DNA of 59,109 nt from a virus, in the IMG/VR virus record IMGVR_UViG_3300029992_000006, positions 1-59,109 of that record, one strand, 5' to 3'. The notes beneath the pieces are model-generated. The model was not told the origin of the DNA, searched no databases, and saw only the letters and a list, made by a program, of their open reading frames with translations. Position 1 is the stretch's first letter. The number at the start of each line of letters is the position of its first letter. Made by a program: the position numbers and the translations under genes. Shown piece by piece: positions 1-59,109 of this stretch.

Positions 1-43
1 GTACAGTTCGCCCCCTATTGCGGGCTGTGCTATTTACTGTTGA
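1..43 (+). CDS. 3' end of a small phage gene if the molecule is circular
   Basis: If the last base of the window is joined to the first, the frame opened at 58967 continues here for 14 codons and stops with TGA at 41-43, giving a protein of 61 residues. The frame is open right up to both ends, which is what a circular or permuted assembly would give. If the molecule is linear, this stretch is only an unassigned end. No function is recognised. Confidence 0.4.
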   Translation, partial: YSSPPIAGCAIYC

Positions 44-58
44 TTGCAACCAGTCAAA

Positions 59-370
59 ATGGAAGCCCCACTTAGTCTGACCTTGCTAACCCGTCGTCTA
101 TTAGGGTTAGACGACGGTCTATTAATGACGTTGGATGGCGACGGCTACGGTAGCGGCGGCAGCGGCTACGGCAACGGCTACGGCTACGGCGGCGGCGGCG
201 ACGGCGACGGCTACGGCGGCGGCAGCGACATCGGATACGGCTACGGCAGCGGCGGCAGCGGCTACGGCAACGGCTACGGCTACGGCGGCGGCGGCGACGG
301 CGACGGCTACGGCAGCGGCGACGGCGACGGCGACGGCGGCGGCAGCAGCGGCGACGGCTACGGCAACTAA
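59..370 (+). CDS. Glycine-rich repeat mini-protein, copy 1
   Basis: A 103-residue protein begins at ATG 59, which is a weak start without a clear ribosome binding site. After a short variable start it carries the leader LTRRLLGLDDGLLMTLDGDG and then a low-complexity tail in which Gly alternates with Asp, Tyr, Ser, Asn or Gly (GGC alternating with NAC, AGC or GGC codons). A unit of about 71 bases is repeated inside it, starting at 143 and at 239. The same leader, in the same frame, opens the proteins at 1451 and 3177. Most base differences between copies are silent, which argues for translation. The stop (368-370) lies just ahead of the ribosome binding site of the gene at 384, so the two may be translationally coupled. 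Function is unknown. It could instead be a structured untranslated leader. Confidence 0.6.
   Translation: MEAPLSLTLLTRRLLGLDDGLLMTLDGDGYGSGGSGYGNGYGYGGGGDGDGYGGGSDIGYGYGSGGSGYGNGYGYGGGGDGDGYGSGDGDGDGGGSSGDGYGN
86..145 (+). repeat. 60-base hairpin/leader repeat, copy 1
   Basis: This 60-base block is shared with 1469-1528 and 3195-3254. It contains an inverted repeat, CCGTCGTCTA (91-100) with TAGACGACGG (108-117), around a 7-base loop. A second pairing that would exclude it, CTAACCC (86-92) with GGGTTAG (104-110), is also possible in this copy. The block runs into the GGC-rich tract. It is both coding (leader of the glycine-rich protein) and potentially a stable RNA hairpin. Confidence 0.8.
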
Positions 371-383
371 TAAGGAGAAAGAC

Positions 384-1220
384 ATGCTACAAAACCAAGC
401 CATGATAGCAAATCTCAACATTCGCTCTTGGACAGCGCGCAAGCACGACCGCGCTGTCTCCAACGAAGTGGACGCTGCTCACAACGCACAGGAAGGTGGA
501 CGCTACAACAAGCTGCTGATCGATAAGTCAGCACTCGACCCGCTCACCAAGCATGCAGGGCGTGTACGGGAATATCACTATTCCCTCACCTTGCCATGGG
601 GCGACAACGGCGACCGGCTACTACCAGCCAAGGCGTACATGGACTACACCGCAACTATGAGGAAACTAAAAGATGAATATGCGTCCTATGCTCGTACATT
701 TGAGGCTTCCTACCCCCAACTCGTTGCCGATGCTCGGCAGCGCCTGGGCACCATGTACGATGCCAACGATTATCCCCCTATCAGCGACATACGCGACCGC
801 TTTGATATCCGCGTGGCATTTCAACCAGTCCCTGACGCTAAGGACTTTCGCGTCGATGTGGGGGACGAAGCTCTAGCTGAGATCAAAGCGAGCATCAACG
901 AAGCCGTAGCGGAACGTCAAGCCGGCGCAGTCAAAGAGTGCTGGGTACGGCTCAACGATGTAATCGGCAAGCTGTACACCATGATGATCAAGGACAAGCC
1001 AATCTTTCGTGACAGCATCATCGACAACGTGAAGGACTTGATCAGTATGCTGCCAAAGCTGAATATCACGAACGATCCTGCATTAAACGAAGTCTGCAAA
1101 AAGGTGTCCTTAGTCGTCAACTCAACTTCGCCACATTATCTACGCAAAAGCGCACGAATGCGCAACGACGTGGCGCTGGCTGCAGAAGGGGTGCTGCGTG
1201 AAATCGCCGATCATACTTGA
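384..1220 (+). CDS. Conserved phage protein, partner of the VWA metallopeptidase (DUF3150-like)
   Basis: A 278-residue soluble protein starts at ATG 384 behind a good AAGGAG site; an upstream extension through the GGC tract in this frame is low-complexity and is rejected. The N-terminus, with NLNIRSW, a Lys-His-Asp pair and a GRYNKLLID segment, resembles a family that in many tailed phages sits beside a MoxR-type AAA ATPase and a VWA-like metallopeptidase, as recalled from general knowledge. A VWA-like gene does follow at 2079, but no MoxR ATPase is seen in the window. The role is unknown; participation in a chaperone-like or processing complex is inference. Helical, charged segments dominate the C-terminal half. 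Confidence 0.7.
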   Translation: MLQNQAMIANLNIRSWTARKHDRAVSNEVDAAHNAQEGGRYNKLLIDKSALDPLTKHAGRVREYHYSLTLPWGDNGDRLLPAKAYMDYTATMRKLKDEYASYARTFEASYPQLVADARQRLGTMYDANDYPPISDIRDRFDIRVAFQPVPDAKDFRVDVGDEALAEIKASINEAVAERQAGAVKECWVRLNDVIGKLYTMMIKDKPIFRDSIIDNVKDLISMLPKLNITNDPALNEVCKKVSLVVNSTSPHYLRKSARMRNDVALAAEGVLREIADHT

Positions 1221-1449
1221 TGAATTTACCGATATGGACCCGACAAGAGACCCAGGCTACACAGCCATGAAGAATGCCCTCCATCGAATGCGCAATGGAA
1301 CCGACCAATTTGCAACACAAGCGGCACAGATTCTGACGATGAACACCAGCCAACGGAAAGCCTTCTATCGGCGCATGAAGAACGGCATGAATACCCCATT
1401 CATCAACGAGGTGCGGATGCAGACATTGGTGATGCGGCTAGGAGGATGA
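1198..1449 (+). CDS. Small hypothetical phage protein
   Basis: An 83-residue protein begins at GTG 1198, which overlaps the end of the previous gene by 23 bases and has AAGGGG upstream. ATG 1234 is an alternative start without an obvious ribosome binding site. The protein is rich in Met, Arg and Asn and looks helical; no motif is recognised. Its stop (1447-1449) sits next to the start of the second glycine-rich mini-gene, and the GGAGGA at 1441-1446 serves that next gene. Confidence 0.6.
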   Translation: MKSPIILDEFTDMDPTRDPGYTAMKNALHRMRNGTDQFATQAAQILTMNTSQRKAFYRRMKNGMNTPFINEVRMQTLVMRLGG

Positions 1450-1450
1450 G

Positions 1451-1669
1451 ATGGATACCCTCTTTAAACTAACCCGTCGTCTATTGGGGCTAGACGACGG
1501 GATATTAATGACGTTGGATGGCGACGGCTACGGCAGCTACCACGGCAACGGCAGCGGCTACGGCGTCAGCGGCTACGGCGACGGCGGCGGCAGCGGCGGC
1601 GGCGTAGGCGGCGACGGCAACAACGGCTACGGCGACGGCGACGGCCATGGTAGAGGTTACGACAATTAA
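1451..1669 (+). CDS. Glycine-rich repeat mini-protein, copy 2
   Basis: A 72-residue protein starts at ATG 1451 with a strong GGAGGA site four bases upstream, the best translation signal of the three copies. After MDTLFK comes the conserved leader LTRRLLGLDDGILMTLDGDG. The tail is again Gly alternating with Tyr, Asp, Ser, Asn and also His and Val. It ends in TAAGGAG, so its stop codon is fused to the ribosome binding site of the gene at 1680. The leader matches copies at 59 and 3177 in frame and register, while the tails differ in length and order. Function is unknown. Confidence 0.7.
   Translation: MDTLFKLTRRLLGLDDGILMTLDGDGYGSYHGNGSGYGVSGYGDGGGSGGGVGGDGNNGYGDGDGHGRGYDN
1469..1528 (+). repeat. 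60-base hairpin/leader repeat, copy 2
   Basis: The stem is CCCGTCGTCTA (1473-1483) with TAGACGACGGG (1491-1501), 11 perfect pairs around a 7-base loop. The T-to-C change in this copy, relative to the others, falls in the loop and is silent in the Gly-rich frame. The alternative CTAACCC pairing is broken here by one mismatch, so the 11-pair stem is the conserved structure. Confidence 0.85.
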
Positions 1670-1679
1670 GGAGCAAGAA

Positions 1680-1901
1680 ATGGCCAAAACGGAATTACCG
1701 AAGACCCACTACTACGATATGGCACTTACCCTACTCGCACTGGAAAACAAGAAATGGATATCGAACAAAAATACATATAACCACTGGGACCCCGAAACGC
1801 GGCTCTGGTGGATCAAGCGAGTAGAGGAAGAAGCCGCTAAAGGCTTGCCAATGGCAACTGAATTGGTTGCCAAGGCATTGATGATAAGGATGACGAAATG
1901 A
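1680..1901 (+). CDS. Small hypothetical phage protein
   Basis: A 73-residue protein begins at ATG 1680 behind AAGGAGCAAGAA, whose first bases are the stop of the glycine-rich gene. It is rich in Trp, Tyr and Lys (a HWDPETRLWWIKR segment) and looks compact and helical. No family is recognised. The end overlaps the next start as ATGA at 1898-1901, an arrangement that suggests translational coupling. Confidence 0.7.
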   Translation: MAKTELPKTHYYDMALTLLALENKKWISNKNTYNHWDPETRLWWIKRVEEEAAKGLPMATELVAKALMIRMTK

Positions 1902-2077
1902 ATACACATTACAAAGTATATTGGGAGATCGATATTTTCGCCGACTCCCCAGAAGCTGCTGCAGAGGTAGCATTGATGGCCCAGCGCGACTCTTCCTCGA
2001 CATGCACCTATTTCACAGTGTACGATGTCCGTACCGGAACTTCGATTGACGTCGACCTAAACACAAGCGGAGAATAA
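1898..2077 (+). CDS. Small hypothetical phage protein (59 aa)
   Basis: This short gene encodes 59 residues beginning MNTHYKVYWEIDIFAD and ending just before the VWA gene. The pattern of alternating hydrophobic residues, then an SPEAAAEVALMAQR helix, then a strand with YFTVYD, is typical of small phage proteins with a beta-alpha-beta fold that act on or resemble 'DUF' domains; this is only a structural impression. ATGA overlap with the preceding gene and one base spacing to the following ATG (2079) place it in the same operon. Confidence 0.7.
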   Translation: MNTHYKVYWEIDIFADSPEAAAEVALMAQRDSSSTCTYFTVYDVRTGTSIDVDLNTSGE

Positions 2078-2078
2078 G

Positions 2079-3176
2079 ATGAACGAACAAGCCAAAGCCA
2101 AAACCAAGCTCACCCGCGCCCGAGCAACGCTGATCCTCGATCAGCCGTTCTTCGGTGCGCTGGCTCTGCGCCTGCACCTCGTCGAAGACGAAAACACAAA
2201 GACCATGTCTGTGGACGGTAAGACGATCCGCTACAACCCGGACTTCGTGAACGAGTGCAGCGCTGGCCTCACCAAAGCCGTCGTCGCCCATGAGGTCATG
2301 CACTGCGTCCTTGATCATATGGGACGGCTTGCCGAACGCGACCACCGTAAATGGAATCAGGCTGCAGACTACGCCATCAATCAGATTCTGGAAGATGTCG
2401 GTTTCAGCTTCGAAGGCACCGGCCTTCTCAACCCTGCATTCAAAGGTAAATCCGCTGACGAGATTTACACACTCCTGCCGGATACCCCAGAAGGGCAGAG
2501 CGACCCACTCGACAATATGACCCCAGGCGATCCTGACCCTGCGGCCAAGGCTGAAGCTGCGCGCGACTGGAAAGTTGCCACCATCCAAGCCAAGGAAGCT
2601 GCCAAGATCATGGGCAAGCTACCACAAGAAATCGAACGCCTGATCGATGGCCTGCTGGCCGCACAGGTCGACTGGAAAGAAGTCTTGCGCCGCTTCATCA
2701 ACGAACGCAGCAAGGACGACTACTCTTGGGCACGTCCGAACCGGCACATGATCGTGCATGGCGTGTACATGCCCAGCCTGTATAGCGAGAACATGGGCGA
2801 CATCGTGATCGGCATCGATACATCGGGCAGCATCAGCAACAAGGTACTGGAAAAATTCAGCGCGGAGTGCGACGGAATCATCGCTGAAACGCGACCGGCG
2901 AACGTGCATGTCATCTATTGTGATGCCGCTGTAAACCGGGTACAGGTCTTCGCTCGCGGCGAGCCATTTAAACTGGAAGCATGCGGCGGAGGTGGCACGC
3001 GGTTCTCGCCCGTATTTGAAAAGGTCGAAGAACTGGGCATCCGTCCGGTGTGCCTCGTCTACTTGACGGACTTGTACGGGGATCATTCTTTTGATCCTCC
3101 TGATTATCCGACGCTCTGGTGCTGCACGACTTACAATGTTGGGGCATTCGGCGAGACCGTAAGAATAGAGATTTAA
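2079..3176 (+). CDS. VWA-like metallopeptidase (DUF2201 type)
   Basis: The protein has 365 residues. A zinc-peptidase motif HEVMH lies at residues 71-75 followed by a conserved helix, the hallmark of the DUF2201 N-terminal domain. The C-terminal half is a von Willebrand A-like domain with a metal-ion site DTSGS at residues 247-251 (Asp247, Ser249, Ser251). Members of this family are frequent in phages and bacteria beside MoxR ATPases. Here the neighbour at 384 fits that module, but the ATPase is missing. The substrate is unknown; a role in processing or remodelling phage or host protein complexes is inference. The start ATG follows a GGAGAATAAG site and overlaps nothing. Confidence 0.85.
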   Translation: MNEQAKAKTKLTRARATLILDQPFFGALALRLHLVEDENTKTMSVDGKTIRYNPDFVNECSAGLTKAVVAHEVMHCVLDHMGRLAERDHRKWNQAADYAINQILEDVGFSFEGTGLLNPAFKGKSADEIYTLLPDTPEGQSDPLDNMTPGDPDPAAKAEAARDWKVATIQAKEAAKIMGKLPQEIERLIDGLLAAQVDWKEVLRRFINERSKDDYSWARPNRHMIVHGVYMPSLYSENMGDIVIGIDTSGSISNKVLEKFSAECDGIIAETRPANVHVIYCDAAVNRVQVFARGEPFKLEACGGGGTRFSPVFEKVEELGIRPVCLVYLTDLYGDHSFDPPDYPTLWCCTTYNVGAFGETVRIEI

Positions 3177-3278
3177 ATGTGTGCCCTCGTTAAACTAACC
3201 CGTCGTCTATTGGGGTTAGACGACGGGATATTAATGACGTTGGATGGCGACGGCGACGGCTACGGCAGCGGTAGTTAA
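3177..3278 (+). CDS. Glycine-rich repeat mini-protein, copy 3 (short)
   Basis: A 33-residue protein starts at ATG 3177, immediately after the stop of the metallopeptidase gene. MCALVK is followed by the conserved leader LTRRLLGLDDGILMTLDGDG, then only GDGYGSGS before the stop. It shows that the leader is kept while the glycine tail can shrink almost to nothing. The stop at 3276-3278 is fused to the AAGGAG of the next gene. Function is unknown. Confidence 0.6.
   Translation: MCALVKLTRRLLGLDDGILMTLDGDGDGYGSGS
3195..3254 (+). repeat. 60-base hairpin/leader repeat, copy 3
   Basis: The stem CCCGTCGTCTA (3199-3209) pairs with TAGACGACGGG (3217-3227), 11 perfect pairs around a 7-base loop. The preceding TTAAA is shared with copy 2. 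The short glycine tract that follows suggests loss of repeat units. Confidence 0.85.
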
Positions 3279-3286
3279 GGAGAAAT

Positions 3287-3463
3287 ATGATGAGAACTCA
3301 ATTCGTACCAATAACTCCAGGAGGATCAGCCTGTGTACATCTGGCCTCGAAAACGGAGGTCGAGGCGTGGAAGAAACTGCTGAAAGATGCGGCGCACATG
3401 CCATACAAAACCAAAGAGAATTTCCAGAAGCGTGGATATACCGTTGAAGAATGGCCGGAGTAG
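3287..3463 (+). CDS. Small hypothetical phage protein (58 aa)
   Basis: This gene encodes 58 residues from ATG 3287 (or 3290), behind AAGGAGAAAT. The sequence begins MMRTQFVPITPGG and has a helical KTEVEAWKKLLKDAAHMP segment, then a GYTVEEW end, like many small early phage proteins. No family is recognised. It is the gene directly served by the third glycine-rich leader, and the next gene takes its ribosome binding site from the last codons here (GGAG at 3458-3461). Confidence 0.65.
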   Translation: MMRTQFVPITPGGSACVHLASKTEVEAWKKLLKDAAHMPYKTKENFQKRGYTVEEWPE

Positions 3464-3468
3464 ATAAA

Positions 3469-3681
3469 ATGAAAGTCAAAGAACTGATCTTGCGCTTGCA
3501 AGCCTGCGATCCTGAATTGATAGTCGTCGTAGACGGCTACGAAGGGGGCGTGACCGAAGTGCAGAACATTGTAGATCGCAAGCCCCTCAAACTGAACGTC
3601 AACGAAGATTGGTGGTATGGCGAGCACGAGATCGATAGCGCCGACCATGACTGCTTTGCAGTTTATATTTCAAGGGGCTAG
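3469..3681 (+). CDS. Conserved small phage protein (MKVKEL family)
   Basis: A 70-residue protein starts at ATG 3469, chosen over ATG 3451 because GGAG lies eight bases upstream and the resulting MKVKELILRLQACDPE start matches a family of short phage proteins I recall only as uncharacterised. The segment VVDGYEGG is the most family-like part. It ends just before the gene at 3685. Function is unknown. Confidence 0.7.
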   Translation: MKVKELILRLQACDPELIVVVDGYEGGVTEVQNIVDRKPLKLNVNEDWWYGEHEIDSADHDCFAVYISRG

Positions 3682-3684
3682 ATA

Positions 3685-4002
3685 ATGGGCTACCGTTCAG
3701 ATGTCGCATACGTGATCGCCGGCAAGAAGGAAGCCATCATTGCCTTCCTGCTGGTGTGCAAAATGGATCACCCTGAGGTCAACCTCGCTATCGACGAATG
3801 TACAATCGGAAGACTGGAGAAAGGCGTGCTTTTCATCGGGTTCTGCGCCAGCGATGTGAAGTGGTGTCCTAATTACGAAGACGTTAAATGTCATGACGTT
3901 CTTTGGAGTCTCGCCCAAGACCAAGAAACCTTGGAAGGTCAAAAGTGCATTATCGGAGAAGACGACAACGACATCACCAATGATAATTTTGGGGGATGGT
4001 GA
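3685..4002 (+). CDS. Conserved hypothetical phage protein
   Basis: The protein has 105 residues and begins MGYRSDVAYVIAG. This N-terminus recurs in small acidic proteins of many tailed phages, whose role is not established. The C-terminal half is acidic and ends with GGW. It lies three bases downstream of the previous stop and is followed by an 87-base gap with no gene. Confidence 0.65.
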   Translation: MGYRSDVAYVIAGKKEAIIAFLLVCKMDHPEVNLAIDECTIGRLEKGVLFIGFCASDVKWCPNYEDVKCHDVLWSLAQDQETLEGQKCIIGEDDNDITNDNFGGW

Positions 4003-4089
4003 GTTTGAGCTTTGGAGCCGTTTATCGATTAGTCGTAGCCTCAACATTGATCTGAATCTTGGAAAAGAGCATGATATACGGGAGACAGC

Positions 4090-4797
4090 ATGAGCGGAAT
4101 TAAGGAGCAAATGGAAGTGGCGTATGCTCTATCAGATTGCATACTCGCCGAAGTCGAACAAACCGAGTTCACATTCGATGAACTTTCCGAACGCGCCAAG
4201 GAAAAGGTGCGCGGTAGGTACCGCGAAACCCAGCTCGACTATGAATGGTGGGAGTATGTATATGAGGACGCTGTAACGCTCGGCGCATTAATCGGTATTG
4301 AGGTCGGGACAAATAGATCAGCTCCGAAGAACGGAAAATCCTACACTGAACCAGACATCAGTTTCTCTGGCTTCTGCAATCAAGGTGACGGCTGCTGCTA
4401 CTCCGGCACTCTCCACATTGATCAACTGCAAGGATGCGAGGCTAAGGTCAAGGCAGAATGCAGTGACCCCCTTCTACTCAGCATAGCCAGAGATGGAGAA
4501 GCCTTGTTTCGAGACATTCTGGTCGCCCGTGTCGCTCAACGTATGCAAGGTGTGGCAAGCGAGGACGCCATGACTGAATACAGCCGTTTCAGCATCATCG
4601 GTAATAGCCGGTATTACGCCACATGCACGGATAACGACGACGAACAATTCGACCTCGATGACTACGTCTCATCATTCGCCGACTGGATTTACGGACGCCT
4701 CGAAGCCGAGCATGACTACCTAATGAGCGATGAATGTATCGACGAGTCGATCAAGCAGTATGAGACGCTTTATGACGAATTCGGCTCTGAAGTCTAA
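4090..4797 (+). CDS. Conserved hypothetical phage protein (antitoxin-like family)
   Basis: The protein has 235 residues. The N-terminal half contains FDELSERAKEKVR, then DYEWWEYVYEDA and ISFSGFCNQGDG. This succession (Phe-Asp-Glu-Leu-Ser, paired Trp, then Ser-Gly-Phe-x-x-Gln-Gly-Asp) is typical of a widespread phage family that is often annotated without a proven function. The C-terminal part is acidic. The start ATG 4090 follows GGGAGACAGC. Its position at the end of the left block, before the T-tract, suggests the end of a transcription segment, which is inference. Confidence 0.65.
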   Translation: MSGIKEQMEVAYALSDCILAEVEQTEFTFDELSERAKEKVRGRYRETQLDYEWWEYVYEDAVTLGALIGIEVGTNRSAPKNGKSYTEPDISFSGFCNQGDGCCYSGTLHIDQLQGCEAKVKAECSDPLLLSIARDGEALFRDILVARVAQRMQGVASEDAMTEYSRFSIIGNSRYYATCTDNDDEQFDLDDYVSSFADWIYGRLEAEHDYLMSDECIDESIKQYETLYDEFGSEV

Positions 4798-4799
4798 GT

Positions 4800-4828
4800 A
4801 AGACAATAGAAAGATAGAAGGGTATACT
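4800..4828 (+). promoter_or_regulatory. Possible sigma70-type promoter
   Basis: AAGACA (4800-4805) and TATACT (4823-4828) are separated by 17 bases, a reasonable match to the bacterial consensus. It would read through the T-tract into the HNH gene. This is a weak, sequence-only prediction. Confidence 0.25.
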
Positions 4829-4933
4829 TAGATTCAACGCTCGACCACGGACATTGTTAGCAAGGCTTCACATGCTGAATGGCGGGTGCTACCCCGTTCG
4901 ACCAACTTCTGTAAGGGAGATTCAGCAGGTGAA

Positions 4934-4958
4934 TTTTTTTTTTTTTTTTTTTTTTTTT
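4934..4958 (+). repeat. Uninterrupted 25-T tract
   Basis: A run of 25 T residues lies in the 176-base gap between 4797 and 4974, 16 bases before the HNH start. No strong hairpin precedes it, so it is not a normal intrinsic terminator. Such tracts are prone to replication, transcription and sequencing slippage, so the length may vary or be partly artefactual. The rest of this gap holds only the possible promoter at 4800-4828. Confidence 0.9.
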
Positions 4959-4973
4959 GTCTGGAAATCTAAG

Positions 4974-5462
4974 ATGAGTCTAACGCAGCAGAGAGTGAGA
5001 GAGCTTTTCGATTATGACCCAGAGACCGGGGTTATGACCCGGCGCATTACGCCTTCCGCCCGCGCCAAGAAAGGCGAGATCGCCGGCTACGACGATGGTA
5101 AGGGTTATCTTCAAGTATCAATCGCCGGCAAAAAATACCGGCTCCACCGGCTCGTTTGGTTCTGGGTTCATGGTGTATGGCCAAAGAACGATGTTGACCA
5201 TCGGGACCGTAACCGCTCGAACAACCGGATCAAGAATTTAATGGCTGCGACGCGTGCCGAAAACTGCCATAACGCAGGGCTTGCGGCGCATAACACCTCT
5301 GGGTTCAAAGGCGTCAGCTGGTCAAAGAACATGAACAAGTGGGAAGCCAGGATCACCCTGAATGACTGCGGAAAAGTCCTCGGGTATTTCGACACACCAG
5401 AGCAAGCTTCTGCGGCGTACCTCGCCGCCAAACCAGCATATCACCCAACGGCGCCGATATGA
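4974..5462 (+). CDS. HNH endonuclease with AP2 DNA-binding domain
   Basis: A 162-residue protein begins at ATG 4974; an in-frame upstream extension would add a poly-Phe stretch from the T-tract and is rejected. An HNH domain spans roughly residues 50-95, with the LHRLVW and DVDHRDRNRSNNRIKNL segments typical of phage homing-type HNH nucleases. An AP2-like domain follows (about 105-155: GFKGVSW, KWEARI, LGYFDT, A-x-AYxxA). Enzymes of this kind nick or cut DNA and often spread as selfish genes among phages. Its stop overlaps the next start as ATGA, and the odd T-tract lies at its upstream border, which would fit an insertion, though this is inference. Confidence 0.88.
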   Translation: MSLTQQRVRELFDYDPETGVMTRRITPSARAKKGEIAGYDDGKGYLQVSIAGKKYRLHRLVWFWVHGVWPKNDVDHRDRNRSNNRIKNLMAATRAENCHNAGLAAHNTSGFKGVSWSKNMNKWEARITLNDCGKVLGYFDTPEQASAAYLAAKPAYHPTAPI

Positions 5463-6178
5463 AAACAATCCAGATAGTCCCAATCCCTCAGTGGTCAGCC
5501 TCAAAGCTCAAGACCTTCAGTCAATGCAAGCTCCGCACTCAACTTCAGTACGGGCAAAAGATTCCTGAGCCACCACGAGAGTTGAAGCCCGGGCAAACAG
5601 AATTTCCGAATGAACGCGGCAGCCGCATCCATTTGGAGGCCGAAAACTATGCGCAAGGGCAAGGCGAGCTTACTCCGGCACTGACAAAATTCCGCCCCGA
5701 GTTCGACTCACTGAAACAGCTCTATGCGGATGGGAAAGTAGAGATCGAGCAGGAGTGGGCGTTTGATCGTCGATGGGTTCCAGTCGAGTGGCGGTCTCCT
5801 GATGCCTGGCTTCGCGCGAAGCTCGACGTGATCGTTTTTCTGTCTGAGTATGAGGCAGTAATTGCGGACCATAAGACGGGCAAAAAGTTTGGCAATGAAG
5901 TCAGCCATATGCAGCAGATGCAGATTTATCAGCTGATCGCATTCCTACGCTACCCGAAGCTCGAATTTATAACGGTAGAACTTTGGTACCTCGATCAGGA
6001 CGATCTGACCCAGGCATCGTTCACTCGTGCCCAGGGGCTGCGATTTAAACCAGGCATCGAACGCCAGGCGCGAGCGCTAACCGACTGTACTGAGTTCCCT
6101 GCAAATCCCAACATTTTTACCTGCAAGTGGTGCCCCTACGGACCGACCGGCACCGGCCACTGTGAAAGGGGTGTGTGA
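5459..6178 (+). CDS. PD-(D/E)XK nuclease with Fe-S cysteines (RecB/Cas4-like)
   Basis: The protein has 239 residues. The core motifs of the RecB-like nuclease fold are visible: a conserved Asp in the LDVIVF strand, the ADHKTGKK motif, and QMQIYQL (Q-x3-Y). Cys23 and the C-terminal trio Cys222, Cys225 and Cys235 have the spacing used by AddB/Cas4-type nucleases to hold a 4Fe-4S cluster. It probably acts as an exonuclease in phage recombination or replication, together with the helicase at 6393 and the candidate DNA-binding protein at 11564. The start overlaps the HNH stop by four bases. Confidence 0.85.
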   Translation: MKTIQIVPIPQWSASKLKTFSQCKLRTQLQYGQKIPEPPRELKPGQTEFPNERGSRIHLEAENYAQGQGELTPALTKFRPEFDSLKQLYADGKVEIEQEWAFDRRWVPVEWRSPDAWLRAKLDVIVFLSEYEAVIADHKTGKKFGNEVSHMQQMQIYQLIAFLRYPKLEFITVELWYLDQDDLTQASFTRAQGLRFKPGIERQARALTDCTEFPANPNIFTCKWCPYGPTGTGHCERGV

Positions 6179-6396
6179 TGGGTGCATCAGACTGGGCATC
6201 AGGCACTGGCGGCTTGGCTTCCTCCGTGCGAAACCCCGGAAAAGCTAAAGCCAAGAGGGAAGAAAAGACGGGAGCGGTCATGGCTAAGAAAATCGCCAGT
6301 CAGCTCGACTATGAATCAGCGCGCCGTGCCAGCCAGAACAAGTTCTCGCCGGAAGAGATGCAGGCGGCAATTCTGAAATTCCAGGAGGCAACATGA
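6178..6396 (+). CDS. Small hypothetical protein upstream of the helicase
   Basis: A 72-residue protein starts at ATG 6178, sharing the last base of the previous stop; GTG 6175 and the internal ATG before KKIASQ (about 6280) are alternatives. The first 35 residues are Gly/Ser and Lys/Arg-rich and look disordered. The second half (LDYESARRASQNKFSPEEMQAAI) is helical. No family is recognised. It overlaps the helicase start by four bases. Confidence 0.6.
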   Translation: MGASDWASGTGGLASSVRNPGKAKAKREEKTGAVMAKKIASQLDYESARRASQNKFSPEEMQAAILKFQEAT

Positions 6397-7751
6397 TCTA
6401 CAAACCAATGGCCCATCAGAAAGTCTCCCTGAAGGCGATGGAGAAGACCGACATCGTTTTCGACATGAGTGATCCGGGATCGGGCAAGACATTCGTGCAG
6501 ATCATGGCCTACGCCAAACGTCGCAAACGTGCTGGCGGCTGCGCCCTGGTCATCGCCCCGAAGTCCCTGCTACGTTCGGCATGGGAGGATGACTTTCGGA
6601 AATTCGCCCCGCAGATCATCTGCTCAGTAGCCTATGCAGAGAACCGGGATAAAGCCTTCGCTGCCGACGCCGATGTGTACATCACTAACATCGACGCGGT
6701 AACATGGCTACTGAAACAGAAGCCAGCATTCTTCAAGAAGTTTGACACTCTGATCATCGACGAGGTGAGCGCGTATAAGCACCACACCAGCGCCCGGTCC
6801 AAGGCGTTGAACAAGATCAAGAAGTATTTTCGGTACCGTTCGGCCATGTCCGGCACGCCGAACAGCAACACGATCTGCGACGTGTGGAATCCAGTACAGA
6901 TTCTCGACGACGGCAAACGGCTCGGCAGGCAGTTCTTCGGCTTCCGTGCAGCGGTCTGCGCGCCGGAACAAGTCGGCCCACGTCCTGAAATGCTTAAATG
7001 GACAGACAAAGAAGGCAGCGAAGAAGTGGTGTATGGACTGATCGCCGATATCACGATCCGGCACCGCTTCGAGGACTGCATCGATATTCCGGCCACGCAC
7101 AGCTACACGATGACCTACCACCTGACACCCAGGCAGAAGAAGGCATACCGCGAAATGGAGTCGACACAGATCATGTGGCTGAAGAAAGAAGCTGCGGTAA
7201 CTGCGATCAACGCAGCCGCCGTCACCACAAAGCTTTTGCAAATTTCTAGCGGTGCCGTGTATGAATCGTCGGAGAAATATCACGTTGTCGATACAGGCCG
7301 ATATGAGCTGATCCTTGATCTCGTCGAAGACCGCAAACACCCGCTTGTGTTCTTCCTGTGGAAACACCAGCGCGACGAACTCGTCAAACAGGCCGAGAAG
7401 CGCGGTCTGACGTACTGCGTGCTGGATGGACAGGCCACGGATAACGAGCGCACAGCAATGGTCAAGCACTATCAGGCAGGATTTTACGACGTGATGTTCG
7501 CCCACCCAAAGAGCGCAGCACATGGGCTGACGCTGACCCGTGGCAGCACTACGATCTGGGCCTCACCGACGTATGACCTGGAGCACTTCAGCCAGGGCAA
7601 CAAGCGGCAGGCGCGCGCCGGCCAGAAGGACAAGACCGAGATCATCGTGATCTTGGCCGAAGGCACGATTGAAACGAAGGTCTACGCACGACTGATGGAG
7701 AAGAACACGAAAATGAGCAATTTACTGGACTTGTTTGGGGAGGCGGCATGA
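6393..7751 (+). CDS. SNF2/DEAD-type superfamily II helicase
   Basis: The protein has 452 residues and two RecA-like halves. Seen motifs are His8-Gln9 near the start, Walker A DPGSGKT (27-33), the Walker B/DEAH-type box DEVS (123-126), motif III SGTPNSN, and in the C-terminal half the ASPTYDLEHFSQGNKRQAR region containing the motif VI arginines. Gene order, compactness and motifs match the small SNF2-like helicases of phage replication modules. It would translocate on or remodel DNA near the phage polymerase. Overlaps of four bases at both ends place it in one translational unit with its neighbours. Confidence 0.9.
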   Translation: MIYKPMAHQKVSLKAMEKTDIVFDMSDPGSGKTFVQIMAYAKRRKRAGGCALVIAPKSLLRSAWEDDFRKFAPQIICSVAYAENRDKAFAADADVYITNIDAVTWLLKQKPAFFKKFDTLIIDEVSAYKHHTSARSKALNKIKKYFRYRSAMSGTPNSNTICDVWNPVQILDDGKRLGRQFFGFRAAVCAPEQVGPRPEMLKWTDKEGSEEVVYGLIADITIRHRFEDCIDIPATHSYTMTYHLTPRQKKAYREMESTQIMWLKKEAAVTAINAAAVTTKLLQISSGAVYESSEKYHVVDTGRYELILDLVEDRKHPLVFFLWKHQRDELVKQAEKRGLTYCVLDGQATDNERTAMVKHYQAGFYDVMFAHPKSAAHGLTLTRGSTTIWASPTYDLEHFSQGNKRQARAGQKDKTEIIVILAEGTIETKVYARLMEKNTKMSNLLDLFGEAA

Positions 7752-7981
7752 ATCTGAGTACGCCTGAAAATGTCGAGCTACTGCAAGCAGCAGTCGAGGC
7801 AAAAGTTGCTTACTGGGACGCAATCTGCAATCTGGAACATGCGTTAAAAGTTGATGATGATCTCTCTGATCGTGCTAGTGATGCAATCCATGAATGGATT
7901 GAGTCAGCCGCCGTAAGCGGCGGAAACGATATCACAATGGACGACCTCAAAAGCGTAATCGAATTATCGGAGGTCGAATGA
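7748..7981 (+). CDS. Small acidic hypothetical protein
   Basis: A 77-residue acidic protein sits between helicase and polymerase with four-base overlaps on both sides. It appears all-helical with many Asp and Glu residues and ends in SEVE. No motif is recognised. Its tight coupling to the replication genes hints at an accessory role, which is inference. Confidence 0.65.
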   Translation: MNLSTPENVELLQAAVEAKVAYWDAICNLEHALKVDDDLSDRASDAIHEWIESAAVSGGNDITMDDLKSVIELSEVE

Positions 7982-10047
7982 GCTGGTCCAACGCAGTCAC
8001 CCAACCAGTGCAGGATGTCTCCGCTCGCCCAGCTATCCAGCTTGCGAAGATAGACTGGGCGCATCTCGTCGCACTTGATTTTGAATCATATTATGACGCA
8101 GATTACACCTTGTCCAAATTATCCACATCCGAATACGTCCGTGACCCGCGCTTCAAGGCGCATATGGTCGGCATCAAGATTGGGAACCGGAAAACCAAAG
8201 TCGTGCCGACAAACAAGATCGGTGCGGTTCTTAGAGCTATTGACTGGAAACGACATGATCTCCTTTGCCACAATACTGCCTTCGACGGCTTTATCCTTAG
8301 TCATCATTTTGGTGTTGTACCTCGTGTTTATCACGACACGTTATCAATGGCTCGCGGTCTCCACAGCAACGATATTGGTGCTTCTCTCGACGAAGTTGCT
8401 GGTTACTATGGAGTTGGGAACAAAATCGCCGACGTACTCGAACAGACCAAAGGCGTCCGAGACTTGCCCAAGCCCCTCTACAACGCCTGCGCGGAATACT
8501 GCGCTCAGGACGTTGAACTATGTCTGTCCGTCTTCAAGCGCATGCTGGAAGTCTACCCAGCCAGGGAGATTGACCTGATCGACATGACGATCCGCATGTT
8601 CTGCGATCCGGTCTTGAAAGTTGACATCCCCCGCGTCGAAAAGGAATTGGCGCGGGAGTTGAAAGAGCGGGAAGACCTGCTGCTCTCCGTCGATGTCAGT
8701 AACGTCCCAGACAAGGAACTGAAACTCGCCGAGCGCTCGCTGCCGGATCACGACAAACGGCTACTCAAAGCCAAGAAAATCATAGGGAGCAATGAAAGAT
8801 ATGCTGATCTTCTCCGTGCGGAAAACATCGAGCCGCCTACGAAAATCTCACCCGCATGGATTAAAAAACCAAAGGAGGAGCGTACTGACGAGGGTAAATA
8901 TGCGTATGCGTTCGCCAAAGACGACCAGGATTTTATCGAGCTACCGGGTCGGACAGAAACATGGTCTGGTGATCTGGACCTTAACAAAAAAGCGGACATT
9001 CAAAAGCTCGCTGCGCGTCAAACACGTATTCAACAACTTGTCGACGTTCGGATCGCAGTTAAATCCACCACGAATATCACGCGCGCCGAACGGTTTTTGA
9101 AGGCCGGTGCAGACGGCATGCCGCTGCCGGTTGGGTATGCCTACTACCGTGCGCATACAGGCAGATTCGGCGGCAACAACAAAATGAATATGCAGAACCT
9201 CAAGCGCGGCGGTGAGTTGCGGCTGTCGATTCTCGCGCCGCAGGGCCACCAGATAATTGTTGGTGATGCTGGGCAGATCGAGTGCCGCGTTAATGGTTGG
9301 CTCTGGGGTCAAGACGATCTGATGGAGTCCTTTCGCCAAGCAGATGCAGGTGTTGGCCGTGACGCGTACTGCAACTTCGCCGATTTCGTTTATGGCCGTG
9401 AAATCACCAAGGCAGACAAGATGGAACGGTTCGTCGGTAAGGTCTGCATTCTTGGCCTCGGCTTCCAAATGGGCGCTCCCAAGTTCCAGATCACACTCGC
9501 CAAGGGTGCGCTCGGTGGCCCTCCGGTGTTCTTCGATCTCGACCGCTGCAAAGCCATTGTCAATACTTACCGGCGCAAGAACCACAAGATCGTCAACGGC
9601 TGGGCGTTCTGCACACGCATCATTGAAGACATGGCTGCTGGACGGACTGGCTCATATAAGTGCCTGCACTGGGAGAAAGAGCGCATCTGGCTCCCGAATG
9701 GGATGTGCTTGAAATACCCAGACCTGAAAAAAAGCATGGGCGACATGGGCTGGGAGGAATGGTCGTACCAGTCCAAGCTCGCCCGCAAGAAGATATATGC
9801 AGGCCTGCTCGATGAGAATATTGTCCAGGCGCTTGCCCGCATCATCGTCATGGATCAAATGGTGGAGATCGGCCAGAAACGTCGTGTCGTTATGACAACC
9901 CACGACGAGATCGCCATTATCGCCCGCACACGTTCCGCCCCAGTCGCATACCGCGAACTGGACAAGATCATGCGTACACCGCCCTGGTGGTGCGCCGATC
10001 TGCCGATGATGTCCGAGGGTGGCTTCGCCTTCAACTACAGCAAATAA
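7978..10047 (+). CDS. Family A DNA polymerase with 3'-5' exonuclease domain
   Basis: The protein has 689 residues. The N-terminal third is a DEDD exonuclease: ALDFESYY (Exo I), HNTAFDGF (Exo II) and YCAQDVE (Exo III). The polymerase part carries motif A GDAGQIECR starting near residue 429 (metal-binding Asp), a motif B helix around KVCILGLGFQMG near 488, and motif C HDE at 642-644. No 5'-nuclease domain is present, as in T7-like phage enzymes. It should be the replicative polymerase of the phage. Motif B reads GFQMG where many relatives have an aromatic Tyr-Gly pair. The gene overlaps its upstream neighbour by four bases. Confidence 0.93.
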   Translation: MSWSNAVTQPVQDVSARPAIQLAKIDWAHLVALDFESYYDADYTLSKLSTSEYVRDPRFKAHMVGIKIGNRKTKVVPTNKIGAVLRAIDWKRHDLLCHNTAFDGFILSHHFGVVPRVYHDTLSMARGLHSNDIGASLDEVAGYYGVGNKIADVLEQTKGVRDLPKPLYNACAEYCAQDVELCLSVFKRMLEVYPAREIDLIDMTIRMFCDPVLKVDIPRVEKELARELKEREDLLLSVDVSNVPDKELKLAERSLPDHDKRLLKAKKIIGSNERYADLLRAENIEPPTKISPAWIKKPKEERTDEGKYAYAFAKDDQDFIELPGRTETWSGDLDLNKKADIQKLAARQTRIQQLVDVRIAVKSTTNITRAERFLKAGADGMPLPVGYAYYRAHTGRFGGNNKMNMQNLKRGGELRLSILAPQGHQIIVGDAGQIECRVNGWLWGQDDLMESFRQADAGVGRDAYCNFADFVYGREITKADKMERFVGKVCILGLGFQMGAPKFQITLAKGALGGPPVFFDLDRCKAIVNTYRRKNHKIVNGWAFCTRIIEDMAAGRTGSYKCLHWEKERIWLPNGMCLKYPDLKKSMGDMGWEEWSYQSKLARKKIYAGLLDENIVQALARIIVMDQMVEIGQKRRVVMTTHDEIAIIARTRSAPVAYRELDKIMRTPPWWCADLPMMSEGGFAFNYSK

Positions 10048-10058
10048 GGAGAAAGACA

Positions 10059-10742
10059 ATGGGATACCGCTGCGCCCGACCGGGCAGAATGACCTACGCC
10101 TCTTGCGAGGCAGCACTAAAGACGGCGCGCAATCGCAGCAACGGCAAACCGATAGCAGGTAATCTGCGCATCTTCGAGCGCCATAACCATCTGGCAGTGC
10201 AATATTACAGCACCGACATCGTTCGATACTACTCGGATGGGTCGATTGAAATCAGTACCAGCCACACCCAGTACTGCACTCTTGACAAGATCGGCAGGCT
10301 GACCGGCAAGTGGGTCGGCACAAGAGCTTTGCCGCTATTCAATAAGCGCAAGCCCGACCCAGAAAAGCTCCATGCTGTCGATGGTGTGGTATTCAGCGGG
10401 GTGAACGGCTATCTGCGCTTCGGCCCTGATGGTAAGGTCGATACCGCGTCTGTACGCGGGCAGAATATCGCGATCATCACGAACTCCGCAGCGATCCGCG
10501 CAGCCCGCAAGAAGGCCAAGACGATCTGCGACCAGTTGGTACTACGCAATAAGCTGGGCGTAACCGGCAGACACTCGCTCTCATTTCAATGGCTCCAGTA
10601 CAACCTGGATACCCCGCTCGACCGGATCAACTATGACGTGTATTCCGACGCTCCGCACGCCGTGTATGACAGAGCATCACCTCACTGGTTCGCCGGTCGT
10701 ATCGGCGCGTCAGAAACAATTCAATTCAAGGAGTTTGCATGA
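10059..10742 (+). CDS. Conserved hypothetical phage protein
   Basis: The protein has 227 residues from ATG 10059, behind AAGGAGAAAGAC. It starts MGYRCARPGRMTYAS and has several strand-rich stretches with conserved Tyr and Trp; NLRIFERHNHLAVQYY and ADIVRYY-like segments suggest a beta-sheet protein. I recall similar proteins in phage replication regions but no function. The stop overlaps the next gene as ATGA. Confidence 0.65.
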   Translation: MGYRCARPGRMTYASCEAALKTARNRSNGKPIAGNLRIFERHNHLAVQYYSTDIVRYYSDGSIEISTSHTQYCTLDKIGRLTGKWVGTRALPLFNKRKPDPEKLHAVDGVVFSGVNGYLRFGPDGKVDTASVRGQNIAIITNSAAIRAARKKAKTICDQLVLRNKLGVTGRHSLSFQWLQYNLDTPLDRINYDVYSDAPHAVYDRASPHWFAGRIGASETIQFKEFA

Positions 10743-11056
10743 CCCTCAAAATCGAATGCGCCGAACACTTCGCCGCAGTAATGGATTTCGCTGTCAACCA
10801 GGGATGTCTACTGAAGTTGGCAGAACGGCTTGACTACCTAGCTCGTTACGGGGAAGGCAACAATGTCTGCCACTTGCACAAAGACTTCGCTCCGAACAGC
10901 TTCGGGTTCGTGATGATGCGCCCAGACGGTTCGCGCTGGTTCAATGGCGGACTGATCTATTCCGGCCCAGGCCAACCGCTTGACGGCTCCGGTCCAGCGT
11001 TGACTGTGGGGATTGGAATCGACTCGTCAAAGCACGGATGGAGCATACATACGTGA
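10739..11056 (+). CDS. Small phage protein, DUF4120-like
   Basis: The protein has 105 residues. HKDFAPNSFGFVM followed by RWFNGGLIYSGP is typical of the DUF4120 family as I remember it, a group of uncharacterised proteins in phages and mobile elements. The function is not known. It is the last gene before an 83-base gap holding the promoter candidate, so it may end the polymerase transcript. Confidence 0.6.
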   Translation: MTLKIECAEHFAAVMDFAVNQGCLLKLAERLDYLARYGEGNNVCHLHKDFAPNSFGFVMMRPDGSRWFNGGLIYSGPGQPLDGSGPALTVGIGIDSSKHGWSIHT

Positions 11057-11077
11057 TGTTTTTTCGCACGCCGCGTT

Positions 11078-11106
11078 CTATTTATTTTTATAGATCGTAA
11101 TATAAT
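11078..11106 (+). promoter_or_regulatory. Candidate sigma70-type promoter before the 11140 gene
   Basis: A perfect -10 box TATAAT lies at 11101-11106, 33 bases upstream of the ATG at 11140, in an AT-rich stretch that stands out from its GC-rich surroundings. The -35 region is poor (TTCTAT, 11076-11081, at 19 bases spacing, or CTATTT at 17), so activation by a factor or an extended site may be needed. Confidence 0.5.
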
Positions 11107-11139
11107 CTTGCACGTATCTAATTATTGGGAGTAATATTC

Positions 11140-11553
11140 ATGAATGCCGCAACCATCACACCGATCAGCAAAGCCAAGCCAATGACACTCGGTAAAACCA
11201 TCGACACCCTATGGGAACTGCGCGAAAAGAAGCGCATGAAGGAAGCCGAGATCAAGGAAATCGAGGGGCTTATTGCCGCCTCGGAATCTAATCTGTTAGA
11301 TAGACTGGATGCCGAGGATTCGAAGAAGGCTGAAGGCAAGTGCGCTTCCGCCAGCATCACGGAGTCCGTCACTTTCAACATCGCGGATTTCGACGCTTTC
11401 GCCAAGTACGTGGCGAAAACCAAGTTTTTCCACCTGTTTCAACGCCGTGTGAGCGTCACGGCGGCTCGTGAAATTTTCGAGCAGAAAGGGCAGGTTCCCG
11501 GCCTCGTCCCGTTCACCGCCCGCAAGATCAACCTGCGTTCCCTCTCCAAATAG
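11140..11553 (+). CDS. Conserved phage protein with N-terminal coiled coil
   Basis: A 137-residue protein starts at ATG 11140 with GGGAG eight bases upstream; TTG 11125 is less likely. Residues about 20-60 form a charged coiled coil (ELREKKRMKEAEIKEIEG). The C-terminal half is strand-helix with a basic PFTARKINLRSL end that is typical of a phage protein family found beside DNA-binding genes. Possible roles are nuclease inhibition or DNA binding, but neither is shown. It precedes the probable DNA-binding gene by ten bases, in the same transcript. Confidence 0.65.
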   Translation: MNAATITPISKAKPMTLGKTIDTLWELREKKRMKEAEIKEIEGLIAASESNLLDRLDAEDSKKAEGKCASASITESVTFNIADFDAFAKYVAKTKFFHLFQRRVSVTAAREIFEQKGQVPGLVPFTARKINLRSLSK

Positions 11554-11563
11554 AAAGTAAATC

Positions 11564-12328
11564 ATGGCAACCAAAAAGCCCGCAGCACCAGCAAAAACAG
11601 GAACCGCAGTCGCGGTCAAAAAAGCCGGCAACATCGTCGATATCCGCGCACTGCTGGCGAAAGAAATCGAAGGCCTCGCTTCCCGCGTCGGTACCCCCGG
11701 TGGTGACAGCATCAAGGTCACGCAGGACAAGAAATTCGAGTTCCCCGACGGCACCAAGTCCACAGGCCCGATCAAGCTGGTGATTGTCGATTTCGTCAGC
11801 GTCAACAAGTTCTATGAAGGCGCATACGACCCGAACGCCATCGTGCCGCCAGCCTGCTTCGCTATCGGTCAAAACCCGACTCAACTGGTACCCAGCAAGA
11901 ACAGCCCGGTCGCTCAGTGCTCGTCCTGCTCGGCGTGCGCGATGAATCAGTTCGGCTCTGCTGGTGCTGGCAAGGCATGCAAGAACAGCCGCGTGCTGGC
12001 CGTGCTACCTCCTGGTGCTGTTGAAGACACCCCACTCTGGATACTGAATGTCTCACCGACTGCATTGAAGTCGTTCGACGCCTATGTCACCAGCGTGGCA
12101 CGCTCGTTCCAGCTACCGCCAGTCAGTGTTGTCACTGAAGTGTCATTCGACGACAGCGTGACCTACGCGTCGCTGCGCTTCGGCAATCCTGAACCGAACG
12201 AAAACCTCGTCGTCTGTTTCGGGCGCAAGGAAGAAGCGATGGCGCGGTTGTTGACCGAGCCGGATGTGTCCCAGTACGATGCACCTGCCCCGCCGAAGAA
12301 AGCAGTGTCCCCAGGCCGGCGCAAGTAA
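11564..12328 (+). CDS. Putative DNA-binding protein with cysteine motif (SSB-like role)
   Basis: The protein has 254 residues. An Ala/Lys-rich N-terminus (KKPAAPAKTGTAVAVKK) precedes a core with VPPACFAIG, then a cysteine cluster CSSCSACAMNQFGS followed by GKACKN. The C-terminal tail is Pro/Lys-rich (PAPPKKAVSPGRRK). This pattern recurs in phages as a conserved protein next to polymerase and nuclease genes, and I would place it as a candidate single-strand DNA-binding or zinc-binding protein; the assignment is not firm. The cysteines could bind zinc. It follows the candidate promoter at 11101. Confidence 0.6.
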   Translation: MATKKPAAPAKTGTAVAVKKAGNIVDIRALLAKEIEGLASRVGTPGGDSIKVTQDKKFEFPDGTKSTGPIKLVIVDFVSVNKFYEGAYDPNAIVPPACFAIGQNPTQLVPSKNSPVAQCSSCSACAMNQFGSAGAGKACKNSRVLAVLPPGAVEDTPLWILNVSPTALKSFDAYVTSVARSFQLPPVSVVTEVSFDDSVTYASLRFGNPEPNENLVVCFGRKEEAMARLLTEPDVSQYDAPAPPKKAVSPGRRK

Positions 12329-12368
12329 TTAACAATCGTTCACAGTTTCTACCATGTTTATGGGATAC

Positions 12369-12423
12369 CGCACTCTAGTCAGCCCCTGATAGAGTGCGAG
12401 CCATAAAAAAAAAAAAAAAAAAA
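12369..12423 (+). repeat. Inverted repeat followed by 19-A tract
   Basis: CGCACTCTA (12369-12377) pairs with TAGAGTGCG (12390-12398), with a further CAG/CTG pairing inside the loop. Six bases later an uninterrupted run of 19 A begins (12405-12423). On the plus strand this is not a terminator because the tract is A, not T. On the minus strand the T run precedes the stem. It mirrors the T-tract at 4934-4958 in that both lie directly before a small accessory gene. Confidence 0.8.
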
Positions 12424-12434
12424 CAATATCTAAA

Positions 12435-12662
12435 ATGACAAAACCCCGCGAGTGGTTCATCAACCAAGCACTCCTATCTGTTTCCAGTCTCAATGCGATA
12501 TTGCCTGAGCTGACTGCAGTAGAGATCGATGCCTGTCTCGATCTCGAATCCCAATCTACTCGGCGCAAGTCGATAGTAGTCCGACTCATCGCACGGGCTG
12601 TCAAGCTCAATGCAGCTGAGTTCGCTTTAAAACTGCAGTCCAAGTATGCCGCGTCCCTTTAG
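12435..12662 (+). CDS. Small hypothetical protein after the A-tract
   Basis: A 75-residue protein begins at ATG 12435. No Shine-Dalgarno sequence is visible; the A-tract and an AT-rich spacer lie directly upstream. The protein is helical with a basic middle (STRRKSIVVRLIARAVK). No family is recognised. A-rich leaders can enhance translation in bacteria, so expression without a canonical site is possible. Confidence 0.55.
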   Translation: MTKPREWFINQALLSVSSLNAILPELTAVEIDACLDLESQSTRRKSIVVRLIARAVKLNAAEFALKLQSKYAASL

Positions 12663-12717
12663 GCCGGCAAAGTAAACGCGCATCCCGCGCAAAGTAGTTC
12701 ACAACAGGAAGAAAATC

Positions 12718-13098
12718 ATGGCACGTACTCAATCAAAAATCTTGTCCCAAACCGAAATCAAGGCCGTCAACACTGCTGCCGCCACCAAGCTGAAAGAAGC
12801 CAAAGCGGCGCAAAAGGCTGCGCGGGATGCAGTCGGGGCTGCGCTGAAGGCGCGTGACGCCACCGTTGCCGCTGCTCACAAGGAGTATACAGCGTTTCTC
12901 AAGGCGCACACGAAGGAGGCTGAGGCCGCTACCGCTGCGTACAACAAGAACGTGGCTGGTTTCGTCAAGGCGCACAACGTAGCGTCGAAGGACTTGCTCA
13001 AGGCCGCAGCAGCCGCTGACAAGGCTGTGGCTGTCGCTGAGAAGGCAATGCCTCCAAAACCAGCAGCGAACGACGCGCAACGCCAAGCAGCAGCGTAA
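12718..13098 (+). CDS. Alanine/lysine-rich helical protein (histone-like composition)
   Basis: A 126-residue protein follows an AGGAAG site. It is almost entirely Ala, Lys, Val and Glu in long helices, for example KLKEAKAAQKAARDA, and ends in a Pro/Lys/Ala tail. The composition resembles histone H1-like or coiled-coil nucleoid proteins, but no specific motif can be named. DNA binding or a structural role is inference. A hairpin follows 21 bases after its stop. Confidence 0.65.
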   Translation: MARTQSKILSQTEIKAVNTAAATKLKEAKAAQKAARDAVGAALKARDATVAAAHKEYTAFLKAHTKEAEAATAAYNKNVAGFVKAHNVASKDLLKAAAAADKAVAVAEKAMPPKPAANDAQRQAAA

Positions 13099-13119
13099 TA
13101 CCGCAGCACCGTAGTACCA

Positions 13120-13140
13120 CCCCGACCTCTGGCGTCGGGG
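13120..13140 (+). terminator. GC-rich hairpin after the Ala/Lys-rich gene
   Basis: CCCCGAC (13120-13126) pairs with GTCGGGG (13134-13140) around CTCTGGC. No T-run follows (GAATGGAC), so it is a weak terminator at best, or a hairpin protecting the 3' end of the upstream message. It lies just ahead of the exonuclease gene. Confidence 0.45.
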
Positions 13141-13154
13141 GAATGGACAACTAA

Positions 13155-13721
13155 ATGGATGTAGGCATGATTAAGATGAACTATCCGGCCATCATGATTG
13201 ACCTTGAAACTTTAGGCACTCGTGCTGACGCTGTAATCATTAGCATCGGAGCGGTCAAGTTCGACCCAAACTCCGACGCTCACGACAATAACGGGTTCTA
13301 CTCGTCAGTGTCGGTTGACAGTAATACCGAAGCAGGCCGCCATATCAGCGAAGCGACGTTAAACTGGTGGATGGAACAACCTCTTGACGCACGCGCGGTG
13401 TTTCAAGAGCCAAAAAACACGCTGGCTTCTGCCCTCGATAATTTCGTGGACTGGATTGGCCCCGGCAAGTATCAGATGTGGAGCAACGGGTCGGACTTCG
13501 ACATCCCGATGATCGGCCACGCACTTGTGACGCACGGCAAGGAAATACCGTGGGACTTCTGGGACAACCGCTGCTTCCGCACCATCAAGAACTTACCGAT
13601 GTGTAAAAACGCACCGAAGGTTCTCAACCCAGGCAAACACAACGCACTGTCGGACGCGCTCACGCAGGCGAAACAACTCCAGCAGTATTTTAAAATCATT
13701 TACGGAAGGAAAGCAGCATGA
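13155..13721 (+). CDS. DnaQ-like 3'-5' exonuclease (Rv2179c type)
   Basis: The protein has 188 residues. DEDD-fold motifs are clear: IDLETLG with Asp16 and Glu18, NGSDFDIPM in the middle, and HNALSDALTQA near the end, which is the DEDDh order with His preceding the last Asp. The closest recognised group is the Rv2179c-like 3'-5' exoribonuclease family common in phages, which acts on single-stranded nucleic acid ends. It may trim RNA or DNA during replication. An alternative start at the internal ATG (Met8) would shorten it by seven residues. The stop overlaps the next gene as ATGA. Confidence 0.88.
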   Translation: MDVGMIKMNYPAIMIDLETLGTRADAVIISIGAVKFDPNSDAHDNNGFYSSVSVDSNTEAGRHISEATLNWWMEQPLDARAVFQEPKNTLASALDNFVDWIGPGKYQMWSNGSDFDIPMIGHALVTHGKEIPWDFWDNRCFRTIKNLPMCKNAPKVLNPGKHNALSDALTQAKQLQQYFKIIYGRKAA

Positions 13722-13912
13722 GGCTTTATCAGACGACAGGAGAAAACGGCGAGGTTGTATCCCACTGGTCCGGCGCGCAGGCCGACTCCAGCAAAGACCG
13801 CGTGGTACTGAAGAAAGCGGGTTGCGGCAGAATCGAAACCCACGAGTATGATATCCCGACCGACAAGGTCGGCTTGTTGAAGTGGCTGAATGACAACAAG
13901 GTGGTCGTGTGA
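13718..13912 (+). CDS. Small hypothetical protein
   Basis: A 64-residue protein overlaps the exonuclease stop by four bases and the next start by four. MRLYQTTGENG, a Trp-Ser-Gly segment, and a GRIETHEYDIPTDK stretch suggest a small beta-rich fold that has been seen in other phages, but no function is known. Confidence 0.65.
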   Translation: MRLYQTTGENGEVVSHWSGAQADSSKDRVVLKKAGCGRIETHEYDIPTDKVGLLKWLNDNKVVV

Positions 13913-14208
13913 ACATTGACGACACCCTCGCTGAACGTGGCAAGCGGTACGGCATGTTCGTTGAACATGCCGCCATCGCGCAGAACATTCAAGATGTGAT
14001 GCGAGTAGTTCCTGGCTGGGGCCGGTTGGCCTCAGACCAGAAGCAGGCGCTGACCGTCATTGCTGACAAGATCGCCAGGATGTTGAACGGTGATCCGGAC
14101 TGGATCGATAACTGGCACGATGTGATCGGGTACGCGAAGCTGGTCGAGACTCGCATGCTTGCCGATCAGGCACCGAAAGAACCGTTGAAGGTAGCGCGTG
14201 GCAAGTAA
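13909..14208 (+). CDS. DUF6378-like phage protein
   Basis: A 99-residue protein starts at GTG 13909. DTLAERGKRYGMF, then VIADKIARMLNGDP and a WHDVIGYAKL helix form the pattern I associate with the DUF6378 family of short helical phage proteins. Its job is unknown, although the all-helical fold with conserved His-Asp and Glu residues recalls nucleotide pyrophosphohydrolase-like folds. The stop falls inside the next gene. Confidence 0.7.
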   Translation: MNIDDTLAERGKRYGMFVEHAAIAQNIQDVMRVVPGWGRLASDQKQALTVIADKIARMLNGDPDWIDNWHDVIGYAKLVETRMLADQAPKEPLKVARGK

Positions 14209-14593
14209 GCCCGAAACCACCTTTTATACAGGTGTCCATAAATACCTCCCGACTTGGCTGTACAAGGTAAAAATGTACAATCCATTTGTCGGGGGGATTT
14301 TTGATTTTTGGATTTCAGGCAAGCACGACCTCTGGGTGGAATATAAATTCCTTGTCCTCCCCAAGCGCGACAACACCATGATCGACATCACACTTTCCCC
14401 TCTGCAACTGCAATGGGGTGAGAACAGACACCTCGAAGGCCGCAACCTCGCCGTCATCGTCGGCTGCAGGGAAGGCGGCGTCCTGTTCAGAAACAGACGG
14501 TGGGAACTGCCGATCTCCTGCGCCGAATTCAAAGCATTACTCCAAACCCGAGCAGAACTGGCGAGGGCCATCGTCGAGCTTACCGGAAGTTAA
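14198..14593 (+). CDS. PD-(D/E)XK-like nuclease (VRR-NUC/resolvase-like)
   Basis: The protein has 131 residues from GTG 14198, overlapping the previous gene by 11 bases. GIFDFWISGKHDLWVEYKF gives the Asp then Glu-x-Lys catalytic pattern of PD-(D/E)XK nucleases, with a conserved LSPLQLQWGE helix following as in VRR-NUC or phage Holliday-junction-resolvase-like enzymes. It likely cuts branched or structured DNA during replication or packaging, which is inference from the fold. Confidence 0.75.
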   Translation: MASKPETTFYTGVHKYLPTWLYKVKMYNPFVGGIFDFWISGKHDLWVEYKFLVLPKRDNTMIDITLSPLQLQWGENRHLEGRNLAVIVGCREGGVLFRNRRWELPISCAEFKALLQTRAELARAIVELTGS

Positions 14594-14594
14594 C

Positions 14595-14741
14595 ATGAAC
14601 TTCGTACATTTATTCACCGCCGTGCGGGTATTAACCGCCACGCATCGGCTAATCGTGACCGCTCTTCTAATATACTGTCTGATTTCGCGGGCAAGACAAG
14701 GCCAACTCGAATCTGAATGCCTCCGCCAACACCGCTATTAA
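14595..14741 (+). CDS. Small membrane protein (48 aa)
   Basis: A 48-residue protein starts at ATG 14595, one base after the previous stop, with GGAAG upstream. It has one strongly hydrophobic stretch (LIVTALLIYCLI) followed by a basic and Gln-rich tail. It may be a small inner-membrane protein of unknown role. It is too short for motif-based assignment. Confidence 0.55.
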   Translation: MNFVHLFTAVRVLTATHRLIVTALLIYCLISRARQGQLESECLRQHRY

Positions 14742-14754
14742 CCAGGGAAAGACC

Positions 14755-15150
14755 ATGAGAACAGAAGCTGGGCTTTTTGCCCTCCTCGAAAAAATACTGA
14801 AAGAAGCCGATCAGCCAATGACATGTAACATGCTGTACGACCGCGCAGAAGTTAAGTTATTCGCCGAGTCTGCGCACCGAGTATCCGATTACCTTGGCGG
14901 TCTCTGGCGCAAAGGTCGAGTCACGCGCTCGGCTGCTCCAAAAGTCGAAGGCGACAACGCACGCTGGGCGTATTCAGTGGTAAGCCAGAAGCCAGGCAAA
15001 GCTCCGCGCCTGAGTGGCGAAGAGTCGCATTTAAGCCTTGTGCCGAACGCTCGGTCGATCCTGAGCAAGCCCGGTATCGAGATCAGTGAAAACGGCAACC
15101 TGATCGTGATCGACCTACCGCAATTGACCCTGACCATACGGATGAAATGA
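14755..15150 (+). CDS. Winged-helix-like hypothetical protein
   Basis: The protein has 131 residues, with a good GGGAAAG site upstream. Residues 1-70 (LFALLEKILKEADQPMTC, then RVSDYLGGLWRKGRVTRS) read as a winged helix typical of small DNA-binding regulators, with a conserved arginine-containing wing. The C-terminal half is a separate beta-strand segment ending LTLTIRMK. It may control the int/xis block downstream, but this is inference. Confidence 0.6.
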   Translation: MRTEAGLFALLEKILKEADQPMTCNMLYDRAEVKLFAESAHRVSDYLGGLWRKGRVTRSAAPKVEGDNARWAYSVVSQKPGKAPRLSGEESHLSLVPNARSILSKPGIEISENGNLIVIDLPQLTLTIRMK

Positions 15151-15153
15151 GCC

Positions 15154-15447
15154 ATGCTGACCGTGAAACAAGCCGCCGAAGTGCTTGGGATCAGCCCGAG
15201 CACAGTGTATGGCATCGCCGCCCCAGCCGGCCAGCTACCGTGCTATCGCGTGGGACGTGCTGTTCGGTTCGAGATGTCAGATATTGAGGAGTATAAACAA
15301 TCATGCCGGTGCGCCCCATTAAACCCGGAAAGCGTAGGAAGCTCACGTTTAGTCGCGTTATCACCGAGCAGCGGGCTTCGAGATATCTTCCTGAAAGCAG
15401 GTCTCGCGCACAAGTCCAAGCCTACACCCAATAAGGAGTTCACATGA
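15154..15447 (+). CDS. Excisionase-like helix-turn-helix protein (MerR/HTH_17 type)
   Basis: The protein has 97 residues. The N-terminus LTVKQAAEVLGISPSTVY, with a cysteine-containing turn and RVGRAVRFEMSDIEEY, is the classic HTH_17/excisionase fold that binds att-site DNA or promoters. The rest is less ordered. It lies two genes ahead of the integrase, so an excision or directionality role is plausible. The stop overlaps the next start by four bases. Confidence 0.75.
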   Translation: MLTVKQAAEVLGISPSTVYGIAAPAGQLPCYRVGRAVRFEMSDIEEYKQSCRCAPLNPESVGSSRLVALSPSSGLRDIFLKAGLAHKSKPTPNKEFT

Positions 15448-15629
15448 ACAGTATCTCCACCCCACGCCTACTGACACTCGCCGCATGGGCGGAAACAATA
15501 TGCGGGGAGCACGCCCCATGTATTACCACGCTGCGCCGTTGGGCCAGGGAAGGCAGAATCACCCCGCAGCCGGTCAAATACGGCAAGTTGTACTTTGTCG
15601 AACGGCACGCCAAATATCAAGGTGACTGA
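15444..15629 (+). CDS. Small Xis-like excisionase
   Basis: A 61-residue protein reads TLAAWAETICGEHAPCITT, then LRRWAREGRITPQPVKYG and LYFVERHAKYQ. This matches the lambda/HK022 Xis-like family, with a conserved Trp-Ala and the wing segment LRRWAREGRI. Xis proteins bend DNA beside att and direct the integrase to excision. It ends one base before the integrase ATG. Having two excisionase-like proteins in tandem is a point of interest. Confidence 0.75.
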   Translation: MNSISTPRLLTLAAWAETICGEHAPCITTLRRWAREGRITPQPVKYGKLYFVERHAKYQGD

Positions 15630-15630
15630 A

Positions 15631-16734
15631 ATGAGCCGACTGCGCGACCCGAAGCACAAGGGGTTTCCCCCCAACCTGTACATTAATAGCGCCGGGTATT
15701 TCTTTTACCGAAACACGCTGAACGGCAAGACCAAAGGACTCGGGCGCGACAAAGCCAATGCCTTCCGCGAGGCGCGAAACGCCAACGCGGTAGTGGCCAC
15801 CCAGGCCCCCTCTCCGCTGGTCGACTGGGTATCCGGCGTCAAGCAGCATACCCTCAAAGAATGGGTGCCATTGTACAAGGAGCTGTGGATCGGGAAGAAG
15901 AAACCCGCCGAACAGACATTGCGCATGCAGCTCACCTACCTTGACCGTATCGCTAACGCCGAGTTTTCCTGGATGGAACTGAAGGCTGTTACCACGGCGC
16001 ATGTCGCTAAATTCGTCGATGCCGTCGAGCAAGAAAGTGGTGCTGCCACTGCTGGTTTTATTCGGTCCCGTCTCAGCGACGTATTCAAGATGGCAATCTC
16101 CAAGGGCGAGGTAGCGGACGGTAAAAACCCCGTCGATTCCACTTACCGGCCAGCATACGAAGTCAAGCGCGACCGACTATCGCTTGAGCAGTATCATGCT
16201 GTCAGGGAAGTCGCGCAGCCGTGGCTGGTCGATGCGATGGACTTGGCCCTGCTGACTGCACAGCGCCGGGAAGAGATCGCTGGAGCTATGTTCGCCGACT
16301 TCCGTGATGGGTTCATCTACTTCGTCCCTGGTAAGATGCAGGGAAAAGTGCGGCTGCAGCAGGACGCCAGCATCGGTCTTGCCGTTGTGAACAGGACAAT
16401 TGCCGATGTGATCAAGCAGTGCCGAAACCGTGCGGTCAGCCAATTCATGGTCCACCACCAGAAACGCCACGCGACAGCGAAGCCCGGTGACGGGCTTTCG
16501 GTAGCAGCAATCACCCATGCGTTCAGTACAGCTTATAAAAAAGCCAAGGTTGTGCCGACAGTTGGACGAACGCCTGCTTCTTTCCATGAAATACGCAGTT
16601 TGTCCGAAAGATTGTATCGGGATCAGTATGGTCCTGAGTTCGCCCAGGCAATGTTGGGGCATAAGAATGCTACCATGACGGCGGAATATGACGATTTGCG
16701 CGGTTCCGGCTGGCAAGTTATTAGCGCCAAGTAG
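15631..16734 (+). CDS. int: Tyrosine recombinase (phage integrase)
   Basis: The protein has 367 residues. The N-terminus, beginning RDPKHKGFPPNLY, is an arm-binding beta-domain like that of lambda integrase. A core-binding helical region spans about 70-170. The catalytic domain has Arg in TAQRREE, HEIR near 319-322, His344 in LGHKN and the nucleophile Tyr353 in AEYDD. Start ATG 15631 is chosen over an earlier in-frame start because the earlier one lies within the xis gene. Its 3' neighbour region (16735-16980) is repeat-rich and is the natural place for attP. Confidence 0.93.
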   Translation: MSRLRDPKHKGFPPNLYINSAGYFFYRNTLNGKTKGLGRDKANAFREARNANAVVATQAPSPLVDWVSGVKQHTLKEWVPLYKELWIGKKKPAEQTLRMQLTYLDRIANAEFSWMELKAVTTAHVAKFVDAVEQESGAATAGFIRSRLSDVFKMAISKGEVADGKNPVDSTYRPAYEVKRDRLSLEQYHAVREVAQPWLVDAMDLALLTAQRREEIAGAMFADFRDGFIYFVPGKMQGKVRLQQDASIGLAVVNRTIADVIKQCRNRAVSQFMVHHQKRHATAKPGDGLSVAAITHAFSTAYKKAKVVPTVGRTPASFHEIRSLSERLYRDQYGPEFAQAMLGHKNATMTAEYDDLRGSGWQVISAK

Positions 16735-16980
16735 CACCTTCGTTTTTGGAATCTATTTAACGAATTTTTAACGAAGCGACCAACAATGGCTCAGGCCGTG
16801 GCTTCCCGGCCTCCCGACATTTTCATGGTATAAACCCGCTCTAAAAATAACATTATGCAACAAAATCAAATACTTAGTGCATTTGCGTCTAACAATCTAA
16901 CGCTATCTTACGCAATCTAACGTGATAATAAGAGGCTGTAAAATCAATGACTTAACGAATCTATTTTAACGAAAATCACC
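16735..16980 (+). promoter_or_regulatory. Candidate attP region with arm-type repeats
   Basis: This AT-rich 246-base gap directly follows the integrase. It carries a near-identical direct repeat of 16-17 bases, GAATCTATTTAACGAA at 16749-16764 and GAATCTATTTTAACGAA at 16957-16973, plus extra TTAACGAA copies at 16768 and 16952. Between them lie clustered CAATCTAACG repeats at 16893-16902 and 16913-16922. Paired arm sites flanking a central region fit a lambda-type attP. The core crossover cannot be identified without the host sequence. Early promoters for 16981 may also lie here. No gene is seen. Confidence 0.6.
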
Positions 16981-17205
16981 ATGAACAACGAATGGACAAA
17001 TCAGGATTCTACCGCAGCCCGCTCCCAAGGCTGGGATGTGTTTGAAATCTGGGACGGGAGGCTGGAGTACGAGATACAGAAAAATGATAAATCCAACATC
17101 TTTTTGTCCGACGAAGCCGCCCGTCTGCACGTTAAAACTTTTTCAAATATCAACGACCTCTGCCGGAAGGCATGGGCACTCGCGTTCAGGAGCAAGACAA
17201 AATGA
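16981..17205 (+). CDS. Small protein, paralogue of 18934 and 19164
   Basis: A 74-residue protein starts at ATG 16981, the first gene after the attP candidate. The pattern SQGWDVFEIWDG, then FLSDEAARLHV, resembles the GW and PF-x-TD-x-x-A-x-x-FV cores of the genes at 18934 and 19164, so the three look like diverged paralogues. Function is unknown. The stop overlaps the next gene as ATGA. Confidence 0.65.
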   Translation: MNNEWTNQDSTAARSQGWDVFEIWDGRLEYEIQKNDKSNIFLSDEAARLHVKTFSNINDLCRKAWALAFRSKTK

Positions 17206-17420
17206 CAACTCCTAACCGCCTGTTCAATGAGTTACTAGAATACAACTCTTTCAAAACAGACACTACCCTAGCGGCATGGCTCGGCATTCCAAGGTCAATG
17301 TTGAGCATGATGCGCGCCAAGGATCGTGACATAGGCGCTGGCCTCATCCTGAAGGTCTACGACCGCACCGGCTGGTCGGTTGAACGTATCCGCCAGCTGG
17401 CGGGTGCGGGGCCGCTATGA
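17202..17420 (+). CDS. Small helix-turn-helix protein (Cro/repressor-like)
   Basis: The protein has 72 residues from ATG 17202, with AGGAG upstream. TLAAWLGIPRSMLSMMRAKDRDIGAGLI is a helix-turn-helix pattern with the gap of four between helices expected for small phage repressors, followed by LKVYDRTGWSVERI. It is the best candidate for a phage repressor or Cro-like regulator in the window, and no CI-like protein with a peptidase domain is seen. DNA binding is inferred from the fold pattern only. Confidence 0.6.
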   Translation: MTTPNRLFNELLEYNSFKTDTTLAAWLGIPRSMLSMMRAKDRDIGAGLILKVYDRTGWSVERIRQLAGAGPL

Positions 17421-17716
17421 AGCGTTCTGAGCACCCCTACCGCGCCAAAGAAACCCTGTTCGATGTCTCGTTTGAGATGGGGTACGCGTGGAGCAAACAG
17501 ACCCTGGAGGCGCAGGAATACATATTGGACACTATTGGTGGTTCCAGGGGTCTTGCAGAACAGGCTGTCCTATGGGCAGAGGAGTTCGAAACGATGTACC
17601 GACTCAAGGAAACCGACCCGCAAATCGGGGATTACCTCCAAGAACTAGATGAATTTTTCACAACCAAGTGGTCGGCGTTCATCGCCGAGCACGTAGCCAA
17701 AAGGATGACGGAATGA
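17417..17716 (+). CDS. Small acidic hypothetical protein
   Basis: A 99-residue acidic helical protein follows the HTH gene with a four-base overlap and ends with a four-base overlap on the ligase. EYILDTIGG, then ILW-like AVLWAEEFETMYRL and a YLQELDEFF segment show no named motif. It may partner the HTH gene or the ligase. Confidence 0.6.
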   Translation: MKRSEHPYRAKETLFDVSFEMGYAWSKQTLEAQEYILDTIGGSRGLAEQAVLWAEEFETMYRLKETDPQIGDYLQELDEFFTTKWSAFIAEHVAKRMTE

Positions 17717-18603
17717 AACCAATGCTCGCCGTGGATCATGATCCAATGAAACTGAAGTATCCATGCTACGCCAGCCCCAAGCTAGACGGCCTGCGCGGTC
17801 TGGTACATGAAGGTAAGCTGCTGTCACGAAGTCTGAAGCTGATCCCGAACAAGCACGTCCAGGCGATCTTGTCGCAGCCCATGTTCGAGGGTATGGACGG
17901 TGAGCTGATTGCCGGCTCGCCGACCTCACCCAACGCCATGCAGGAGGCGACCAGCTTTTTCATGGCGCGGGATAAGGTCTCCGACGACTTCACGTTCTTT
18001 GTGTTCGACCTGCACAACGACCCTGACGAACCGTACATTGCCCGCCACGATGCCCTGATCAAGCGGTTCAACGGAGCCGCTACGATTGGCATGAACCTGC
18101 GCCTCCACGAACGTCGGCTGATCAACGATGAGGCCGAACTGCTGGAGTATGAAGCTGAGTGTCTGACCAAAGGGTATGAGGGGCTGATCCTGCGGTCACT
18201 GCACGGGCGCTATAAATTTGGTCGCTCAACATGCAATGAGGGCCTGCTGATGAAGGTGAAAAGATTTACCGACAGCGAGGCCAAAGTGATCGGGTTCGAG
18301 GAGCAGCTCGAAAACACCAATGAGAAGCAGGTCAACGAACTCGGTCGTTCCAAGCGATCAAGCCACAAGGCTGGCAAGGTCGGCAAAGGAACGCTGGGTG
18401 CGCTGGTTGTGCAGGATATCGTTTCCGGTGTGCAGTTCAACGTGGGTACCGGCTTGAACGACTGCATGCGCGATCACATCTGGGCAAACCGGCCCGAGCA
18501 CGAAGGCAAGACCATCAAGTACAAGTCGTTCCTGGTCGGCGTGAAGGATGCGCCCCGTCACCCTGTGTTCATTTCGTTTCGCTCACCTTTGGATATGTCA
18601 TGA
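17713..18603 (+). CDS. ATP-dependent DNA ligase
   Basis: The protein has 296 residues from ATG 17713. Motif I, SPKLDGLR, has the nucleotidyl-accepting Lys23, then ELIAGSP, FFVFDLH, EGLILRS and LLMKVKRF follow as motifs III to V. The C-terminal part is a short OB-fold-like region. The enzyme seals nicks using ATP, and would join Okazaki fragments or repair ends together with the polymerase and nucleases of this arm. It overlaps the genes on both sides by four bases. Confidence 0.93.
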   Translation: MKPMLAVDHDPMKLKYPCYASPKLDGLRGLVHEGKLLSRSLKLIPNKHVQAILSQPMFEGMDGELIAGSPTSPNAMQEATSFFMARDKVSDDFTFFVFDLHNDPDEPYIARHDALIKRFNGAATIGMNLRLHERRLINDEAELLEYEAECLTKGYEGLILRSLHGRYKFGRSTCNEGLLMKVKRFTDSEAKVIGFEEQLENTNEKQVNELGRSKRSSHKAGKVGKGTLGALVVQDIVSGVQFNVGTGLNDCMRDHIWANRPEHEGKTIKYKSFLVGVKDAPRHPVFISFRSPLDMS

Positions 18604-18746
18604 ACCCAATCATCCCCGAAGAACCAATCGATATGCAGCTCCGGCTGCAGTGGCCGCTGATCTGCCGCACTGCCTGCAGAGCCATGATCCTCAAGATGAC
18701 TTTCGAGGAAGTGGTCTATGCAGCGATGAAAGCGACTGCGTCATGA
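18600..18746 (+). CDS. Small hypothetical protein (48 aa)
   Basis: A 48-residue protein starts at ATG 18600, overlapping the ligase stop (ATGA) and itself overlapping the next start. It is Met-rich and helical: MNPIIPEEPIDMQLRL, then ILKMTFEEVVYAAMKA, a typical C-terminal helix. No function is known. The arrangement of two four-base overlaps is the main support for it. Confidence 0.55.
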   Translation: MNPIIPEEPIDMQLRLQWPLICRTACRAMILKMTFEEVVYAAMKATAS

Positions 18747-18937
18747 TCGACCACCTCGCAGCCGAACCGACCGGGTTCAATTACACCGACAAGCCACCAC
18801 GCGGTGTGAAGCTAACCCTGCTCACTAAGGGCAAGGTTCAGGTCACGGGCGTGTGGGTGGACGACGGCAGCTTCATTGCGTGGGCACCTCTGCTTCGCCG
18901 AAATCGGGCCAAGGAAAGGGAACTGGGGATTTTATGA
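18743..18937 (+). CDS. Small hypothetical protein
   Basis: A 64-residue protein starts at ATG 18743. It holds strand-rich VKLTLLTKGKVQVTGVW followed by a basic end (LRRNRAKERELGIL). The strands with GSFIAWAPL may form a small beta-barrel. Unknown. The stop overlaps the next gene. Confidence 0.6.
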   Translation: MIDHLAAEPTGFNYTDKPPRGVKLTLLTKGKVQVTGVWVDDGSFIAWAPLLRRNRAKERELGIL

Positions 18938-19167
18938 ACCCGTTCGAAGACCATGAAACACGATTCAGTGAAGGCTGGTCGTTCCTCCAGTCACCGATTG
19001 GTCGGCGTAGCCGCCTGCATCCGAACAGGATCATAGGGTATGCGAGCGACACGCCGTTCGCCACCGATCAAGAAGCCCGCGACTTCGTCGTCAAGCGTGC
19101 CGCCGAGGGCAGCGAGTATCATCAGGTGTGTCTCGCGTACATCATGCAGGAGAGGATGACAAAATGA
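18934..19167 (+). CDS. Small protein of a local paralogue family, copy 2
   Basis: The protein has 77 residues. FSEGWSFLQSPIG, then PFATDQEARDFVVKRAAEG and YHQVCLAYIMQERM match the protein at 19164 residue by residue in many places. The pattern suggests tandem duplication and then divergence. It may be a small enzyme-like or binding domain, but no named family is recognised. Confidence 0.65.
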   Translation: MNPFEDHETRFSEGWSFLQSPIGRRSRLHPNRIIGYASDTPFATDQEARDFVVKRAAEGSEYHQVCLAYIMQERMTK

Positions 19168-19415
19168 GCGTGCTCTATCCTAACGATACTCGCGGGCGTG
19201 CTGAAGGGTGGAAGTTCAGCACGCGCCCACGATTCGCTGGCGACGAACGGGTCGTCATCAAGAAGTATTACGGCAACAAGAAAGACCGCGACGCGAAAAG
19301 GCCGTTCGCGACTGACGAGGACGCTGTTGCCTTCGTCATGGAGCGTGCTGCCAGCGGCAGCGGGTACCATCAAGAATGTTTAGCCTACGCGCTCGCGCAA
19401 CGACTTAAATACTAA
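19164..19415 (+). CDS. Small protein of a local paralogue family, copy 3
   Basis: The protein has 83 residues from ATG 19164, overlapping the previous stop. RAEGWKFSTRPRF, then RPFATDEDAVAFVMERAASG and YHQECLAYALAQRL are clear matches to 18934. It is the last plus-strand gene; a terminator hairpin follows five bases later. Confidence 0.65.
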   Translation: MSVLYPNDTRGRAEGWKFSTRPRFAGDERVVIKKYYGNKKDRDAKRPFATDEDAVAFVMERAASGSGYHQECLAYALAQRLKY

Positions 19416-19419
19416 AGCT

Positions 19420-19437
19420 AAAGCCCTCACGGGCTTT
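19420..19437 (+). terminator. Bidirectional intrinsic terminator
   Basis: AAAGCCC (19420-19426) and GGGCTTT (19431-19437) enclose the loop TCAC. The A- and T-ended stem makes it usable in both directions, which fits its position between the plus-strand early arm and the convergent late arm ending at 19662. The sequence from 19438 to 19661 has no gene: it holds a TATAAT (19460-19465) without a good -35, a long pyrimidine tract (19536-19560) and an AATAGAAG/CTTCTATT inverted repeat (19554-19561, 19586-19593). Confidence 0.7.
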
Positions 19438-19661
19438 ACACAAACACTGGGCGATCATTTATAATCGCGGCGCATAGCCCGGAAATATACCACTTCCATT
19501 TTTGATCCACCTCTACCTTCTATATACATATTATTACTCCCTTCTCTTCTCTTCTTCTATTAATTTATTTAAAGTAGAATGGAAGAATAGAAGAGGTATA
19601 TAGATAAAGGGTTTGCGGGCGATTTGCTACTTCCGTTCTTCCGGTTTCAAGCCCAATTTCC

Positions 19662-22600
19662 CTACTCCGACACTGGCTCGGACGGCCCACCCGCTGAATG
19701 ACCCTTACCGCCTGTGTCCAGCCAGTCATTAAACGGTACAGGCATGAGTGCGTTGGCGTACTGCGACGACCCGCCACCACTGCCCACCGCTCTCGCCAGC
19801 CGTTCAATTTCCGACACATCAGGCCCGAGTGCATTGAGATAACCACCGTGTGACCGGATGCCGTTGAACTCGTCAGCGGCGTACTGACCAGTGGACAGCA
19901 GCCCCGCTCGTGAAGTCTCGTGTGCCAGCCAGTCGCCCGTGTCCCAGTTCTGCTGGTACGCCGGCATCGACCCGCCGCCTATTATATACGCCTTCATCAT
20001 GTCCGCAGCGAACATCACCGGTACGTAAGCGCCGAGCGCGACGAGAGGCTGGTTGTTTCCGTGCGCAGCTTCATGGGCCACGCGCTTGAGGATCGTGTCG
20101 TGAAACGCGTAGGTGTACGACTTCATGTGCGCCATCAACGCGAAGTACGGGTCGTTCATCCATGTGGCCTTCTTCGTGGCGTCAGGCCGAACCACCGCGC
20201 CGTCCACCCAAGTGTTGACCGCCATCTTCATCTTGGCGACCTGCGTGTCGACCTTCGCCTCTAGCGCGTCGCCGGAAATCCCCTGCGTCTTAAAGTGTTC
20301 CCGCAGCTCGTCGGCGTCCGTAACCAGCTCGCCGTTCTTCACGACCGCTTCGCCCTTCTTCAGCCCCAGCTCCTCCATGTACCGTGCGCTGTGCCCGTTG
20401 TAGCCGTCGTTGTGACGAGCGATGAACTTCGCCGCCGCCACCGCCGCGCCTGCGCGCATGTTCCGGCCCTGCTGCTCCATCAGGTTATACTTGAACAGCA
20501 TGTCGTTGACTCTGCGCGACCAGTTCCCCAGCCCAGTCACACCGTAAGCCGACTGCACCGCATGGCCCAGCATGGCGTTCTCGATCACGCCCATGTCCTC
20601 GGCGAATTTATCCTTGGCGTCAGGCTTCGAGTCGGTGATCAGATTTTTGGCTATCTTAAAGATGCCGTCCTTGTACGCGCTGGCCGCGTCGCCCCATGTA
20701 CCGCCGCGTACCTTGATGCCTATCGGGTCAACCATCCCGGAGAACCAGCCCAACCCCAGCACGCGCAGGTTGTTGGCGACCATGAGGCCGGACATCAGCC
20801 TGCGGGCCTTCGGTGACAGCTCACTACCCAGCGAGCCGTTCACGCCGTTCATGTAGTTGTCGAACTGTTTGATCTGCTCGTCCGTGGCACCGTGTTTGAG
20901 AATAGCCTGCTGCCGTGCAGCGTTGATCTTCCCGTTGTCGTCGTCGAACCGCGCCGCCCACTCTGCCCGCTTGATGCCCTGGTGAACATAGGATGACATC
21001 ACGCGCATCGGGTCGTCGATCAAGAATGGTGCGCGCTCGGCGGCGGTGAAGTGCTTGAATACTCGCTCCTTGGCGAACACGTTGCCGGGTTTCGTATCGG
21101 GGCGCACGTCCTGGATGCCCAGCTCGTTGCCGTCGTTGCGCATCAGGTGATTCATGATACTCTGCGGGGTACCGTCGAACCCTTCGCGCCTGATCGCCTC
21201 CGCAGCCATCTTCAGAAACTCGGGCTGGTGGCCGGCAATGTAAGCAGCGTCCCACTGCACAGGGGTGTGGTCCTTGATGAACCCGATCTTCACCCCAGCC
21301 TTCGTCATGCCGTCATACACGTCCGTGAGCGTCTTGCGCAGGATCGCCTTGATCTCCGCGTGCTCAGGAGTATCGACCTGCCCTTTTTCTCTGGTCTGCA
21401 TCTGCGCCCACGCCGCTTTCTTGTCGGCGTCGGAGAACTTCGACAATGAAGCCGCCAACTGATTCATCGTGTCACGCGCCTTCTGCGTGTAAGTCGGAAT
21501 GAACCCGCGATCCTCGCCTGTACGATTGGCGTGCTGGCCGGTCAAGTCCACCATTTTCGTCAGCGGGTCGATGTTCATGTCCCGGATACCTTGGCTACCG
21601 ATCCCCAACACCCGCTGTCCGAGGTTGTACATCGGCTTCATCGCTTCGCCGATGTGGTGCAGCGACTCGTTCCTGCCTGCTCTGATCAGCGCGTTATGCA
21701 CGGCGCTGCGGTCGCCGATATTCCTCACCACGTCGCCGGAGCTGAAATACTTCATGATCTGCACGGCACGCTCGTCGGAAGTCCAGATACCCAGCGTGCG
21801 CTTGATGAAGTCGCCGATGCGCTGGAATATGCCCTTGACCTCGCCGCCGACCTTCAGCTTGCCGGCCTCGTGGAACTGATACATGTAGGCAGCACGCTCC
21901 TCGGCGCTATCCTGGCACTGCTTCCACGCAGCTGGCTCATCCTTCAGCAGCTCGCGCAGCTGGCCCCTGACGGACGGGGAGGAAGCCGTTTTCGCCAGCG
22001 CGTCGTTGACCTCCTTCATGCCCATCTTGCGCATGTGGTCGAAGAGCGCGTGCATGGACTCATGCAGCGCCACGCTCCCAGGGTCTTTTGCGAAGACTGA
22101 CACCTTGATCCCAGCTCGGGCCAGCCCGTCAGCAAGCTGCGGCGTGAATTCTCCCGCGTGCTTCATGGTGCTGCTGAACATCCTGGACACCAGCGGCCCG
22201 AGCCGGTCATTGATGATCTTGGCGACCTCGGCTTTCTGCGCGTCGGTGATTCGCCCGGTACCAATCGCTGTGTCGGACTTGGAAGCGTCGGCTTTCCACT
22301 CCCCGGCCAGCGCTTGTTTCGCCGGGTCCATGCCGATCAGTTGATCAGGATCGTGAGCGATCAGGTCGGAGATTTTTGTGTTGAGGGCATCGACAACCTG
22401 CTTGGTGTTGGCATCGCGCTCCCAGCCTTTTTTGTCGACCAGTCGGGACACGGCAGACTGCAGACTTTTCGCGTCGGTGGACGCTTTCACGCGTTCAAGC
22501 GTGGCGTCACGGCCTGCGTCGGTCTTAACGGTATCTCTGAATGCCTTGGCAACCTGCGCCTCGGTCTTCGGGAACACGCGCGGCTTACCTTCCGCAGCGA

Positions 22601-25600
22601 GGGCGGCGTTGCTCTTGGCGAGCTTGTTCTGGCTGGCATCGAGGGACTTGGTTAAGCCGTCTATCGTGCCGCCCACAGCCTCGATCCGCTTGGTGTCTTT
22701 CAGCTCGCTGTACAGCTTGGCCTGATCCTTCGGCGGCATCTTATCCCAGTTCTTCAGCAGCCCACGCGCCTGCGCGATGACGGCGCGGTCGCTCGCACTT
22801 TTGGCACCGACGCCAAGTGAGTTAATCTTGGTCTCCACGAGGGACTTGCCCAGAGCGTTGACCTCGCCGTTCTTGTCTAGTCCTCTCGCTTTATCAGCGA
22901 TGGCGTGGTTCGGCACAGCGTCGGCAGCGTCGATCCCGCGCACCGCAGCGGAAACCCTACCGAGATCGTCACCATGCTCTTTGTCGGCGAGGTGGATATT
23001 ATCGTCGTTGGGGTCAATCTCGGTTCTACCTAACCCCGGCTCGCCAGCTTCCTTGATCTGGTCGCCGCCCTGAAAGTCCGGTGCCCAGTCAGCTGGTTTT
23101 ACCCGTTGTGGGTCGCCGCTCTTGACCGCTTCGAATCGAGCGGTCTCCGCGCGTGCGTCAGCCCCGGCCTGGATTCTGTCAGCGCTGGCACTTTTCTGGT
23201 CGGCGTTGACCTTCTCCCACCCGAGGTCGTAAGCGTCAGCCCCTTTAAACCCAGCGGCCTTCATTCTGGCGGTCACTTCATTCAGCCAATGTTTCGCCTC
23301 GGCGGCAGCTTTCGGCCCCAGCCCCTTAGCCGCGCTGACCTTTTTCACGGCTTCGACGGTGGTTTTGATCTCAGCGTCCGACATGCCGAGTTTCTTCTGC
23401 ACCTTGGATACGTTGGCCTGATGGTTGCTCGCCTCCACATCCAGCGTGGATATGGCGCGACGCTGTTCGGCGTTGGACATCGGCTCTTTAGCAGTCTTGC
23501 CGGTGGCGTCGGCCTTGTCCAGCTCACTGCCCATATCAGGCCGCTCAAGCGCCGGCAGATTTTTCAGGTCGCCGTAAGTCACACCCTTGGCAACCACTGT
23601 GCTGTCGCTCGGCTCGATGCGGGCACCAAGGCGATCAGATAGAGCAGCCACGCCCGCATGAAAGTTATCTCGCAGCGCGTGCAGCTTCTCGTTCCTCGCT
23701 TGCGCCGGATCGCCCACGCTCTCGCTGACATCACTGTGGCCCATCTTGCGCTGAATGACACCAGCGATCCGCTTGGCGTCCAGGTTGAGCGTCTTGCCGT
23801 CGCCGCCCTTGACCTCCATGCGGCTGTCGGAGTTCGGGTATTTGTCCGTGTCCAACTTCATGTTCTGCACGTCGTCGGCAGTGAAGGCGTCGCGGCTCGT
23901 GCGCCCCTTCGCCGTGACCAGCCCGTAGTTCTCCGGCTTGCCCTTCGTCTGCGCGTTCAGTTTCGTGGCCGGTACGCCATTCTCTCTGGCGTGGTCCGTA
24001 GCGGAAACCCAGCCGATGGCTGCGTCAGGATGAGCAGCTGCGGCCTGTGCTGCGACATCCGACGCCGTGCTGCGTGTGGCGTCGCCATATTCGGCCTTGT
24101 GGGCCTCGTCACTCAGCATGTACTGCGGGTTCGCCTTGTCCTTGCCCTGGCCGTAATAGTTCGTGTACTCCGGGTCAGTTGCGTCGAACGACGCGCCGGG
24201 GTCTACTCCGGGGGCATCACTCAGCTCGCTCTCGCTCTTGGCCGCGCCGGTAACGGACGAACCTTCGTCGCTGATCTCGCTGCCTTTTTCGCTCTCGAAC
24301 AAATCGCTGACCTGCCGAGGATCGTTGAAGGTGTCCCGCATCACGTTGTCGATATGCTCCGTCAACATCTTGCTCTCGGCAGGATTCAGCCCTCTCGTCA
24401 AGTCGTCGTTAAAATACGACTTCAAATAGGGGATCAACTGATTAACGTAACCGGGCTGCACGTCTTTGTCTTTCAGCATGCCGGTCAGGCTGTCCGTCAG
24501 CGTCTTCTTGTCGCTCGCCGCTTTCATGACCTGATTTACCGCCGTCAGGAAATTGTCTTTGCCCTCCCCCGGCTCCATCTCACCGTACATGTGAACTAGC
24601 GCTGTTGGCGGCTTGCCGTTATCCTGCAGCATATCGGCGACATCCTGCACACGCCACGGTTCAACCTTGCCTGCCTTGGCTTTCGCCACGAACGCCGCCA
24701 GTGTTTTAGCGTCGTCCGCAGCCGCACCTTCAGGAGCGTTGGTGCTCATCATGCTCATGCTGACATCAGGGGGCAGTTCATCCGGCAGCGGCGGCTCATC
24801 AGCAGGCAGGTTCTTCGGCGCTCTCTCCGCACGACGGCGAGCCATCGCTGCATTCGTCGCGTCGTCCTTGGCCTTGATATCGGCCTGCAGCTGGTCCATC
24901 GCCATCATGGCTTCTTCAGGCGGCTTGCCTTCAGCCGCTGCTGCGAGATCGGGAGGCGCGGGCGGAGTGAACACTTTCGTCGCTGCGTCCATGCGCGCAC
25001 CGAGCGGCGCGGACTCCGACGTACCCAAATCATCGGGTGCAGGCACCGCTGGTTTGTCCAGCGCCACCGGCACTCCGCTGCTCTTGCTGACCGCTCCATC
25101 CTTCCCATTGCCGAACACCTTGCTGGTTATGCTGCCGCTGGCGGCTTCACCGGGTTTTGGTTCGGCTTTCGCGCCCCGCATGTCACCGGCAGCGCCCAGC
25201 ACGCCGAACGGCGCACCCATAGCACCGCCCTCAATAGCCGCTTGCTTGTCCTCTTCCAGATCGTTCGACGCGTCGCGGTTAGGGTTTAAATGGCTCGCCG
25301 CCTGATGGCCGATCTCCGTTGACGCAGCCATCGCTGCAGCGTTGCCGGCCACCGCGCCCGGTACGTTGTGGGCCAGTCCCTCAAGGAATGGCGTAGCAGT
25401 TTTAGCAACACCTTCGACGGCGGGAGCCAAGAACTTACTCTCAATCGTGCCAGGGGCAGCAGCCGTAACAAGGGACTGTAGGCCCCCGCCAACGCCTGCG
25501 GTAAGGGTTCGGTCCAGCCACGGCTTTTTAGCCTGTTCTGGGTCGTTTTGCTGGGCCTGAAGCTGCTCTCCGATCATGCCGGGAGCCATACCGGCAGCGT

Positions 25601-25991
25601 TGCCGAGCACCGCGCCCTCTGCGGACACTCCACCGGGGAAATACCTTGCGGCGAGTGCTCCGGCTGCGCCTGCGGCGACGGTCGGTGCCATCGCGCCGAG
25701 GTTGTACATGCCCCAGTTACCGAAGTCGCGAAGGCCATGCACATCGGAGAAATGCTGCACTGCACCTTGAGAGTCAGCCGCAGCTGCCTGCTGGTTGGCT
25801 ACGGACTGCGCACGCTGGTCTGCGGCGAACTGATCGGCCCCTAAGCCCTCACCGGCCTGACCGAGCAGCTGGTGGGTTTGGCTTTTGACGCCTTCCCAGC
25901 CTGCACGGAGACCCTTAACTAATGATCCATCCCCACCCGTCGCGTCCGTGGAGTAGGTCGGAGCTGGCATCAAGTCCTGGAGGCCAGCCAT
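19662..25991 (-). CDS. Giant internal virion protein (2109 aa) with HExxH motif
   Basis: The largest gene of the window encodes 2109 residues and ends the late operon. The start overlaps the stop of the 770-residue gene by one base. An HESMH motif sits at residues 1310-1314 after a SVALHE strand, which looks like a zinc peptidase site. The C-terminal quarter (about 1660-2060), with an N-x-W-S-R-R start and a DPYFALMAHMKSY segment, resembles large polyvalent-protein-associated regions of ejected phage proteins. Long Ala/Gly/Lys-rich helical stretches fill the N-terminal half. It is likely ejected with DNA into the host, acting on the cell envelope or on host proteins; the peptidase activity is inference. 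Confidence 0.75.
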   Translation of the reverse strand: MAGLQDLMPAPTYSTDATGGDGSLVKGLRAGWEGVKSQTHQLLGQAGEGLGADQFAADQRAQSVANQQAAAADSQGAVQHFSDVHGLRDFGNWGMYNLGAMAPTVAAGAAGALAARYFPGGVSAEGAVLGNAAGMAPGMIGEQLQAQQNDPEQAKKPWLDRTLTAGVGGGLQSLVTAAAPGTIESKFLAPAVEGVAKTATPFLEGLAHNVPGAVAGNAAAMAASTEIGHQAASHLNPNRDASNDLEEDKQAAIEGGAMGAPFGVLGAAGDMRGAKAEPKPGEAASGSITSKVFGNGKDGAVSKSSGVPVALDKPAVPAPDDLGTSESAPLGARMDAATKVFTPPAPPDLAAAAEGKPPEEAMMAMDQLQADIKAKDDATNAAMARRRAERAPKNLPADEPPLPDELPPDVSMSMMSTNAPEGAAADDAKTLAAFVAKAKAGKVEPWRVQDVADMLQDNGKPPTALVHMYGEMEPGEGKDNFLTAVNQVMKAASDKKTLTDSLTGMLKDKDVQPGYVNQLIPYLKSYFNDDLTRGLNPAESKMLTEHIDNVMRDTFNDPRQVSDLFESEKGSEISDEGSSVTGAAKSESELSDAPGVDPGASFDATDPEYTNYYGQGKDKANPQYMLSDEAHKAEYGDATRSTASDVAAQAAAAHPDAAIGWVSATDHARENGVPATKLNAQTKGKPENYGLVTAKGRTSRDAFTADDVQNMKLDTDKYPNSDSRMEVKGGDGKTLNLDAKRIAGVIQRKMGHSDVSESVGDPAQARNEKLHALRDNFHAGVAALSDRLGARIEPSDSTVVAKGVTYGDLKNLPALERPDMGSELDKADATGKTAKEPMSNAEQRRAISTLDVEASNHQANVSKVQKKLGMSDAEIKTTVEAVKKVSAAKGLGPKAAAEAKHWLNEVTARMKAAGFKGADAYDLGWEKVNADQKSASADRIQAGADARAETARFEAVKSGDPQRVKPADWAPDFQGGDQIKEAGEPGLGRTEIDPNDDNIHLADKEHGDDLGRVSAAVRGIDAADAVPNHAIADKARGLDKNGEVNALGKSLVETKINSLGVGAKSASDRAVIAQARGLLKNWDKMPPKDQAKLYSELKDTKRIEAVGGTIDGLTKSLDASQNKLAKSNAALAAEGKPRVFPKTEAQVAKAFRDTVKTDAGRDATLERVKASTDAKSLQSAVSRLVDKKGWERDANTKQVVDALNTKISDLIAHDPDQLIGMDPAKQALAGEWKADASKSDTAIGTGRITDAQKAEVAKIINDRLGPLVSRMFSSTMKHAGEFTPQLADGLARAGIKVSVFAKDPGSVALHESMHALFDHMRKMGMKEVNDALAKTASSPSVRGQLRELLKDEPAAWKQCQDSAEERAAYMYQFHEAGKLKVGGEVKGIFQRIGDFIKRTLGIWTSDERAVQIMKYFSSGDVVRNIGDRSAVHNALIRAGRNESLHHIGEAMKPMYNLGQRVLGIGSQGIRDMNIDPLTKMVDLTGQHANRTGEDRGFIPTYTQKARDTMNQLAASLSKFSDADKKAAWAQMQTREKGQVDTPEHAEIKAILRKTLTDVYDGMTKAGVKIGFIKDHTPVQWDAAYIAGHQPEFLKMAAEAIRREGFDGTPQSIMNHLMRNDGNELGIQDVRPDTKPGNVFAKERVFKHFTAAERAPFLIDDPMRVMSSYVHQGIKRAEWAARFDDDNGKINAARQQAILKHGATDEQIKQFDNYMNGVNGSLGSELSPKARRLMSGLMVANNLRVLGLGWFSGMVDPIGIKVRGGTWGDAASAYKDGIFKIAKNLITDSKPDAKDKFAEDMGVIENAMLGHAVQSAYGVTGLGNWSRRVNDMLFKYNLMEQQGRNMRAGAAVAAAKFIARHNDGYNGHSARYMEELGLKKGEAVVKNGELVTDADELREHFKTQGISGDALEAKVDTQVAKMKMAVNTWVDGAVVRPDATKKATWMNDPYFALMAHMKSYTYAFHDTILKRVAHEAAHGNNQPLVALGAYVPVMFAADMMKAYIIGGGSMPAYQQNWDTGDWLAHETSRAGLLSTGQYAADEFNGIRSHGGYLNALGPDVSEIERLARAVGSGGGSSQYANALMPVPFNDWLDTGGKGHSAGGPSEPVSE

Positions 25992-28303
25992 TATTGACCT
26001 CCTTGCATGAGCGAGGAGAATTCGTCGCCTGACGGCTGACCCATGATACGGTCGGAGTTCACCTTGTCGACAATACGACCAGGGATAACCTGACCGGAGC
26101 GTTTTGCCCCAGAGGCATCAGTATAATCTGGCGTCTGGTAGTCACCGTTTGTCATCCTCTTCATACCTACGAGGTTATGGGGCATTACCGTCTTCATGTA
26201 ATCCGCCATGAATGGGTTCCAGGTCGAAGCGTTGGAGTTGATCTTGGAAATCAGTTTGCTCCCAGCCAGCAGCTGCTGGCGCTTCAGCGGATCGAGCGCG
26301 GCATAGCTCTTGATGCCAAGCGCAGCCATTGACTGACCAATGCCAGTTCTCTGCTGCGCCACGGTAGCGTCGTCGAACTTCCCTGGCTCGGAGCCGGGGT
26401 TCTGCTTCTGGAGGTCAGTCGTCAACTGGGTATCGGATTTTTGGTTCTGCTCGAAGTTCTGCGCATCCTGTTCGCGCTTGTTGGTTATATCCTGCTGACC
26501 GAGCAGATCGCGGTGGTTCATCTGCGCGATAGCCATCTGCGCCCGCGCCTGATCACGCAGGGCTGCGGAATTGATCATGCTGGCTTGCACAGTGCTCTGG
26601 TTGTTTTCGCGCTGCACGTCATGGCCGTACATTTCCGAGCCGTAACGGGAGTCGATTTCCCGGCTGCGCAGCCCTTGATCGCCAGTAACCTGTTGTTGCT
26701 GAATGTTCAGCCCCTGCTGGCGCATAGCGGCTTTCTGCATGCCCCCACGGTAAGCGAGATCGGCGAGTGAGTCGCCTTGACCAAGACCACCAGAGTTGCC
26801 TGATTGAAGCCCCCGCCCGGCTGCGAAATCTCGCATCGCCTCACCCGGCCTGTCGTCGGCGTACTGCGTCGGCGCGTAGGCTGCGCGCAGGTTAGCAGCC
26901 ACGGAGCCGGGGGATGACCCCTGCTGCGTACCGGAGCCGGGGGAGAAAAACACGCGCTTCCCGCTCGAATTGGTCATTGAGCCGTAGCCGGGGATAGGGT
27001 TGCCGCTACCATCTGTCGCCATACCGTCTTTACCGACGATGGGGTCAGGAACAGGAACAGGAGCAGAGGCTACGGTCGGCGCTGGGGTGCTGGGGGTCGC
27101 TGGGGTTGTCGGCGCTGGGGTTGTCGGCGCAGAGACAGTATCCGCCCCTCGCGAGTTAGCCTGAGCAGCGAGCACGGCAGCGCTTGGGTTTTGGTCTTTA
27201 TAGTAGGAGTCGGGTCGTCCTGGGGTCTGTGTATCTCCACCCGGCATGTGTGCGGTACCGGCTTCTTGGTGCAGCAGCGGCTGGCCATTCCACCAGCGGC
27301 TTATCGCTTCGCCAGGGCTTGCCAGCCCGTCAGCCAAAGATGGGTTGCTTTTGGTGATCGATTTACCGATCTGATTGCCCATCAACGCCGCACCGCCAAC
27401 GGTAGCAGTGAGCGGGGCGGCAAGCCCACCGGCAAGCGCTGGTACGAAGCTCCCCGCAGACCCAAGCCCGAGCGCAGTACCGCCAGCGAGACGTGTAGAG
27501 TTGTCGGTGTTGACCCCATTCAAGTGCATGTCGCGCGCGGCGTCTGCAGCAGCGTATGTGCCACCCAGTACGCCACCCACGTTCGCGGCTCTGCCCAGCC
27601 AACTACCCATCGAGCGCACCCCATTTGCCGCGCGGGAAACGATACCTGGAGCGGATTCTGTGGTTGTCGATGCGGCAGGAGCGGCCTGCGGTGCGGCACC
27701 GAGGGTAGTGGTCAACTCAGGCGCTGCGGGGGGCGTGGGGGGCGTGGTGGTGATGCTCGGGTTATATCGCGTGTAACCAGCGGCAGGGTCAGCTGCGCGG
27801 ACGCCAGTGGGAGCGGCGAGCGCTGGGTCAGCTGCGAGGGTGTCGAAGCTGCGGGGGCTGACGGTGTAATTACCGGCAGGTACAGGTCCGTGAGCGACGG
27901 TCTCTTGAGCATTCGCTGGGGCGTCGCCGTTGGCTATCTTGCTTGCCATCCAGTCACGGGCCTCGCCTATCATGTTCCCTGCGTCGCCCATAAACCCGCC
28001 GTCAGCCATGTGCTGCATGCCGCCCCGCAGTCCGTTGTTCACAGGCGTGTGTGTGGCGTCCTTCAGCGCATCCAGGTTGGCTTTGCCGACGTGCGCGACG
28101 GTATCAGCCGGCAGCACGTACTCTCCCTTGGAGATCATGGCAGGAACGCTGTCGCTGGTGCCGGTGCCAGGGCCTTGAACAAAGCCCTGCTGGCGAAGAC
28201 CCTGCCCACCGTTAGATAGATGCAGAGGTTGGGTTAAGGCAGGTTGAGTGCTGCGCAGGCCCATCTGGGCCTTGGCTTTGAAGGATTTCTGGATGTTGTT
28301 CAT
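25991..28303 (-). CDS. Large internal virion protein (770 aa)
   Basis: The N-terminal 60 residues contain GTGTSDSVPAMISKGEYVLP, a motif I recall in phage virion proteins near the tail or ejection apparatus. The middle is Ala, Gly, Pro and Thr-rich and hydrophobic (residues about 230-330, with Gly/Ala stretches that could cross a membrane), and the last third is Gln-rich coiled coil ending SLMQGGQ. With the 2109-residue neighbour it is probably ejected into the cell. Its start codon sits right after a hairpin that covers the likely ribosome binding site (28304-28324). Confidence 0.65.
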   Translation of the reverse strand: MNNIQKSFKAKAQMGLRSTQPALTQPLHLSNGGQGLRQQGFVQGPGTGTSDSVPAMISKGEYVLPADTVAHVGKANLDALKDATHTPVNNGLRGGMQHMADGGFMGDAGNMIGEARDWMASKIANGDAPANAQETVAHGPVPAGNYTVSPRSFDTLAADPALAAPTGVRAADPAAGYTRYNPSITTTPPTPPAAPELTTTLGAAPQAAPAASTTTESAPGIVSRAANGVRSMGSWLGRAANVGGVLGGTYAAADAARDMHLNGVNTDNSTRLAGGTALGLGSAGSFVPALAGGLAAPLTATVGGAALMGNQIGKSITKSNPSLADGLASPGEAISRWWNGQPLLHQEAGTAHMPGGDTQTPGRPDSYYKDQNPSAAVLAAQANSRGADTVSAPTTPAPTTPATPSTPAPTVASAPVPVPDPIVGKDGMATDGSGNPIPGYGSMTNSSGKRVFFSPGSGTQQGSSPGSVAANLRAAYAPTQYADDRPGEAMRDFAAGRGLQSGNSGGLGQGDSLADLAYRGGMQKAAMRQQGLNIQQQQVTGDQGLRSREIDSRYGSEMYGHDVQRENNQSTVQASMINSAALRDQARAQMAIAQMNHRDLLGQQDITNKREQDAQNFEQNQKSDTQLTTDLQKQNPGSEPGKFDDATVAQQRTGIGQSMAALGIKSYAALDPLKRQQLLAGSKLISKINSNASTWNPFMADYMKTVMPHNLVGMKRMTNGDYQTPDYTDASGAKRSGQVIPGRIVDKVNSDRIMGQPSGDEFSSLMQGGQ

Positions 28304-28324
28304 AGGGCCTCACGAAGAAGCCCT
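28304..28324 (-). promoter_or_regulatory. Hairpin over the ribosome binding site of the 770-residue gene
   Basis: In the minus direction AGGGCTTC and GAGGCCCT pair with one mismatch around TTCGT, and the ATG at 28303 follows directly. The GAGG part that would bind the ribosome is inside the 3' arm, so initiation should depend on the hairpin opening. TTAGATAGAT repeats lie just upstream (28336-28357). Confidence 0.5.
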
Positions 28325-28361
28325 AATTTTACATCGTTAGATAGATATTAGATAGATGGCA

Positions 28362-28556
28362 CTATACCGAGCCGCCCTTCACGGAGTGAGCGAATATGGC
28401 GACGGACCAAGCGGACCCGAAAGCCGACAAGGCGATGGTTCCGAGAAGTTGCCAGTTGCTGCACTGAGATACATAACTGGGCGCAGCAGCTATCCACATC
28501 ATCAGCATCATGATTGCGGGCATGAGATAAAGGGCTTGGAGGAAACGAGTTTTCAT
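28362..28556 (-). CDS. Small two-helix membrane protein
   Basis: A 64-residue protein starts at ATG 28556, behind AAGGCGC next to the pilin stop; a longer form from 28604 would overlap the pilin gene. Two hydrophobic segments (ALYLMPAIMMLMMWIAA and LLGTIALSAFGSAWSVAIF) suggest a hairpin inserted in the inner membrane. It lies directly after the pseudopilin gene, so a joint function is possible, but it could also be an unrelated small virion or membrane protein. Confidence 0.6.
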   Translation of the reverse strand: MKTRFLQALYLMPAIMMLMMWIAAAPSYVSQCSNWQLLGTIALSAFGSAWSVAIFAHSVKGGSV

Positions 28557-28566
28557 TTTTTGCGCC

Positions 28567-29652
28567 TTATGGGCAGTTAGGCGCTGGATTGCCGATAGGG
28601 ACATTTGTCGGTGTGCAGGAGGCAGGGGGCGATGACACGACCGCGCAGATAGAGCAAGATGAGGGGGTAGCGTTGTTAGTACATGAGCTGGGAGTCGGAG
28701 TTCCTGGTACGCCTAGAGAGGCACATGTGCATATTCCACCCCCGGGCGGGGTACAAGTCGCAGTAACACTGAGCACTGGGGCAGCGGCAGCGGCACAGTA
28801 TGATCTGCACGCCCCCAGCGTCCCCTCGCTCACCAGCGGCTGCAGCAAATCCTGCGGCGACATAAATGCCACCACGTCGTCGAACGGCCCACCGAATGCG
28901 GTCGACAGTTCTGTATATGGCCGCATGATGAAAACTAGCGTCCCTGGGGTCGCATTAGTGGTTTCGTCGGCGTGGTTGACCGGCGCGACAGGCGGCGCTG
29001 TGTTGCGGACTCCTTGCAGCGTCAACGCCCCAAAACCGTTTTTACCGGACGAGAGAATCACCACCACAGCGTTATAAGTGATCGGCACAAGCGCGTCCAC
29101 TCCATCCCCTTGATCGATCTGGATTGTCTGGCGGTTTGAAGTTGCCGAGCTTACGAGGCTAGTGATGTCGAAAGCGTTGGCGGACGCTGCTAATGATGTC
29201 CAGTTCTGGTTGAGATTCTTTGGCATGGGGGGTACCGGCACTGTAACTGGCGCGGGGACGATAGCGGTCGCCGCCGTCGCCACACGGTAGGTAAAGAAGT
29301 TCCCCCATCCATCTTGTGCGATATCCTTCGAAACCCCAAGCGACGCCCAAGGGATTTCGCCATAGGGATTATTGATACATCCACGACCTGCTGGTAGCCC
29401 CAGTATCTCAAGCCCGGTCGGCACAGGTGGAACCGCAGTGCTCATAGCACTCGGGCATGGGAGTCTACCGTTCGTCCGTAAAAACCCGATCAGCGCAATC
29501 TTAATCTGCGCCTGCTTTGAGGCGGTTTCGGCGTAAGCTGAATTATTCAGTTTAGCGATCCATGTCTTGAGGCTCATCGTCAGCATGATGCCGCCGATGA
29601 GCACAACAATAGCCATTTCAGCCAGGGTAAACGCGCGTTGGGGTATTTTCAT
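28567..29652 (-). CDS. Type IV pseudopilin/prepilin-like protein
   Basis: A 361-residue protein starts at ATG 29652, with only a weak AGCAGG site. The N-terminus KIPQRAFTLAEMAIVVLIGG is a prepilin signal: cleavage expected after Ala7, Phe as first mature residue, and Glu at mature position 5. The usual Gly before the cut is Ala here. A conserved block GRLPCP, then PWASLG and DGWGNFFTYRV, matches the body of bacterial minor pseudopilins. The last 90 residues are Cys-rich (repeated CT, TC and SC) and Pro/Thr-rich, with no clear parallel. Possible roles are interference with the host pilus or pseudopilus, or a virion part; both are inference. Confidence 0.85.
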   Translation of the reverse strand: MKIPQRAFTLAEMAIVVLIGGIMLTMSLKTWIAKLNNSAYAETASKQAQIKIALIGFLRTNGRLPCPSAMSTAVPPVPTGLEILGLPAGRGCINNPYGEIPWASLGVSKDIAQDGWGNFFTYRVATAATAIVPAPVTVPVPPMPKNLNQNWTSLAASANAFDITSLVSSATSNRQTIQIDQGDGVDALVPITYNAVVVILSSGKNGFGALTLQGVRNTAPPVAPVNHADETTNATPGTLVFIMRPYTELSTAFGGPFDDVVAFMSPQDLLQPLVSEGTLGACRSYCAAAAAPVLSVTATCTPPGGGICTCASLGVPGTPTPSSCTNNATPSSCSICAVVSSPPASCTPTNVPIGNPAPNCP

Positions 29653-29668
29653 ACCTGCTATGATACAC

Positions 29669-31843
29669 CTACGACGAGCCGCCCGCAGCCGTAAAGTTAT
29701 TGACGTCCGTAGCAATCGCCAACACTTGACCCAGATTCGCTTGAACGGTTTGCGCCAGTACCTGCGCGCCGGCAATGGCATTGTTCGCGTCGATCTGGAG
29801 CAGCGCTTTCGAGTAGTCGTTCGACAGGAACTGGGACTCGTAGGCAGCTTTCAGCTGTATCTCCGCCCCGGCGATCTCGATCTTGCCCAGGCTGTCATAC
29901 GCGCTGGCGACCGACCGGAACGCCTCAGTACGGGCGGCGAACGAGCGGGACTGCGCGTCGTTCGTCAGCGACGTGCCTTGCGCCTGCGCACGATACACGT
30001 CAGAATTCGTCTGAATGATCGCCAGATTCGCCTTCAGGTTCTCCACGGCGATCTGCGTGTTCGCTTCGTTGATCTGCGCCTGCGCCTTGGCATACTCCGC
30101 CTGTACTAGCTGGGCGTCTACTTGTGTTTTGTATATCTCGGCCTGCACCATGTCGCCACGGGTCTGGGCCTCGTACCCCTGCAGCTGCAGGGTCTGGGCG
30201 CGGATCATTTCAGCGTAGGCTTCAACCTGGCAGCGGAACGTGTCGAGCTTCAGGTGCTCCACCTGCGCCAGCCCCTCCAGCGCACTGATATCCGTGCGGT
30301 ACATGTCCACCAGCACCTTCTGCGCTTCGGTCTCCGCGATGTAGGCAGATATCTGGTTGCGCTGCACGTTGACCTGTGTGTCAGCCAGTATCTGCTGAAC
30401 CTGGGCTTCTGTGCGGTACAGCTCGACTGGTATTCTCTGTGCGTCCATCTCGGCAGAGTAGACAGCCACCTGATTGCGCTGCACGTTGACCTGCGTGTCG
30501 GCGAGCATCTGCTGAACCTGGGCGTCCGTGCGGTAAATTTCGAGCGGCAGCTTCTGCGCCTCGATCTGGTCAAGATACAACTGAGCCTGCGTTTTCTGTA
30601 CTTCAGTCTCGGTACGCACCACCTCCAGGCTCAACCGTTGAACTTCCAGCGTGGCGACCGCCGCCCTCACCTCTTCGCCATACGCCTGCACCTGAACGGA
30701 GAACGCCTTCGTGAGCGCGTCGAACTTGGCGAGGCTGGCATTATAGACAGCGATGCCGAACTCAGCAGTAGCCTTCGACGCGTTCAGCGCGCGCTCCATG
30801 ACGGCGCTGTACAGCGCTGTCGTCAGCGCTTCGTACTCCCGCGCCTGATCTATCGTGAACTTCCTGTTCTCCACGTACATGTCGGCGCGCTTCAAGGCTG
30901 TGTCGCGTGACAACGTGCTCATCTTTTCCAGCGTGGCCTGATTGCTCGACGCCATCTGCGCCAGCATCGCACCGGGCGGCATAGCGAAGCCCCGCGCAGC
31001 CATCGCACGGGCAATGTCAGCCGCCGCTGCCACGCCTGCGCGTAGCTCACGATCCTGCGCACGCTGCCAGATCGCCAGCTCGTCGGCTGTCTCGATGCCG
31101 TACCCACCGTTCGCCAAGTCGTTCGCGAGCTTCTGCTGGCCGGCCAGTAGCAGCAGCGAGCTGTACCCGCTCTCACTGAACGCGAACAAGTCCGTCGGGT
31201 CAGGGAGCAGTTCGCTCGGAGCCAGCGCGGTCAATGTCGGCAACGTGATCGACGTGATCGTAGGCATCACGATGTTGTTGAACACTGGCGCTGCCGGCAG
31301 CGTGAGGGCCGGACGCACAGGCGTTGTGACGGCTATGTCCGCGAGCGACGGCACCGAAGGCAACGACACGCTCGGCGCGTTCGGCGCAGTGACTGTGATC
31401 GTCGGCAGCACCGGCACCGTGGGCAGGCTGATCGTGGGGGCGTTTGGCACGACGGGGAAGTCAATCGTGGCGAGCGCGCTTGTGAACGGCGCGGTGCCTA
31501 CCACCGGCGCTACGGGGTTCAACAGAGTCGGTAGGCTGGGTGCGACAAAAGTCGGCGGGGTGATCACCGCGTTCGAACTGATCGGCGTCGGCGCTGTCGG
31601 ACGAGTGTACGCCGGAGTCGTCGCCAGCGTGGGCGGCACGAGAGACGCATCATTCAGCAGGAGCTGAATGCTCGCCTGTAGTGAACTCGTGTTAAGTGTG
31701 TCGGATAGAGTAAATTTGGTGTTCCCCGGTAAATTCGTCAGGGCCGACAGCTGCGTGATAAACGCCTGCATCTGTGTCGATGCTGTCCCAGCTGCGGTTG
31801 CTGCATTCTGCTGCATGCTCAACGGGCTTACATTGTCGCTCAT
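29669..31843 (-). CDS. Large virion protein with Gln-rich coiled-coil repeats
   Basis: The protein has 724 residues. Pro/Thr/Val-rich N-terminal part (about 80-230) is followed by a long helical region. Residues around 425-540 hold three units of about 39 residues with YRTDAQVQQMLADTQVN, YRTEAQVQQILADTQVN and a YRTD end. The repeated coiled coil resembles fibre or stalk proteins of tailed phages. The gene lies between the pseudopilin and the Gly-repeat protein at 31847, and ends at the pseudopilin start. Function in the particle is likely; no catalytic motif is seen. Confidence 0.65.
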   Translation of the reverse strand: MSDNVSPLSMQQNAATAAGTASTQMQAFITQLSALTNLPGNTKFTLSDTLNTSSLQASIQLLLNDASLVPPTLATTPAYTRPTAPTPISSNAVITPPTFVAPSLPTLLNPVAPVVGTAPFTSALATIDFPVVPNAPTISLPTVPVLPTITVTAPNAPSVSLPSVPSLADIAVTTPVRPALTLPAAPVFNNIVMPTITSITLPTLTALAPSELLPDPTDLFAFSESGYSSLLLLAGQQKLANDLANGGYGIETADELAIWQRAQDRELRAGVAAAADIARAMAARGFAMPPGAMLAQMASSNQATLEKMSTLSRDTALKRADMYVENRKFTIDQAREYEALTTALYSAVMERALNASKATAEFGIAVYNASLAKFDALTKAFSVQVQAYGEEVRAAVATLEVQRLSLEVVRTETEVQKTQAQLYLDQIEAQKLPLEIYRTDAQVQQMLADTQVNVQRNQVAVYSAEMDAQRIPVELYRTEAQVQQILADTQVNVQRNQISAYIAETEAQKVLVDMYRTDISALEGLAQVEHLKLDTFRCQVEAYAEMIRAQTLQLQGYEAQTRGDMVQAEIYKTQVDAQLVQAEYAKAQAQINEANTQIAVENLKANLAIIQTNSDVYRAQAQGTSLTNDAQSRSFAARTEAFRSVASAYDSLGKIEIAGAEIQLKAAYESQFLSNDYSKALLQIDANNAIAGAQVLAQTVQANLGQVLAIATDVNNFTAAGGSS

Positions 31844-31846
31844 ACC

Positions 31847-34093
31847 CTAACTCCCTATGCGCCGCGCACTGACGGCTGTGTTGAACCCGAGCTGCCCAAA
31901 GTCGAAGGCCGCTCCGTTTTGATTGTTTATGGCGAACTGCCAAGACTTCCCGACGAGGCCCTTCGGCGTGATGATCCGCCGCTGGATGAACGTGGCAAAC
32001 TGCTGCGCGGTCATGGTCAGGATCACGGGTATGCCCTCATCCACCGTGATCGTGAGCGTCAGATTCCCCGCCGTGCGGAGCGTCATGTAAGCGTCGCTGA
32101 TACGCTTGAGCTTCGGCTCCTTGAAGTCCAGCATGCCGAAGCTCAAGCCCGCAGCGACCGGCGCAGCATCGTCCGTAGCCGTGGGTACGTCGAGCTGGCT
32201 GAACCCGTTCGGCCCTGCCCCGTAATACACGCCGCCCAGCGAGCAGAACGAGTTGAACGGGTAGTTCTGGTATGTGGACAGCGCATTGTTATGAGTGTTC
32301 AAGACCATGACCAGCTGCTGCTCAGTGGCCTGAGCCAGCACGGTGATCGCGGCAATGACTTTCGGCAGCTTCGCGGAGATCGTACCCACCGCACCGAAAC
32401 CAGCATTCAAGGCGGCGTTGATCTTTGGCAGGCTCGTGGCGATGGCGCCGTGGGAGCCGCCGTTACACTGCACGCTCGCTGCGATTCTCGGCGTGATCAC
32501 CGAGACTGTAGCGGCGTAACCCACAGCGCCGACGAAGCTCGACGACACCTTCGGCGTCAGCACACTGAGCGTCGCAACAGTGCCAGCGAGTCCGTTGACG
32601 GATGGCTGGATCAGAGGCAGACCGGCGCTAATCGTAGCAGCAGAGCCTGAGAAAGCGGCGAAAGACGTACTTAACGTCGGAAGCGTAGCAGCTATCTGCT
32701 GAACCCCGCCGCTCAGTGCTGGCTGAATCAGCGGCAGTCCGGCGTTGATCGTACCAGCCGAGCCTGCGAAAGCAGTAACTTCAGCGCCTAGCGTCGGTAG
32801 CTCGGCGGCGATCTGCTGAACCCCTCCGCTTAGTGCTGGCTGGATTAATCTCAGGTTCGCGTTGATCGACGCGTAGGTGTTCGACATGACCGTGATCGAC
32901 GCGGTGATCTTCGGTAACGTCGCTGCTTCCTGGTCGTTCCCCGCGTAGACAACCGGAGTGATCAGCCGCAACCGCGCGGTGATGTGGTTGTTCCACGCAG
33001 CGAACGCTGAAGTAACCTTCGGCAGCTTCGCTGATACGATTCCGGTTACAAGCAGGGTGGACGTGACTGGTGCCCCCGTCCCCGAGCCGACCGCACCACC
33101 ACTGGCTCGGTAGGAGGTCGTCACTGCATGCGCTGCAGCTCCGCTTCCGACAGCGCCCCCTGCACCCGCCACCGTAAAATGTGAGTGGTGCAGCACCATT
33201 GTCGCCGCGCCGCTGCCAACTGCTCCGCCTGCACCCACGATCAGAAACTGTGAGTAGTGCGGCACCACCGTCGCCAAGCCGCTGCCGACAGCACCACCTG
33301 CGCCGGAGACGGTGAGATGCCTAGTTGATGCCACCACCGTCGCCACGCCACTGACGACAGCACCACCCGCGCCCGTCACTGCCAGGAGCGAGGAGGTCAT
33401 AGTCATGGACGGTGCCGTGAGCGTCAGGCTCACAATCGCTGGGAAGACGGGTGAGCCTAGCACCCCCACACCGACGAGGCCGGTTAGAGGTGCTGAGGAT
33501 GTCATGGCCACCATCCCCTCTGCGCATGCCCCGGATATGCCGGTCAGAGCACAAAAAACCGAAAGGGCGACAGCTCCGGTGCTGCCCGTAGCCACACTAC
33601 CTGCGGTCGGTCTAGTGAGCACCGGAGATGTAACGCCCGTTCCGCCAGTGCCGTTGCTCCCTAGTAAGGCTTGGTGCCCCGGAAGAGACAGTGTACCGAC
33701 GTTACCGGCCCCTACGATGCCCGTGAGCGTAACTGAAGGACCTACGTTGATCGTTCCGGTACCGCCTGTACCTGCACTACCCGCGAGGGGTTGACCACCT
33801 GCGATACCTCCGGTGCCGCCAACGCCGGCGATACCTATCAGTGAGGCGCTACGTGAAGGCGCAACTGAGCCTACCGCGCCCACCCCGGAAACACCAGTAA
33901 GCTGATGCCCCCCAGTAACCGCACCTGTGCCGCCAATCCCGGCATTCCCAGTCAGCGCTACGGTGACGGTAACTGGCTGGCTTATAGCGACGGTGAACTG
34001 CGAGAGGTTAATCGCCGCAGTAGCTGTGAGGCTCGTCACACCCGCCGTCGAAACGGTGAACTGCGAGAAGTTAATCGAGATGGCGGCGGTCAT
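31847..34093 (-). CDS. Gly-rich repeat virion protein (tail appendage-like)
   Basis: The protein has 748 residues. Its first half is made of short repeats of a LTGxxGxGGTGxV type, about 17 to 20 residues long, like those in the protein at 45347. The second half has longer repeats (about 45 residues) containing ISAGLPLIQP or INAGLPLIQP and a Thr/Leu/Pro segment. The end is a more normal globular domain with a hydrophobic strand, ending VSARRIGS. It probably forms a fibre or tail ornament whose repeats fold into stacked strands. No enzyme motif is seen. Confidence 0.65.
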   Translation of the reverse strand: MTAAISINFSQFTVSTAGVTSLTATAAINLSQFTVAISQPVTVTVALTGNAGIGGTGAVTGGHQLTGVSGVGAVGSVAPSRSASLIGIAGVGGTGGIAGGQPLAGSAGTGGTGTINVGPSVTLTGIVGAGNVGTLSLPGHQALLGSNGTGGTGVTSPVLTRPTAGSVATGSTGAVALSVFCALTGISGACAEGMVAMTSSAPLTGLVGVGVLGSPVFPAIVSLTLTAPSMTMTSSLLAVTGAGGAVVSGVATVVASTRHLTVSGAGGAVGSGLATVVPHYSQFLIVGAGGAVGSGAATMVLHHSHFTVAGAGGAVGSGAAAHAVTTSYRASGGAVGSGTGAPVTSTLLVTGIVSAKLPKVTSAFAAWNNHITARLRLITPVVYAGNDQEAATLPKITASITVMSNTYASINANLRLIQPALSGGVQQIAAELPTLGAEVTAFAGSAGTINAGLPLIQPALSGGVQQIAATLPTLSTSFAAFSGSAATISAGLPLIQPSVNGLAGTVATLSVLTPKVSSSFVGAVGYAATVSVITPRIAASVQCNGGSHGAIATSLPKINAALNAGFGAVGTISAKLPKVIAAITVLAQATEQQLVMVLNTHNNALSTYQNYPFNSFCSLGGVYYGAGPNGFSQLDVPTATDDAAPVAAGLSFGMLDFKEPKLKRISDAYMTLRTAGNLTLTITVDEGIPVILTMTAQQFATFIQRRIITPKGLVGKSWQFAINNQNGAAFDFGQLGFNTAVSARRIGS

Positions 34094-34102
34094 GCTGCTC
34101 GC

Positions 34103-34483
34103 CTACGTCGCTGGTATCGTAATCGAACCGGACGTAAGATTCACCGTCCCGCCTGTCACGATGCTGAGCGAGGACAGATTCACCTCCGCGCCGGACGTAC
34201 CCACTGTGCAGTACATAATCGTCGTACTGGAGTCGTATATCTCAGCGTACCCCGCCGTGCCGGTAGCCACAGCGGTGTTCGATGTTATAGGCGTGCCCGT
34301 CAAAGCTGTTACACCTGATGCTGGCCCACCCCAGGCCAACGTCCCTGACCACGACACCAAGAGTGTCCCCGTCGCAGCGGTGTCCCCTGTGGCCGGAATC
34401 GCACCGGAATAAATGTTCATATAGCTCAACTGGGAGAATACCCCAGCTAAATCGTTCCGCAGCATCGTAGATACTCTAGGCAT
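34103..34483 (-). CDS. Small virion protein of a tandem paralogue family, copy A
   Basis: A 126-residue protein. The family signature is visible: MNIYSGAIPATGD, GTLLVSWSG, ATGTAGYAEIY, then TVGTSGAEVNLSSL and a strand-rich end. The genes at 34493, 34897 and 35705 share it in the same order. Beta-strand-rich small proteins with SGAEVNLS are known in phage structural regions, where they probably decorate the tail or capsid. The exact role is unknown. Confidence 0.65.
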   Translation of the reverse strand: MPRVSTMLRNDLAGVFSQLSYMNIYSGAIPATGDTAATGTLLVSWSGTLAWGGPASGVTALTGTPITSNTAVATGTAGYAEIYDSSTTIMYCTVGTSGAEVNLSSLSIVTGGTVNLTSGSITIPAT

Positions 34484-34492
34484 GGTTGGTTC

Positions 34493-34888
34493 CTATGAAG
34501 GGTTGAAGGTTATAGAGGCGCTTTGGAGGGTTAGGACATCCCCCACATTGACGGCCAGTGTCGACAGGTTTACCTCCGCCCCGGACGTGCCTACTGTAAG
34601 GTACGCGGAGCAGACCGGGGAGGTGTTTGACCATATCATAGCGTACCCTGCCGTCCCTGCCGCCACAGCCGGGAACGAACTGGCTGGCATGGAGAGCGCC
34701 GTAACTACTCCATCAATCGCGGTAAAAGCAATGGGCCACGCTACGGTCAATTCCCAGCTCACCAAGAGTGAGCCAGTCGGGGCCGAGTCCCCACTGACAG
34801 GGATCGGGCCAGAATAGATGCTGAGCGACCGCAGGTCAGAAGACCACGCACAGAAATAGTCCGCAAGGGTGTCAGAAATGAGCGGCAT
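34493..34888 (-). CDS. Small virion protein of a tandem paralogue family, copy B
   Basis: A 131-residue paralogue of 34103: LSIYSGPIPVSGDSAPTG, SLLVSW, AAGTAGYAMIW, then VGTSGAEVNLSTL. It differs mainly in the middle loop (VTALSMPASSFPA) and the C-terminal strands. Spacing to the neighbours is nine to eleven bases, consistent with one operon. Confidence 0.65.
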   Translation of the reverse strand: MPLISDTLADYFCAWSSDLRSLSIYSGPIPVSGDSAPTGSLLVSWELTVAWPIAFTAIDGVVTALSMPASSFPAVAAGTAGYAMIWSNTSPVCSAYLTVGTSGAEVNLSTLAVNVGDVLTLQSASITFNPS

Positions 34889-34896
34889 GATGCCCC

Positions 34897-35283
34897 CTAT
34901 GAGATTGGGTAATTAAATCGCATCGCGGTGAGGTCCACTGTGGCCCCCTCCGTAATAGATAATGTCGAGAGGTTCACCTCAGCCCCAGCCGTGCCAACTG
35001 AGCAGTACATCAACGGGATCGTCAACGCTGCTGTCGCGGCGAACACGGCGTACCCCGCCGTACCTGTCGCCACCGCAGCGTTGGACGCGAGCGGCAAACT
35101 GGACGGCGTTACCACCCCCGCCACTGCTGCGTTCATGGTGATAGGCCCCCAGCTCGCCAGCAGCGTACCCGTTACAGCCGCTGACCCGTTGGCAGGAATC
35201 GGCCCAGAGAACACAGCCATAAACTCGAAGGCTGGAGAAGCCATGTTCATCATCTGGTTCGCTAACAGCGTGGATACCTTCAT
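34897..35283 (-). CDS. Small virion protein of a tandem paralogue family, copy C
   Basis: A 128-residue paralogue: MAVFSGPIPANGSAAVTG, TLLASWGP, ATGTAGYAVF, CSVGTAGAEVNLSTL. The IYSG position reads VFSG here. It keeps the overall length of the family, with a hydrophobic loop (FAATAALTIPL). Confidence 0.65.
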   Translation of the reverse strand: MKVSTLLANQMMNMASPAFEFMAVFSGPIPANGSAAVTGTLLASWGPITMNAAVAGVVTPSSLPLASNAAVATGTAGYAVFAATAALTIPLMYCSVGTAGAEVNLSTLSITEGATVDLTAMRFNYPIS

Positions 35284-35291
35284 GACCGCGC

Positions 35292-35693
35292 CTATGTCAA
35301 CGTAAACTGAGGAGTCAGCACAACGGAGTCGCCGGTATATTGCGCGATGAATGGCGTAGCGAACAACTCAGCCCAGCGGATAATGCCGTCCGTCGCACCG
35401 ACCACGAAGTACCCATAGATCGTCACCGCAGTCCCCGCCGTGAAGGTGAAGGTCTGCGCTGCGTACACTGCCGTGCCGACCCCGATAACTTCGGACTCAG
35501 TCCACGACGCCATCGACAACGTCTTGGCGGCATAGCCTAGCGTGGACATCTCTGTGTAGGATGCGGCGCTGTCGCCAGCAGCCGGCGTGTAGCTGTTGAC
35601 GAATAGCTTCAGCAGCAAATTGGCCGGCGTCACCAGCCCTAGCGCATTCTTCAGGATCGCGTCTTGCCCCGCTTGCGGGATATAGAGAGTCAT
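35292..35693 (-). CDS. Small virion protein of a different family inside the paralogue array
   Basis: A 133-residue protein begins MTLYIPQAGQDAILKNALG, then LLLKLFVNSYTPAAGD and a TLGYAAKTLSMASW segment. It lacks the SGAEVNLS signature of its neighbours. The LKLF-x-N with Thr-x-x-x-GYAAKTL pattern is one I recall from phage structural genes of unknown role. It sits between copies C and D, and is probably a virion component. Confidence 0.6.
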   Translation of the reverse strand: MTLYIPQAGQDAILKNALGLVTPANLLLKLFVNSYTPAAGDSAASYTEMSTLGYAAKTLSMASWTESEVIGVGTAVYAAQTFTFTAGTAVTIYGYFVVGATDGIIRWAELFATPFIAQYTGDSVVLTPQFTLT

Positions 35694-35704
35694 GATCCGG
35701 CTCC

Positions 35705-36145
35705 TTACTGTTGTGGCAGCGTGAACGACGCAGCGGTGATCACGAACGGAGCGCCCAGCAGCAGCGACAGGTTCCCCAGGTTCATTTCAACACCGGACGT
35801 GGCGATGGCACCGTCGAAGCGGCACTGGGTGGTGGACAGCACGCCCGTGTCACCCACAGCGCGCAGCCGGAACCAGCCAGCAGTGCCGGTAGCCAGTACG
35901 GTGCCTGACCACGTTTGTGAGGACAGGTTCGACAGTACACCGTCTGGGGCAGTAGGCGACCAGGACAAGCCAGTTGTCGTGCCGTCTGAATACAACGTGC
36001 AGAGCAACGTGCCGTTGGGCACGTTGTCCGGGAGCGTAGGCTGAGTGCCGGAGTAAATGTCGATGAAGCCGAGCGCGAACAAGGTGCGGAAATTGCTGGA
36101 CCCCATCAACGCAGTGACGAGACCAGTGGAGAGACGAGCTGCCAT
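35705..36145 (-). CDS. Small virion protein of a tandem paralogue family, copy D
   Basis: A 146-residue, more diverged paralogue: GFIDIYSGTQPTLPDN, NGTLLCTLYSDG, LATGTAGWFRLRA, then ATSGVEMNLGNL. It has an extra loop relative to copies A to C and is the first of the group to be transcribed. The conservation of strand and turn residues in the same order supports a common fold. Confidence 0.65.
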   Translation of the reverse strand: MAARLSTGLVTALMGSSNFRTLFALGFIDIYSGTQPTLPDNVPNGTLLCTLYSDGTTTGLSWSPTAPDGVLSNLSSQTWSGTVLATGTAGWFRLRAVGDTGVLSTTQCRFDGAIATSGVEMNLGNLSLLLGAPFVITAASFTLPQQ

Positions 36146-36163
36146 AATGAGACCTTTGCAAAG

Positions 36164-37387
36164 TTAAGAAAGTGAAACAACGTACTGCGGTGTTTGGGAT
36201 CGGTATTTCAAAAATGCGCCGCCGTGGGTCAAGCCCTGTGGCGGGATAAAACGGCTGACGGTTAAGTCACGTACCAGCCCGCCGTCAGTGCCGACGACGA
36301 CCCCGCGCGTGGACATCCAGAGCACGGTCATACCTTCGCCCTGGCTCCCCTCGATATCCACCATGCCGATGGCGTCGGCGGGGACGCTGACCTCTGTGCC
36401 GAGGATCGTGCCGAGCGGGGACACGGTATGGGAGATGAACGCGTCAGGCTCCATGCCGCTTAAGAACACGGTGCGGATCATGGTGCCGACATAAATACCG
36501 TCCGCCACCACTGAAATTGTCTGAATCGAGGCGCTGAACGGGATAAACCCGGTGCGCAGGTCGAACAGCTCGAACTCGTAGGGCTGGCTATACCAGAGGA
36601 AATTACCACTGGCGACGTAGGCACGACCGTTGAAATAGGCGACGACTTGGCCCGGAGGCGGTGGTCCCCAGAACTGTGTGCGGACGGGGATTGTCTGCTG
36701 CGACATCTCCGTCATGCTGAACGTGGCCTGCGCGTTCGGGATCGTCGCTACCAGCAGCGGTAAGTCGCCGTTCGGCGCGGAGATGTAGACATTCTTCGAC
36801 ACGACCGTAGTATCTGACGAAATACTTAGATTCGAGAACGAAATTCCGCCCCCTAAAGGGTAATCATCACCCGGCGAGGATACCCCCGCCAGAGTGATGC
36901 TGGTGGACGCCGGAGCGCCGGATTCAGCCCCTGCGGCGTCCAGGTAGGTCATGGTGCAGAGGTAGGTGCCGGAGGGCATGCCGCCCGCTACGGCGGTAGG
37001 AATCGGCGCGGCGGGCACGACCTTGCCCCACGGTTTATTGACGCCGTTGACCACGACGCCATTGGTAAGGGTATCAGTCCAGTACACCGGCCCGTTGATG
37101 TTGGCATAGGCCACACGCGGGCCTGTGACGGGGGCGATGGGAGAAGGAGCCGTACCGGGGGCGAAGCGGTTCAGGTTGCCGCCCTGCACAAAGAACGCCT
37201 GGGAGCCGTCAGCCCATGCTGAGTGCGCCGCGCCTGCGTAAAGGGTCGTGGTGCCTAGCCGGGAGTTGCACTTGCCGGTCTCGTCGATATCAATGTTGCT
37301 CGCATACACGAGGTCACCGGAAGCGAAACGCTCCGGGCCTACGTCGTTGCGGACGCCTTTGACGGCTTTGATCTCGGTGTAGGGCAT
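36164..37387 (-). CDS. Propeller-like virion protein (tail adaptor or ornament)
   Basis: A 407-residue beta-rich protein begins MPYTEIKAVKGVRNDV. Repeated strands with VYWTDTLT, GTYLCTMTYLDAAGAESGA, NVYISAPNG and GIYVGTMIRTVFLSG look like blades of a propeller or stacked beta-sandwich. Such proteins occur as tail tube or head-tail adaptors in podoviruses. The AGAESGAPASTSITL segment may be an Ig-like fold. Function is inferred from location. Confidence 0.6.
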   Translation of the reverse strand: MPYTEIKAVKGVRNDVGPERFASGDLVYASNIDIDETGKCNSRLGTTTLYAGAAHSAWADGSQAFFVQGGNLNRFAPGTAPSPIAPVTGPRVAYANINGPVYWTDTLTNGVVVNGVNKPWGKVVPAAPIPTAVAGGMPSGTYLCTMTYLDAAGAESGAPASTSITLAGVSSPGDDYPLGGGISFSNLSISSDTTVVSKNVYISAPNGDLPLLVATIPNAQATFSMTEMSQQTIPVRTQFWGPPPPGQVVAYFNGRAYVASGNFLWYSQPYEFELFDLRTGFIPFSASIQTISVVADGIYVGTMIRTVFLSGMEPDAFISHTVSPLGTILGTEVSVPADAIGMVDIEGSQGEGMTVLWMSTRGVVVGTDGGLVRDLTVSRFIPPQGLTHGGAFLKYRSQTPQYVVSLS

Positions 37388-37424
37388 ATTCTATCTAATT
37401 ATCGTTAGACTGGAGTTTACCACG

Positions 37425-38639
37425 TTACGCGTTGGGGTTATAGACGTATCCTGTACCGTCCGCGTCCAGCGTGTGGTAGCGGTCGGAGTACACGTGAGCA
37501 CCATTAACGAATGTGCCGTTACCAGATTCATCAAGCGGCTCGGGGATCGCCGAGTTCCACGCCTTGAACGACGATATTCCGGCAAAAGCGTACCCGAACT
37601 TGATGGACGCAGCGACCGAGTTGATCGCGTGCGCGCAGATGCCAGCGGTTGACCGTGACCCTAGCCACGCGGAGTTTGACGTGTAATATGGATAATCGTT
37701 CAGGGTGACAGCGTAGGTATTGCCGGTCGCAGTAAGCACCATCGTATTCTGACCGACGACGATCATTGTGCTGGGAGTTTCCCCGGCAGGCCCTATAGTC
37801 TCCACAGGGAAGCTAAAACCCTGCATGTCGCCGAACTCACTATTCGCTAAAACCCCACCGGGGAAGGTTTGCGTTGCTCCGACGATAGGTACGGTATCGG
37901 CAACAGCTACGCATGCGCCGACGATCCCGGCACCTGTTCCGCCGCAGATAATGCCAGCGCTGGTGACGAGGGCTGGGGCGACGGAGGCCGGAAAATTGAA
38001 TTGTCCATACCCAGCCGCTGCAACCTGGCTTGCTTGTACGGATATAACACCATTGAGAGCGGCGAGGGCGGCTTTGGCATCGGCGGCGCTGACGGCAGCG
38101 GCGGCTACGGCAGCGGTGTAGGCGGCATAGGCGTAGCCGCCGTCGGCGGCGCTGACGGCAGCGGCGGCGGCGGCGGCGGCTACGGCGGCGGCGGCGGCGG
38201 CGACGGCGGCGGGTTCGACGGCGGCTATGTACCCAGCGCCAACTGTGTTGGCCACGTTAAAGACTATCGCCGCCGTGAAATTCGGTGGTAGGGAGCCAAG
38301 ATAAGAGTTCGTTATGCGCGGAGTAGCTCCGAGCTGGTTACTTACGCCAGAATACCCAACTATGCTGAGACCCGCGTAAGTCGATGATAAGGAATTGATC
38401 AGCGTATCCTGCGCCACTCCAGTCGGGTCGCGGCTGAATGGAACTGCTTGGTTACTGCGTATCGCCCAACTGCCTGTAGTGTCGCTCCAGTAGCCGCCGA
38501 GACCTTCAGCGTCCGCACGGTCAAACATGTCAACGGCGAAATCGATCGCAGAACCGGTCGATTTCGCCGCGTTATTCTGCTTCATTATGGACGCGACCAT
38601 CGCCCGAATCTGGTACAGCAGTGTAGTGTCGAAGCTCAT
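37425..38639 (-). CDS. Tail fibre-like protein with poly-Ala insertion
   Basis: A 404-residue protein begins MSFDTTLLYQIRAMVASIMKQ. Residues about 142-193 are an almost pure Ala stretch with Ser, Asp and Tyr (for example AVSAADGGYAYAAYTAA) encoded by GGC-rich DNA on the opposite strand. The rest is globular, with SFKAWNSAIPE and GYVYNPNA at the end. The tail of the protein, with conserved Ser, Gly and Thr strands and the Ala core, suggests a fibre or an attachment domain. The insert seems added to an otherwise normal gene. Confidence 0.65.
   Translation of the reverse strand: MSFDTTLLYQIRAMVASIMKQNNAAKSTGSAIDFAVDMFDRADAEGLGGYWSDTTGSWAIRSNQAVPFSRDPTGVAQDTLINSLSSTYAGLSIVGYSGVSNQLGATPRITNSYLGSLPPNFTAAIVFNVANTVGAGYIAAVEPAAVAAAAAAVAAAAAAAAVSAADGGYAYAAYTAAVAAAAVSAADAKAALAALNGVISVQASQVAAAGYGQFNFPASVAPALVTSAGIICGGTGAGIVGACVAVADTVPIVGATQTFPGGVLANSEFGDMQGFSFPVETIGPAGETPSTMIVVGQNTMVLTATGNTYAVTLNDYPYYTSNSAWLGSRSTAGICAHAINSVAASIKFGYAFAGISSFKAWNSAIPEPLDESGNGTFVNGAHVYSDRYHTLDADGTGYVYNPNA
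38046..38224. repeat. GGC-triplet tract inside the fibre gene
   Basis: On the plus strand the tract is GGC with GAC, TAC and AGC, the same composition as the glycine-rich mini-genes at the left end. A 24-base unit is repeated at 38082 and at 38145, 63 bases apart. Read in minus-strand frame it encodes the poly-Ala insertion. It sits within coding sequence, so any length change must keep the frame. Confidence 0.85.
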
Positions 38640-38665
38640 AATAGTTCCTCGGGTTTAAGGGTGAA

Positions 38666-38698
38666 CCGCCACGGACGTAGGAAGGACACCCGTGGCGG
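38666..38698 (-). terminator. Hairpin between the patatin and fibre genes
   Basis: CCGCCACGG (38666-38674) pairs perfectly with CCGTGGCGG (38690-38698), nine pairs with a 15-base loop, in the 119-base gap before the fibre start. On the minus strand the hairpin is followed by TTCACCCTTAAA, only a weak U-tract. It may slow or end part of the transcription coming from the lysis genes. No other feature is seen in this gap. Confidence 0.5.
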
Positions 38699-38758
38699 CT
38701 CGGTAGGAGTTTTGCAGGCGACAATGTAAACCCGCTCGCAGCCCACTCCTACTAGGGC

Positions 38759-39562
38759 TTATGCAACCATTTTGAGCGCCGCAGCCGTGGCGTTGTACCC
38801 ATCGGTAAATAACCGCGTGCGGATTTCGGCGCTCATGTTTCTGTCCAGCCCGTTCGCGTAGCCTGTCTCGACGACGGCGTAGCGCGCGCCGTTCTCAGCC
38901 CCCATGCCAACATGGGCATCCTCGTTGGCGTTCAGCAGCATGTTCACGTCCCGCTCAAGCAAGTCGATGTACGAGTCGCCCTTGCCGGTCAGCGGCTTGG
39001 ACTTCGCTACCAGATGAATGCCGAGGCGCGGCACGTCGTCCACGACCAGCTTGTCGGCGGGGATATTGTCGACAAGCCCGCCGTCCTGCAGGAACGTACC
39101 GCCAAATGGCACAGCCTCGTACACCAGCGGGATACATGCCGAGCACCGCGCGGCGAAAGCGATCTGCGTGGCGCCTGTAGTCTTTTGACTGAACTCGAAG
39201 CCGACTTCGTTGCTCGCGTCGGACGCCATGATGGTCAACGGCACCGTCAAATCGTCGAACGTAGCGCCGTTCGTGGTCTTCGTGATCCAGTCGAGCAGGG
39301 TATCGCCCGAGCAGAACCCCTTACCGCCAAGGATCGACAGCACGCTAAACGTCAGCATGTCCGACCAGTCCCGCGTCATGGTCAACGACTTCATTGTGTC
39401 GAGGTCCATGCCGCTCGCCGCCAGCGCAGCGACGATTGAACCACCAGACGTTCCAGCGTATTCAATAGGCGTGAAACCAGCGTCCCGGATAGCCATCAGA
39501 GCGCCGACATGGGCCGGGAATTTAAACCCGGAGCCTGAAAGTGCCAACCGGAGCGCCTTCAT
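38759..39562 (-). CDS. Patatin-like phospholipase
   Basis: A 267-residue protein. The patatin signature is complete: an oxyanion-type Gly turn LSGSGF near the start, the nucleophile in GTSGG (Ser39), and the partner Asp160 in DGGLVDN. These residues form the Ser-Asp dyad used by patatin-family lipid acyl hydrolases. The gene lies directly downstream of the endolysin/holin/lipoprotein set, with its ATG overlapping the preceding stop, so it is expected to be expressed with lysis. A likely target is host phospholipid, which could weaken the outer or inner membrane; a defence or metabolic role is less likely from its position. Confidence 0.85.
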   Translation of the reverse strand: MKALRLALSGSGFKFPAHVGALMAIRDAGFTPIEYAGTSGGSIVAALAASGMDLDTMKSLTMTRDWSDMLTFSVLSILGGKGFCSGDTLLDWITKTTNGATFDDLTVPLTIMASDASNEVGFEFSQKTTGATQIAFAARCSACIPLVYEAVPFGGTFLQDGGLVDNIPADKLVVDDVPRLGIHLVAKSKPLTGKGDSYIDLLERDVNMLLNANEDAHVGMGAENGARYAVVETGYANGLDRNMSAEIRTRLFTDGYNATAAALKMVA

Positions 39563-39855
39563 TACGCTGCTGCCTGAACAGGGACAGGGGCAACTGGAAC
39601 TGCGGGAGCTTCCACGGGGGCCGCTGCGATGGACGCACGAACTGCCTGCACGGATGAGACGACGACCGGCAGAGCGTTGGTGATGGCAGTCACGGTTGGG
39701 CTGACCGTACCGGAAATAACCTGCGTAGCAGTCAGGGTTGCGCCGACGATAGACGTTACAGCAGCGGTGTGCGCCAGAGTGTTAGCCTTCGGGAAGATCG
39801 CTTCGAACGCTTCGAGCAGATCAGTGATAAGGGTGAGTGCGGTGATTCCGTTCAT
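39562..39855 (-). CDS. Hydrophobic Ala/Val-rich protein in the lysis region
   Basis: A 97-residue protein starts at ATG 39855, behind TAGGAGCACC. Residues about 1-70 are hydrophobic, with GATLTATQVISGTVSPTV, and the last 25 are Ala/Pro repeats (APVEAPAVPVAPVPVQ). It resembles small phage proteins found next to endolysin genes. It could be a membrane-active accessory protein or antiholin; this is inferred from position and composition. It precedes the patatin gene with a one-base overlap. Confidence 0.6.
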   Translation of the reverse strand: MNGITALTLITDLLEAFEAIFPKANTLAHTAAVTSIVGATLTATQVISGTVSPTVTAITNALPVVVSSVQAVRASIAAAPVEAPAVPVAPVPVQAAA

Positions 39856-39865
39856 GGTGGTGCTC

Positions 39866-40060
39866 CTAGTCATTGTAATTACAGGTGGTAAAAGAGACGG
39901 ATTCGATCTCCGACAAGTGCTCCCGGACGGTAAGCTGTCCGCTTTTTGCTGCTGGCATCCCGGACGGCGAGTGCCAGGAATTAATGACAAATTCAGGGTG
40001 ACAGGACACGTCCGCGCACCCGGCGAGACAACAGGCGATGAGGCCGTTAAGGAGCCACAT
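39866..40060 (-). CDS. Small lipoprotein (possible outer-membrane spanin subunit)
   Basis: A 64-residue protein starts at ATG 40060. The N-terminus MWLLNGLIACCLAGCADVS has a lipobox (L-A-G-C), predicting an outer-membrane lipoprotein of about 50 residues. It starts inside the end of the holin-like gene, an arrangement used by Rz/Rz1 spanins. It lacks the Pro-rich mid-section of classic Rz1 and no i-spanin is obvious, so the spanin call is tentative. Confidence 0.55.
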   Translation of the reverse strand: MWLLNGLIACCLAGCADVSCHPEFVINSWHSPSGMPAAKSGQLTVREHLSEIESVSFTTCNYND

Positions 40061-40244
40061 CGCCGTTGGCGTTTTTTGGTGGCTGCATGTCCCGCAGAAC
40101 CAGCCAGATCACCCCGTTCACGACGCTGATCGTGAACGTCACGAAGGCCCCAAGCAGCGACCTATCGACGAAGTAGGCTGTTGCTCCCCAGACGGCATAG
40201 GTGAGTACGCCGATGGCGGTCAGAAGTACGTCTCTCGGGGTCAT
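40047..40244 (-). CDS. Holin-like membrane protein
   Basis: A 65-residue protein starts at ATG 40244, overlapping the endolysin stop by four bases. Two hydrophobic helices (VLLTAIGVLTYAVWGATAYF and SLLGAFVTFTISVVNGVIWL) with an interrupting charged turn and a Lys/Asn tail are the size and pattern of small class II holins. Holins make the inner-membrane hole that lets endolysin reach the cell wall. Placement beside the endolysin supports the call; no family name is certain. Confidence 0.7.
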   Translation of the reverse strand: MTPRDVLLTAIGVLTYAVWGATAYFVDRSLLGAFVTFTISVVNGVIWLVLRDMQPPKNANGDVAP

Positions 40245-40678
40245 TTGAACTCTCCAACGTCTGCAGTTCTGCGGTTGAATAGCCCCTGAGAGAAGACGCC
40301 GCCACACTTGTCCCACGACATAAACTGCGCTTTAGCGCCGTCGAAATCACCCGCGTTGAGTAGGCGCAGCAAGGTCGACGACTGGAAATGACCGCTGCCT
40401 TCGTTGAACACGAAGTCCACCAGCGCGTCAAACTCGCCCTGCGTCAACCGCACGAGGGCATGTTCTTTGACCACCCGGACAGCCCACTGAATATTTGTGG
40501 TCAGATCAGCTATCGCTTTCTCCAGCGTGATCGGCACACCCATGACAACATTGTGCGTGTTGCCGTAGCCATCAGTCGGTGTGCCGCCGCCGTCCAGATA
40601 TGGGATCAGCCTGCAGCCCTCGCCGTTTTCGGTAATTTTCAGGCCTGCGCCGTCGTACTGCAGATCGTCGTTGATCAT
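40241..40678 (-). CDS. Endolysin, T4-lysozyme-like (GH24) muramidase
   Basis: The protein has 145 residues, with the start set at ATG 40678 by a GGAG site five bases upstream. The catalytic triad fits GH24: Glu20 in NGEG, Asp29 in PYLDGG, Thr35 in TDGYG, with GYGNT following. The later LTQGEFDALVDFVFNEG and LLNAGDFDGA segments are typical of this fold. It cleaves peptidoglycan at the end of the infection cycle. It has no obvious signal peptide, so export through the neighbouring holin is expected. Confidence 0.93.
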   Translation of the reverse strand: MINDDLQYDGAGLKITENGEGCRLIPYLDGGGTPTDGYGNTHNVVMGVPITLEKAIADLTTNIQWAVRVVKEHALVRLTQGEFDALVDFVFNEGSGHFQSSTLLRLLNAGDFDGAKAQFMSWDKCGGVFSQGLFNRRTADVGEFK

Positions 40679-40686
40679 TTCATCTC

Positions 40687-41052
40687 CTAGTGGATACCAA
40701 AATGGTAGAGCGCTGCTGCTACCGCGCCAGTGAAGCCCGAGGCAAGCAGCATCCTGATTACCTCGCCGATCCAACGGTTGTTGGACTTCAGTGCTTCCTC
40801 CAGGCGAACCTTCTCGGTAGTGATACGCGCGGAGTCCATCGCGTCGTATTTCTCCCACAGCTTGTTCTGCCCTGCCTTCGCCAGAACCATGTCGGCCTCA
40901 AGAAGCGCAATCCGCTGCGTACTCTCGACCAGTTTCTCGTATGAGGCGGCTATTCGCTTGATATCCTCAGATATCCCACCCACGGTGGAACTGAGAGCTT
41001 TTACCCGTTCGTCCAGCCTACCTACTGTTATTTCGTTGCTCTCGGGTACCAT
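40687..41052 (-). CDS. Coiled-coil protein with C-terminal membrane anchor (XhlA-like)
   Basis: The protein has 121 residues. Start ATG 41052 is chosen because GGAGG lies five bases upstream; ATG 41064, which overlaps the previous stop, would add four residues. Residues about 10-85 form a coiled coil (GRLDERVKALSSTVGGI, then TQRIALLEADMV), followed by one hydrophobic helix near the end (MLLASGFTGAVAAALYHF). This layout is like XhlA/hemolysin-type proteins that assist holin function. The position before the endolysin fits. Confidence 0.65.
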   Translation of the reverse strand: MVPESNEITVGRLDERVKALSSTVGGISEDIKRIAASYEKLVESTQRIALLEADMVLAKAGQNKLWEKYDAMDSARITTEKVRLEEALKSNNRWIGEVIRMLLASGFTGAVAAALYHFGIH

Positions 41053-41063
41053 ACCAACCTCCA

Positions 41064-41486
41064 TTAAAATTTAAGTCCAAGCCCTGCGTAGGCATTCATC
41101 CGAACCGCGTTAATCTCCAAGCCGAACGACGCGCCCTGCCAGAAAATCCGGTAATCCTGCGGCAGCAGATACGTGATCAGCCCATGGATAAGAGCAGACG
41201 CAATAAAGTAATTTCTTACCCGTACCGCATCTGGGTCGGTGCTACCGAGCCACGGGTTTGTTTCCTGGAAGGCGCAAGTCTCATGGACTGGGCACGCCGA
41301 CCGGATGCTGTTCGTTTGATGGCTGTCGATGACCAGCAGCGCGTCGAACGCCCCCTCCATGATCAGCGTGGTAGGAGACAACGCCGTCTGATCGAACTGA
41401 AACGCATTAGGCGATATGTCGTCAGCGTAGGCCGGTGCGCAGCTCGAAAGAACGAGCAGCGAGAGAGCAGCGAATAGTTTTTTCAT
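41064..41486 (-). CDS. Predicted lipoprotein of the lysis region
   Basis: A 140-residue protein. MKKLFAALSLLVLSSCAPAY is a signal peptide with lipobox (L-S-S-C), so the mature protein should be lipid-anchored. Later features are NPWLGSTDPDAVRVRNYF, a hydrophobic ALIHGLITYLL helix, then a C-terminal strand region. Similar proteins occur in many phages without a known function. It may act in the outer membrane, for example in lysis or superinfection exclusion; this is inference. The start overlaps the stop of the gene at 41483 by four bases. Confidence 0.6.
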   Translation of the reverse strand: MKKLFAALSLLVLSSCAPAYADDISPNAFQFDQTALSPTTLIMEGAFDALLVIDSHQTNSIRSACPVHETCAFQETNPWLGSTDPDAVRVRNYFIASALIHGLITYLLPQDYRIFWQGASFGLEINAVRMNAYAGLGLKF

Positions 41487-42352
41487 CTTGAGGCTTTCAC
41501 GTTAAGGTATTGGAGAACTACCCAGTCAGTTGCGACGGTCAGGTAGAAGTTGATCTGGAATGTCTTGGCGGCGGTCGTGTCGATAGCGGCGTTGCCGTTC
41601 ACGACTGAACCGTAGTTCGTATTGCTGTTCAGGTAAAACTGACTGTTTGCAACGCCCTGATTGGTCAGCAAGAGCTTGTTCTGCAACGGCGAGATCGTCG
41701 TCTGATGTGTGGAGGTCAGCCCTGTGCCGCCGAACGATGGCTGCAGATATTTGCTGCCGGCACTGGAATAGTTCGTGCCGAGAAAGTCCACGTCGAGTTT
41801 GCCATAGGCCCCCATTACGTTGCCCTGGATGGAGAAGTTCGGGCCTGCGACGTAGGCAGCGGTCGTCTGCGTGAACGCCCCAGCGCCAGTCGTAACCAGC
41901 GTCGGGCTACCAGGGATCGTCGGCACGCCGCTGGTGTAAGTGTTCGAGTAGACGAGGCCGGAGGTCGTACTTGACATGGTCACGTAGTACCAGCCAGCCG
42001 CGCTGCCAGTCCATGCGCCTGCCGGGAAATACTGGTAGCTGGACGCGTAGACGACATCCAGCGCGGTGCCGTAAGTGATCGCGCCGGTCGTTACAGCGAT
42101 GGAGCTGCTAGGCGGGAACACAAACGGAAGCCCACTAGCGTATAAATTCACTTCGCCGTTGACTGGCGACCAGACCGTTCCGTTGCTGCGCCAAGAAGAG
42201 CCATTCGTACCAACATCCGAGACAAACACCTCCGCGCCAGTATTGCCGGCTGCGGGTGCAGGAAGTGTGGCGAACGTGTAGGAGGGGGCGATCACTCCGC
42301 CAGCGGGGGTGATCGTCGACCCGAAGGAAATAGGCCCGTTGAAATCTGTCAT
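41483..42352 (-). CDS. Tail fibre or spike-like protein
   Basis: A 289-residue Ser/Thr/Gly-rich beta protein. MTDFNGPISFGSTITPAGGV is similar to starts of phage fibre proteins; the C-terminal region (about 220-285) has NSNTNYGSVVNGNAAI and TVATDWVVLQYLNV strands of a trimeric-like domain. The lack of charged helices favours a structural beta-helix. It lies directly downstream of the large fibre gene at 42357. Role in host recognition is probable. Confidence 0.65.
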   Translation of the reverse strand: MTDFNGPISFGSTITPAGGVIAPSYTFATLPAPAAGNTGAEVFVSDVGTNGSSWRSNGTVWSPVNGEVNLYASGLPFVFPPSSSIAVTTGAITYGTALDVVYASSYQYFPAGAWTGSAAGWYYVTMSSTTSGLVYSNTYTSGVPTIPGSPTLVTTGAGAFTQTTAAYVAGPNFSIQGNVMGAYGKLDVDFLGTNYSSAGSKYLQPSFGGTGLTSTHQTTISPLQNKLLLTNQGVANSQFYLNSNTNYGSVVNGNAAIDTTAAKTFQINFYLTVATDWVVLQYLNVKASR

Positions 42353-42356
42353 GGTG

Positions 42357-45350
42357 TTAGCTCCAGTTAGCCAAAATCGTTACGGGGGCGTTCAGGACGA
42401 GGCCGCTGTTGAACACGACCGACCACACGAAACCATCAAAAGACAGCGTGTAGTCAGTAGTGAGCGTCTTGAGAATGCCGTTTGCGTAGACAAAATTAGC
42501 TTGATACCCGAGTGGCAACGGGAATGTCGTTTGCGCTGCTGTCGCAGTGGCACTGACCGGCACCAACGCTCGGCCAAGCGCAAGGCGCGCTTCTTCCGCG
42601 CGCCGCAGCTCGTCGCGCAGCAGGTACGCCGGCTGGTAAAACGCGCCGTTCGTTGCGCCGCCGACCAACACCGCGCCTTGATTTGCGGATAGCGACGTGA
42701 CTGCGCCGCCGATGGATGCCGTGCTGCTCACCTGAACCAGATTGTTAAACGCGGTCACGCCCCACGATGTGCCGACTTGCAGCAGATCGGTGTTTTGGTC
42801 GTAAGCCAGCGCGGTGACGGCTGTGCTTGATCCTGCGAGGGTGCATTGGGCGTTGGGTTGGAATAGCGCGAGTTCGTCTTTGTAGATTTTGCCGATCTGA
42901 TTGGCGCTTGCCGCCGTGGCACCGATACGCCAAAGGGCCATCGACATTTCATAGTTGGTTATATTAAACCCTGAGCCGATCTGGAGTGCGCCGTTCAGGG
43001 TGGCTAGGGAGCCGAGGATGGAAGTCCCGGAGAATACTAGGGAGCCATTTTGATAAATTGAGATAAGGTTGCCTGCGCGGATGACGGCTAGGTGCATCCA
43101 CACCCCGGAGCTATAGGGGAGGAGGCCGGCTTGGCTGCCTTGTATAGATAGAGTTCCAGATGATCCGTACAACAATACCATGGGGGTGAGGGGATAGGTT
43201 GTGCCTCCTGAAGTAACTCTGCCGATTTGTATCCCAAAAGTGTTTGTTCCTATGCAGTTCAATAGAGTTTGCGTCGATCCGGAGACTGTGTTGGACATCG
43301 CCCAACCCATTACGCAGAAGTCGCCTGTCATGTCCAGATTTGCGCTGTATGGTTGAGTGAGGTTATTCGCAGAGCTGAACCCGCTATAGCCGACCAGCCC
43401 CGCGCCCGAAGCAACCGGCGCTTTCGTCAAACTGCCGTTGACGATAATACCGTTGTTTTTAACGCTGCGGTCTGCCTGCGCGAGTTGGCAGGAGATGGAA
43501 TCAAAGTATGCCGTTAGGCTGGCGGTATTTTCATTGTAGTCACAGGTAATAGTGGTAGTCGTTGAGGACGCCACAAACGTCACTGATCCGCTTACTGCCG
43601 TGGCTGATGAAGAATTCAGCGCAAAAGGAGTGCCTGTAGCATCGCAAAATACCCGAATATTTGCAGAACATGTGCCTCGTCTAGCTGTGGCTGACAGCGT
43701 GTACGCTTTTCCCACGACCGTAGTAATTGCCTGGAAAAGTTGGTGTGAGTTAAGGGTGCCGTCTCCAGTAAGTACCAATTCATTTGAGGCAGTGCTTAAT
43801 GTGGAATTATGTGCCGTCCAGCCGGTCGTCGCCGTGAACGGCCCAGGATTCGTCACCAGATTGCCTGATGCCGTGATCGTCTCGACCGCCGTGTCAGCCA
43901 GCCAGCAGCCGCGAATGTCGCCGACCATCCAGCCTGAATTGTAGGCGTTGGTCAGGTAGGCAACCATGCCTAACGATTCAGCAGTTGGGTTCTCTCGTAC
44001 TAATGTAACTTGCGTCGCGCCAGCAAGGGCAATTTGCTTTCCCGCACTTAGGGGTGATCCAGTAGCGCCGACGTTTGGAATAGATGCTTGATTAAGTCCT
44101 GAACCTGTGAAGCCGCTTGTGATGCTTGTTACAGGTAGAGACCTAAAACCCCACTCAGCTCCCCCATACTGGTAATTGAGCCGTCCATTATTGAATGAGG
44201 GGGAGCTGCACGATAAAGTATACGCACCGTTCACCACCACACCTGTATTCTGGATGACGCTGATGCCCCCCGCAGTCGCCACGGCAATCGTCGGGATAGG
44301 CAAGCCGGTAGCCGGATCGAACGGTGCGCCGGGAAGGACTATTGCGGCGATGTCGTTGACGCTCGCATTGACTATTTGCCCGTACTTCGTACCAAAACCT
44401 ACATACGCAAGACCTTGATTGCGTTGAGATATCGTTCCAACCTCCGGCCCCGAGTATGTAAGGCTGGTGTATATGTAATAACCTGAATCAGTAACAAAGT
44501 TGACTAGCACCAATGCTTGATTCGTATTCGATCCGCACCAAAGTTGGCCGTTCACAGCCGCTATACTTGATAGCCCCGTTCGTACCATGTTCGCGTTTGC
44601 TACACCGACAAACACCATCCACATCGGGCAAGAAGGCACCGTCAAGTCATAAACCACAACGCGCCCTGCTTCGGCGATGATCGCAACCTGTTCCGGGAAC
44701 TGCGCCACATTGCCGCGATAAACCTGCGTCTGCGTAGGCGAACCAACCGTGCCGCCGATGGTATAAAACAGTCCGTCAGCCGTGGACTGGTAAAAGTCGC
44801 CAACCGCTGCACCGGATACCGCCCATGCTGCCGCAAGACTGGCACGCTGACCGCGCCATGTGCCGGTGCAAAGCGGCTCGTTCATCCAGCTTGTTTGCTG
44901 ACACCGCCGACGCCATGCTCCGCCGTCAGAATCCTTGCTGGTGTCGTAAATGATCGCTTTGACGATTGCGCCGTAGTGCAGTGACGTTGATACCGGAACG
45001 AGAGACTCCGCCGATGACGCCAACACCGAGGCGTAAGCCGCCGTTATGTCGATGAATACCTGCACCGTACCTGCGGAAAAACTAACGAGCGCCCCTGCGT
45101 TGCTTGAGCCGGTCACGGCGGTGCGGGTCAACGTGTTCCCAGACGTGGTGTAAGTGCCCAGCCCCGTCTCCCAGTTGCCGGTTGGGTTGCCGTTGCTGTC
45201 CACCGCCTGAATAGAGTAGTAGCAAGTGCTGCCCGTCGAGCATACAGAACCGAACGACTGGAACCCGGTCATCGCCCCCGCGAGCGACAGCGGGTTTGTT
45301 CCCGTCACCGTCGCGCTCTCTTTGACGCGATCTGCAATAATCAAGGTCAT
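42357..45350 (-). CDS. Large receptor-binding/fibre protein with LamG-like domain
   Basis: The protein has 997 residues. Residues 1-130 form a phage-type N-terminal domain (LIIADRVKESATVTGTN). A carbohydrate-binding-module-like block is found around 495-620 (TGWTAHNSTLS, then CDYNENTASLTAYFDSI). A LamG/concanavalin-like domain follows at about 670-810 (TGDFCVMGWAMS, GVWMHLAVIRAGN, ISIYQNGSLVFSG). A conserved tail with LPLGYQANFVYANG and NSGLVLNAPVTIL closes it. Such domains bind sugars, so it is the leading receptor-binding candidate. The DNA for the LamG-like part looks less GC-rich than its neighbours. Confidence 0.75.
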   Translation of the reverse strand: MTLIIADRVKESATVTGTNPLSLAGAMTGFQSFGSVCSTGSTCYYSIQAVDSNGNPTGNWETGLGTYTTSGNTLTRTAVTGSSNAGALVSFSAGTVQVFIDITAAYASVLASSAESLVPVSTSLHYGAIVKAIIYDTSKDSDGGAWRRRCQQTSWMNEPLCTGTWRGQRASLAAAWAVSGAAVGDFYQSTADGLFYTIGGTVGSPTQTQVYRGNVAQFPEQVAIIAEAGRVVVYDLTVPSCPMWMVFVGVANANMVRTGLSSIAAVNGQLWCGSNTNQALVLVNFVTDSGYYIYTSLTYSGPEVGTISQRNQGLAYVGFGTKYGQIVNASVNDIAAIVLPGAPFDPATGLPIPTIAVATAGGISVIQNTGVVVNGAYTLSCSSPSFNNGRLNYQYGGAEWGFRSLPVTSITSGFTGSGLNQASIPNVGATGSPLSAGKQIALAGATQVTLVRENPTAESLGMVAYLTNAYNSGWMVGDIRGCWLADTAVETITASGNLVTNPGPFTATTGWTAHNSTLSTASNELVLTGDGTLNSHQLFQAITTVVGKAYTLSATARRGTCSANIRVFCDATGTPFALNSSSATAVSGSVTFVASSTTTTITCDYNENTASLTAYFDSISCQLAQADRSVKNNGIIVNGSLTKAPVASGAGLVGYSGFSSANNLTQPYSANLDMTGDFCVMGWAMSNTVSGSTQTLLNCIGTNTFGIQIGRVTSGGTTYPLTPMVLLYGSSGTLSIQGSQAGLLPYSSGVWMHLAVIRAGNLISIYQNGSLVFSGTSILGSLATLNGALQIGSGFNITNYEMSMALWRIGATAASANQIGKIYKDELALFQPNAQCTLAGSSTAVTALAYDQNTDLLQVGTSWGVTAFNNLVQVSSTASIGGAVTSLSANQGAVLVGGATNGAFYQPAYLLRDELRRAEEARLALGRALVPVSATATAAQTTFPLPLGYQANFVYANGILKTLTTDYTLSFDGFVWSVVFNSGLVLNAPVTILANWS

Positions 45351-46639
45351 ACGAAGAACTCCTGCACGGTAGGTGCGGTGATGTAAAGGTTGCGTACTAC
45401 GGGGGCGACGACATAGAGTTCTTGGATCAGCCCAGGCTGCTCGGCGGTAATGGTTACGCTCGCAGAGACAGTGCCGACTGCGCCCGTCGCGACGTTTCCA
45501 GCGAGCGCGGTGATCGGTGCGGCAGCGCCTGTGCCGCCAGCGCCGTTGTTCCCTGCCAGCGCTGAAGAAATGGTTGGCGCGGTTAAGCCCGCCGCGCTTG
45601 TGGCAGTAATTCCTGCGAGACTTGCGGCCCGCGCCTGAGTAATAGCGCCGACGCCGCCTGCACCACTTGCGCCGGCGAGCGACGAAGAAATGGTCGGCGT
45701 AATTGAACCGACTGCACTCGTACCAGCCACCCCTGTGGGCGTCAGCGAGGTAGACGATATGGCAGAGCCAACTGCGCCAGTCGCAGCTAGGCCAGTGACA
45801 GCAAAGGTTTTGGAGGGGATAACTGTTCCGACCGCGCCCGCGCCAGCCATACCACTGAGTGCAGCGCCTCCTGGGATGATGACTGCGCCCGTCGCAGCTG
45901 TGCCAGATACGCCGGTAAGTGCTGAGGAGGTAGACGCTGTAGCGGAGCCGACTGCGCCCGTTCCGGCCACGCTGGTTATAGCTGCAATTCTGGACGAGGT
46001 GAGCGATCCAGCCGCCCCCATTCCAGCCACGCCCATAAGCGCAGGAGATGTCGCTATCTGCCCGGTTGCTCCCGCGCCTGCGACGCCCGTGATCGCCGAG
46101 GCCGAAAATACCGAAGCTGTACCTACTGCCCCCGTACCGGCCACACCTGTCAGTGTCGAGGAGATAGACGGAGCCGCTACCCCTACCCCGCCCGTTCCCG
46201 CTACGCCGGTCAGCCCGACAGCAAGGGAAGAAACTGCTGTACCTACTGCCCCCGTACCGGCCACACCTGTCAGTGTCGAGGAGATAGACGGAGCCGCTAC
46301 CCCTACCCCGCCCGTTCCCGCTACGCCGGTCAGCCCGACAGCAAGGGAAGAAACTGCTGCACCTGACGCCCCCGTACCGGCCACACCGCTCACAGCTTGC
46401 GAGTACGCTAACAATCCCGACGCGCCCGTACCGGCAACGCCTGAAATCGTCGGAGCAGTCGTGTGTGTTACGCCACCAGCCCCGCCCGTACCGGCCAGCC
46501 CCGCGAGACCCATCGCCAGCGCGAAGAGAACCGAGCCGACCACGCCGGACATGGAAACACCCGTCAACCCAACGGTGACGTTTCTGTTTCCTGTCTGCCC
46601 CGCGAAAGGGGCGCTTGCGACCGGCGAAAAGCCAAGCAT
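45347..46639 (-). CDS. Gly-Thr repeat virion protein
   Basis: A 430-residue protein. After MLGFSPVASAPFAGQ it consists of about 20 repeats of a LTGVAGTGAVG type separated by Ser/Ala linkers of eight to ten residues. Similar repeats are seen in the protein at 31847 and in marine phage tail proteins, as I recall. The final 40 residues (ITAEQPGLIQELYVVAPVV, then LYITAPTVQEFFV) form a conserved C-terminus. A tail or fibre component is probable. It contains an exact 120-base tandem duplication. Confidence 0.65.
   Translation of the reverse strand: MLGFSPVASAPFAGQTGNRNVTVGLTGVSMSGVVGSVLFALAMGLAGLAGTGGAGGVTHTTAPTISGVAGTGASGLLAYSQAVSGVAGTGASGAAVSSLAVGLTGVAGTGGVGVAAPSISSTLTGVAGTGAVGTAVSSLAVGLTGVAGTGGVGVAAPSISSTLTGVAGTGAVGTASVFSASAITGVAGAGATGQIATSPALMGVAGMGAAGSLTSSRIAAITSVAGTGAVGSATASTSSALTGVSGTAATGAVIIPGGAALSGMAGAGAVGTVIPSKTFAVTGLAATGAVGSAISSTSLTPTGVAGTSAVGSITPTISSSLAGASGAGGVGAITQARAASLAGITATSAAGLTAPTISSALAGNNGAGGTGAAAPITALAGNVATGAVGTVSASVTITAEQPGLIQELYVVAPVVRNLYITAPTVQEFFV
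46116..46355 (-). repeat. Exact 2 x 120-base tandem duplication in the Gly-repeat gene
   Basis: Two adjacent 120-base units (46116-46235 and 46236-46355) appear identical, encoding 40 residues each. Their identity at the base level, including silent positions, points to a recent duplication by slippage or recombination. It keeps the frame. Confidence 0.9.
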
Positions 46640-46664
46640 GGCGAGCTACCCCTGACGACGTGGT

Positions 46665-47135
46665 TTAGTTGATTTGAACGAGCGCGTTGCCAGTGGTGTT
46701 CGCTGGCATGGTCAACGTGAATGTGCCAGCAGTCACCGTCTGCGCACCGAACGTGTACACGCCTATCGCCAGCGAGCCGGTCGAAGACGCGTTGTACAGC
46801 AGCACCGTGTCGAACGCGGTAGTCAGAGTCACGGTCGGGTACACAATGGAAGCCGATGGCGTCCACAGCGCACCTGTGCCGGACACTGATGGCGCAGTCG
46901 CATTTGTTACCGTTACGCCGCCTGCGGTGTACCCAGTGCCGGTCACTTCGCCTGTCGTCGAGTACGCCGTAGTAGCCGCGCCCATCGAATTGTTCGTCAC
47001 AAACAGCGCGGCTTTCACCACGTCTGCGGTCGTGACAGTACGCACGCTGTTCGCGGACTGGGTACCGAGAGCGTGGGTGCCTTTCAGAAGCTCAGACTTA
47101 AAACTGGAGGGCATTGCTTGTACGTTGGCCGACAT
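46665..47135 (-). CDS. Virion protein of unknown role
   Basis: A 156-residue protein: MPSSFKSELLKGTHALG, then DVVKAALFVTNNSMGAATTAYSTTGEVTG and TVTLTTAFDTVLLYN. The strands and Thr-Ala repeats follow a pattern common in phage structural genes near the head-tail joining genes. No enzyme motif. Neighbouring genes are also structural, so a minor virion protein is likely. Confidence 0.6.
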   Translation of the reverse strand: MSANVQAMPSSFKSELLKGTHALGTQSANSVRTVTTADVVKAALFVTNNSMGAATTAYSTTGEVTGTGYTAGGVTVTNATAPSVSGTGALWTPSASIVYPTVTLTTAFDTVLLYNASSTGSLAIGVYTFGAQTVTAGTFTLTMPANTTGNALVQIN

Positions 47136-47159
47136 GATGAAACCTCTCTATAAAATTAA

Positions 47160-47369
47160 TTAGCCAATGGCGGCTGTGGAACCTTCTGCCCAGACCAAGG
47201 GCTTCTTCAAAGTCATGTGAACGTCGTTCTGCACCACCGCGCCGAACAGCTTGTAGCCCGTGATGGTCGTGGTTTCGGTTTCGTTGTCGAGCACGACCTG
47301 AAACGGCTCAAGCGCCATGTCGTCGATTTCGCAATTCGTTCCATTGATGCTGCAAGTGATCTTTGCCAT
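47160..47369 (-). CDS. Small hypothetical structural-region protein
   Basis: A 69-residue protein begins MAKITCSINGTNCEIDDM, then FQVVLDNETETTTITG and MTLKKPLVWAEG. It is a small strand-rich domain of unknown function. It sits between two structural genes, with eight bases to the next. Confidence 0.55.
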   Translation of the reverse strand: MAKITCSINGTNCEIDDMALEPFQVVLDNETETTTITGYKLFGAVVQNDVHMTLKKPLVWAEGSTAAIG

Positions 47370-47377
47370 GTCAGTTC

Positions 47378-47965
47378 CTAGTTGATAGTGATGGTGCCCG
47401 CAGCCACTTGCGTCGTGACACCTGACGCGAGGGTGATCTGCAGGGAGAAGTAGCCGGTCGTCCAGGTGAGGCCGACCGTCGAGAAAGAGGGGGTGATCGT
47501 CATGCCGACAGGATCGACGGTGATGCCTGAGCCATTCGTCAGACTCAGCAGCACGTTCCCGACCTCCGGGTTCGGGTTGTCGAGGATATTCATCACCGCC
47601 GTCGCGCCGGTCAAAACAACCGGCGTGGAGTAGACCAAGAACCCGCCTGACGTGTAGGGCTGGTAGCCCGCGCTGTTGACATCGTTCAGCGCCACCGTGT
47701 TCGATGACAGCACGCTGACTGCCTCCCAGTCGCGCTCGCGCGGTGGGTAGTTGTTCGTGTTGATCTGGTTCATGCCGCCTGCGGATACGACTGATGCGCG
47801 CCAGCCAGTGACCATGCCGTGACCGTCCGCCGTAATGACAGCGGGCGCGGCGTTCGTGATGCCTGTGACCGGCACGCTCGTCAGCACGTCAGTACCCCAG
47901 CGGAGCACGACCACGAACGTCTCCCCAAGGGCGACATTCAGGCAGAGGTTGTCCAGGTAGCCCAT
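47378..47965 (-). CDS. Virion protein with FCCH-like segment
   Basis: A 195-residue beta-rich protein. VPVTGITNAAPAVITADGHG followed by a VSAGGMNQINTN segment is a pattern I connect with the small FCCH-like domains that recur in phage tail proteins. The C-terminal half (SFSTVGLTWTTGYFSLQI) is a sandwich-like domain. It lies two bases upstream of the gene at 47968 in the operon sense. Confidence 0.6.
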   Translation of the reverse strand: MGYLDNLCLNVALGETFVVVLRWGTDVLTSVPVTGITNAAPAVITADGHGMVTGWRASVVSAGGMNQINTNNYPPRERDWEAVSVLSSNTVALNDVNSAGYQPYTSGGFLVYSTPVVLTGATAVMNILDNPNPEVGNVLLSLTNGSGITVDPVGMTITPSFSTVGLTWTTGYFSLQITLASGVTTQVAAGTITIN

Positions 47966-47967
47966 GA

Positions 47968-48420
47968 TTAATCCGGCATGTAGCCGACGGCGAGCTGCAC
48001 GTCGTTGACGGTCGCGTAGGTTGGCGTACCGATGACCTCAAGCACTGCATAGAACGCTGGGCTGGCACCGGAGAACGCCTTCGCGCAGTCCGCTGTGGTT
48101 TGCGCAACGGTCAGACCGCCGACAGTCGTCACGTCGGTCAGGTGCAGAATGCCGATGACCTTGCCGAAATCTGCGGAGTTGATCGTGATCGCTGCGCGAT
48201 CCGTGAACGTCGAACTGGCCGGCAGCGCGTTAAACAGGATCAGGTTGTAAGTGCATGTCTGCGTACCAGCGCAGTTCACCTGGGCGTCGAGTATGCGCCC
48301 TGATGTGGACTGGACGGGCGATACCGGGATCGTGATCAGGCCCCCGACGCAGTACGCGCTTGTATAAGCGGCAGCGGTGACGGTCAGGGCTATCGGGGCG
48401 AGCTTGGTGTTCTTCGACAT
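47968..48420 (-). CDS. Virion protein of unknown role
   Basis: A 150-residue protein starts at ATG 48420, behind AAGGCTGAAC. MSKNTKLAPIALTVTAAAYT, TCTYNLILFNALPASS, then FYAVLEVIGTPTYATVNDV are typical of a small beta-structured virion protein. The upstream in-frame extension to 48543 lacks structural sense and is rejected. Its exact job is unknown. Confidence 0.6.
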   Translation of the reverse strand: MSKNTKLAPIALTVTAAAYTSAYCVGGLITIPVSPVQSTSGRILDAQVNCAGTQTCTYNLILFNALPASSTFTDRAAITINSADFGKVIGILHLTDVTTVGGLTVAQTTADCAKAFSGASPAFYAVLEVIGTPTYATVNDVQLAVGYMPD

Positions 48421-48428
48421 GTTCAGCC

Positions 48429-49124
48429 TTAATAAACGCGTGGTCTGTAGTGAGAGCCTCCACCGTGCATCGGGATGCCGCCGTAAGCCGTGATGCGTGT
48501 CTTGTGCATGGCGCGGGCTTTTTCCTTCAGTGCCTCGCCGCAATATTCTTTGAACTTCATCTCGAAGTCCGCAGCCCTGCCCTTGTCGAATGTTTCCGCG
48601 TCCTGCTTGCTGTAGCCGCGATACTTCATCCAGTACATCAGGCCATCTTTATGCTGCTCGTCGACCTCAAGCTCTTGGTCGCCTTCGTCGGTAATCCTGT
48701 GCAGCGGCAGGCGATCTACCAGCAGCTGCACGGTGTCAACAGTGGCCGGCGCTGGGTAAAACCGCGCATACTCCGGCTCCATGCCGATAATCAAATACTC
48801 TGGCATGCCCGTTCGCCCGTCGAATCGGATACGTCGGGTACGCATATCCTCGAAGTTGATGACCTCGATCAGCCTGCCGTCCGAGACCCGGTACGCATCA
48901 CGTATCTTCAGAATCCGCTTGTCGATCTTCACCCTGTCCGTGGTGAGCGTCATCGGCAGCATCGTGAAGGGCGACGTGGTATCTGCCAGCCCCCCTATCA
49001 ACTTGACGAACTTGTTCTGTGCGCTATCGACGAACCCGTACACTTCTTCATCGGACCAAAGATACGGCTCTACCGTATCGTTCATCTCGGTGCGGAACAT
49101 CTCGTACAGGTCGTCGGAGTTCAT
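48429..49124 (-). CDS. Head-tail adaptor/connector protein
   Basis: A 231-residue protein starts at ATG 49124; a longer start at 49400 would overlap the previous gene almost entirely. MNSDDLYEMFRTEMNDTVEP, WSDEEVYGFVDSAQNKFV and the YPAPATVDTVQLLV segment are the usual pattern of phage adaptor proteins that join the portal to the tail in podoviruses. Its position between the head genes and tail genes fits. The last 30 residues are basic. Confidence 0.7.
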   Translation of the reverse strand: MNSDDLYEMFRTEMNDTVEPYLWSDEEVYGFVDSAQNKFVKLIGGLADTTSPFTMLPMTLTTDRVKIDKRILKIRDAYRVSDGRLIEVINFEDMRTRRIRFDGRTGMPEYLIIGMEPEYARFYPAPATVDTVQLLVDRLPLHRITDEGDQELEVDEQHKDGLMYWMKYRGYSKQDAETFDKGRAADFEMKFKEYCGEALKEKARAMHKTRITAYGGIPMHGGGSHYRPRVY

Positions 49125-49498
49125 GCTTCGCTGCCGCCCTTGCCTTCTTTGAACTCCTGCCACAGCTTGTCGCGCTCTTTGCTGTCGAGTACGAAGCCCA
49201 GCTGCGCGGTCAGCGCCTTGATATGCGGTACGCCGGTACCCATGAAGCTGTCGCGCTTGGCGCCGTTCACCATCTGCTCGAACGCTTCCATAATCGTGGC
49301 TCTGCGGGCGACTGGGTCTGACGGCTCCCTCGACTCGAACGTCTTTGGCTCGGGTAGTTCTTCCTCCGGCTGCGCGCCGAGGGCAAGTACCTCTGGCCAC
49401 ATACCAGGCGGCACATGGGTGCTGACGCCCTTCTTGAACTCGACGGAGCGCCCTGAGAGGGATCGCACCGTCTTGTCTCTATTCAGTGTGAAATTCAT
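49121..49498 (-). CDS. Small structural-region protein
   Basis: A 125-residue protein begins MNFTLNRDKTVRSLSGRSVE, followed by PPGMWPEVLALGA, an acidic Pro-rich linker and a helical C-terminus (ERDKLWQEFKEGKGG). Its stop overlaps the adaptor start as ATGA. It is the first gene after the terminator at 49525-49542. Probably a head or joining protein. Confidence 0.6.
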   Translation of the reverse strand: MNFTLNRDKTVRSLSGRSVEFKKGVSTHVPPGMWPEVLALGAQPEEELPEPKTFESREPSDPVARRATIMEAFEQMVNGAKRDSFMGTGVPHIKALTAQLGFVLDSKERDKLWQEFKEGKGGSEA

Positions 49499-49524
49499 GT
49501 CGATGGTCCTAAGTAATTAGAAAA

Positions 49525-49542
49525 CAGGGGCCGAAGCCCCTG
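49525..49542 (-). terminator. Intrinsic terminator after the decoration-like gene
   Basis: In the minus direction CAGGGGC-TTCG-GCCCCTG forms a seven-pair stem with a stable UUCG loop, followed by TTTTC. It lies 20 bases after the end of the gene at 49562 and would stop or attenuate transcription between the capsid pair and the connector genes. Confidence 0.85.
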
Positions 49543-49561
49543 GCTATTCACCCAGTGAAAC

Positions 49562-50062
49562 TTAGGTGATCTGCACTTCCTGAGCGCGTCCGTCGATGGT
49601 GTACATCACGCGAATTCGGAACTTGCCTGCTGTGGCGTTAGCCACGGTGTAGGCGAGCGTCATGCGCAGGTTCGAGCCTGTATTCGGGTCTTCCGTGACC
49701 AGAGACGTCAGGGTCAACGCTGTACGGCCAGTTGCCATCAGATTGACTGCGGATAGTAAATCCGTAGTCGAACCGGCGATACCAAGTGAGAGCGTGGCGG
49801 CGGTACAGCCGGCATAGGCGGTGTCGACGATCAGCTCACCACCCGTAATCACCGCGCCTGTTGGCATCGGGATACAGTCGAATGTGATGGTGTTCGCTAC
49901 TGGGCCGGTCAAGCCGGCTTGCGTAGGGTCAGTAGCCAGGGCCACCGTGGACCCCAGCGTTTCAGCAACCAAGCTAACCGAGTCATAGACCCAATTGTTA
50001 TAGTTGCCGATGAACTGAGCGACCAGCGGGTACTGGGCAGAACGGGATGCGATGAGATTCAT
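49562..50062 (-). CDS. Capsid decoration or accessory head protein
   Basis: A 166-residue protein directly follows the major capsid gene. It begins MNLIASRSAQYPLVAQFIGN, and the rest is beta-rich and hydrophobic (TGAVITGGELIVDTAYAG, LTLTSLVTEDPNTGSNLRM). Proteins of this size beside capsids often decorate the head surface. The role is inferred from location. A terminator follows. Confidence 0.6.
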   Translation of the reverse strand: MNLIASRSAQYPLVAQFIGNYNNWVYDSVSLVAETLGSTVALATDPTQAGLTGPVANTITFDCIPMPTGAVITGGELIVDTAYAGCTAATLSLGIAGSTTDLLSAVNLMATGRTALTLTSLVTEDPNTGSNLRMTLAYTVANATAGKFRIRVMYTIDGRAQEVQIT

Positions 50063-50074
50063 GGCTGGTTATCC

Positions 50075-51187
50075 TTATTTCTGAGCGACGTAGCACGACA
50101 ACACACCGAAATCCTGCACGGTGTTGTTGTTGTAGATGTTGCCGAAGCGTGGTTTCAGGAAGCCCAGGATTTTGCCGACGGCGATAGCCTGTTGGTTCTC
50201 GAAGTCGAATCCTTTTTCTTCCCACTCTGGGGCACCGATGTCTGCCATGCCGAGCGCTTGAGCGCCACAGAACAAAATCTGAGCACCTTCGACGGTACCG
50301 GACGCGCCGTACTTGGAGCCGGAAGCAGCGCCAGTGGTACACGGTACGTGTCGGAACTCGTGCAGGTAGATACCATCGATCTTGACCGAGGAACCGGAGA
50401 ACAGCTTGTCGTTCACGTCCTTGTTCTGCGAGTGCCGCAAGTTCAACAGGTAGGTCGGATCGAGCTTCAGGTTCGCCATCGCGGAAGGCGTCAGGAACGC
50501 GTGGAAAGTTTCTTCGCCGCTTTCCATTACGCCACGGATGTAGTTGTTCTTGGCGGCTGCTTTAAGGCCGACGAACATTTCCCATGACACTGTATCAACT
50601 GCAGTAACAGTGCTCGACGCACCACCGGCAACCAGCACCTTGTTGGTGTTGTCCCAGCGGAATACGCGTAGATTGGTCGGCGCAGTAACATCGGCAGCGA
50701 ATTCGAGGTACGGCAGATCGGAGCCAACGCGCAGTGCGCCGTTGGTCTGGTAGGCGTAAGAGATGCCGCCCAGCGTCAGGAACGCCATCTGGTCGATACG
50801 ATCCGAGAGCCAGTACGCCAGCACGTTGCGGGCATTGCCACGGAATTCGACAATAGACTTCTGATCGGCGATGCGACCTTCGTGGCGGTTAGCGTGACGC
50901 AGCTGATCGACGCGAATGACCTGATCAAAGGTCTGCATCGCTTCTTCGTTGCCTTCCAGTGTGCGGTCGCCTGCGATACCGTCACCGACCAAGTCGGCGA
51001 GCAGTGTAATTACGGCGCGTGCGCCCTTTTCGGATTTCTTCAGCTCAGTGATGTGCTGAACCATCGCACCGGGGCCGTTGCCCAGGAATTTGCCGATGAA
51101 TGATTGGTTACGGGCATTCTTCCAGAGATCACGACTCCACATCGTTTTCTGGTTGTTGGTCAAAAGCCCAAAATTGGTCAATGCCAT
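50075..51187 (-). CDS. Major capsid protein, N4 gp56-like
   Basis: A 370-residue protein begins MALTNFGLLTNNQKTMWSRD, followed by LWKNARNQSFIGKFLG and a long alpha/beta body with ERRADQLRHANRHEGR-like and VEFRGNARNVLAYWLSD segments. The start and the run of conserved aromatic and basic residues match the N4 gp56 family of HK97-fold capsids. It would form the icosahedral shell. It has its own candidate promoter overlapping the terminator upstream, and a downstream terminator after the next gene. Confidence 0.88.
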   Translation of the reverse strand: MALTNFGLLTNNQKTMWSRDLWKNARNQSFIGKFLGNGPGAMVQHITELKKSEKGARAVITLLADLVGDGIAGDRTLEGNEEAMQTFDQVIRVDQLRHANRHEGRIADQKSIVEFRGNARNVLAYWLSDRIDQMAFLTLGGISYAYQTNGALRVGSDLPYLEFAADVTAPTNLRVFRWDNTNKVLVAGGASSTVTAVDTVSWEMFVGLKAAAKNNYIRGVMESGEETFHAFLTPSAMANLKLDPTYLLNLRHSQNKDVNDKLFSGSSVKIDGIYLHEFRHVPCTTGAASGSKYGASGTVEGAQILFCGAQALGMADIGAPEWEEKGFDFENQQAIAVGKILGFLKPRFGNIYNNNTVQDFGVLSCYVAQK

Positions 51188-51300
51188 TTGGCACCTCCGT
51201 AAGTTGATTGAAATTAGTCACAACTGCTGCTGTGTCGAATTTCGTCTCGACCTACGAGGTGGCCCGTATCGGGAGCCAAGCGGGGTACTACATGTTCGTG

Positions 51301-51329
51301 ATTCTAAAACAAAAATAGATAGACTGCAA
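51301..51329 (-). promoter_or_regulatory. Candidate promoter for the capsid genes
   Basis: On the minus strand TTGCAG (51324-51329) and TAGAAT (51301-51306) are spaced by 17 bases. The -10 is five of six bases from consensus, but the -35 is weak. The -35 lies in the loop and stem of the upstream terminator, so transcription could end and restart at the same place. The remaining gap 51188-51300 shows only the ribosome binding site GGAGG before the capsid start. Confidence 0.4.
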
Positions 51330-51345
51330 GCAGTCTATCTATTTT
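51312..51345 (-). terminator. Long perfect hairpin terminator upstream of the capsid gene
   Basis: AAAATAGATAGACTGC (51312-51327) and its complement at 51330-51345 form a 16-pair stem. On the minus strand it is followed by TGTTTTAG, and A/T-rich arms make it bidirectional. It lies between the gene at 51367 and the capsid gene, so it likely separates the two transcripts. Confidence 0.85.
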
Positions 51346-51366
51346 ATTAGACTCGTAAAGCTGGGT

Positions 51367-51774
51367 TTAGGCGCTTAGTAGTGCGTGCCACACAGCCGGT
51401 GCGTCGGACACGCAGAAGAACGTGACCGTCTTCCCAGCCGCCAACGCATAGGCGGCATTCACAGCCAGCGCGTTGATAGCATCGCCGACACCGGGGAAGA
51501 CATTCAGGCTGTTCGCTGCAGCTGCATTAGCGACGGTAATCGAATTACCGGCAACCGCAAGGGGAAGCAGAACCGAATCGCCTGCTGAGGCCACTGTAGT
51601 GACACGGGCGATCTGGGTGGTGATAGGATACCCGGTGGTCTGTCCGCCGCCAGCATGAGCTGTTACGGCATCCATGTAGGTCTCCACGAAGAACCCTGGG
51701 GTGGACATGTTGCCCCCGGCGTTTCGTGGGCTGTTCATGGCTTGTTCTGCTGCGTCTCTTGATCCGATGCTCAT
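51367..51774 (-). CDS. Small head protein
   Basis: A 135-residue protein begins MSIGSRDAAEQAMNSPRNAG, followed by a beta-rich core (GQTTGYPITTQIARVTTVA, then SITVANAAAANSLNVFPGVG). It lies between scaffold and capsid. Small proteins in this place often serve as decoration or cement proteins. Function is inferred. Confidence 0.6.
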   Translation of the reverse strand: MSIGSRDAAEQAMNSPRNAGGNMSTPGFFVETYMDAVTAHAGGGQTTGYPITTQIARVTTVASAGDSVLLPLAVAGNSITVANAAAANSLNVFPGVGDAINALAVNAAYALAAGKTVTFFCVSDAPAVWHALLSA

Positions 51775-51816
51775 AATTTTCTTTCAAGTGGTTGGTACGG
51801 TTAAGTATGGGGCCGG

Positions 51817-52800
51817 TTACAGCTCGTCGCCCCGCAGTTTAGCTAACGTCTTCTCGTCAATAGCCGCGAAGTCCTTCTGGCTCATAGCCATAGCGCGTTC
51901 AGCGGTCAACGCGCCGCCCTGCTCGTCGCTATTCACCCCGACTTTCGTCAGCGAGGCTGGGGTCTTGTTCACTGCGTCGATCCCTGCCTTCAGGGCGGCT
52001 TCCCTGCGGGCGGCAGCAACGTCTTCTTTTTTGACGTTCGGCGTCACTTCAGTCGCGATCTCCTGCTTCTTCGTGCCGGCACCGAGCATCTTGGTTACGG
52101 CTTTCTGCAGCGCCGCCGAGGGAGCCAGCCCTTTGCGCTCGTAGGTGGCCTTCAGGTCCAGGATATCTTCGACCTGCTCGCTGTCATATGCCTCGTCGTT
52201 AGGGTTCAGCACCGGGTACGCCGACTCCAGCCGTTCCACGACGGTGTCGTAGCGCACACGCTCGACTGCGCGCACTTCCGCCTGCTGCACCTTCATATCT
52301 GACTGGTACTCGCGCACATCCCGCTCCAGACGGCGAATTTCGCTCATCTTGGCAGTGGCCTTTTCGATCTCGCCGTCAGCCAGGAGCTTGTTGTACTCCG
52401 CCTCCAGGCCGACGATCTTCGTCTCGGCGGCATTCAAGTCCTGGTTGACCTTGACGACTTGCTCGCCCTGCTTGTACTTAGCCAATTCAGCGACGAGCGC
52501 GGCGCGCTCTGCGCGCTCTTTCTTGAGGATCGCGTCGTGACGCTCGAAAGGAACGGGTTTTTGCTTCGCTTTCAGCGCTTCGGCGGCTTTCTCTTCGTCC
52601 GTCTGGTCTAACTTCGTCTCGTCGACGACCTTGTCATCTTTGAGCGGATCAACAATCGTGGCAGGATCGACTTTGTCTGCCGGAGCACCGTCGCCGAGGG
52701 TGACTTCGTTGCCCCAGTCTTCAGCGCCGCCGCCTTCGTCGCCTGCGGCGTACATGAAGAAGGGGGCGAGGAGGAATTTTAGGAGTTTGGAGTATTTCAT
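51817..52800 (-). CDS. Scaffolding-like protein
   Basis: A 327-residue acidic, mostly helical protein. The N-terminus is acidic and disordered, followed by coiled coil (about 95-190, KKERAERAALVAELAKYKQG and EAEYNKLLADGEIEKATA) and a basic-acidic tail (LRGDEL). Position between portal and capsid, acidic coiled-coil character and length match phage scaffolding proteins, which guide procapsid assembly and leave. The start overlaps the portal stop by four bases. Confidence 0.7.
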   Translation of the reverse strand: MKYSKLLKFLLAPFFMYAAGDEGGGAEDWGNEVTLGDGAPADKVDPATIVDPLKDDKVVDETKLDQTDEEKAAEALKAKQKPVPFERHDAILKKERAERAALVAELAKYKQGEQVVKVNQDLNAAETKIVGLEAEYNKLLADGEIEKATAKMSEIRRLERDVREYQSDMKVQQAEVRAVERVRYDTVVERLESAYPVLNPNDEAYDSEQVEDILDLKATYERKGLAPSAALQKAVTKMLGAGTKKQEIATEVTPNVKKEDVAAARREAALKAGIDAVNKTPASLTKVGVNSDEQGGALTAERAMAMSQKDFAAIDEKTLAKLRGDEL

Positions 52801-54962
52801 GTCTTTGTTCCTGGTTGTGGTTTAGGTTGGCTTCTCGCGGCGATTCTGTCGGAGACCGCCTTCTCCGCTGCTGCTTTTTGATCCAGCTGCGCTTTCATGT
52901 TCATCTCTTCCCGCTTCATCTGCAGCTCTGCGTGCAGCTTCTCCTGCTCCAGCTGGAATTTCTGCTGGGCCATCTGCTGCTCGTGCTGGAACTTCCGCTC
53001 GTTCAGGGCGATCTCCGCCTGCACTTTCGCCTGCTCTGCCTGGGACTCTGCTTCCGGCCCTTCAATCGGGGTCATGGCCTCTTTCTGGGTAGCGACGCCC
53101 TCTTTCCTCGCCTTGGCATCCTTCAGCACAGCGTCCGCGTCTTTCTGCTTCGTTTCAGCCTCAGTCTTCGTGACCTCCGCTGTCTGCTGGCGCAGGGCCA
53201 GCTTCTGCTGCTCCTGGGCTTCCGGCGACTGGGAAGCTGCCTGCATCTGCTTGATGAGATCGTTCTTGTTGAGCAGCCGGGACGTGTTGATGATGAACGC
53301 GTCAGGTATGTTGATGCCGAGGTCTTTCTTCATGGAGACCGCCTGATCGAACTGGCTGTCTTCCAGCGTCTCGCGCTGCGGCACCGAACTGATCGTCACG
53401 TCGAACTCGCCCAGCATCAAGTCGTTCACGACAGTGCCGTCGGGCTGCACCTGATTGATCGTGACATTTTCTGTGCCGCCCCCAGGCGTGTCATGGGTGA
53501 TGGTGAGGATGCGTTCTTCTGTGTAGAAGGTCTGTACGAGGTCCAGCACGTTCCGGGCGATCATGAAGTCCGTCCGCACCAGACTGTCCAGCGGCTTGGC
53601 GAGGTTCGTGTTGGCGGCTTTCTTCTTTTCCTGAATCGCCTTAGCCGCAACATCCTCCCTGTCCTGCCCCTGCTGGCTGTCGGTGATGCCAGAAATCGTT
53701 TTGATGCTCTCCTCGGCCTTGTAACTGATCCGGTCGAGACCCTGCGGCGTGGCGTTAGGCTGCAGCTTCTCAATATCGTCCAGTGAATTGGCCATCTCGA
53801 TCACCAGCCCTGTCTCGGCCCCGCGCTGCTCCAGCTCCTCTATCGACATCGTGGCAAGCGCCCCGCTCTTGACCTTGTAGCCGCCGTTCGCGCTGCTGTT
53901 GACGACGTGCAGCTCCTGCGATGTGACCTTGTTCAGCAGCTCCTGCGGGCCGACCAGATTCTCGACCAATCCGATAGTGGTGCCGCGCCGGAAGTACGGG
54001 AAATAAGGGATGACTGTGAAGTGCTTGTATGGCGACCAGTCATCGTGCAGCACGACGTTGTCACAGATCACCGTCCAGCGGATACGTTTGACGAGCCGAG
54101 GGATGACCTGATAACCGAACTGCTGGACGACTGCGGCGATGCGGTCACGATCCCAACCCTCTGGAACCGGGCGCATATTCCCCGTTTTTGGGTCGATGAA
54201 GTGTTTCTGGCGGTCCATAATGCGGTGCTGGCGCTCAATCACGCGCAGACTGCGCACAACCGGCGACTCGTCGTATGCCTGAGCCTGCCCGCCGTAGTTG
54301 GCGTTGAATGGCAGGCCGAACCTGTCACGGATGTTGTCAATGGAGTCGTAGCCGTAGGGGTAGTAGCTGTCGTCGCGGTTGCGCAGATACTCCGCATCTT
54401 CCTTACTGTACAGGATGGCGATATCGTCGGCAGTCATCCACTTCGTGACAAACACCTCGTTCCAGCTGTCCGGGTCGTGCTCCTCGGCGTCGTTGTCGAC
54501 GATCACGTTCTTCGGGTTGATCGTCTCGATCCGCACTTCGCCCTGCATGGAGGCATTAAAGTCCAGCCTGACATCAAGATACCCACGGCTGGTGATAATC
54601 CCGTCTGCGAACATGTCGCTACGCCGCCAGTCAAGCTGATTATTGTCAGATATCTGTTTGAACACCTTCGTCAGCACGTCGGCGGTGGCAGGGTCAGCGC
54701 CGGACTTAGGCCGGAAACTGATCTCTGAGCGGTTATATATCTGCTCCCCCATTACGTTGCCGATGGTGGAGATGATTTTATTGATCGTCAGCGCGGGGCG
54801 GCGCGCGGCGCGAAGGGCTGCTCGATCTGCCTCAGTCCACTGGTTGCCCTGGAAAAATTGCTCGCAGGTATCGGCTTTCAGGACGTACTGGGCATGCCCG
54901 TTGTCCCTACAGTAGGCATAGCGATACCAGACCTTTGAAGCCGACTCGGTGTTAAGGGGCAT
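52797..54962 (-). CDS. Portal protein, P22-like
   Basis: A 721-residue protein. The N-terminal part (about 1-460), with QFFQGNQWTEADRAAL, TINKIISTIGNVMGEQIYNR and RIRWTVICDNVVLHDD, matches the large P22-type portal of podoviruses. The last 170 residues are long Gln, Glu and Lys-rich coiled coils (QQKFQLEQEKLHAELQMKR) that may form the barrel inside the head. The portal is the dodecameric ring through which DNA is packaged and released. It sits directly after terL in the gene order. Confidence 0.88.
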   Translation of the reverse strand: MPLNTESASKVWYRYAYCRDNGHAQYVLKADTCEQFFQGNQWTEADRAALRAARRPALTINKIISTIGNVMGEQIYNRSEISFRPKSGADPATADVLTKVFKQISDNNQLDWRRSDMFADGIITSRGYLDVRLDFNASMQGEVRIETINPKNVIVDNDAEEHDPDSWNEVFVTKWMTADDIAILYSKEDAEYLRNRDDSYYPYGYDSIDNIRDRFGLPFNANYGGQAQAYDESPVVRSLRVIERQHRIMDRQKHFIDPKTGNMRPVPEGWDRDRIAAVVQQFGYQVIPRLVKRIRWTVICDNVVLHDDWSPYKHFTVIPYFPYFRRGTTIGLVENLVGPQELLNKVTSQELHVVNSSANGGYKVKSGALATMSIEELEQRGAETGLVIEMANSLDDIEKLQPNATPQGLDRISYKAEESIKTISGITDSQQGQDREDVAAKAIQEKKKAANTNLAKPLDSLVRTDFMIARNVLDLVQTFYTEERILTITHDTPGGGTENVTINQVQPDGTVVNDLMLGEFDVTISSVPQRETLEDSQFDQAVSMKKDLGINIPDAFIINTSRLLNKNDLIKQMQAASQSPEAQEQQKLALRQQTAEVTKTEAETKQKDADAVLKDAKARKEGVATQKEAMTPIEGPEAESQAEQAKVQAEIALNERKFQHEQQMAQQKFQLEQEKLHAELQMKREEMNMKAQLDQKAAAEKAVSDRIAARSQPKPQPGTKT

Positions 54963-54974
54963 ATTTTCTCTCTG

Positions 54975-56525
54975 CTACGCCGACATGTGCGACGCGTTCG
55001 CGCGGGTACCGCGTAATCTGTCTTTCCAGGACTTCTTGCCCTTCGCCTTCGGCATCTGCGGCGGCTCACTACCCACTGCCATCTGCGCCATCCACGCCAT
55101 ACTGTCAACACAATCATCGTGTACGCCAGCCGGGAAGCGCAGCATCTCATTTCTGACCGTGTCGTACCACTCGCCTGTGTGGTTGAAGCTCACCATGCCC
55201 TGCTGCATCCGGCCCTGAAGCGCCCTGCCTCGCGCCAGCTTGTCCGTAATCGGTCTGAGGACAACGATGGAGGGGTAGAAATTCGTCTCCCGCATGCGCT
55301 TTTTCAGCAGGGCCTCAATCGAGCGGTAAATCTGCCCATCCTCGACGCCAATCGTTAGACTCGCATGGTACCACTTCTTAGATAGATTTAAAATAGATTC
55401 GACGATAAAAAAAGCGTCAGCAGACTTGAACCGCACCACCTCCGCTACGTGCAGCACATCGTCGTAATCCTGCAGACCTACCGTACCGACCGTGTAATCG
55501 TTGTGAGCTTTCTCACTGATGGCGAAATCCCACGCGATGTAGACCCGGCTCTGGAGTAGCAACGGGATCGGCCCACGTTTGAACTGATCCTTGGTGAAGT
55601 AGCTGCCGTCGTCGGGTACCGGGTTCTGCTGGTACAACGCAGCCCAGAAGCGGTTGGCGATGGTCGCCTTGATCCGGCGAAGTTTAACGATATCGTAGCG
55701 GGCTTCGTGGAGGCAGTCGCCTTTCTGCCGCAGCAGCCGACCGTTCGCCGGGGCGGTGTCGTAGACGATTAAGTCAGTGTCGGTATCCAGATACTCGTCG
55801 TGCTCCGCAATCGCCGGGTATTTGACGATCTCGAACTGGTCAGCCTCCGGGTCGGCGATCATGGCCTGCTGCAGCTTGCCAGCCAGATCGTCATCGTGCC
55901 ACCATGTCTGAATGACAAGTACGCCGGCACCTGGGGCCAAGCGCGTGTAAGCCGTCGAGCCGTACCAGTCCCACAGGGACTCGCGCGTGGTGGCGCTGTC
56001 CGCCTCTTCCGCGTTCTTGATCGGGTCATCAATGACCAGGATGTGCGCGCCCTTGCCTGTGATCCCACCGCCGACACCGGCTGCGACGTAGCCGCCTGTG
56101 TCCCCGGCGATAGCCCACTCTTCCGTGGAGCGGTTGTCGGGGTTCAATCGGGCGTCGAACACAGTCTGAAACGCAGGGTCGTCGAACAGGGCCTTGATCT
56201 TCTTGGAGAACCCCATCGCCAGGGAGATGTTGTACGAGCAGGCGATGAATTCGTGATCCGGGTGTCGTCCAAGGTGCCACGCCGGGAACATCTTGGAGGC
56301 CAACTCACTCTTACCATGACGCGGCGGCATCAAGAGCATCAACCGTGGGCTTAAGCCAGCCGCTACGTCGTCGCTGAACCTCTCCAACCGCCTGCAGATA
56401 TCCTCATGCACCCAGCCAGCCATGTACTTCGGGTTCATGCGCCGCACGAACGACAGCAGCTTTCTGCGCGCCATGATCCGGCTCGCCATCTCCTGCTTGG
56501 CGGCGAGCGCGGGCTTAGTCGTCAC
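54975..56525 (-). CDS. terL: Terminase large subunit
   Basis: A 516-residue protein. Walker A is PPRHGKSE (residues 67-74), Walker B is ILVIDDP with Asp166 and Asp167. The nuclease domain has Asp333 in AWDFAISE and His469-Asp470-Asp471 near the end. This motor cuts and packages the DNA concatemer into heads. The start overlaps the small subunit by 11 bases. The P22-like portal and lack of a visible cos site suggest headful packaging, which is inference. The final tail is basic (KGKKSWKDRLRG). Confidence 0.93.
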   Translation of the reverse strand: MTTKPALAAKQEMASRIMARRKLLSFVRRMNPKYMAGWVHEDICRRLERFSDDVAAGLSPRLMLLMPPRHGKSELASKMFPAWHLGRHPDHEFIACSYNISLAMGFSKKIKALFDDPAFQTVFDARLNPDNRSTEEWAIAGDTGGYVAAGVGGGITGKGAHILVIDDPIKNAEEADSATTRESLWDWYGSTAYTRLAPGAGVLVIQTWWHDDDLAGKLQQAMIADPEADQFEIVKYPAIAEHDEYLDTDTDLIVYDTAPANGRLLRQKGDCLHEARYDIVKLRRIKATIANRFWAALYQQNPVPDDGSYFTKDQFKRGPIPLLLQSRVYIAWDFAISEKAHNDYTVGTVGLQDYDDVLHVAEVVRFKSADAFFIVESILNLSKKWYHASLTIGVEDGQIYRSIEALLKKRMRETNFYPSIVVLRPITDKLARGRALQGRMQQGMVSFNHTGEWYDTVRNEMLRFPAGVHDDCVDSMAWMAQMAVGSEPPQMPKAKGKKSWKDRLRGTRANASHMSA

Positions 56526-57147
56526 GCATCACCTCATCGAACGCCACATCCTCGATCTCACCCTTGATCAGCTTCAGCAGATCGGCGTCGGAGGCTCGTT
56601 CGAGGCGCTTCATAGTGAGGTCGCCCGTGATGTTTATGTCAATTTTTTTGGTGTTTTCTTGATAATATCCGCACATTCTTCCGATTTCCCGCCATGCGCC
56701 TGTCAAAGCGGTCGGGTCGGCCAGTGTGCGAGCCATGTCAGCAGCCTCCAGGAAGCCGTCCATGACCTTTTTACGGGTCATCTGTGCCGCAGCCACGTAC
56801 AGGGCTTTTTCGGCGTCGTATATCCTTAAAATCGCCGGGTCTTTTGCCAGCCGGTAACACATTGCTCCACTATCGGCATAACCCGCGCGGTAACTGGCGC
56901 TCAGGATCGTCTCGCCAGCAGCCCACTCTTTGACGAAAATTTTCTGTTTTTCGGTGAGCGGTCGATTAGGGTTTTGGGTTTCGATGATGGCGATCTTGCC
57001 GCCGTTGGTCGGTGTCTTGCGGAGCGCAGCGATGCGCTTAGCCTGCCCTTCCGGGGAGGCATTTTGTTTTGACCTTAGTCGGGGTTTCGGGGTGAGGTCG
57101 TCCCTGGCCCTGATTTTCAGGTCGGCGGGGTCTTTGCGTTTGGTCAT
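56515..57147 (-). CDS. terS: Terminase small subunit
   Basis: A 210-residue protein starts at ATG 57147 (GTG 57150 is an alternative). A basic, disordered N-terminus (about 1-60) is followed by LTEKQKIFVKEWAAGE and ASYRAGYADSGAMCYRL, a helix-turn-helix typical of small terminase subunits, then a central helical oligomerisation part and a C-terminal LLKLIKGEIED. It recognises the phage packaging site and recruits the large subunit. The gene opens the late operon. Confidence 0.88.
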   Translation of the reverse strand: MTKRKDPADLKIRARDDLTPKPRLRSKQNASPEGQAKRIAALRKTPTNGGKIAIIETQNPNRPLTEKQKIFVKEWAAGETILSASYRAGYADSGAMCYRLAKDPAILRIYDAEKALYVAAAQMTRKKVMDGFLEAADMARTLADPTALTGAWREIGRMCGYYQENTKKIDINITGDLTMKRLERASDADLLKLIKGEIEDVAFDEVMRDD

Positions 57148-57179
57148 CACGCGAGTCTAACTTAGATCGTAAATCTTTT

Positions 57180-57205
57180 CAGAAAAATTTTTATGAAAAT
57201 TTCTG
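57180..57205. promoter_or_regulatory. Operator-like dyad upstream of terS
   Basis: CAGAAAAATTTT and AAAATTTCTG form an imperfect dyad (ten pairs with a two-base bulge) about 33-58 bases upstream of the terS start. Such AT-rich dyads near the first late gene can bind a repressor or activator. It is not followed by a T-run in either direction long enough to be a clear terminator. Confidence 0.35.
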
Positions 57206-57378
57206 GGTTACGTCGGTCTGGGTCCCTCACCTACCCCTCGTCATCAGCCGCCCCCACTTCGGTTTCCGCACCCAGCGCCCGGATAAGGAGTCTCTTTTAC
57301 CCCGGCCACGCAGCAAGGAACTCCAAGCATTCCGAACCCCGCTCCGAGTTCTTGGCGCTCGCCACCACACATCCAACC

Positions 57379-57426
57379 ACAAGGACACGGTGAGGCTGTG
57401 TCCTTGGTCTGTCTGCCTTGGTGTTG
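57379..57426 (+). repeat. Hairpin repeat, diverged copy 1
   Basis: A diverged version of the 49-base element at 57701 and 57929. AAGGACAC pairs with GTGTCCTT, and the T-rich tail is replaced by GGTCTGTCTGCCTTGG. It lies 27 bases before the ATG of the first early gene. Confidence 0.7.
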
Positions 57427-57452
57427 TCTATACATTAACCAAGGAGATAGTC

Positions 57453-57698
57453 ATGGCATCAGCACTCACCAAGGCGCAGCTGGAAGCGGAGAACGCAGCA
57501 CTACGCGCAGAGATCGCGACATTGAAGGAGCAGGCGCTCAATGCTGCGTCAGTAGCAAGCTCCGTCAACCGGATGCACAAGCAGGCATCGGGTGCGCCGC
57601 AATACGTCAAACCCCAGTGGCAGATAGATCGTGCTGCCGCCATGGAAGCAGCGCGCGCGTTGGCGATGACCAAGCACGTCATTGCCAAGGTTGGGTAA
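57453..57698 (+). CDS. Small coiled-coil protein, first gene of the early arm
   Basis: An 81-residue protein starts at ATG 57453 behind AAGGAGATAG. Residues 5-35 form a coiled coil (LTKAQLEAENAALRAEIA, then LKEQALNAASV) and the rest is basic and helical (AMEAARALAMTKHVI). Such small proteins commonly occur early in phage arms; the role is unknown. The second hairpin repeat follows three bases after the stop. Confidence 0.65.
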   Translation: MASALTKAQLEAENAALRAEIATLKEQALNAASVASSVNRMHKQASGAPQYVKPQWQIDRAAAMEAARALAMTKHVIAKVG

Positions 57699-57700
57699 TT

Positions 57701-57749
57701 CTGCAAGGACGCGGTAAGGCTGCGTCCTTGCTCTTTTTGCTTTTGTGTT
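57701..57749 (+). terminator. 49-base hairpin repeat, copy 2 (terminator-like)
   Basis: GCAAGGACGC (57703-57712) pairs with GCGTCCTTGC (57722-57731) around GGTAAGGCT, followed by TCTTTTTGCTTTT. This is a good intrinsic terminator layout. The 49 bases are identical to the copy at 57929-57977. Confidence 0.85.
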
Positions 57750-57769
57750 CATTACCTAGGAGAACGAAC

Positions 57770-57925
57770 ATGGAATACATCAACGTGTGGGCAGACGGGT
57801 CGTGGTGCTTCGACTCAGAACTATCAGAAATGAAACACAGGAGCGATGACGTTACGCGCGTAGCAATCCCAGATGGTGCGTGCGACGAACAGATGGACGA
57901 GTTGGCGATGAGCGCTGTTTCTTAA
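57770..57925 (+). CDS. Small hypothetical early protein (51 aa)
   Basis: A 51-residue acidic protein starts at ATG 57770 behind TAGGAGAACGA. It begins MEYINVWADGSWCFDSELSE and ends DEQMDELAMSAVS. The pattern resembles small phage proteins of the same kind, but no function is known. It is enclosed by copies 2 and 3 of the hairpin repeat. Confidence 0.65.
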   Translation: MEYINVWADGSWCFDSELSEMKHRSDDVTRVAIPDGACDEQMDELAMSAVS

Positions 57926-57928
57926 ACC

Positions 57929-57977
57929 CTGCAAGGACGCGGTAAGGCTGCGTCCTTGCTCTTTTTGCTTTTGTGTT
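57929..57977 (+). terminator. 49-base hairpin repeat, copy 3 (terminator-like)
   Basis: An exact copy of 57701-57749, with the same ten-pair stem and T-rich tail. It lies three bases after the stop of the 51-residue gene. Exact identity suggests recent duplication or selection for the sequence itself. Confidence 0.85.
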
Positions 57978-58011
57978 GTTCCCTATCATTCAATCACTCA
58001 GGAGAATCATC

Positions 58012-58476
58012 ATGGCCACAGCTGTACAAACTAAAGTAATCGAAGCAATGCGCAACGCAAAGAAACAACCGATTGATCTCGGCGCAAATCTCAATCAACC
58101 AAAACCAGTTGCTGCTACCGAAGCAGAGTTGGCCGAACCAAGCATGGCGCAGATCGTTTGGGATTTGACGCGCAACATGATGCCGAGCACACGCAGCATC
58201 ATCGCATACGTCGCGCACATTTCGATCCTCACCGTCGGCACCATCGGCGCGTGGAGTTTGGTCAACTCGATGTTGGTCGGGGCGGTTGCGTTGAGCGGCG
58301 GGATGTTCTTGGCCTTCGTGGTTGGCTTGCTCGCGATGTGCATCGCGGTGTGGGCCGCGTCGAAGCTCGGTCACGTCGCGGCTGGATATATTTCCTCCGG
58401 TGCGATTGATCGCCATCTGTCGAACGCTAAAGAATCGGTGCTCGGAATATTTCGCGCAGCACCTAAGACAGCGTAA
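58012..58476 (+). CDS. Membrane protein with two helices
   Basis: A 154-residue protein starts at ATG 58012 behind AGGAG. The first 70 residues are soluble. Two hydrophobic helices follow (about 65-83, ISILTVGTIGAWSLV, and 90-115, LVGAVALSGGMFLAFVVGLLAMCIAVWAA in part). The end is soluble and basic. An inner-membrane protein of unknown role is likely. A short GGCCGC/GCGGCC hairpin (58487-58506) lies downstream. Confidence 0.65.
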   Translation: MATAVQTKVIEAMRNAKKQPIDLGANLNQPKPVAATEAELAEPSMAQIVWDLTRNMMPSTRSIIAYVAHISILTVGTIGAWSLVNSMLVGAVALSGGMFLAFVVGLLAMCIAVWAASKLGHVAAGYISSGAIDRHLSNAKESVLGIFRAAPKTA

Positions 58477-58522
58477 CTAAAACTCAGGCCGCAGAACATC
58501 GCGGCCAGTTAAGGAGAGCATC

Positions 58523-58813
58523 ATGATTATAGAAAGTGGTTTGATCGTAGCACTCGGACTCACGTTCATGTGGTTCAAGTGCCCATGGAAAAAAAGAATG
58601 TGGATGCTATCGAATCCTTTGCTAATGGATGTCATAGTTTTCATAATGTTGAACATTTTACATTGGGGCTCATTTTCTGGTGTGATGGTCGCAGCGACTG
58701 GTTCTCTGATTTGTTCTGGACTCATAACTGTCGGACGTAAATGTCTCGGGCACATTGATGCACGGATTTATTATCCGGGGATTTGGCAAGTGGATGCAGA
58801 GGAGTTGAGATGA
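58523..58813 (+). CDS. Small membrane protein
   Basis: A 96-residue protein starts at ATG 58523 behind AAGGAGAGC. Hydrophobic stretches are IIESGLIVALGLTFMWF, LLMDVIVFIMLNILHW and SGVMVAATGSLICSGLIT, so up to three membrane passes are possible. A cationic KCPWKKR turn sits after the first. It may be an early membrane protein; no named family is recognised. Confidence 0.6.
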   Translation: MIIESGLIVALGLTFMWFKCPWKKRMWMLSNPLLMDVIVFIMLNILHWGSFSGVMVAATGSLICSGLITVGRKCLGHIDARIYYPGIWQVDAEELR

Positions 58814-58980
58814 CCAACGACACAGCGGAGATAGGCAGACTACGGATCGAAACCATATATGCGCGGCTGGTCGTTGTGAAGAACACCATCACCGACAAGC
58901 AGTACGCATTGAAACAGCTTCGACTCGCGATGGAAGAAATCAAAATCATGTTTGGCGAAAAACCGAATGAACAATTCTGA
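58810..58980 (+). CDS. Small helical hypothetical protein (56 aa)
   Basis: A 56-residue protein starts at ATG 58810, overlapping the previous stop, with GGAG nine bases upstream. It is one long helix: IGRLRIETIYARLVVVK and LKQLRLAMEEIKIMFG. The stop lies inside the next gene. Unknown. Confidence 0.6.
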   Translation: MTNDTAEIGRLRIETIYARLVVVKNTITDKQYALKQLRLAMEEIKIMFGEKPNEQF

Positions 58981-59109
58981 ATACTACTACGACGCACCTC
59001 AAGACGACGAAGACGTGCTTGAGGTGAATTGCATCGACCCGGAACGTCAGTACAGCGGCGACCCATTCGACATCATCGCAGCGATGGAAGAGGAAACAGG
59101 ATGCCCACT
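58967..59109 (+). CDS. Small acidic hypothetical protein, open at the window end
   Basis: A frame opens at ATG 58967 and runs 47 codons to the last base: MNNSEYYYDAPQDDEDVLEV, then PERQYSGDPFDIIAAMEEE. It is acidic, as early phage proteins often are. It is truncated by the window edge and would close at 41-43 if the ends are joined. It overlaps the previous gene by 14 bases. Confidence 0.6.
   Translation, partial: MNNSEYYYDAPQDDEDVLEVNCIDPERQYSGDPFDIIAAMEEETGCP

What the first reader, a model, noticed from the sequence alone, without database searches (positions are those of the whole stretch)
59..3278. Three hairpin-led glycine-rich mini-genes interleaved with phage genes
The same 60-base block (hairpin plus leader) opens three separate mini-genes at 59, 1451 and 3177. 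Each has a variable-length Gly-x tail and each stop is fused or next to the ribosome binding site of the next gene. Across the leader most base changes are silent (TTA/TTG, TTA/CTA, GGT/GGG, GGT/GGC) with one Leu/Ile change, so a peptide seems to be under selection. At the same time the changes fall in the hairpin loop or at its end, so an RNA structure may also be kept. I do not recognise this arrangement. It may be a regulatory leader, a structural or adhesive peptide, or a mobile mini-cassette. This is the strongest candidate for an undescribed system here.
Basis: partly seen in the sequence, partly recalled or inferred. Interest (0 to 1): 0.72.

Follow-up and report, generated by a model that had tools for sequence, protein, structure and literature searches.

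The report
Phage glycine-repeat mini-gene family
A phage related to those of Oxalobacteraceae bacteria carries three copies of a tiny protein gene with a strongly conserved start and a fast-changing glycine-repeat tail; related phages carry their own copies, and similar tails sit on many other phage mini-proteins whose job is unknown.

Summary
Three mini-ORFs (59-370, 1451-1669, 3177-3278) share a near-identical ~60-base leader, have Gly-rich tails of 76, 48 and 9 residues, and each stop abuts the next gene's ribosome binding site.

Homologues: 11 copies in 4 phages (window; Herminiimonas sp. CN; a Janthinobacterium MAG contig; one IMG/VR contig). The leader LTRRLLGL[DTA]DGxL[MI]TLDG is under purifying selection (pooled between-phage pN/pS 0.16). 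The hairpin is not conserved: 10-11 bp in the window, 4-7 bp in the other 8 copies, no compensatory pair. So these are protein-coding genes, not a family-wide RNA element.

Copies differ in number and position and appear to homogenise within a genome (94 identical tail bases shared by the two Janthinobacterium copies). The gene behaves like a portable cassette: its first bases often hold the stop of the preceding gene, and it ends next to the following gene's start.

The tail is not unique: a capped scan of IMG/VR gave 120 stretches; about 90 complete mini-ORFs in 75 of them have other leaders plus G-[Y/D/N/S]n tails. The 7 copies tested match no Pfam/PHROG family, and my paper searches found none described. 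Most likely: small disordered early phage proteins, docking leader plus Gly-x tail. Function inferred, not shown.

The parts
59..370 (+). Mini-gene copy 1 (W1), 103 aa: leader of 27 aa, Gly-rich tail of 76 aa
   Evidence: the upstream gene (seen in L016) has its stop 19 bases after this start
1451..1669 (+). Mini-gene copy 2 (W2), 72 aa: leader 24, tail 48
3177..3278 (+). Mini-gene copy 3 (W3), 33 aa: leader 24, tail 9; start abuts the stop of the gene before
86..145 (+). 60-base core of copy 1 (95% to copy 3)
1469..1528 (+). 60-base core of copy 2 (98% to copy 3)
3195..3254 (+). 60-base core of copy 3
91..117 (+). Perfect 10-bp inverted repeat inside leader codons, 7-base loop (window lineage only)
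1474..1500 (+). Same inverted repeat, copy 2 (11 bp if one base is added on each side)
3200..3226 (+). Same inverted repeat, copy 3 (11 bp if one base is added on each side)
140..367 (+). Gly-rich tail of copy 1; contains an internal direct duplication (141-271 vs 237-367, 117 of 131 bases)
1523..1666 (+). Gly-rich tail of copy 2
3249..3275 (+). Gly-rich tail of copy 3
371..386 (+). Ribosome binding site and start codon of the next gene (DUF3150-like, 384-1220), directly after the stop of copy 1
1670..1682 (+). Ribosome binding site and start of the next gene (1680-1901), directly after the stop of copy 2
3279..3289 (+). Ribosome binding site and start of the next gene (3287-3463), directly after the stop of copy 3

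Best explanation
These are real protein-coding mini-genes of one family. Each encodes a short protein with a conserved ~24-residue leader (predicted helix in residues 2-11, then ...DGxLxTLDG) and a probably disordered tail in which roughly every second residue is Gly and the others are mostly Tyr, Asp, Asn, Ser or His. The family spreads within a phage genome by duplication and is homogenised by recombination between copies. It sits at gene junctions as a self-contained boundary cassette: the first ~25 bases usually carry stops in both other frames, and in 7 of 11 copies the preceding gene ends there, and its own stop mostly lies close to the next gene's ribosome binding site. Supported here: coding selection, copy and position turnover, homogenisation, junction anatomy. 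Inferred: the leader docks to a phage or host partner and the Gly-x tail acts as a flexible multivalent spacer, during early infection.
For: Homologues in three other phages with broadly the same gene order. pN 0.109 against pS 0.666 over 18 leader codons. Tail amino-acid pattern kept although Gly codons differ: mainly GGC in W, H and P1; mainly GGG in both J copies; mixed in P2-P4. Ser is AGC/AGT in W and TCC in J. J1 and J2 share 94 identical tail bases including one odd Arg and pair in the tree (96/98) though their sites correspond to H1 and H2. H1 and H2 have the same TAAATCAGGAGAAAGACATG end before different genes. 9 of 11 copies have stops in both other frames within 25 bases, against 33 of 226 control ORFs. 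AlphaFold2: helix 2-11, residues 22-72 under pLDDT 50. Other phages carry leader + G-x mini-ORFs.
Against: No expression or phenotype data. Docking and multivalency are not tested. Tail length runs from 9 to 76 residues, so long tails cannot be essential in every copy. P2-P4 tails are only 35-40% Gly. Copies are related, so the frame-stop count is not 11 independent events; it was noticed after the fact, and two copies (P3, J2) lack one of the stops. P1 and J1 have no ribosome binding site between their stop and the next start. The AlphaFold2 model is poor overall (mean pLDDT 43.6). W1-3 can be explained by recent duplication without conversion.
Confidence: 0.5

Rival explanations
1. A selfish or purely architectural mini-cassette: translated, but its value lies in carrying gene boundaries (stop, ribosome binding site) or in providing homology for recombination between gene modules, not in an activity of the peptide.
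For: In the window, copies 2 and 3 lie beside small genes not found in the fetched loci of the relatives (g1198; g3287 and g3469: no tblastn hit in L025, L047, L056 or L057 at E<=1). VWA-g3685 is an uninterrupted junction in L047 but holds copy 3 plus two genes in the window. Signs of intragenomic homogenisation. Some other Gly-x loci also hold several copies (15 of 113 loci with two or more complete ORFs, a few of them doubtful).
Against: Does not explain leader conservation at the amino-acid level or Gly-x tails kept with different codons.
Confidence: 0.25
2. An RNA regulatory leader or attenuator: the hairpin is the functional element and the ORF is secondary.
For: In the window the stem is 10-11 bp; with the same peptide and phage codon usage, 2 of 20000 synonymous samples reach 10 bp. 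Differences between the three copies avoid the 10-bp stem.
Against: Only 4-7 bp in the other 8 copies; 0 of 10 pairs with a change on both sides, covariation equal to shuffles. The three window copies are close duplicates, so the stem probably arose once. The Asp special to the window supplies two of the stem's bases, as templated quasipalindrome correction would do (mechanism recalled). No T-run follows the stem.
Confidence: 0.08
3. Chance expansion of a GC-rich hexanucleotide repeat that happens to be open.
For: Host-family genomes hold mostly uniform GGCAAC or GGTGAC microsatellites, and a GGCNAC repeat cannot make a stop codon in the Gly frame.
Against: Most listed host repeats are uniform, and the reversed control pattern hits similarly in several of those genomes; in this family the tails are mixed in x and follow a conserved leader in frame in 11 of 11 copies. 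Leader pN/pS is 0.164.
Confidence: 0.04
4. A structural, silk-like or adhesive protein of virion or host surface.
For: Alternating Gly-x resembles silk repeats (recalled).
Against: Copies lie beside DNA-metabolism and MoxR/VWA-type genes, not among the structural genes on the other strand; the leader has no evident signal peptide by eye.
Confidence: 0.05

Closest known systems
Gly-x tail mini-ORFs of other phages in IMG/VR (described here; e.g. L070, L071, L117, L160 with ..LTLDG leaders; L078, L080, L088, L166-L168 with ..RPVG leaders and basic ends)
   Same: Short leader plus G-[Y/D/N/S]n tail, about 50-160 aa, sometimes several copies per locus, usually close to the next gene
   Different: By eye their leaders do not align with LTRRLLGL[DTA]DG; only the (L)TLDG end recurs in some
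Start-associated sequences (SAS/ESAS) of cluster K mycobacteriophages (PMC3203893; passages found by term and read)
   Same: Short repeated block at many gene starts of one phage, some with inverted repeats, kept between related phages
   Different: SAS is a 13-base site upstream of starts, absent from the window (0 matches with up to 2 mismatches); here the repeat is itself a translated gene and its inverted repeat is not conserved
Low-complexity regions of prokaryote and phage proteins (PMC6821194; passages found by term and read)
   Same: Gly enrichment in phage low-complexity regions; GGC bias (reported there for bacteria and archaea)
   Different: That survey reports aromatic residues and Asn as under-represented; here Tyr is the commonest x residue in the set. 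The passages I read describe no such mini-gene class
DUF7666 proteins (PF24703)
   Same: L093 (E 3.9e-29) carries a Gly-x tail after this domain; L123 looks like the same domain by its sequence
   Different: No DUF7666 match in the mini-genes tested; a Pseudomonas phage protein similar to L123's domain has a different repeat (SAASNTG..)

Membership tests
LTRRLLGL mini-gene family (defined here) | Leader LTRRLLGL[DTA]DGxL[MI]TLDG within ~12 residues of the start | tested here: met
   All 3 window copies and 8 others; single-site exceptions are P2 (TSDG) and J2 (FTRR)
LTRRLLGL mini-gene family (defined here) | Purifying selection on the leader | tested here: met
   Pooled between-phage pN/pS 0.164
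Phage Gly-x tail mini-ORFs | Tail with Gly at about every second residue and x mainly Y, D, N, S | tested here: met
   W1-W3 tails 44-55% Gly, x mainly Y, D, S, N, with some GG pairs that break strict alternation; in the 92 ORFs Gly at expected parity 3072 of 3242 and Y+D+N+S 2890 of 3296 x residues (pattern-selected set)
Structured RNA leader / attenuator | Stem conserved with compensatory changes | tested here: not met
   0 of 10 pairs with changes on both sides; covariation 0.124, reached by 500 of 500 shuffles
Start-associated sequences (SAS) | 13-base site 5'-GGGATAGGAGCCC upstream of starts | tested here: not met
   0 matches in the window with up to 2 mismatches; the repeat here is coding
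Known Pfam or PHROG family | Match above cut-off | tested here: not met
   7 of 11 copies tested: Pfam hits only to TrAA12/keratin-type models below their curated cut-offs; best PHROG E 0.08
RiPP precursor (leader + Gly-rich core) | Neighbouring modification enzymes | tested here: inconclusive
   No such enzyme among the neighbours scanned; the whole genome was not scanned for them
Condensate-forming low-complexity protein | Phase separation in cells or in vitro | not testable with these tools
   Only composition is known

The most novel reading that the evidence does not exclude
Gly-x mini-genes are a widespread, undescribed class of early phage proteins: tiny docking leaders fused to evolving G-[Y/D/N/S] tails that act as weak multivalent glue (condensates or tethers) in the infected cell, carried in boundary cassettes that supply both the stop of the gene before and the start region of the gene after, so that they move between gene junctions without harming operons.
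Probability: 0.3. Interest if true: 0.78.

Novelty: new variant of a known kind. Interest (0 to 1): 0.52.

Why it matters
Short low-complexity phage genes are easily dismissed as repeats; BLAST masks such tails, and no Pfam or PHROG family covered the seven copies tested here. This family gives a clean case in which selection on a peptide, tail turnover and movement between gene junctions can be seen in phages with similar gene order. It makes a general question testable: what do the many Gly-x mini-proteins of phages do?

Tried and rejected
RNA element: rejected family-wide. Chance repeat: rejected. Bacterial gene family: 7 of 294 host-family genomes matched at E<=0.01, but only the two phage-bearing ones (G017, G018) match strongly; the other five are weak matches (E 0.001-0.008) inside open frames of 455-699 aa. 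Plasmids and named phages: no match for window copies 1 and 2 or the L025 copy; no match either for the domain of L068, another Gly-x protein. The DUF7666-like domain of L123 did match 180 phage records, none covering 80% of the query. Weak Pfam hits (TrAA12, keratin) are composition only. Papers: nothing on phage Gly-x mini-proteins in the listings of searches; one search gave the SAS comparison. Most subscription papers and bioRxiv preprints are not held.

Its pattern requires NAC codons, which biases x towards Y, D, N and H. A few of the 92 ORFs are wrong-frame or doubtful (for example L104 on the + strand, the second of L092, one of the two of L136). Start codons there are guesses. Both-frame stops were noticed after the fact. 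Only 20 of the 31 loci L023-L053 cover both flanking genes.
Full report
What is there. The window is a 59,109-base IMG/VR virus record with an integrase (15595-16734), terminase, portal and major head protein, so it is probably a temperate tailed phage. Other IMG/VR contigs of the same phage carry 7,603 bases between the window's end and its start (L016 positions 378-7980), so the window is most likely cut from a circular or permuted genome of about 66.7 kb. Its DNA polymerase resembles that of Pseudomonas phages phiR18 and KPP25 at 37-38%. The three mini-genes sit in an early-type (DNA-metabolism side) region, interleaved with a DUF3150-like gene (E 0.00056, below Pfam's cut-off), a DUF2201 metallopeptidase/VWA-like gene and small unknown genes, downstream of a MoxR-like AAA gene. 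That they are expressed early is inferred from place alone.

Checking the observation. The three ORFs, the 60-base core, the Gly-rich tails and the stop/ribosome-binding-site junctions are as described. Copy 1 contains an internal tail duplication, 117 of 131 bases. No further copy was found in the window.

Relatives. Leader searches in IMG/VR found contigs of the same phage and two other phages. A polymerase search returned 32 distinct loci, the same phage among them. Of the 31 loci L023-L053, 20 hold homologues of both genes that flank the mini-genes: two are the window's own phage, two carry the mini-gene (L025, 76% polymerase, and L047), and in the other 16 no mini-gene with this leader was seen. 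A profile search of 16 records agreed: 4 match, two of them the window's own phage (records may be fragments). One genome-contig scan added L056, on a Janthinobacterium MAG contig, and L057, Herminiimonas sp. CN, which carries the same phage genes and mini-genes as L025. In all: 11 copies in 4 phages, here W1-3, H1-2 (L025), P1-4 (L047), J1-2 (L056). Pfam and PHROGs have no family for the 7 copies tested, and named phages and plasmids gave no match for the copies tried.

Peptide or RNA. Over 18 leader codons, pooled between-phage pS is 0.666 and pN 0.109, ratio 0.164; window copies against H1 give pS 0.81-0.92 and pN 0.08-0.10. Pairs are not independent, but the direction is plain. The stem is 10-11 bp in the window, which is rare under synonymous sampling (2 of 20000 reach 10 bp), but only 4-7 bp in the other 8 copies. 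On the 11-row alignment 77.3% of cells pair against a shuffled mean of 76.8%, with no pair changed on both sides. The window's own Asp in LDDG, where the others have Thr or Ala, supplies two of the stem's bases. I read the palindrome as a lineage-specific event, possibly templated correction of a quasipalindrome (mechanism recalled). A later use of the hairpin in this one phage is not excluded.

Tail. The tail pattern is kept while codons change: both J tails use mainly GGG; W, H and P1 mainly GGC; P2-P4 are mixed and less Gly-rich (35-40%). Ser is AGC/AGT in W and TCC in J. That points to selection on the protein, with repeated re-expansion of the DNA. AlphaFold2 gives a helix at residues 2-11 and pLDDT under 50 from residue 22 on (mean 43.6). 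All 11 tails have a net negative charge (-2 to -13) and hold 1 to 12 aromatic residues.

Movement. All four phages have a copy before the DUF3150-like gene (in L056 with a small ORF between). L025, L047 and L056 have copies before the g4090 homologue; the window lacks that one and has copies after g1198 and after the VWA-like gene. In L047 the VWA-like gene runs straight into the g3685 homologue, where the window holds copy 3 plus two small genes not found in the relatives' fetched loci. J1 and J2 lie at the sites of H1 and H2 yet share 94 identical tail bases and group together in a 57-column tree (96/98); W1-3 group together (100/99); H and P copies are unresolved. H1 and H2 share the last bases up to the next start codon although the next genes differ. 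Recent duplication explains W as well as conversion does; for J conversion is the simpler reading.

Junctions. 9 of 11 copies have stops in both other frames within 25 bases of the start, against 33 of 226 control ORFs and 0-25% under peptide-preserving sampling (7 leaders sampled); P3 and J2 lack one. The preceding gene ends inside these bases at H1, H2, P1, P2, P3 and J2, and at W1 as read from L016 (stop at +19); J1 has an ATGA overlap; W2, W3 and P4 start after the preceding stop. This is suggestive only: copies share ancestry and it was noticed after the fact. Downstream, a purine-rich ribosome binding site lies between stop and next start in most copies, but not in P1, which overlaps P2, nor in J1.

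A wider class. They hold 144 Gly-x ORFs in 113 loci; 92 are complete and at most 160 aa, in 75 loci, with a few doubtful ones. Leaders differ but recur..LTLDG..RPVG with basic ends..EDAHSLIG, a DxGACxDGV domain, DUF7666. Fifteen loci have two or more complete ORFs, some doubtful. Of 84 tested, 71 have an ORF of at least 40 aa starting -8 to +60 from the stop on the same strand, 21 of them at -4; 43 have a Shine-Dalgarno-like site. At 695 random points the numbers are 429 and 131, so mere presence of an ORF is a weak signal and the -4 peak and the ribosome binding sites are the stronger ones. In 195 host-family genomes the pattern occurs in 15; in the rows listed, those other than the two phage carriers and G088 are mostly uniform microsatellites (the list is truncated).

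Verdict. A real, conserved, protein-coding phage mini-gene family with cassette-like behaviour, one leader type of a broader Gly-x class that I did not find described. Function remains inference: a docking leader with a disordered multivalent tail is my first choice.

Noticed in passing
L016:378-7980 (between window 59109 and 1): 7,603 bases of the same phage, with a MoxR-like AAA gene among others, are missing from the window; contigs of the same phage carry them.
   Followed up: partly
window 18754-18836 and L016:5117-5199: An 83-base block is repeated at 97.6% identity, one copy in the stretch missing from the window.
   Followed up: no
L039, L041, L045, L047, L048, L051, L052, L053 (polymerase gene): The polymerase match is interrupted by roughly 0.9 kb, near residue 490 in four of them and elsewhere in the others (99 in L039, 393 in L047, 612 in L041 and L053); perhaps introns or inteins.
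   Followed up: no
window 3985-4093: The 3' end of gene 3685-4002 seems to continue in another frame, with similarity by eye to the L047 homologue, near a G run: a frameshift (mutational, sequencing or programmed).
   Followed up: no
window 4934-4958 and 12405-12423: A run of 25 T and a run of 19 A, long for a phage genome.
   Followed up: no
L056:9880-10580: By eye an HNH-like gene seems inserted beside mini-gene J2, with the end of the neighbouring gene repeated on both sides.
   Followed up: no
window 57701-57749 and 57929-57977: A 49-base identical repeat with an inverted-repeat look, and a related third copy at 57377-57425.
   Followed up: no
host-family genomes G033, G051, G073, G095, G114: Many mostly uniform GGCAAC microsatellites, with the reversed control pattern hitting about as often in several of these genomes.
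   Followed up: no
window 46116-46355: A perfect 120-base tandem duplication in an ORF of the opposite strand.
   Followed up: no
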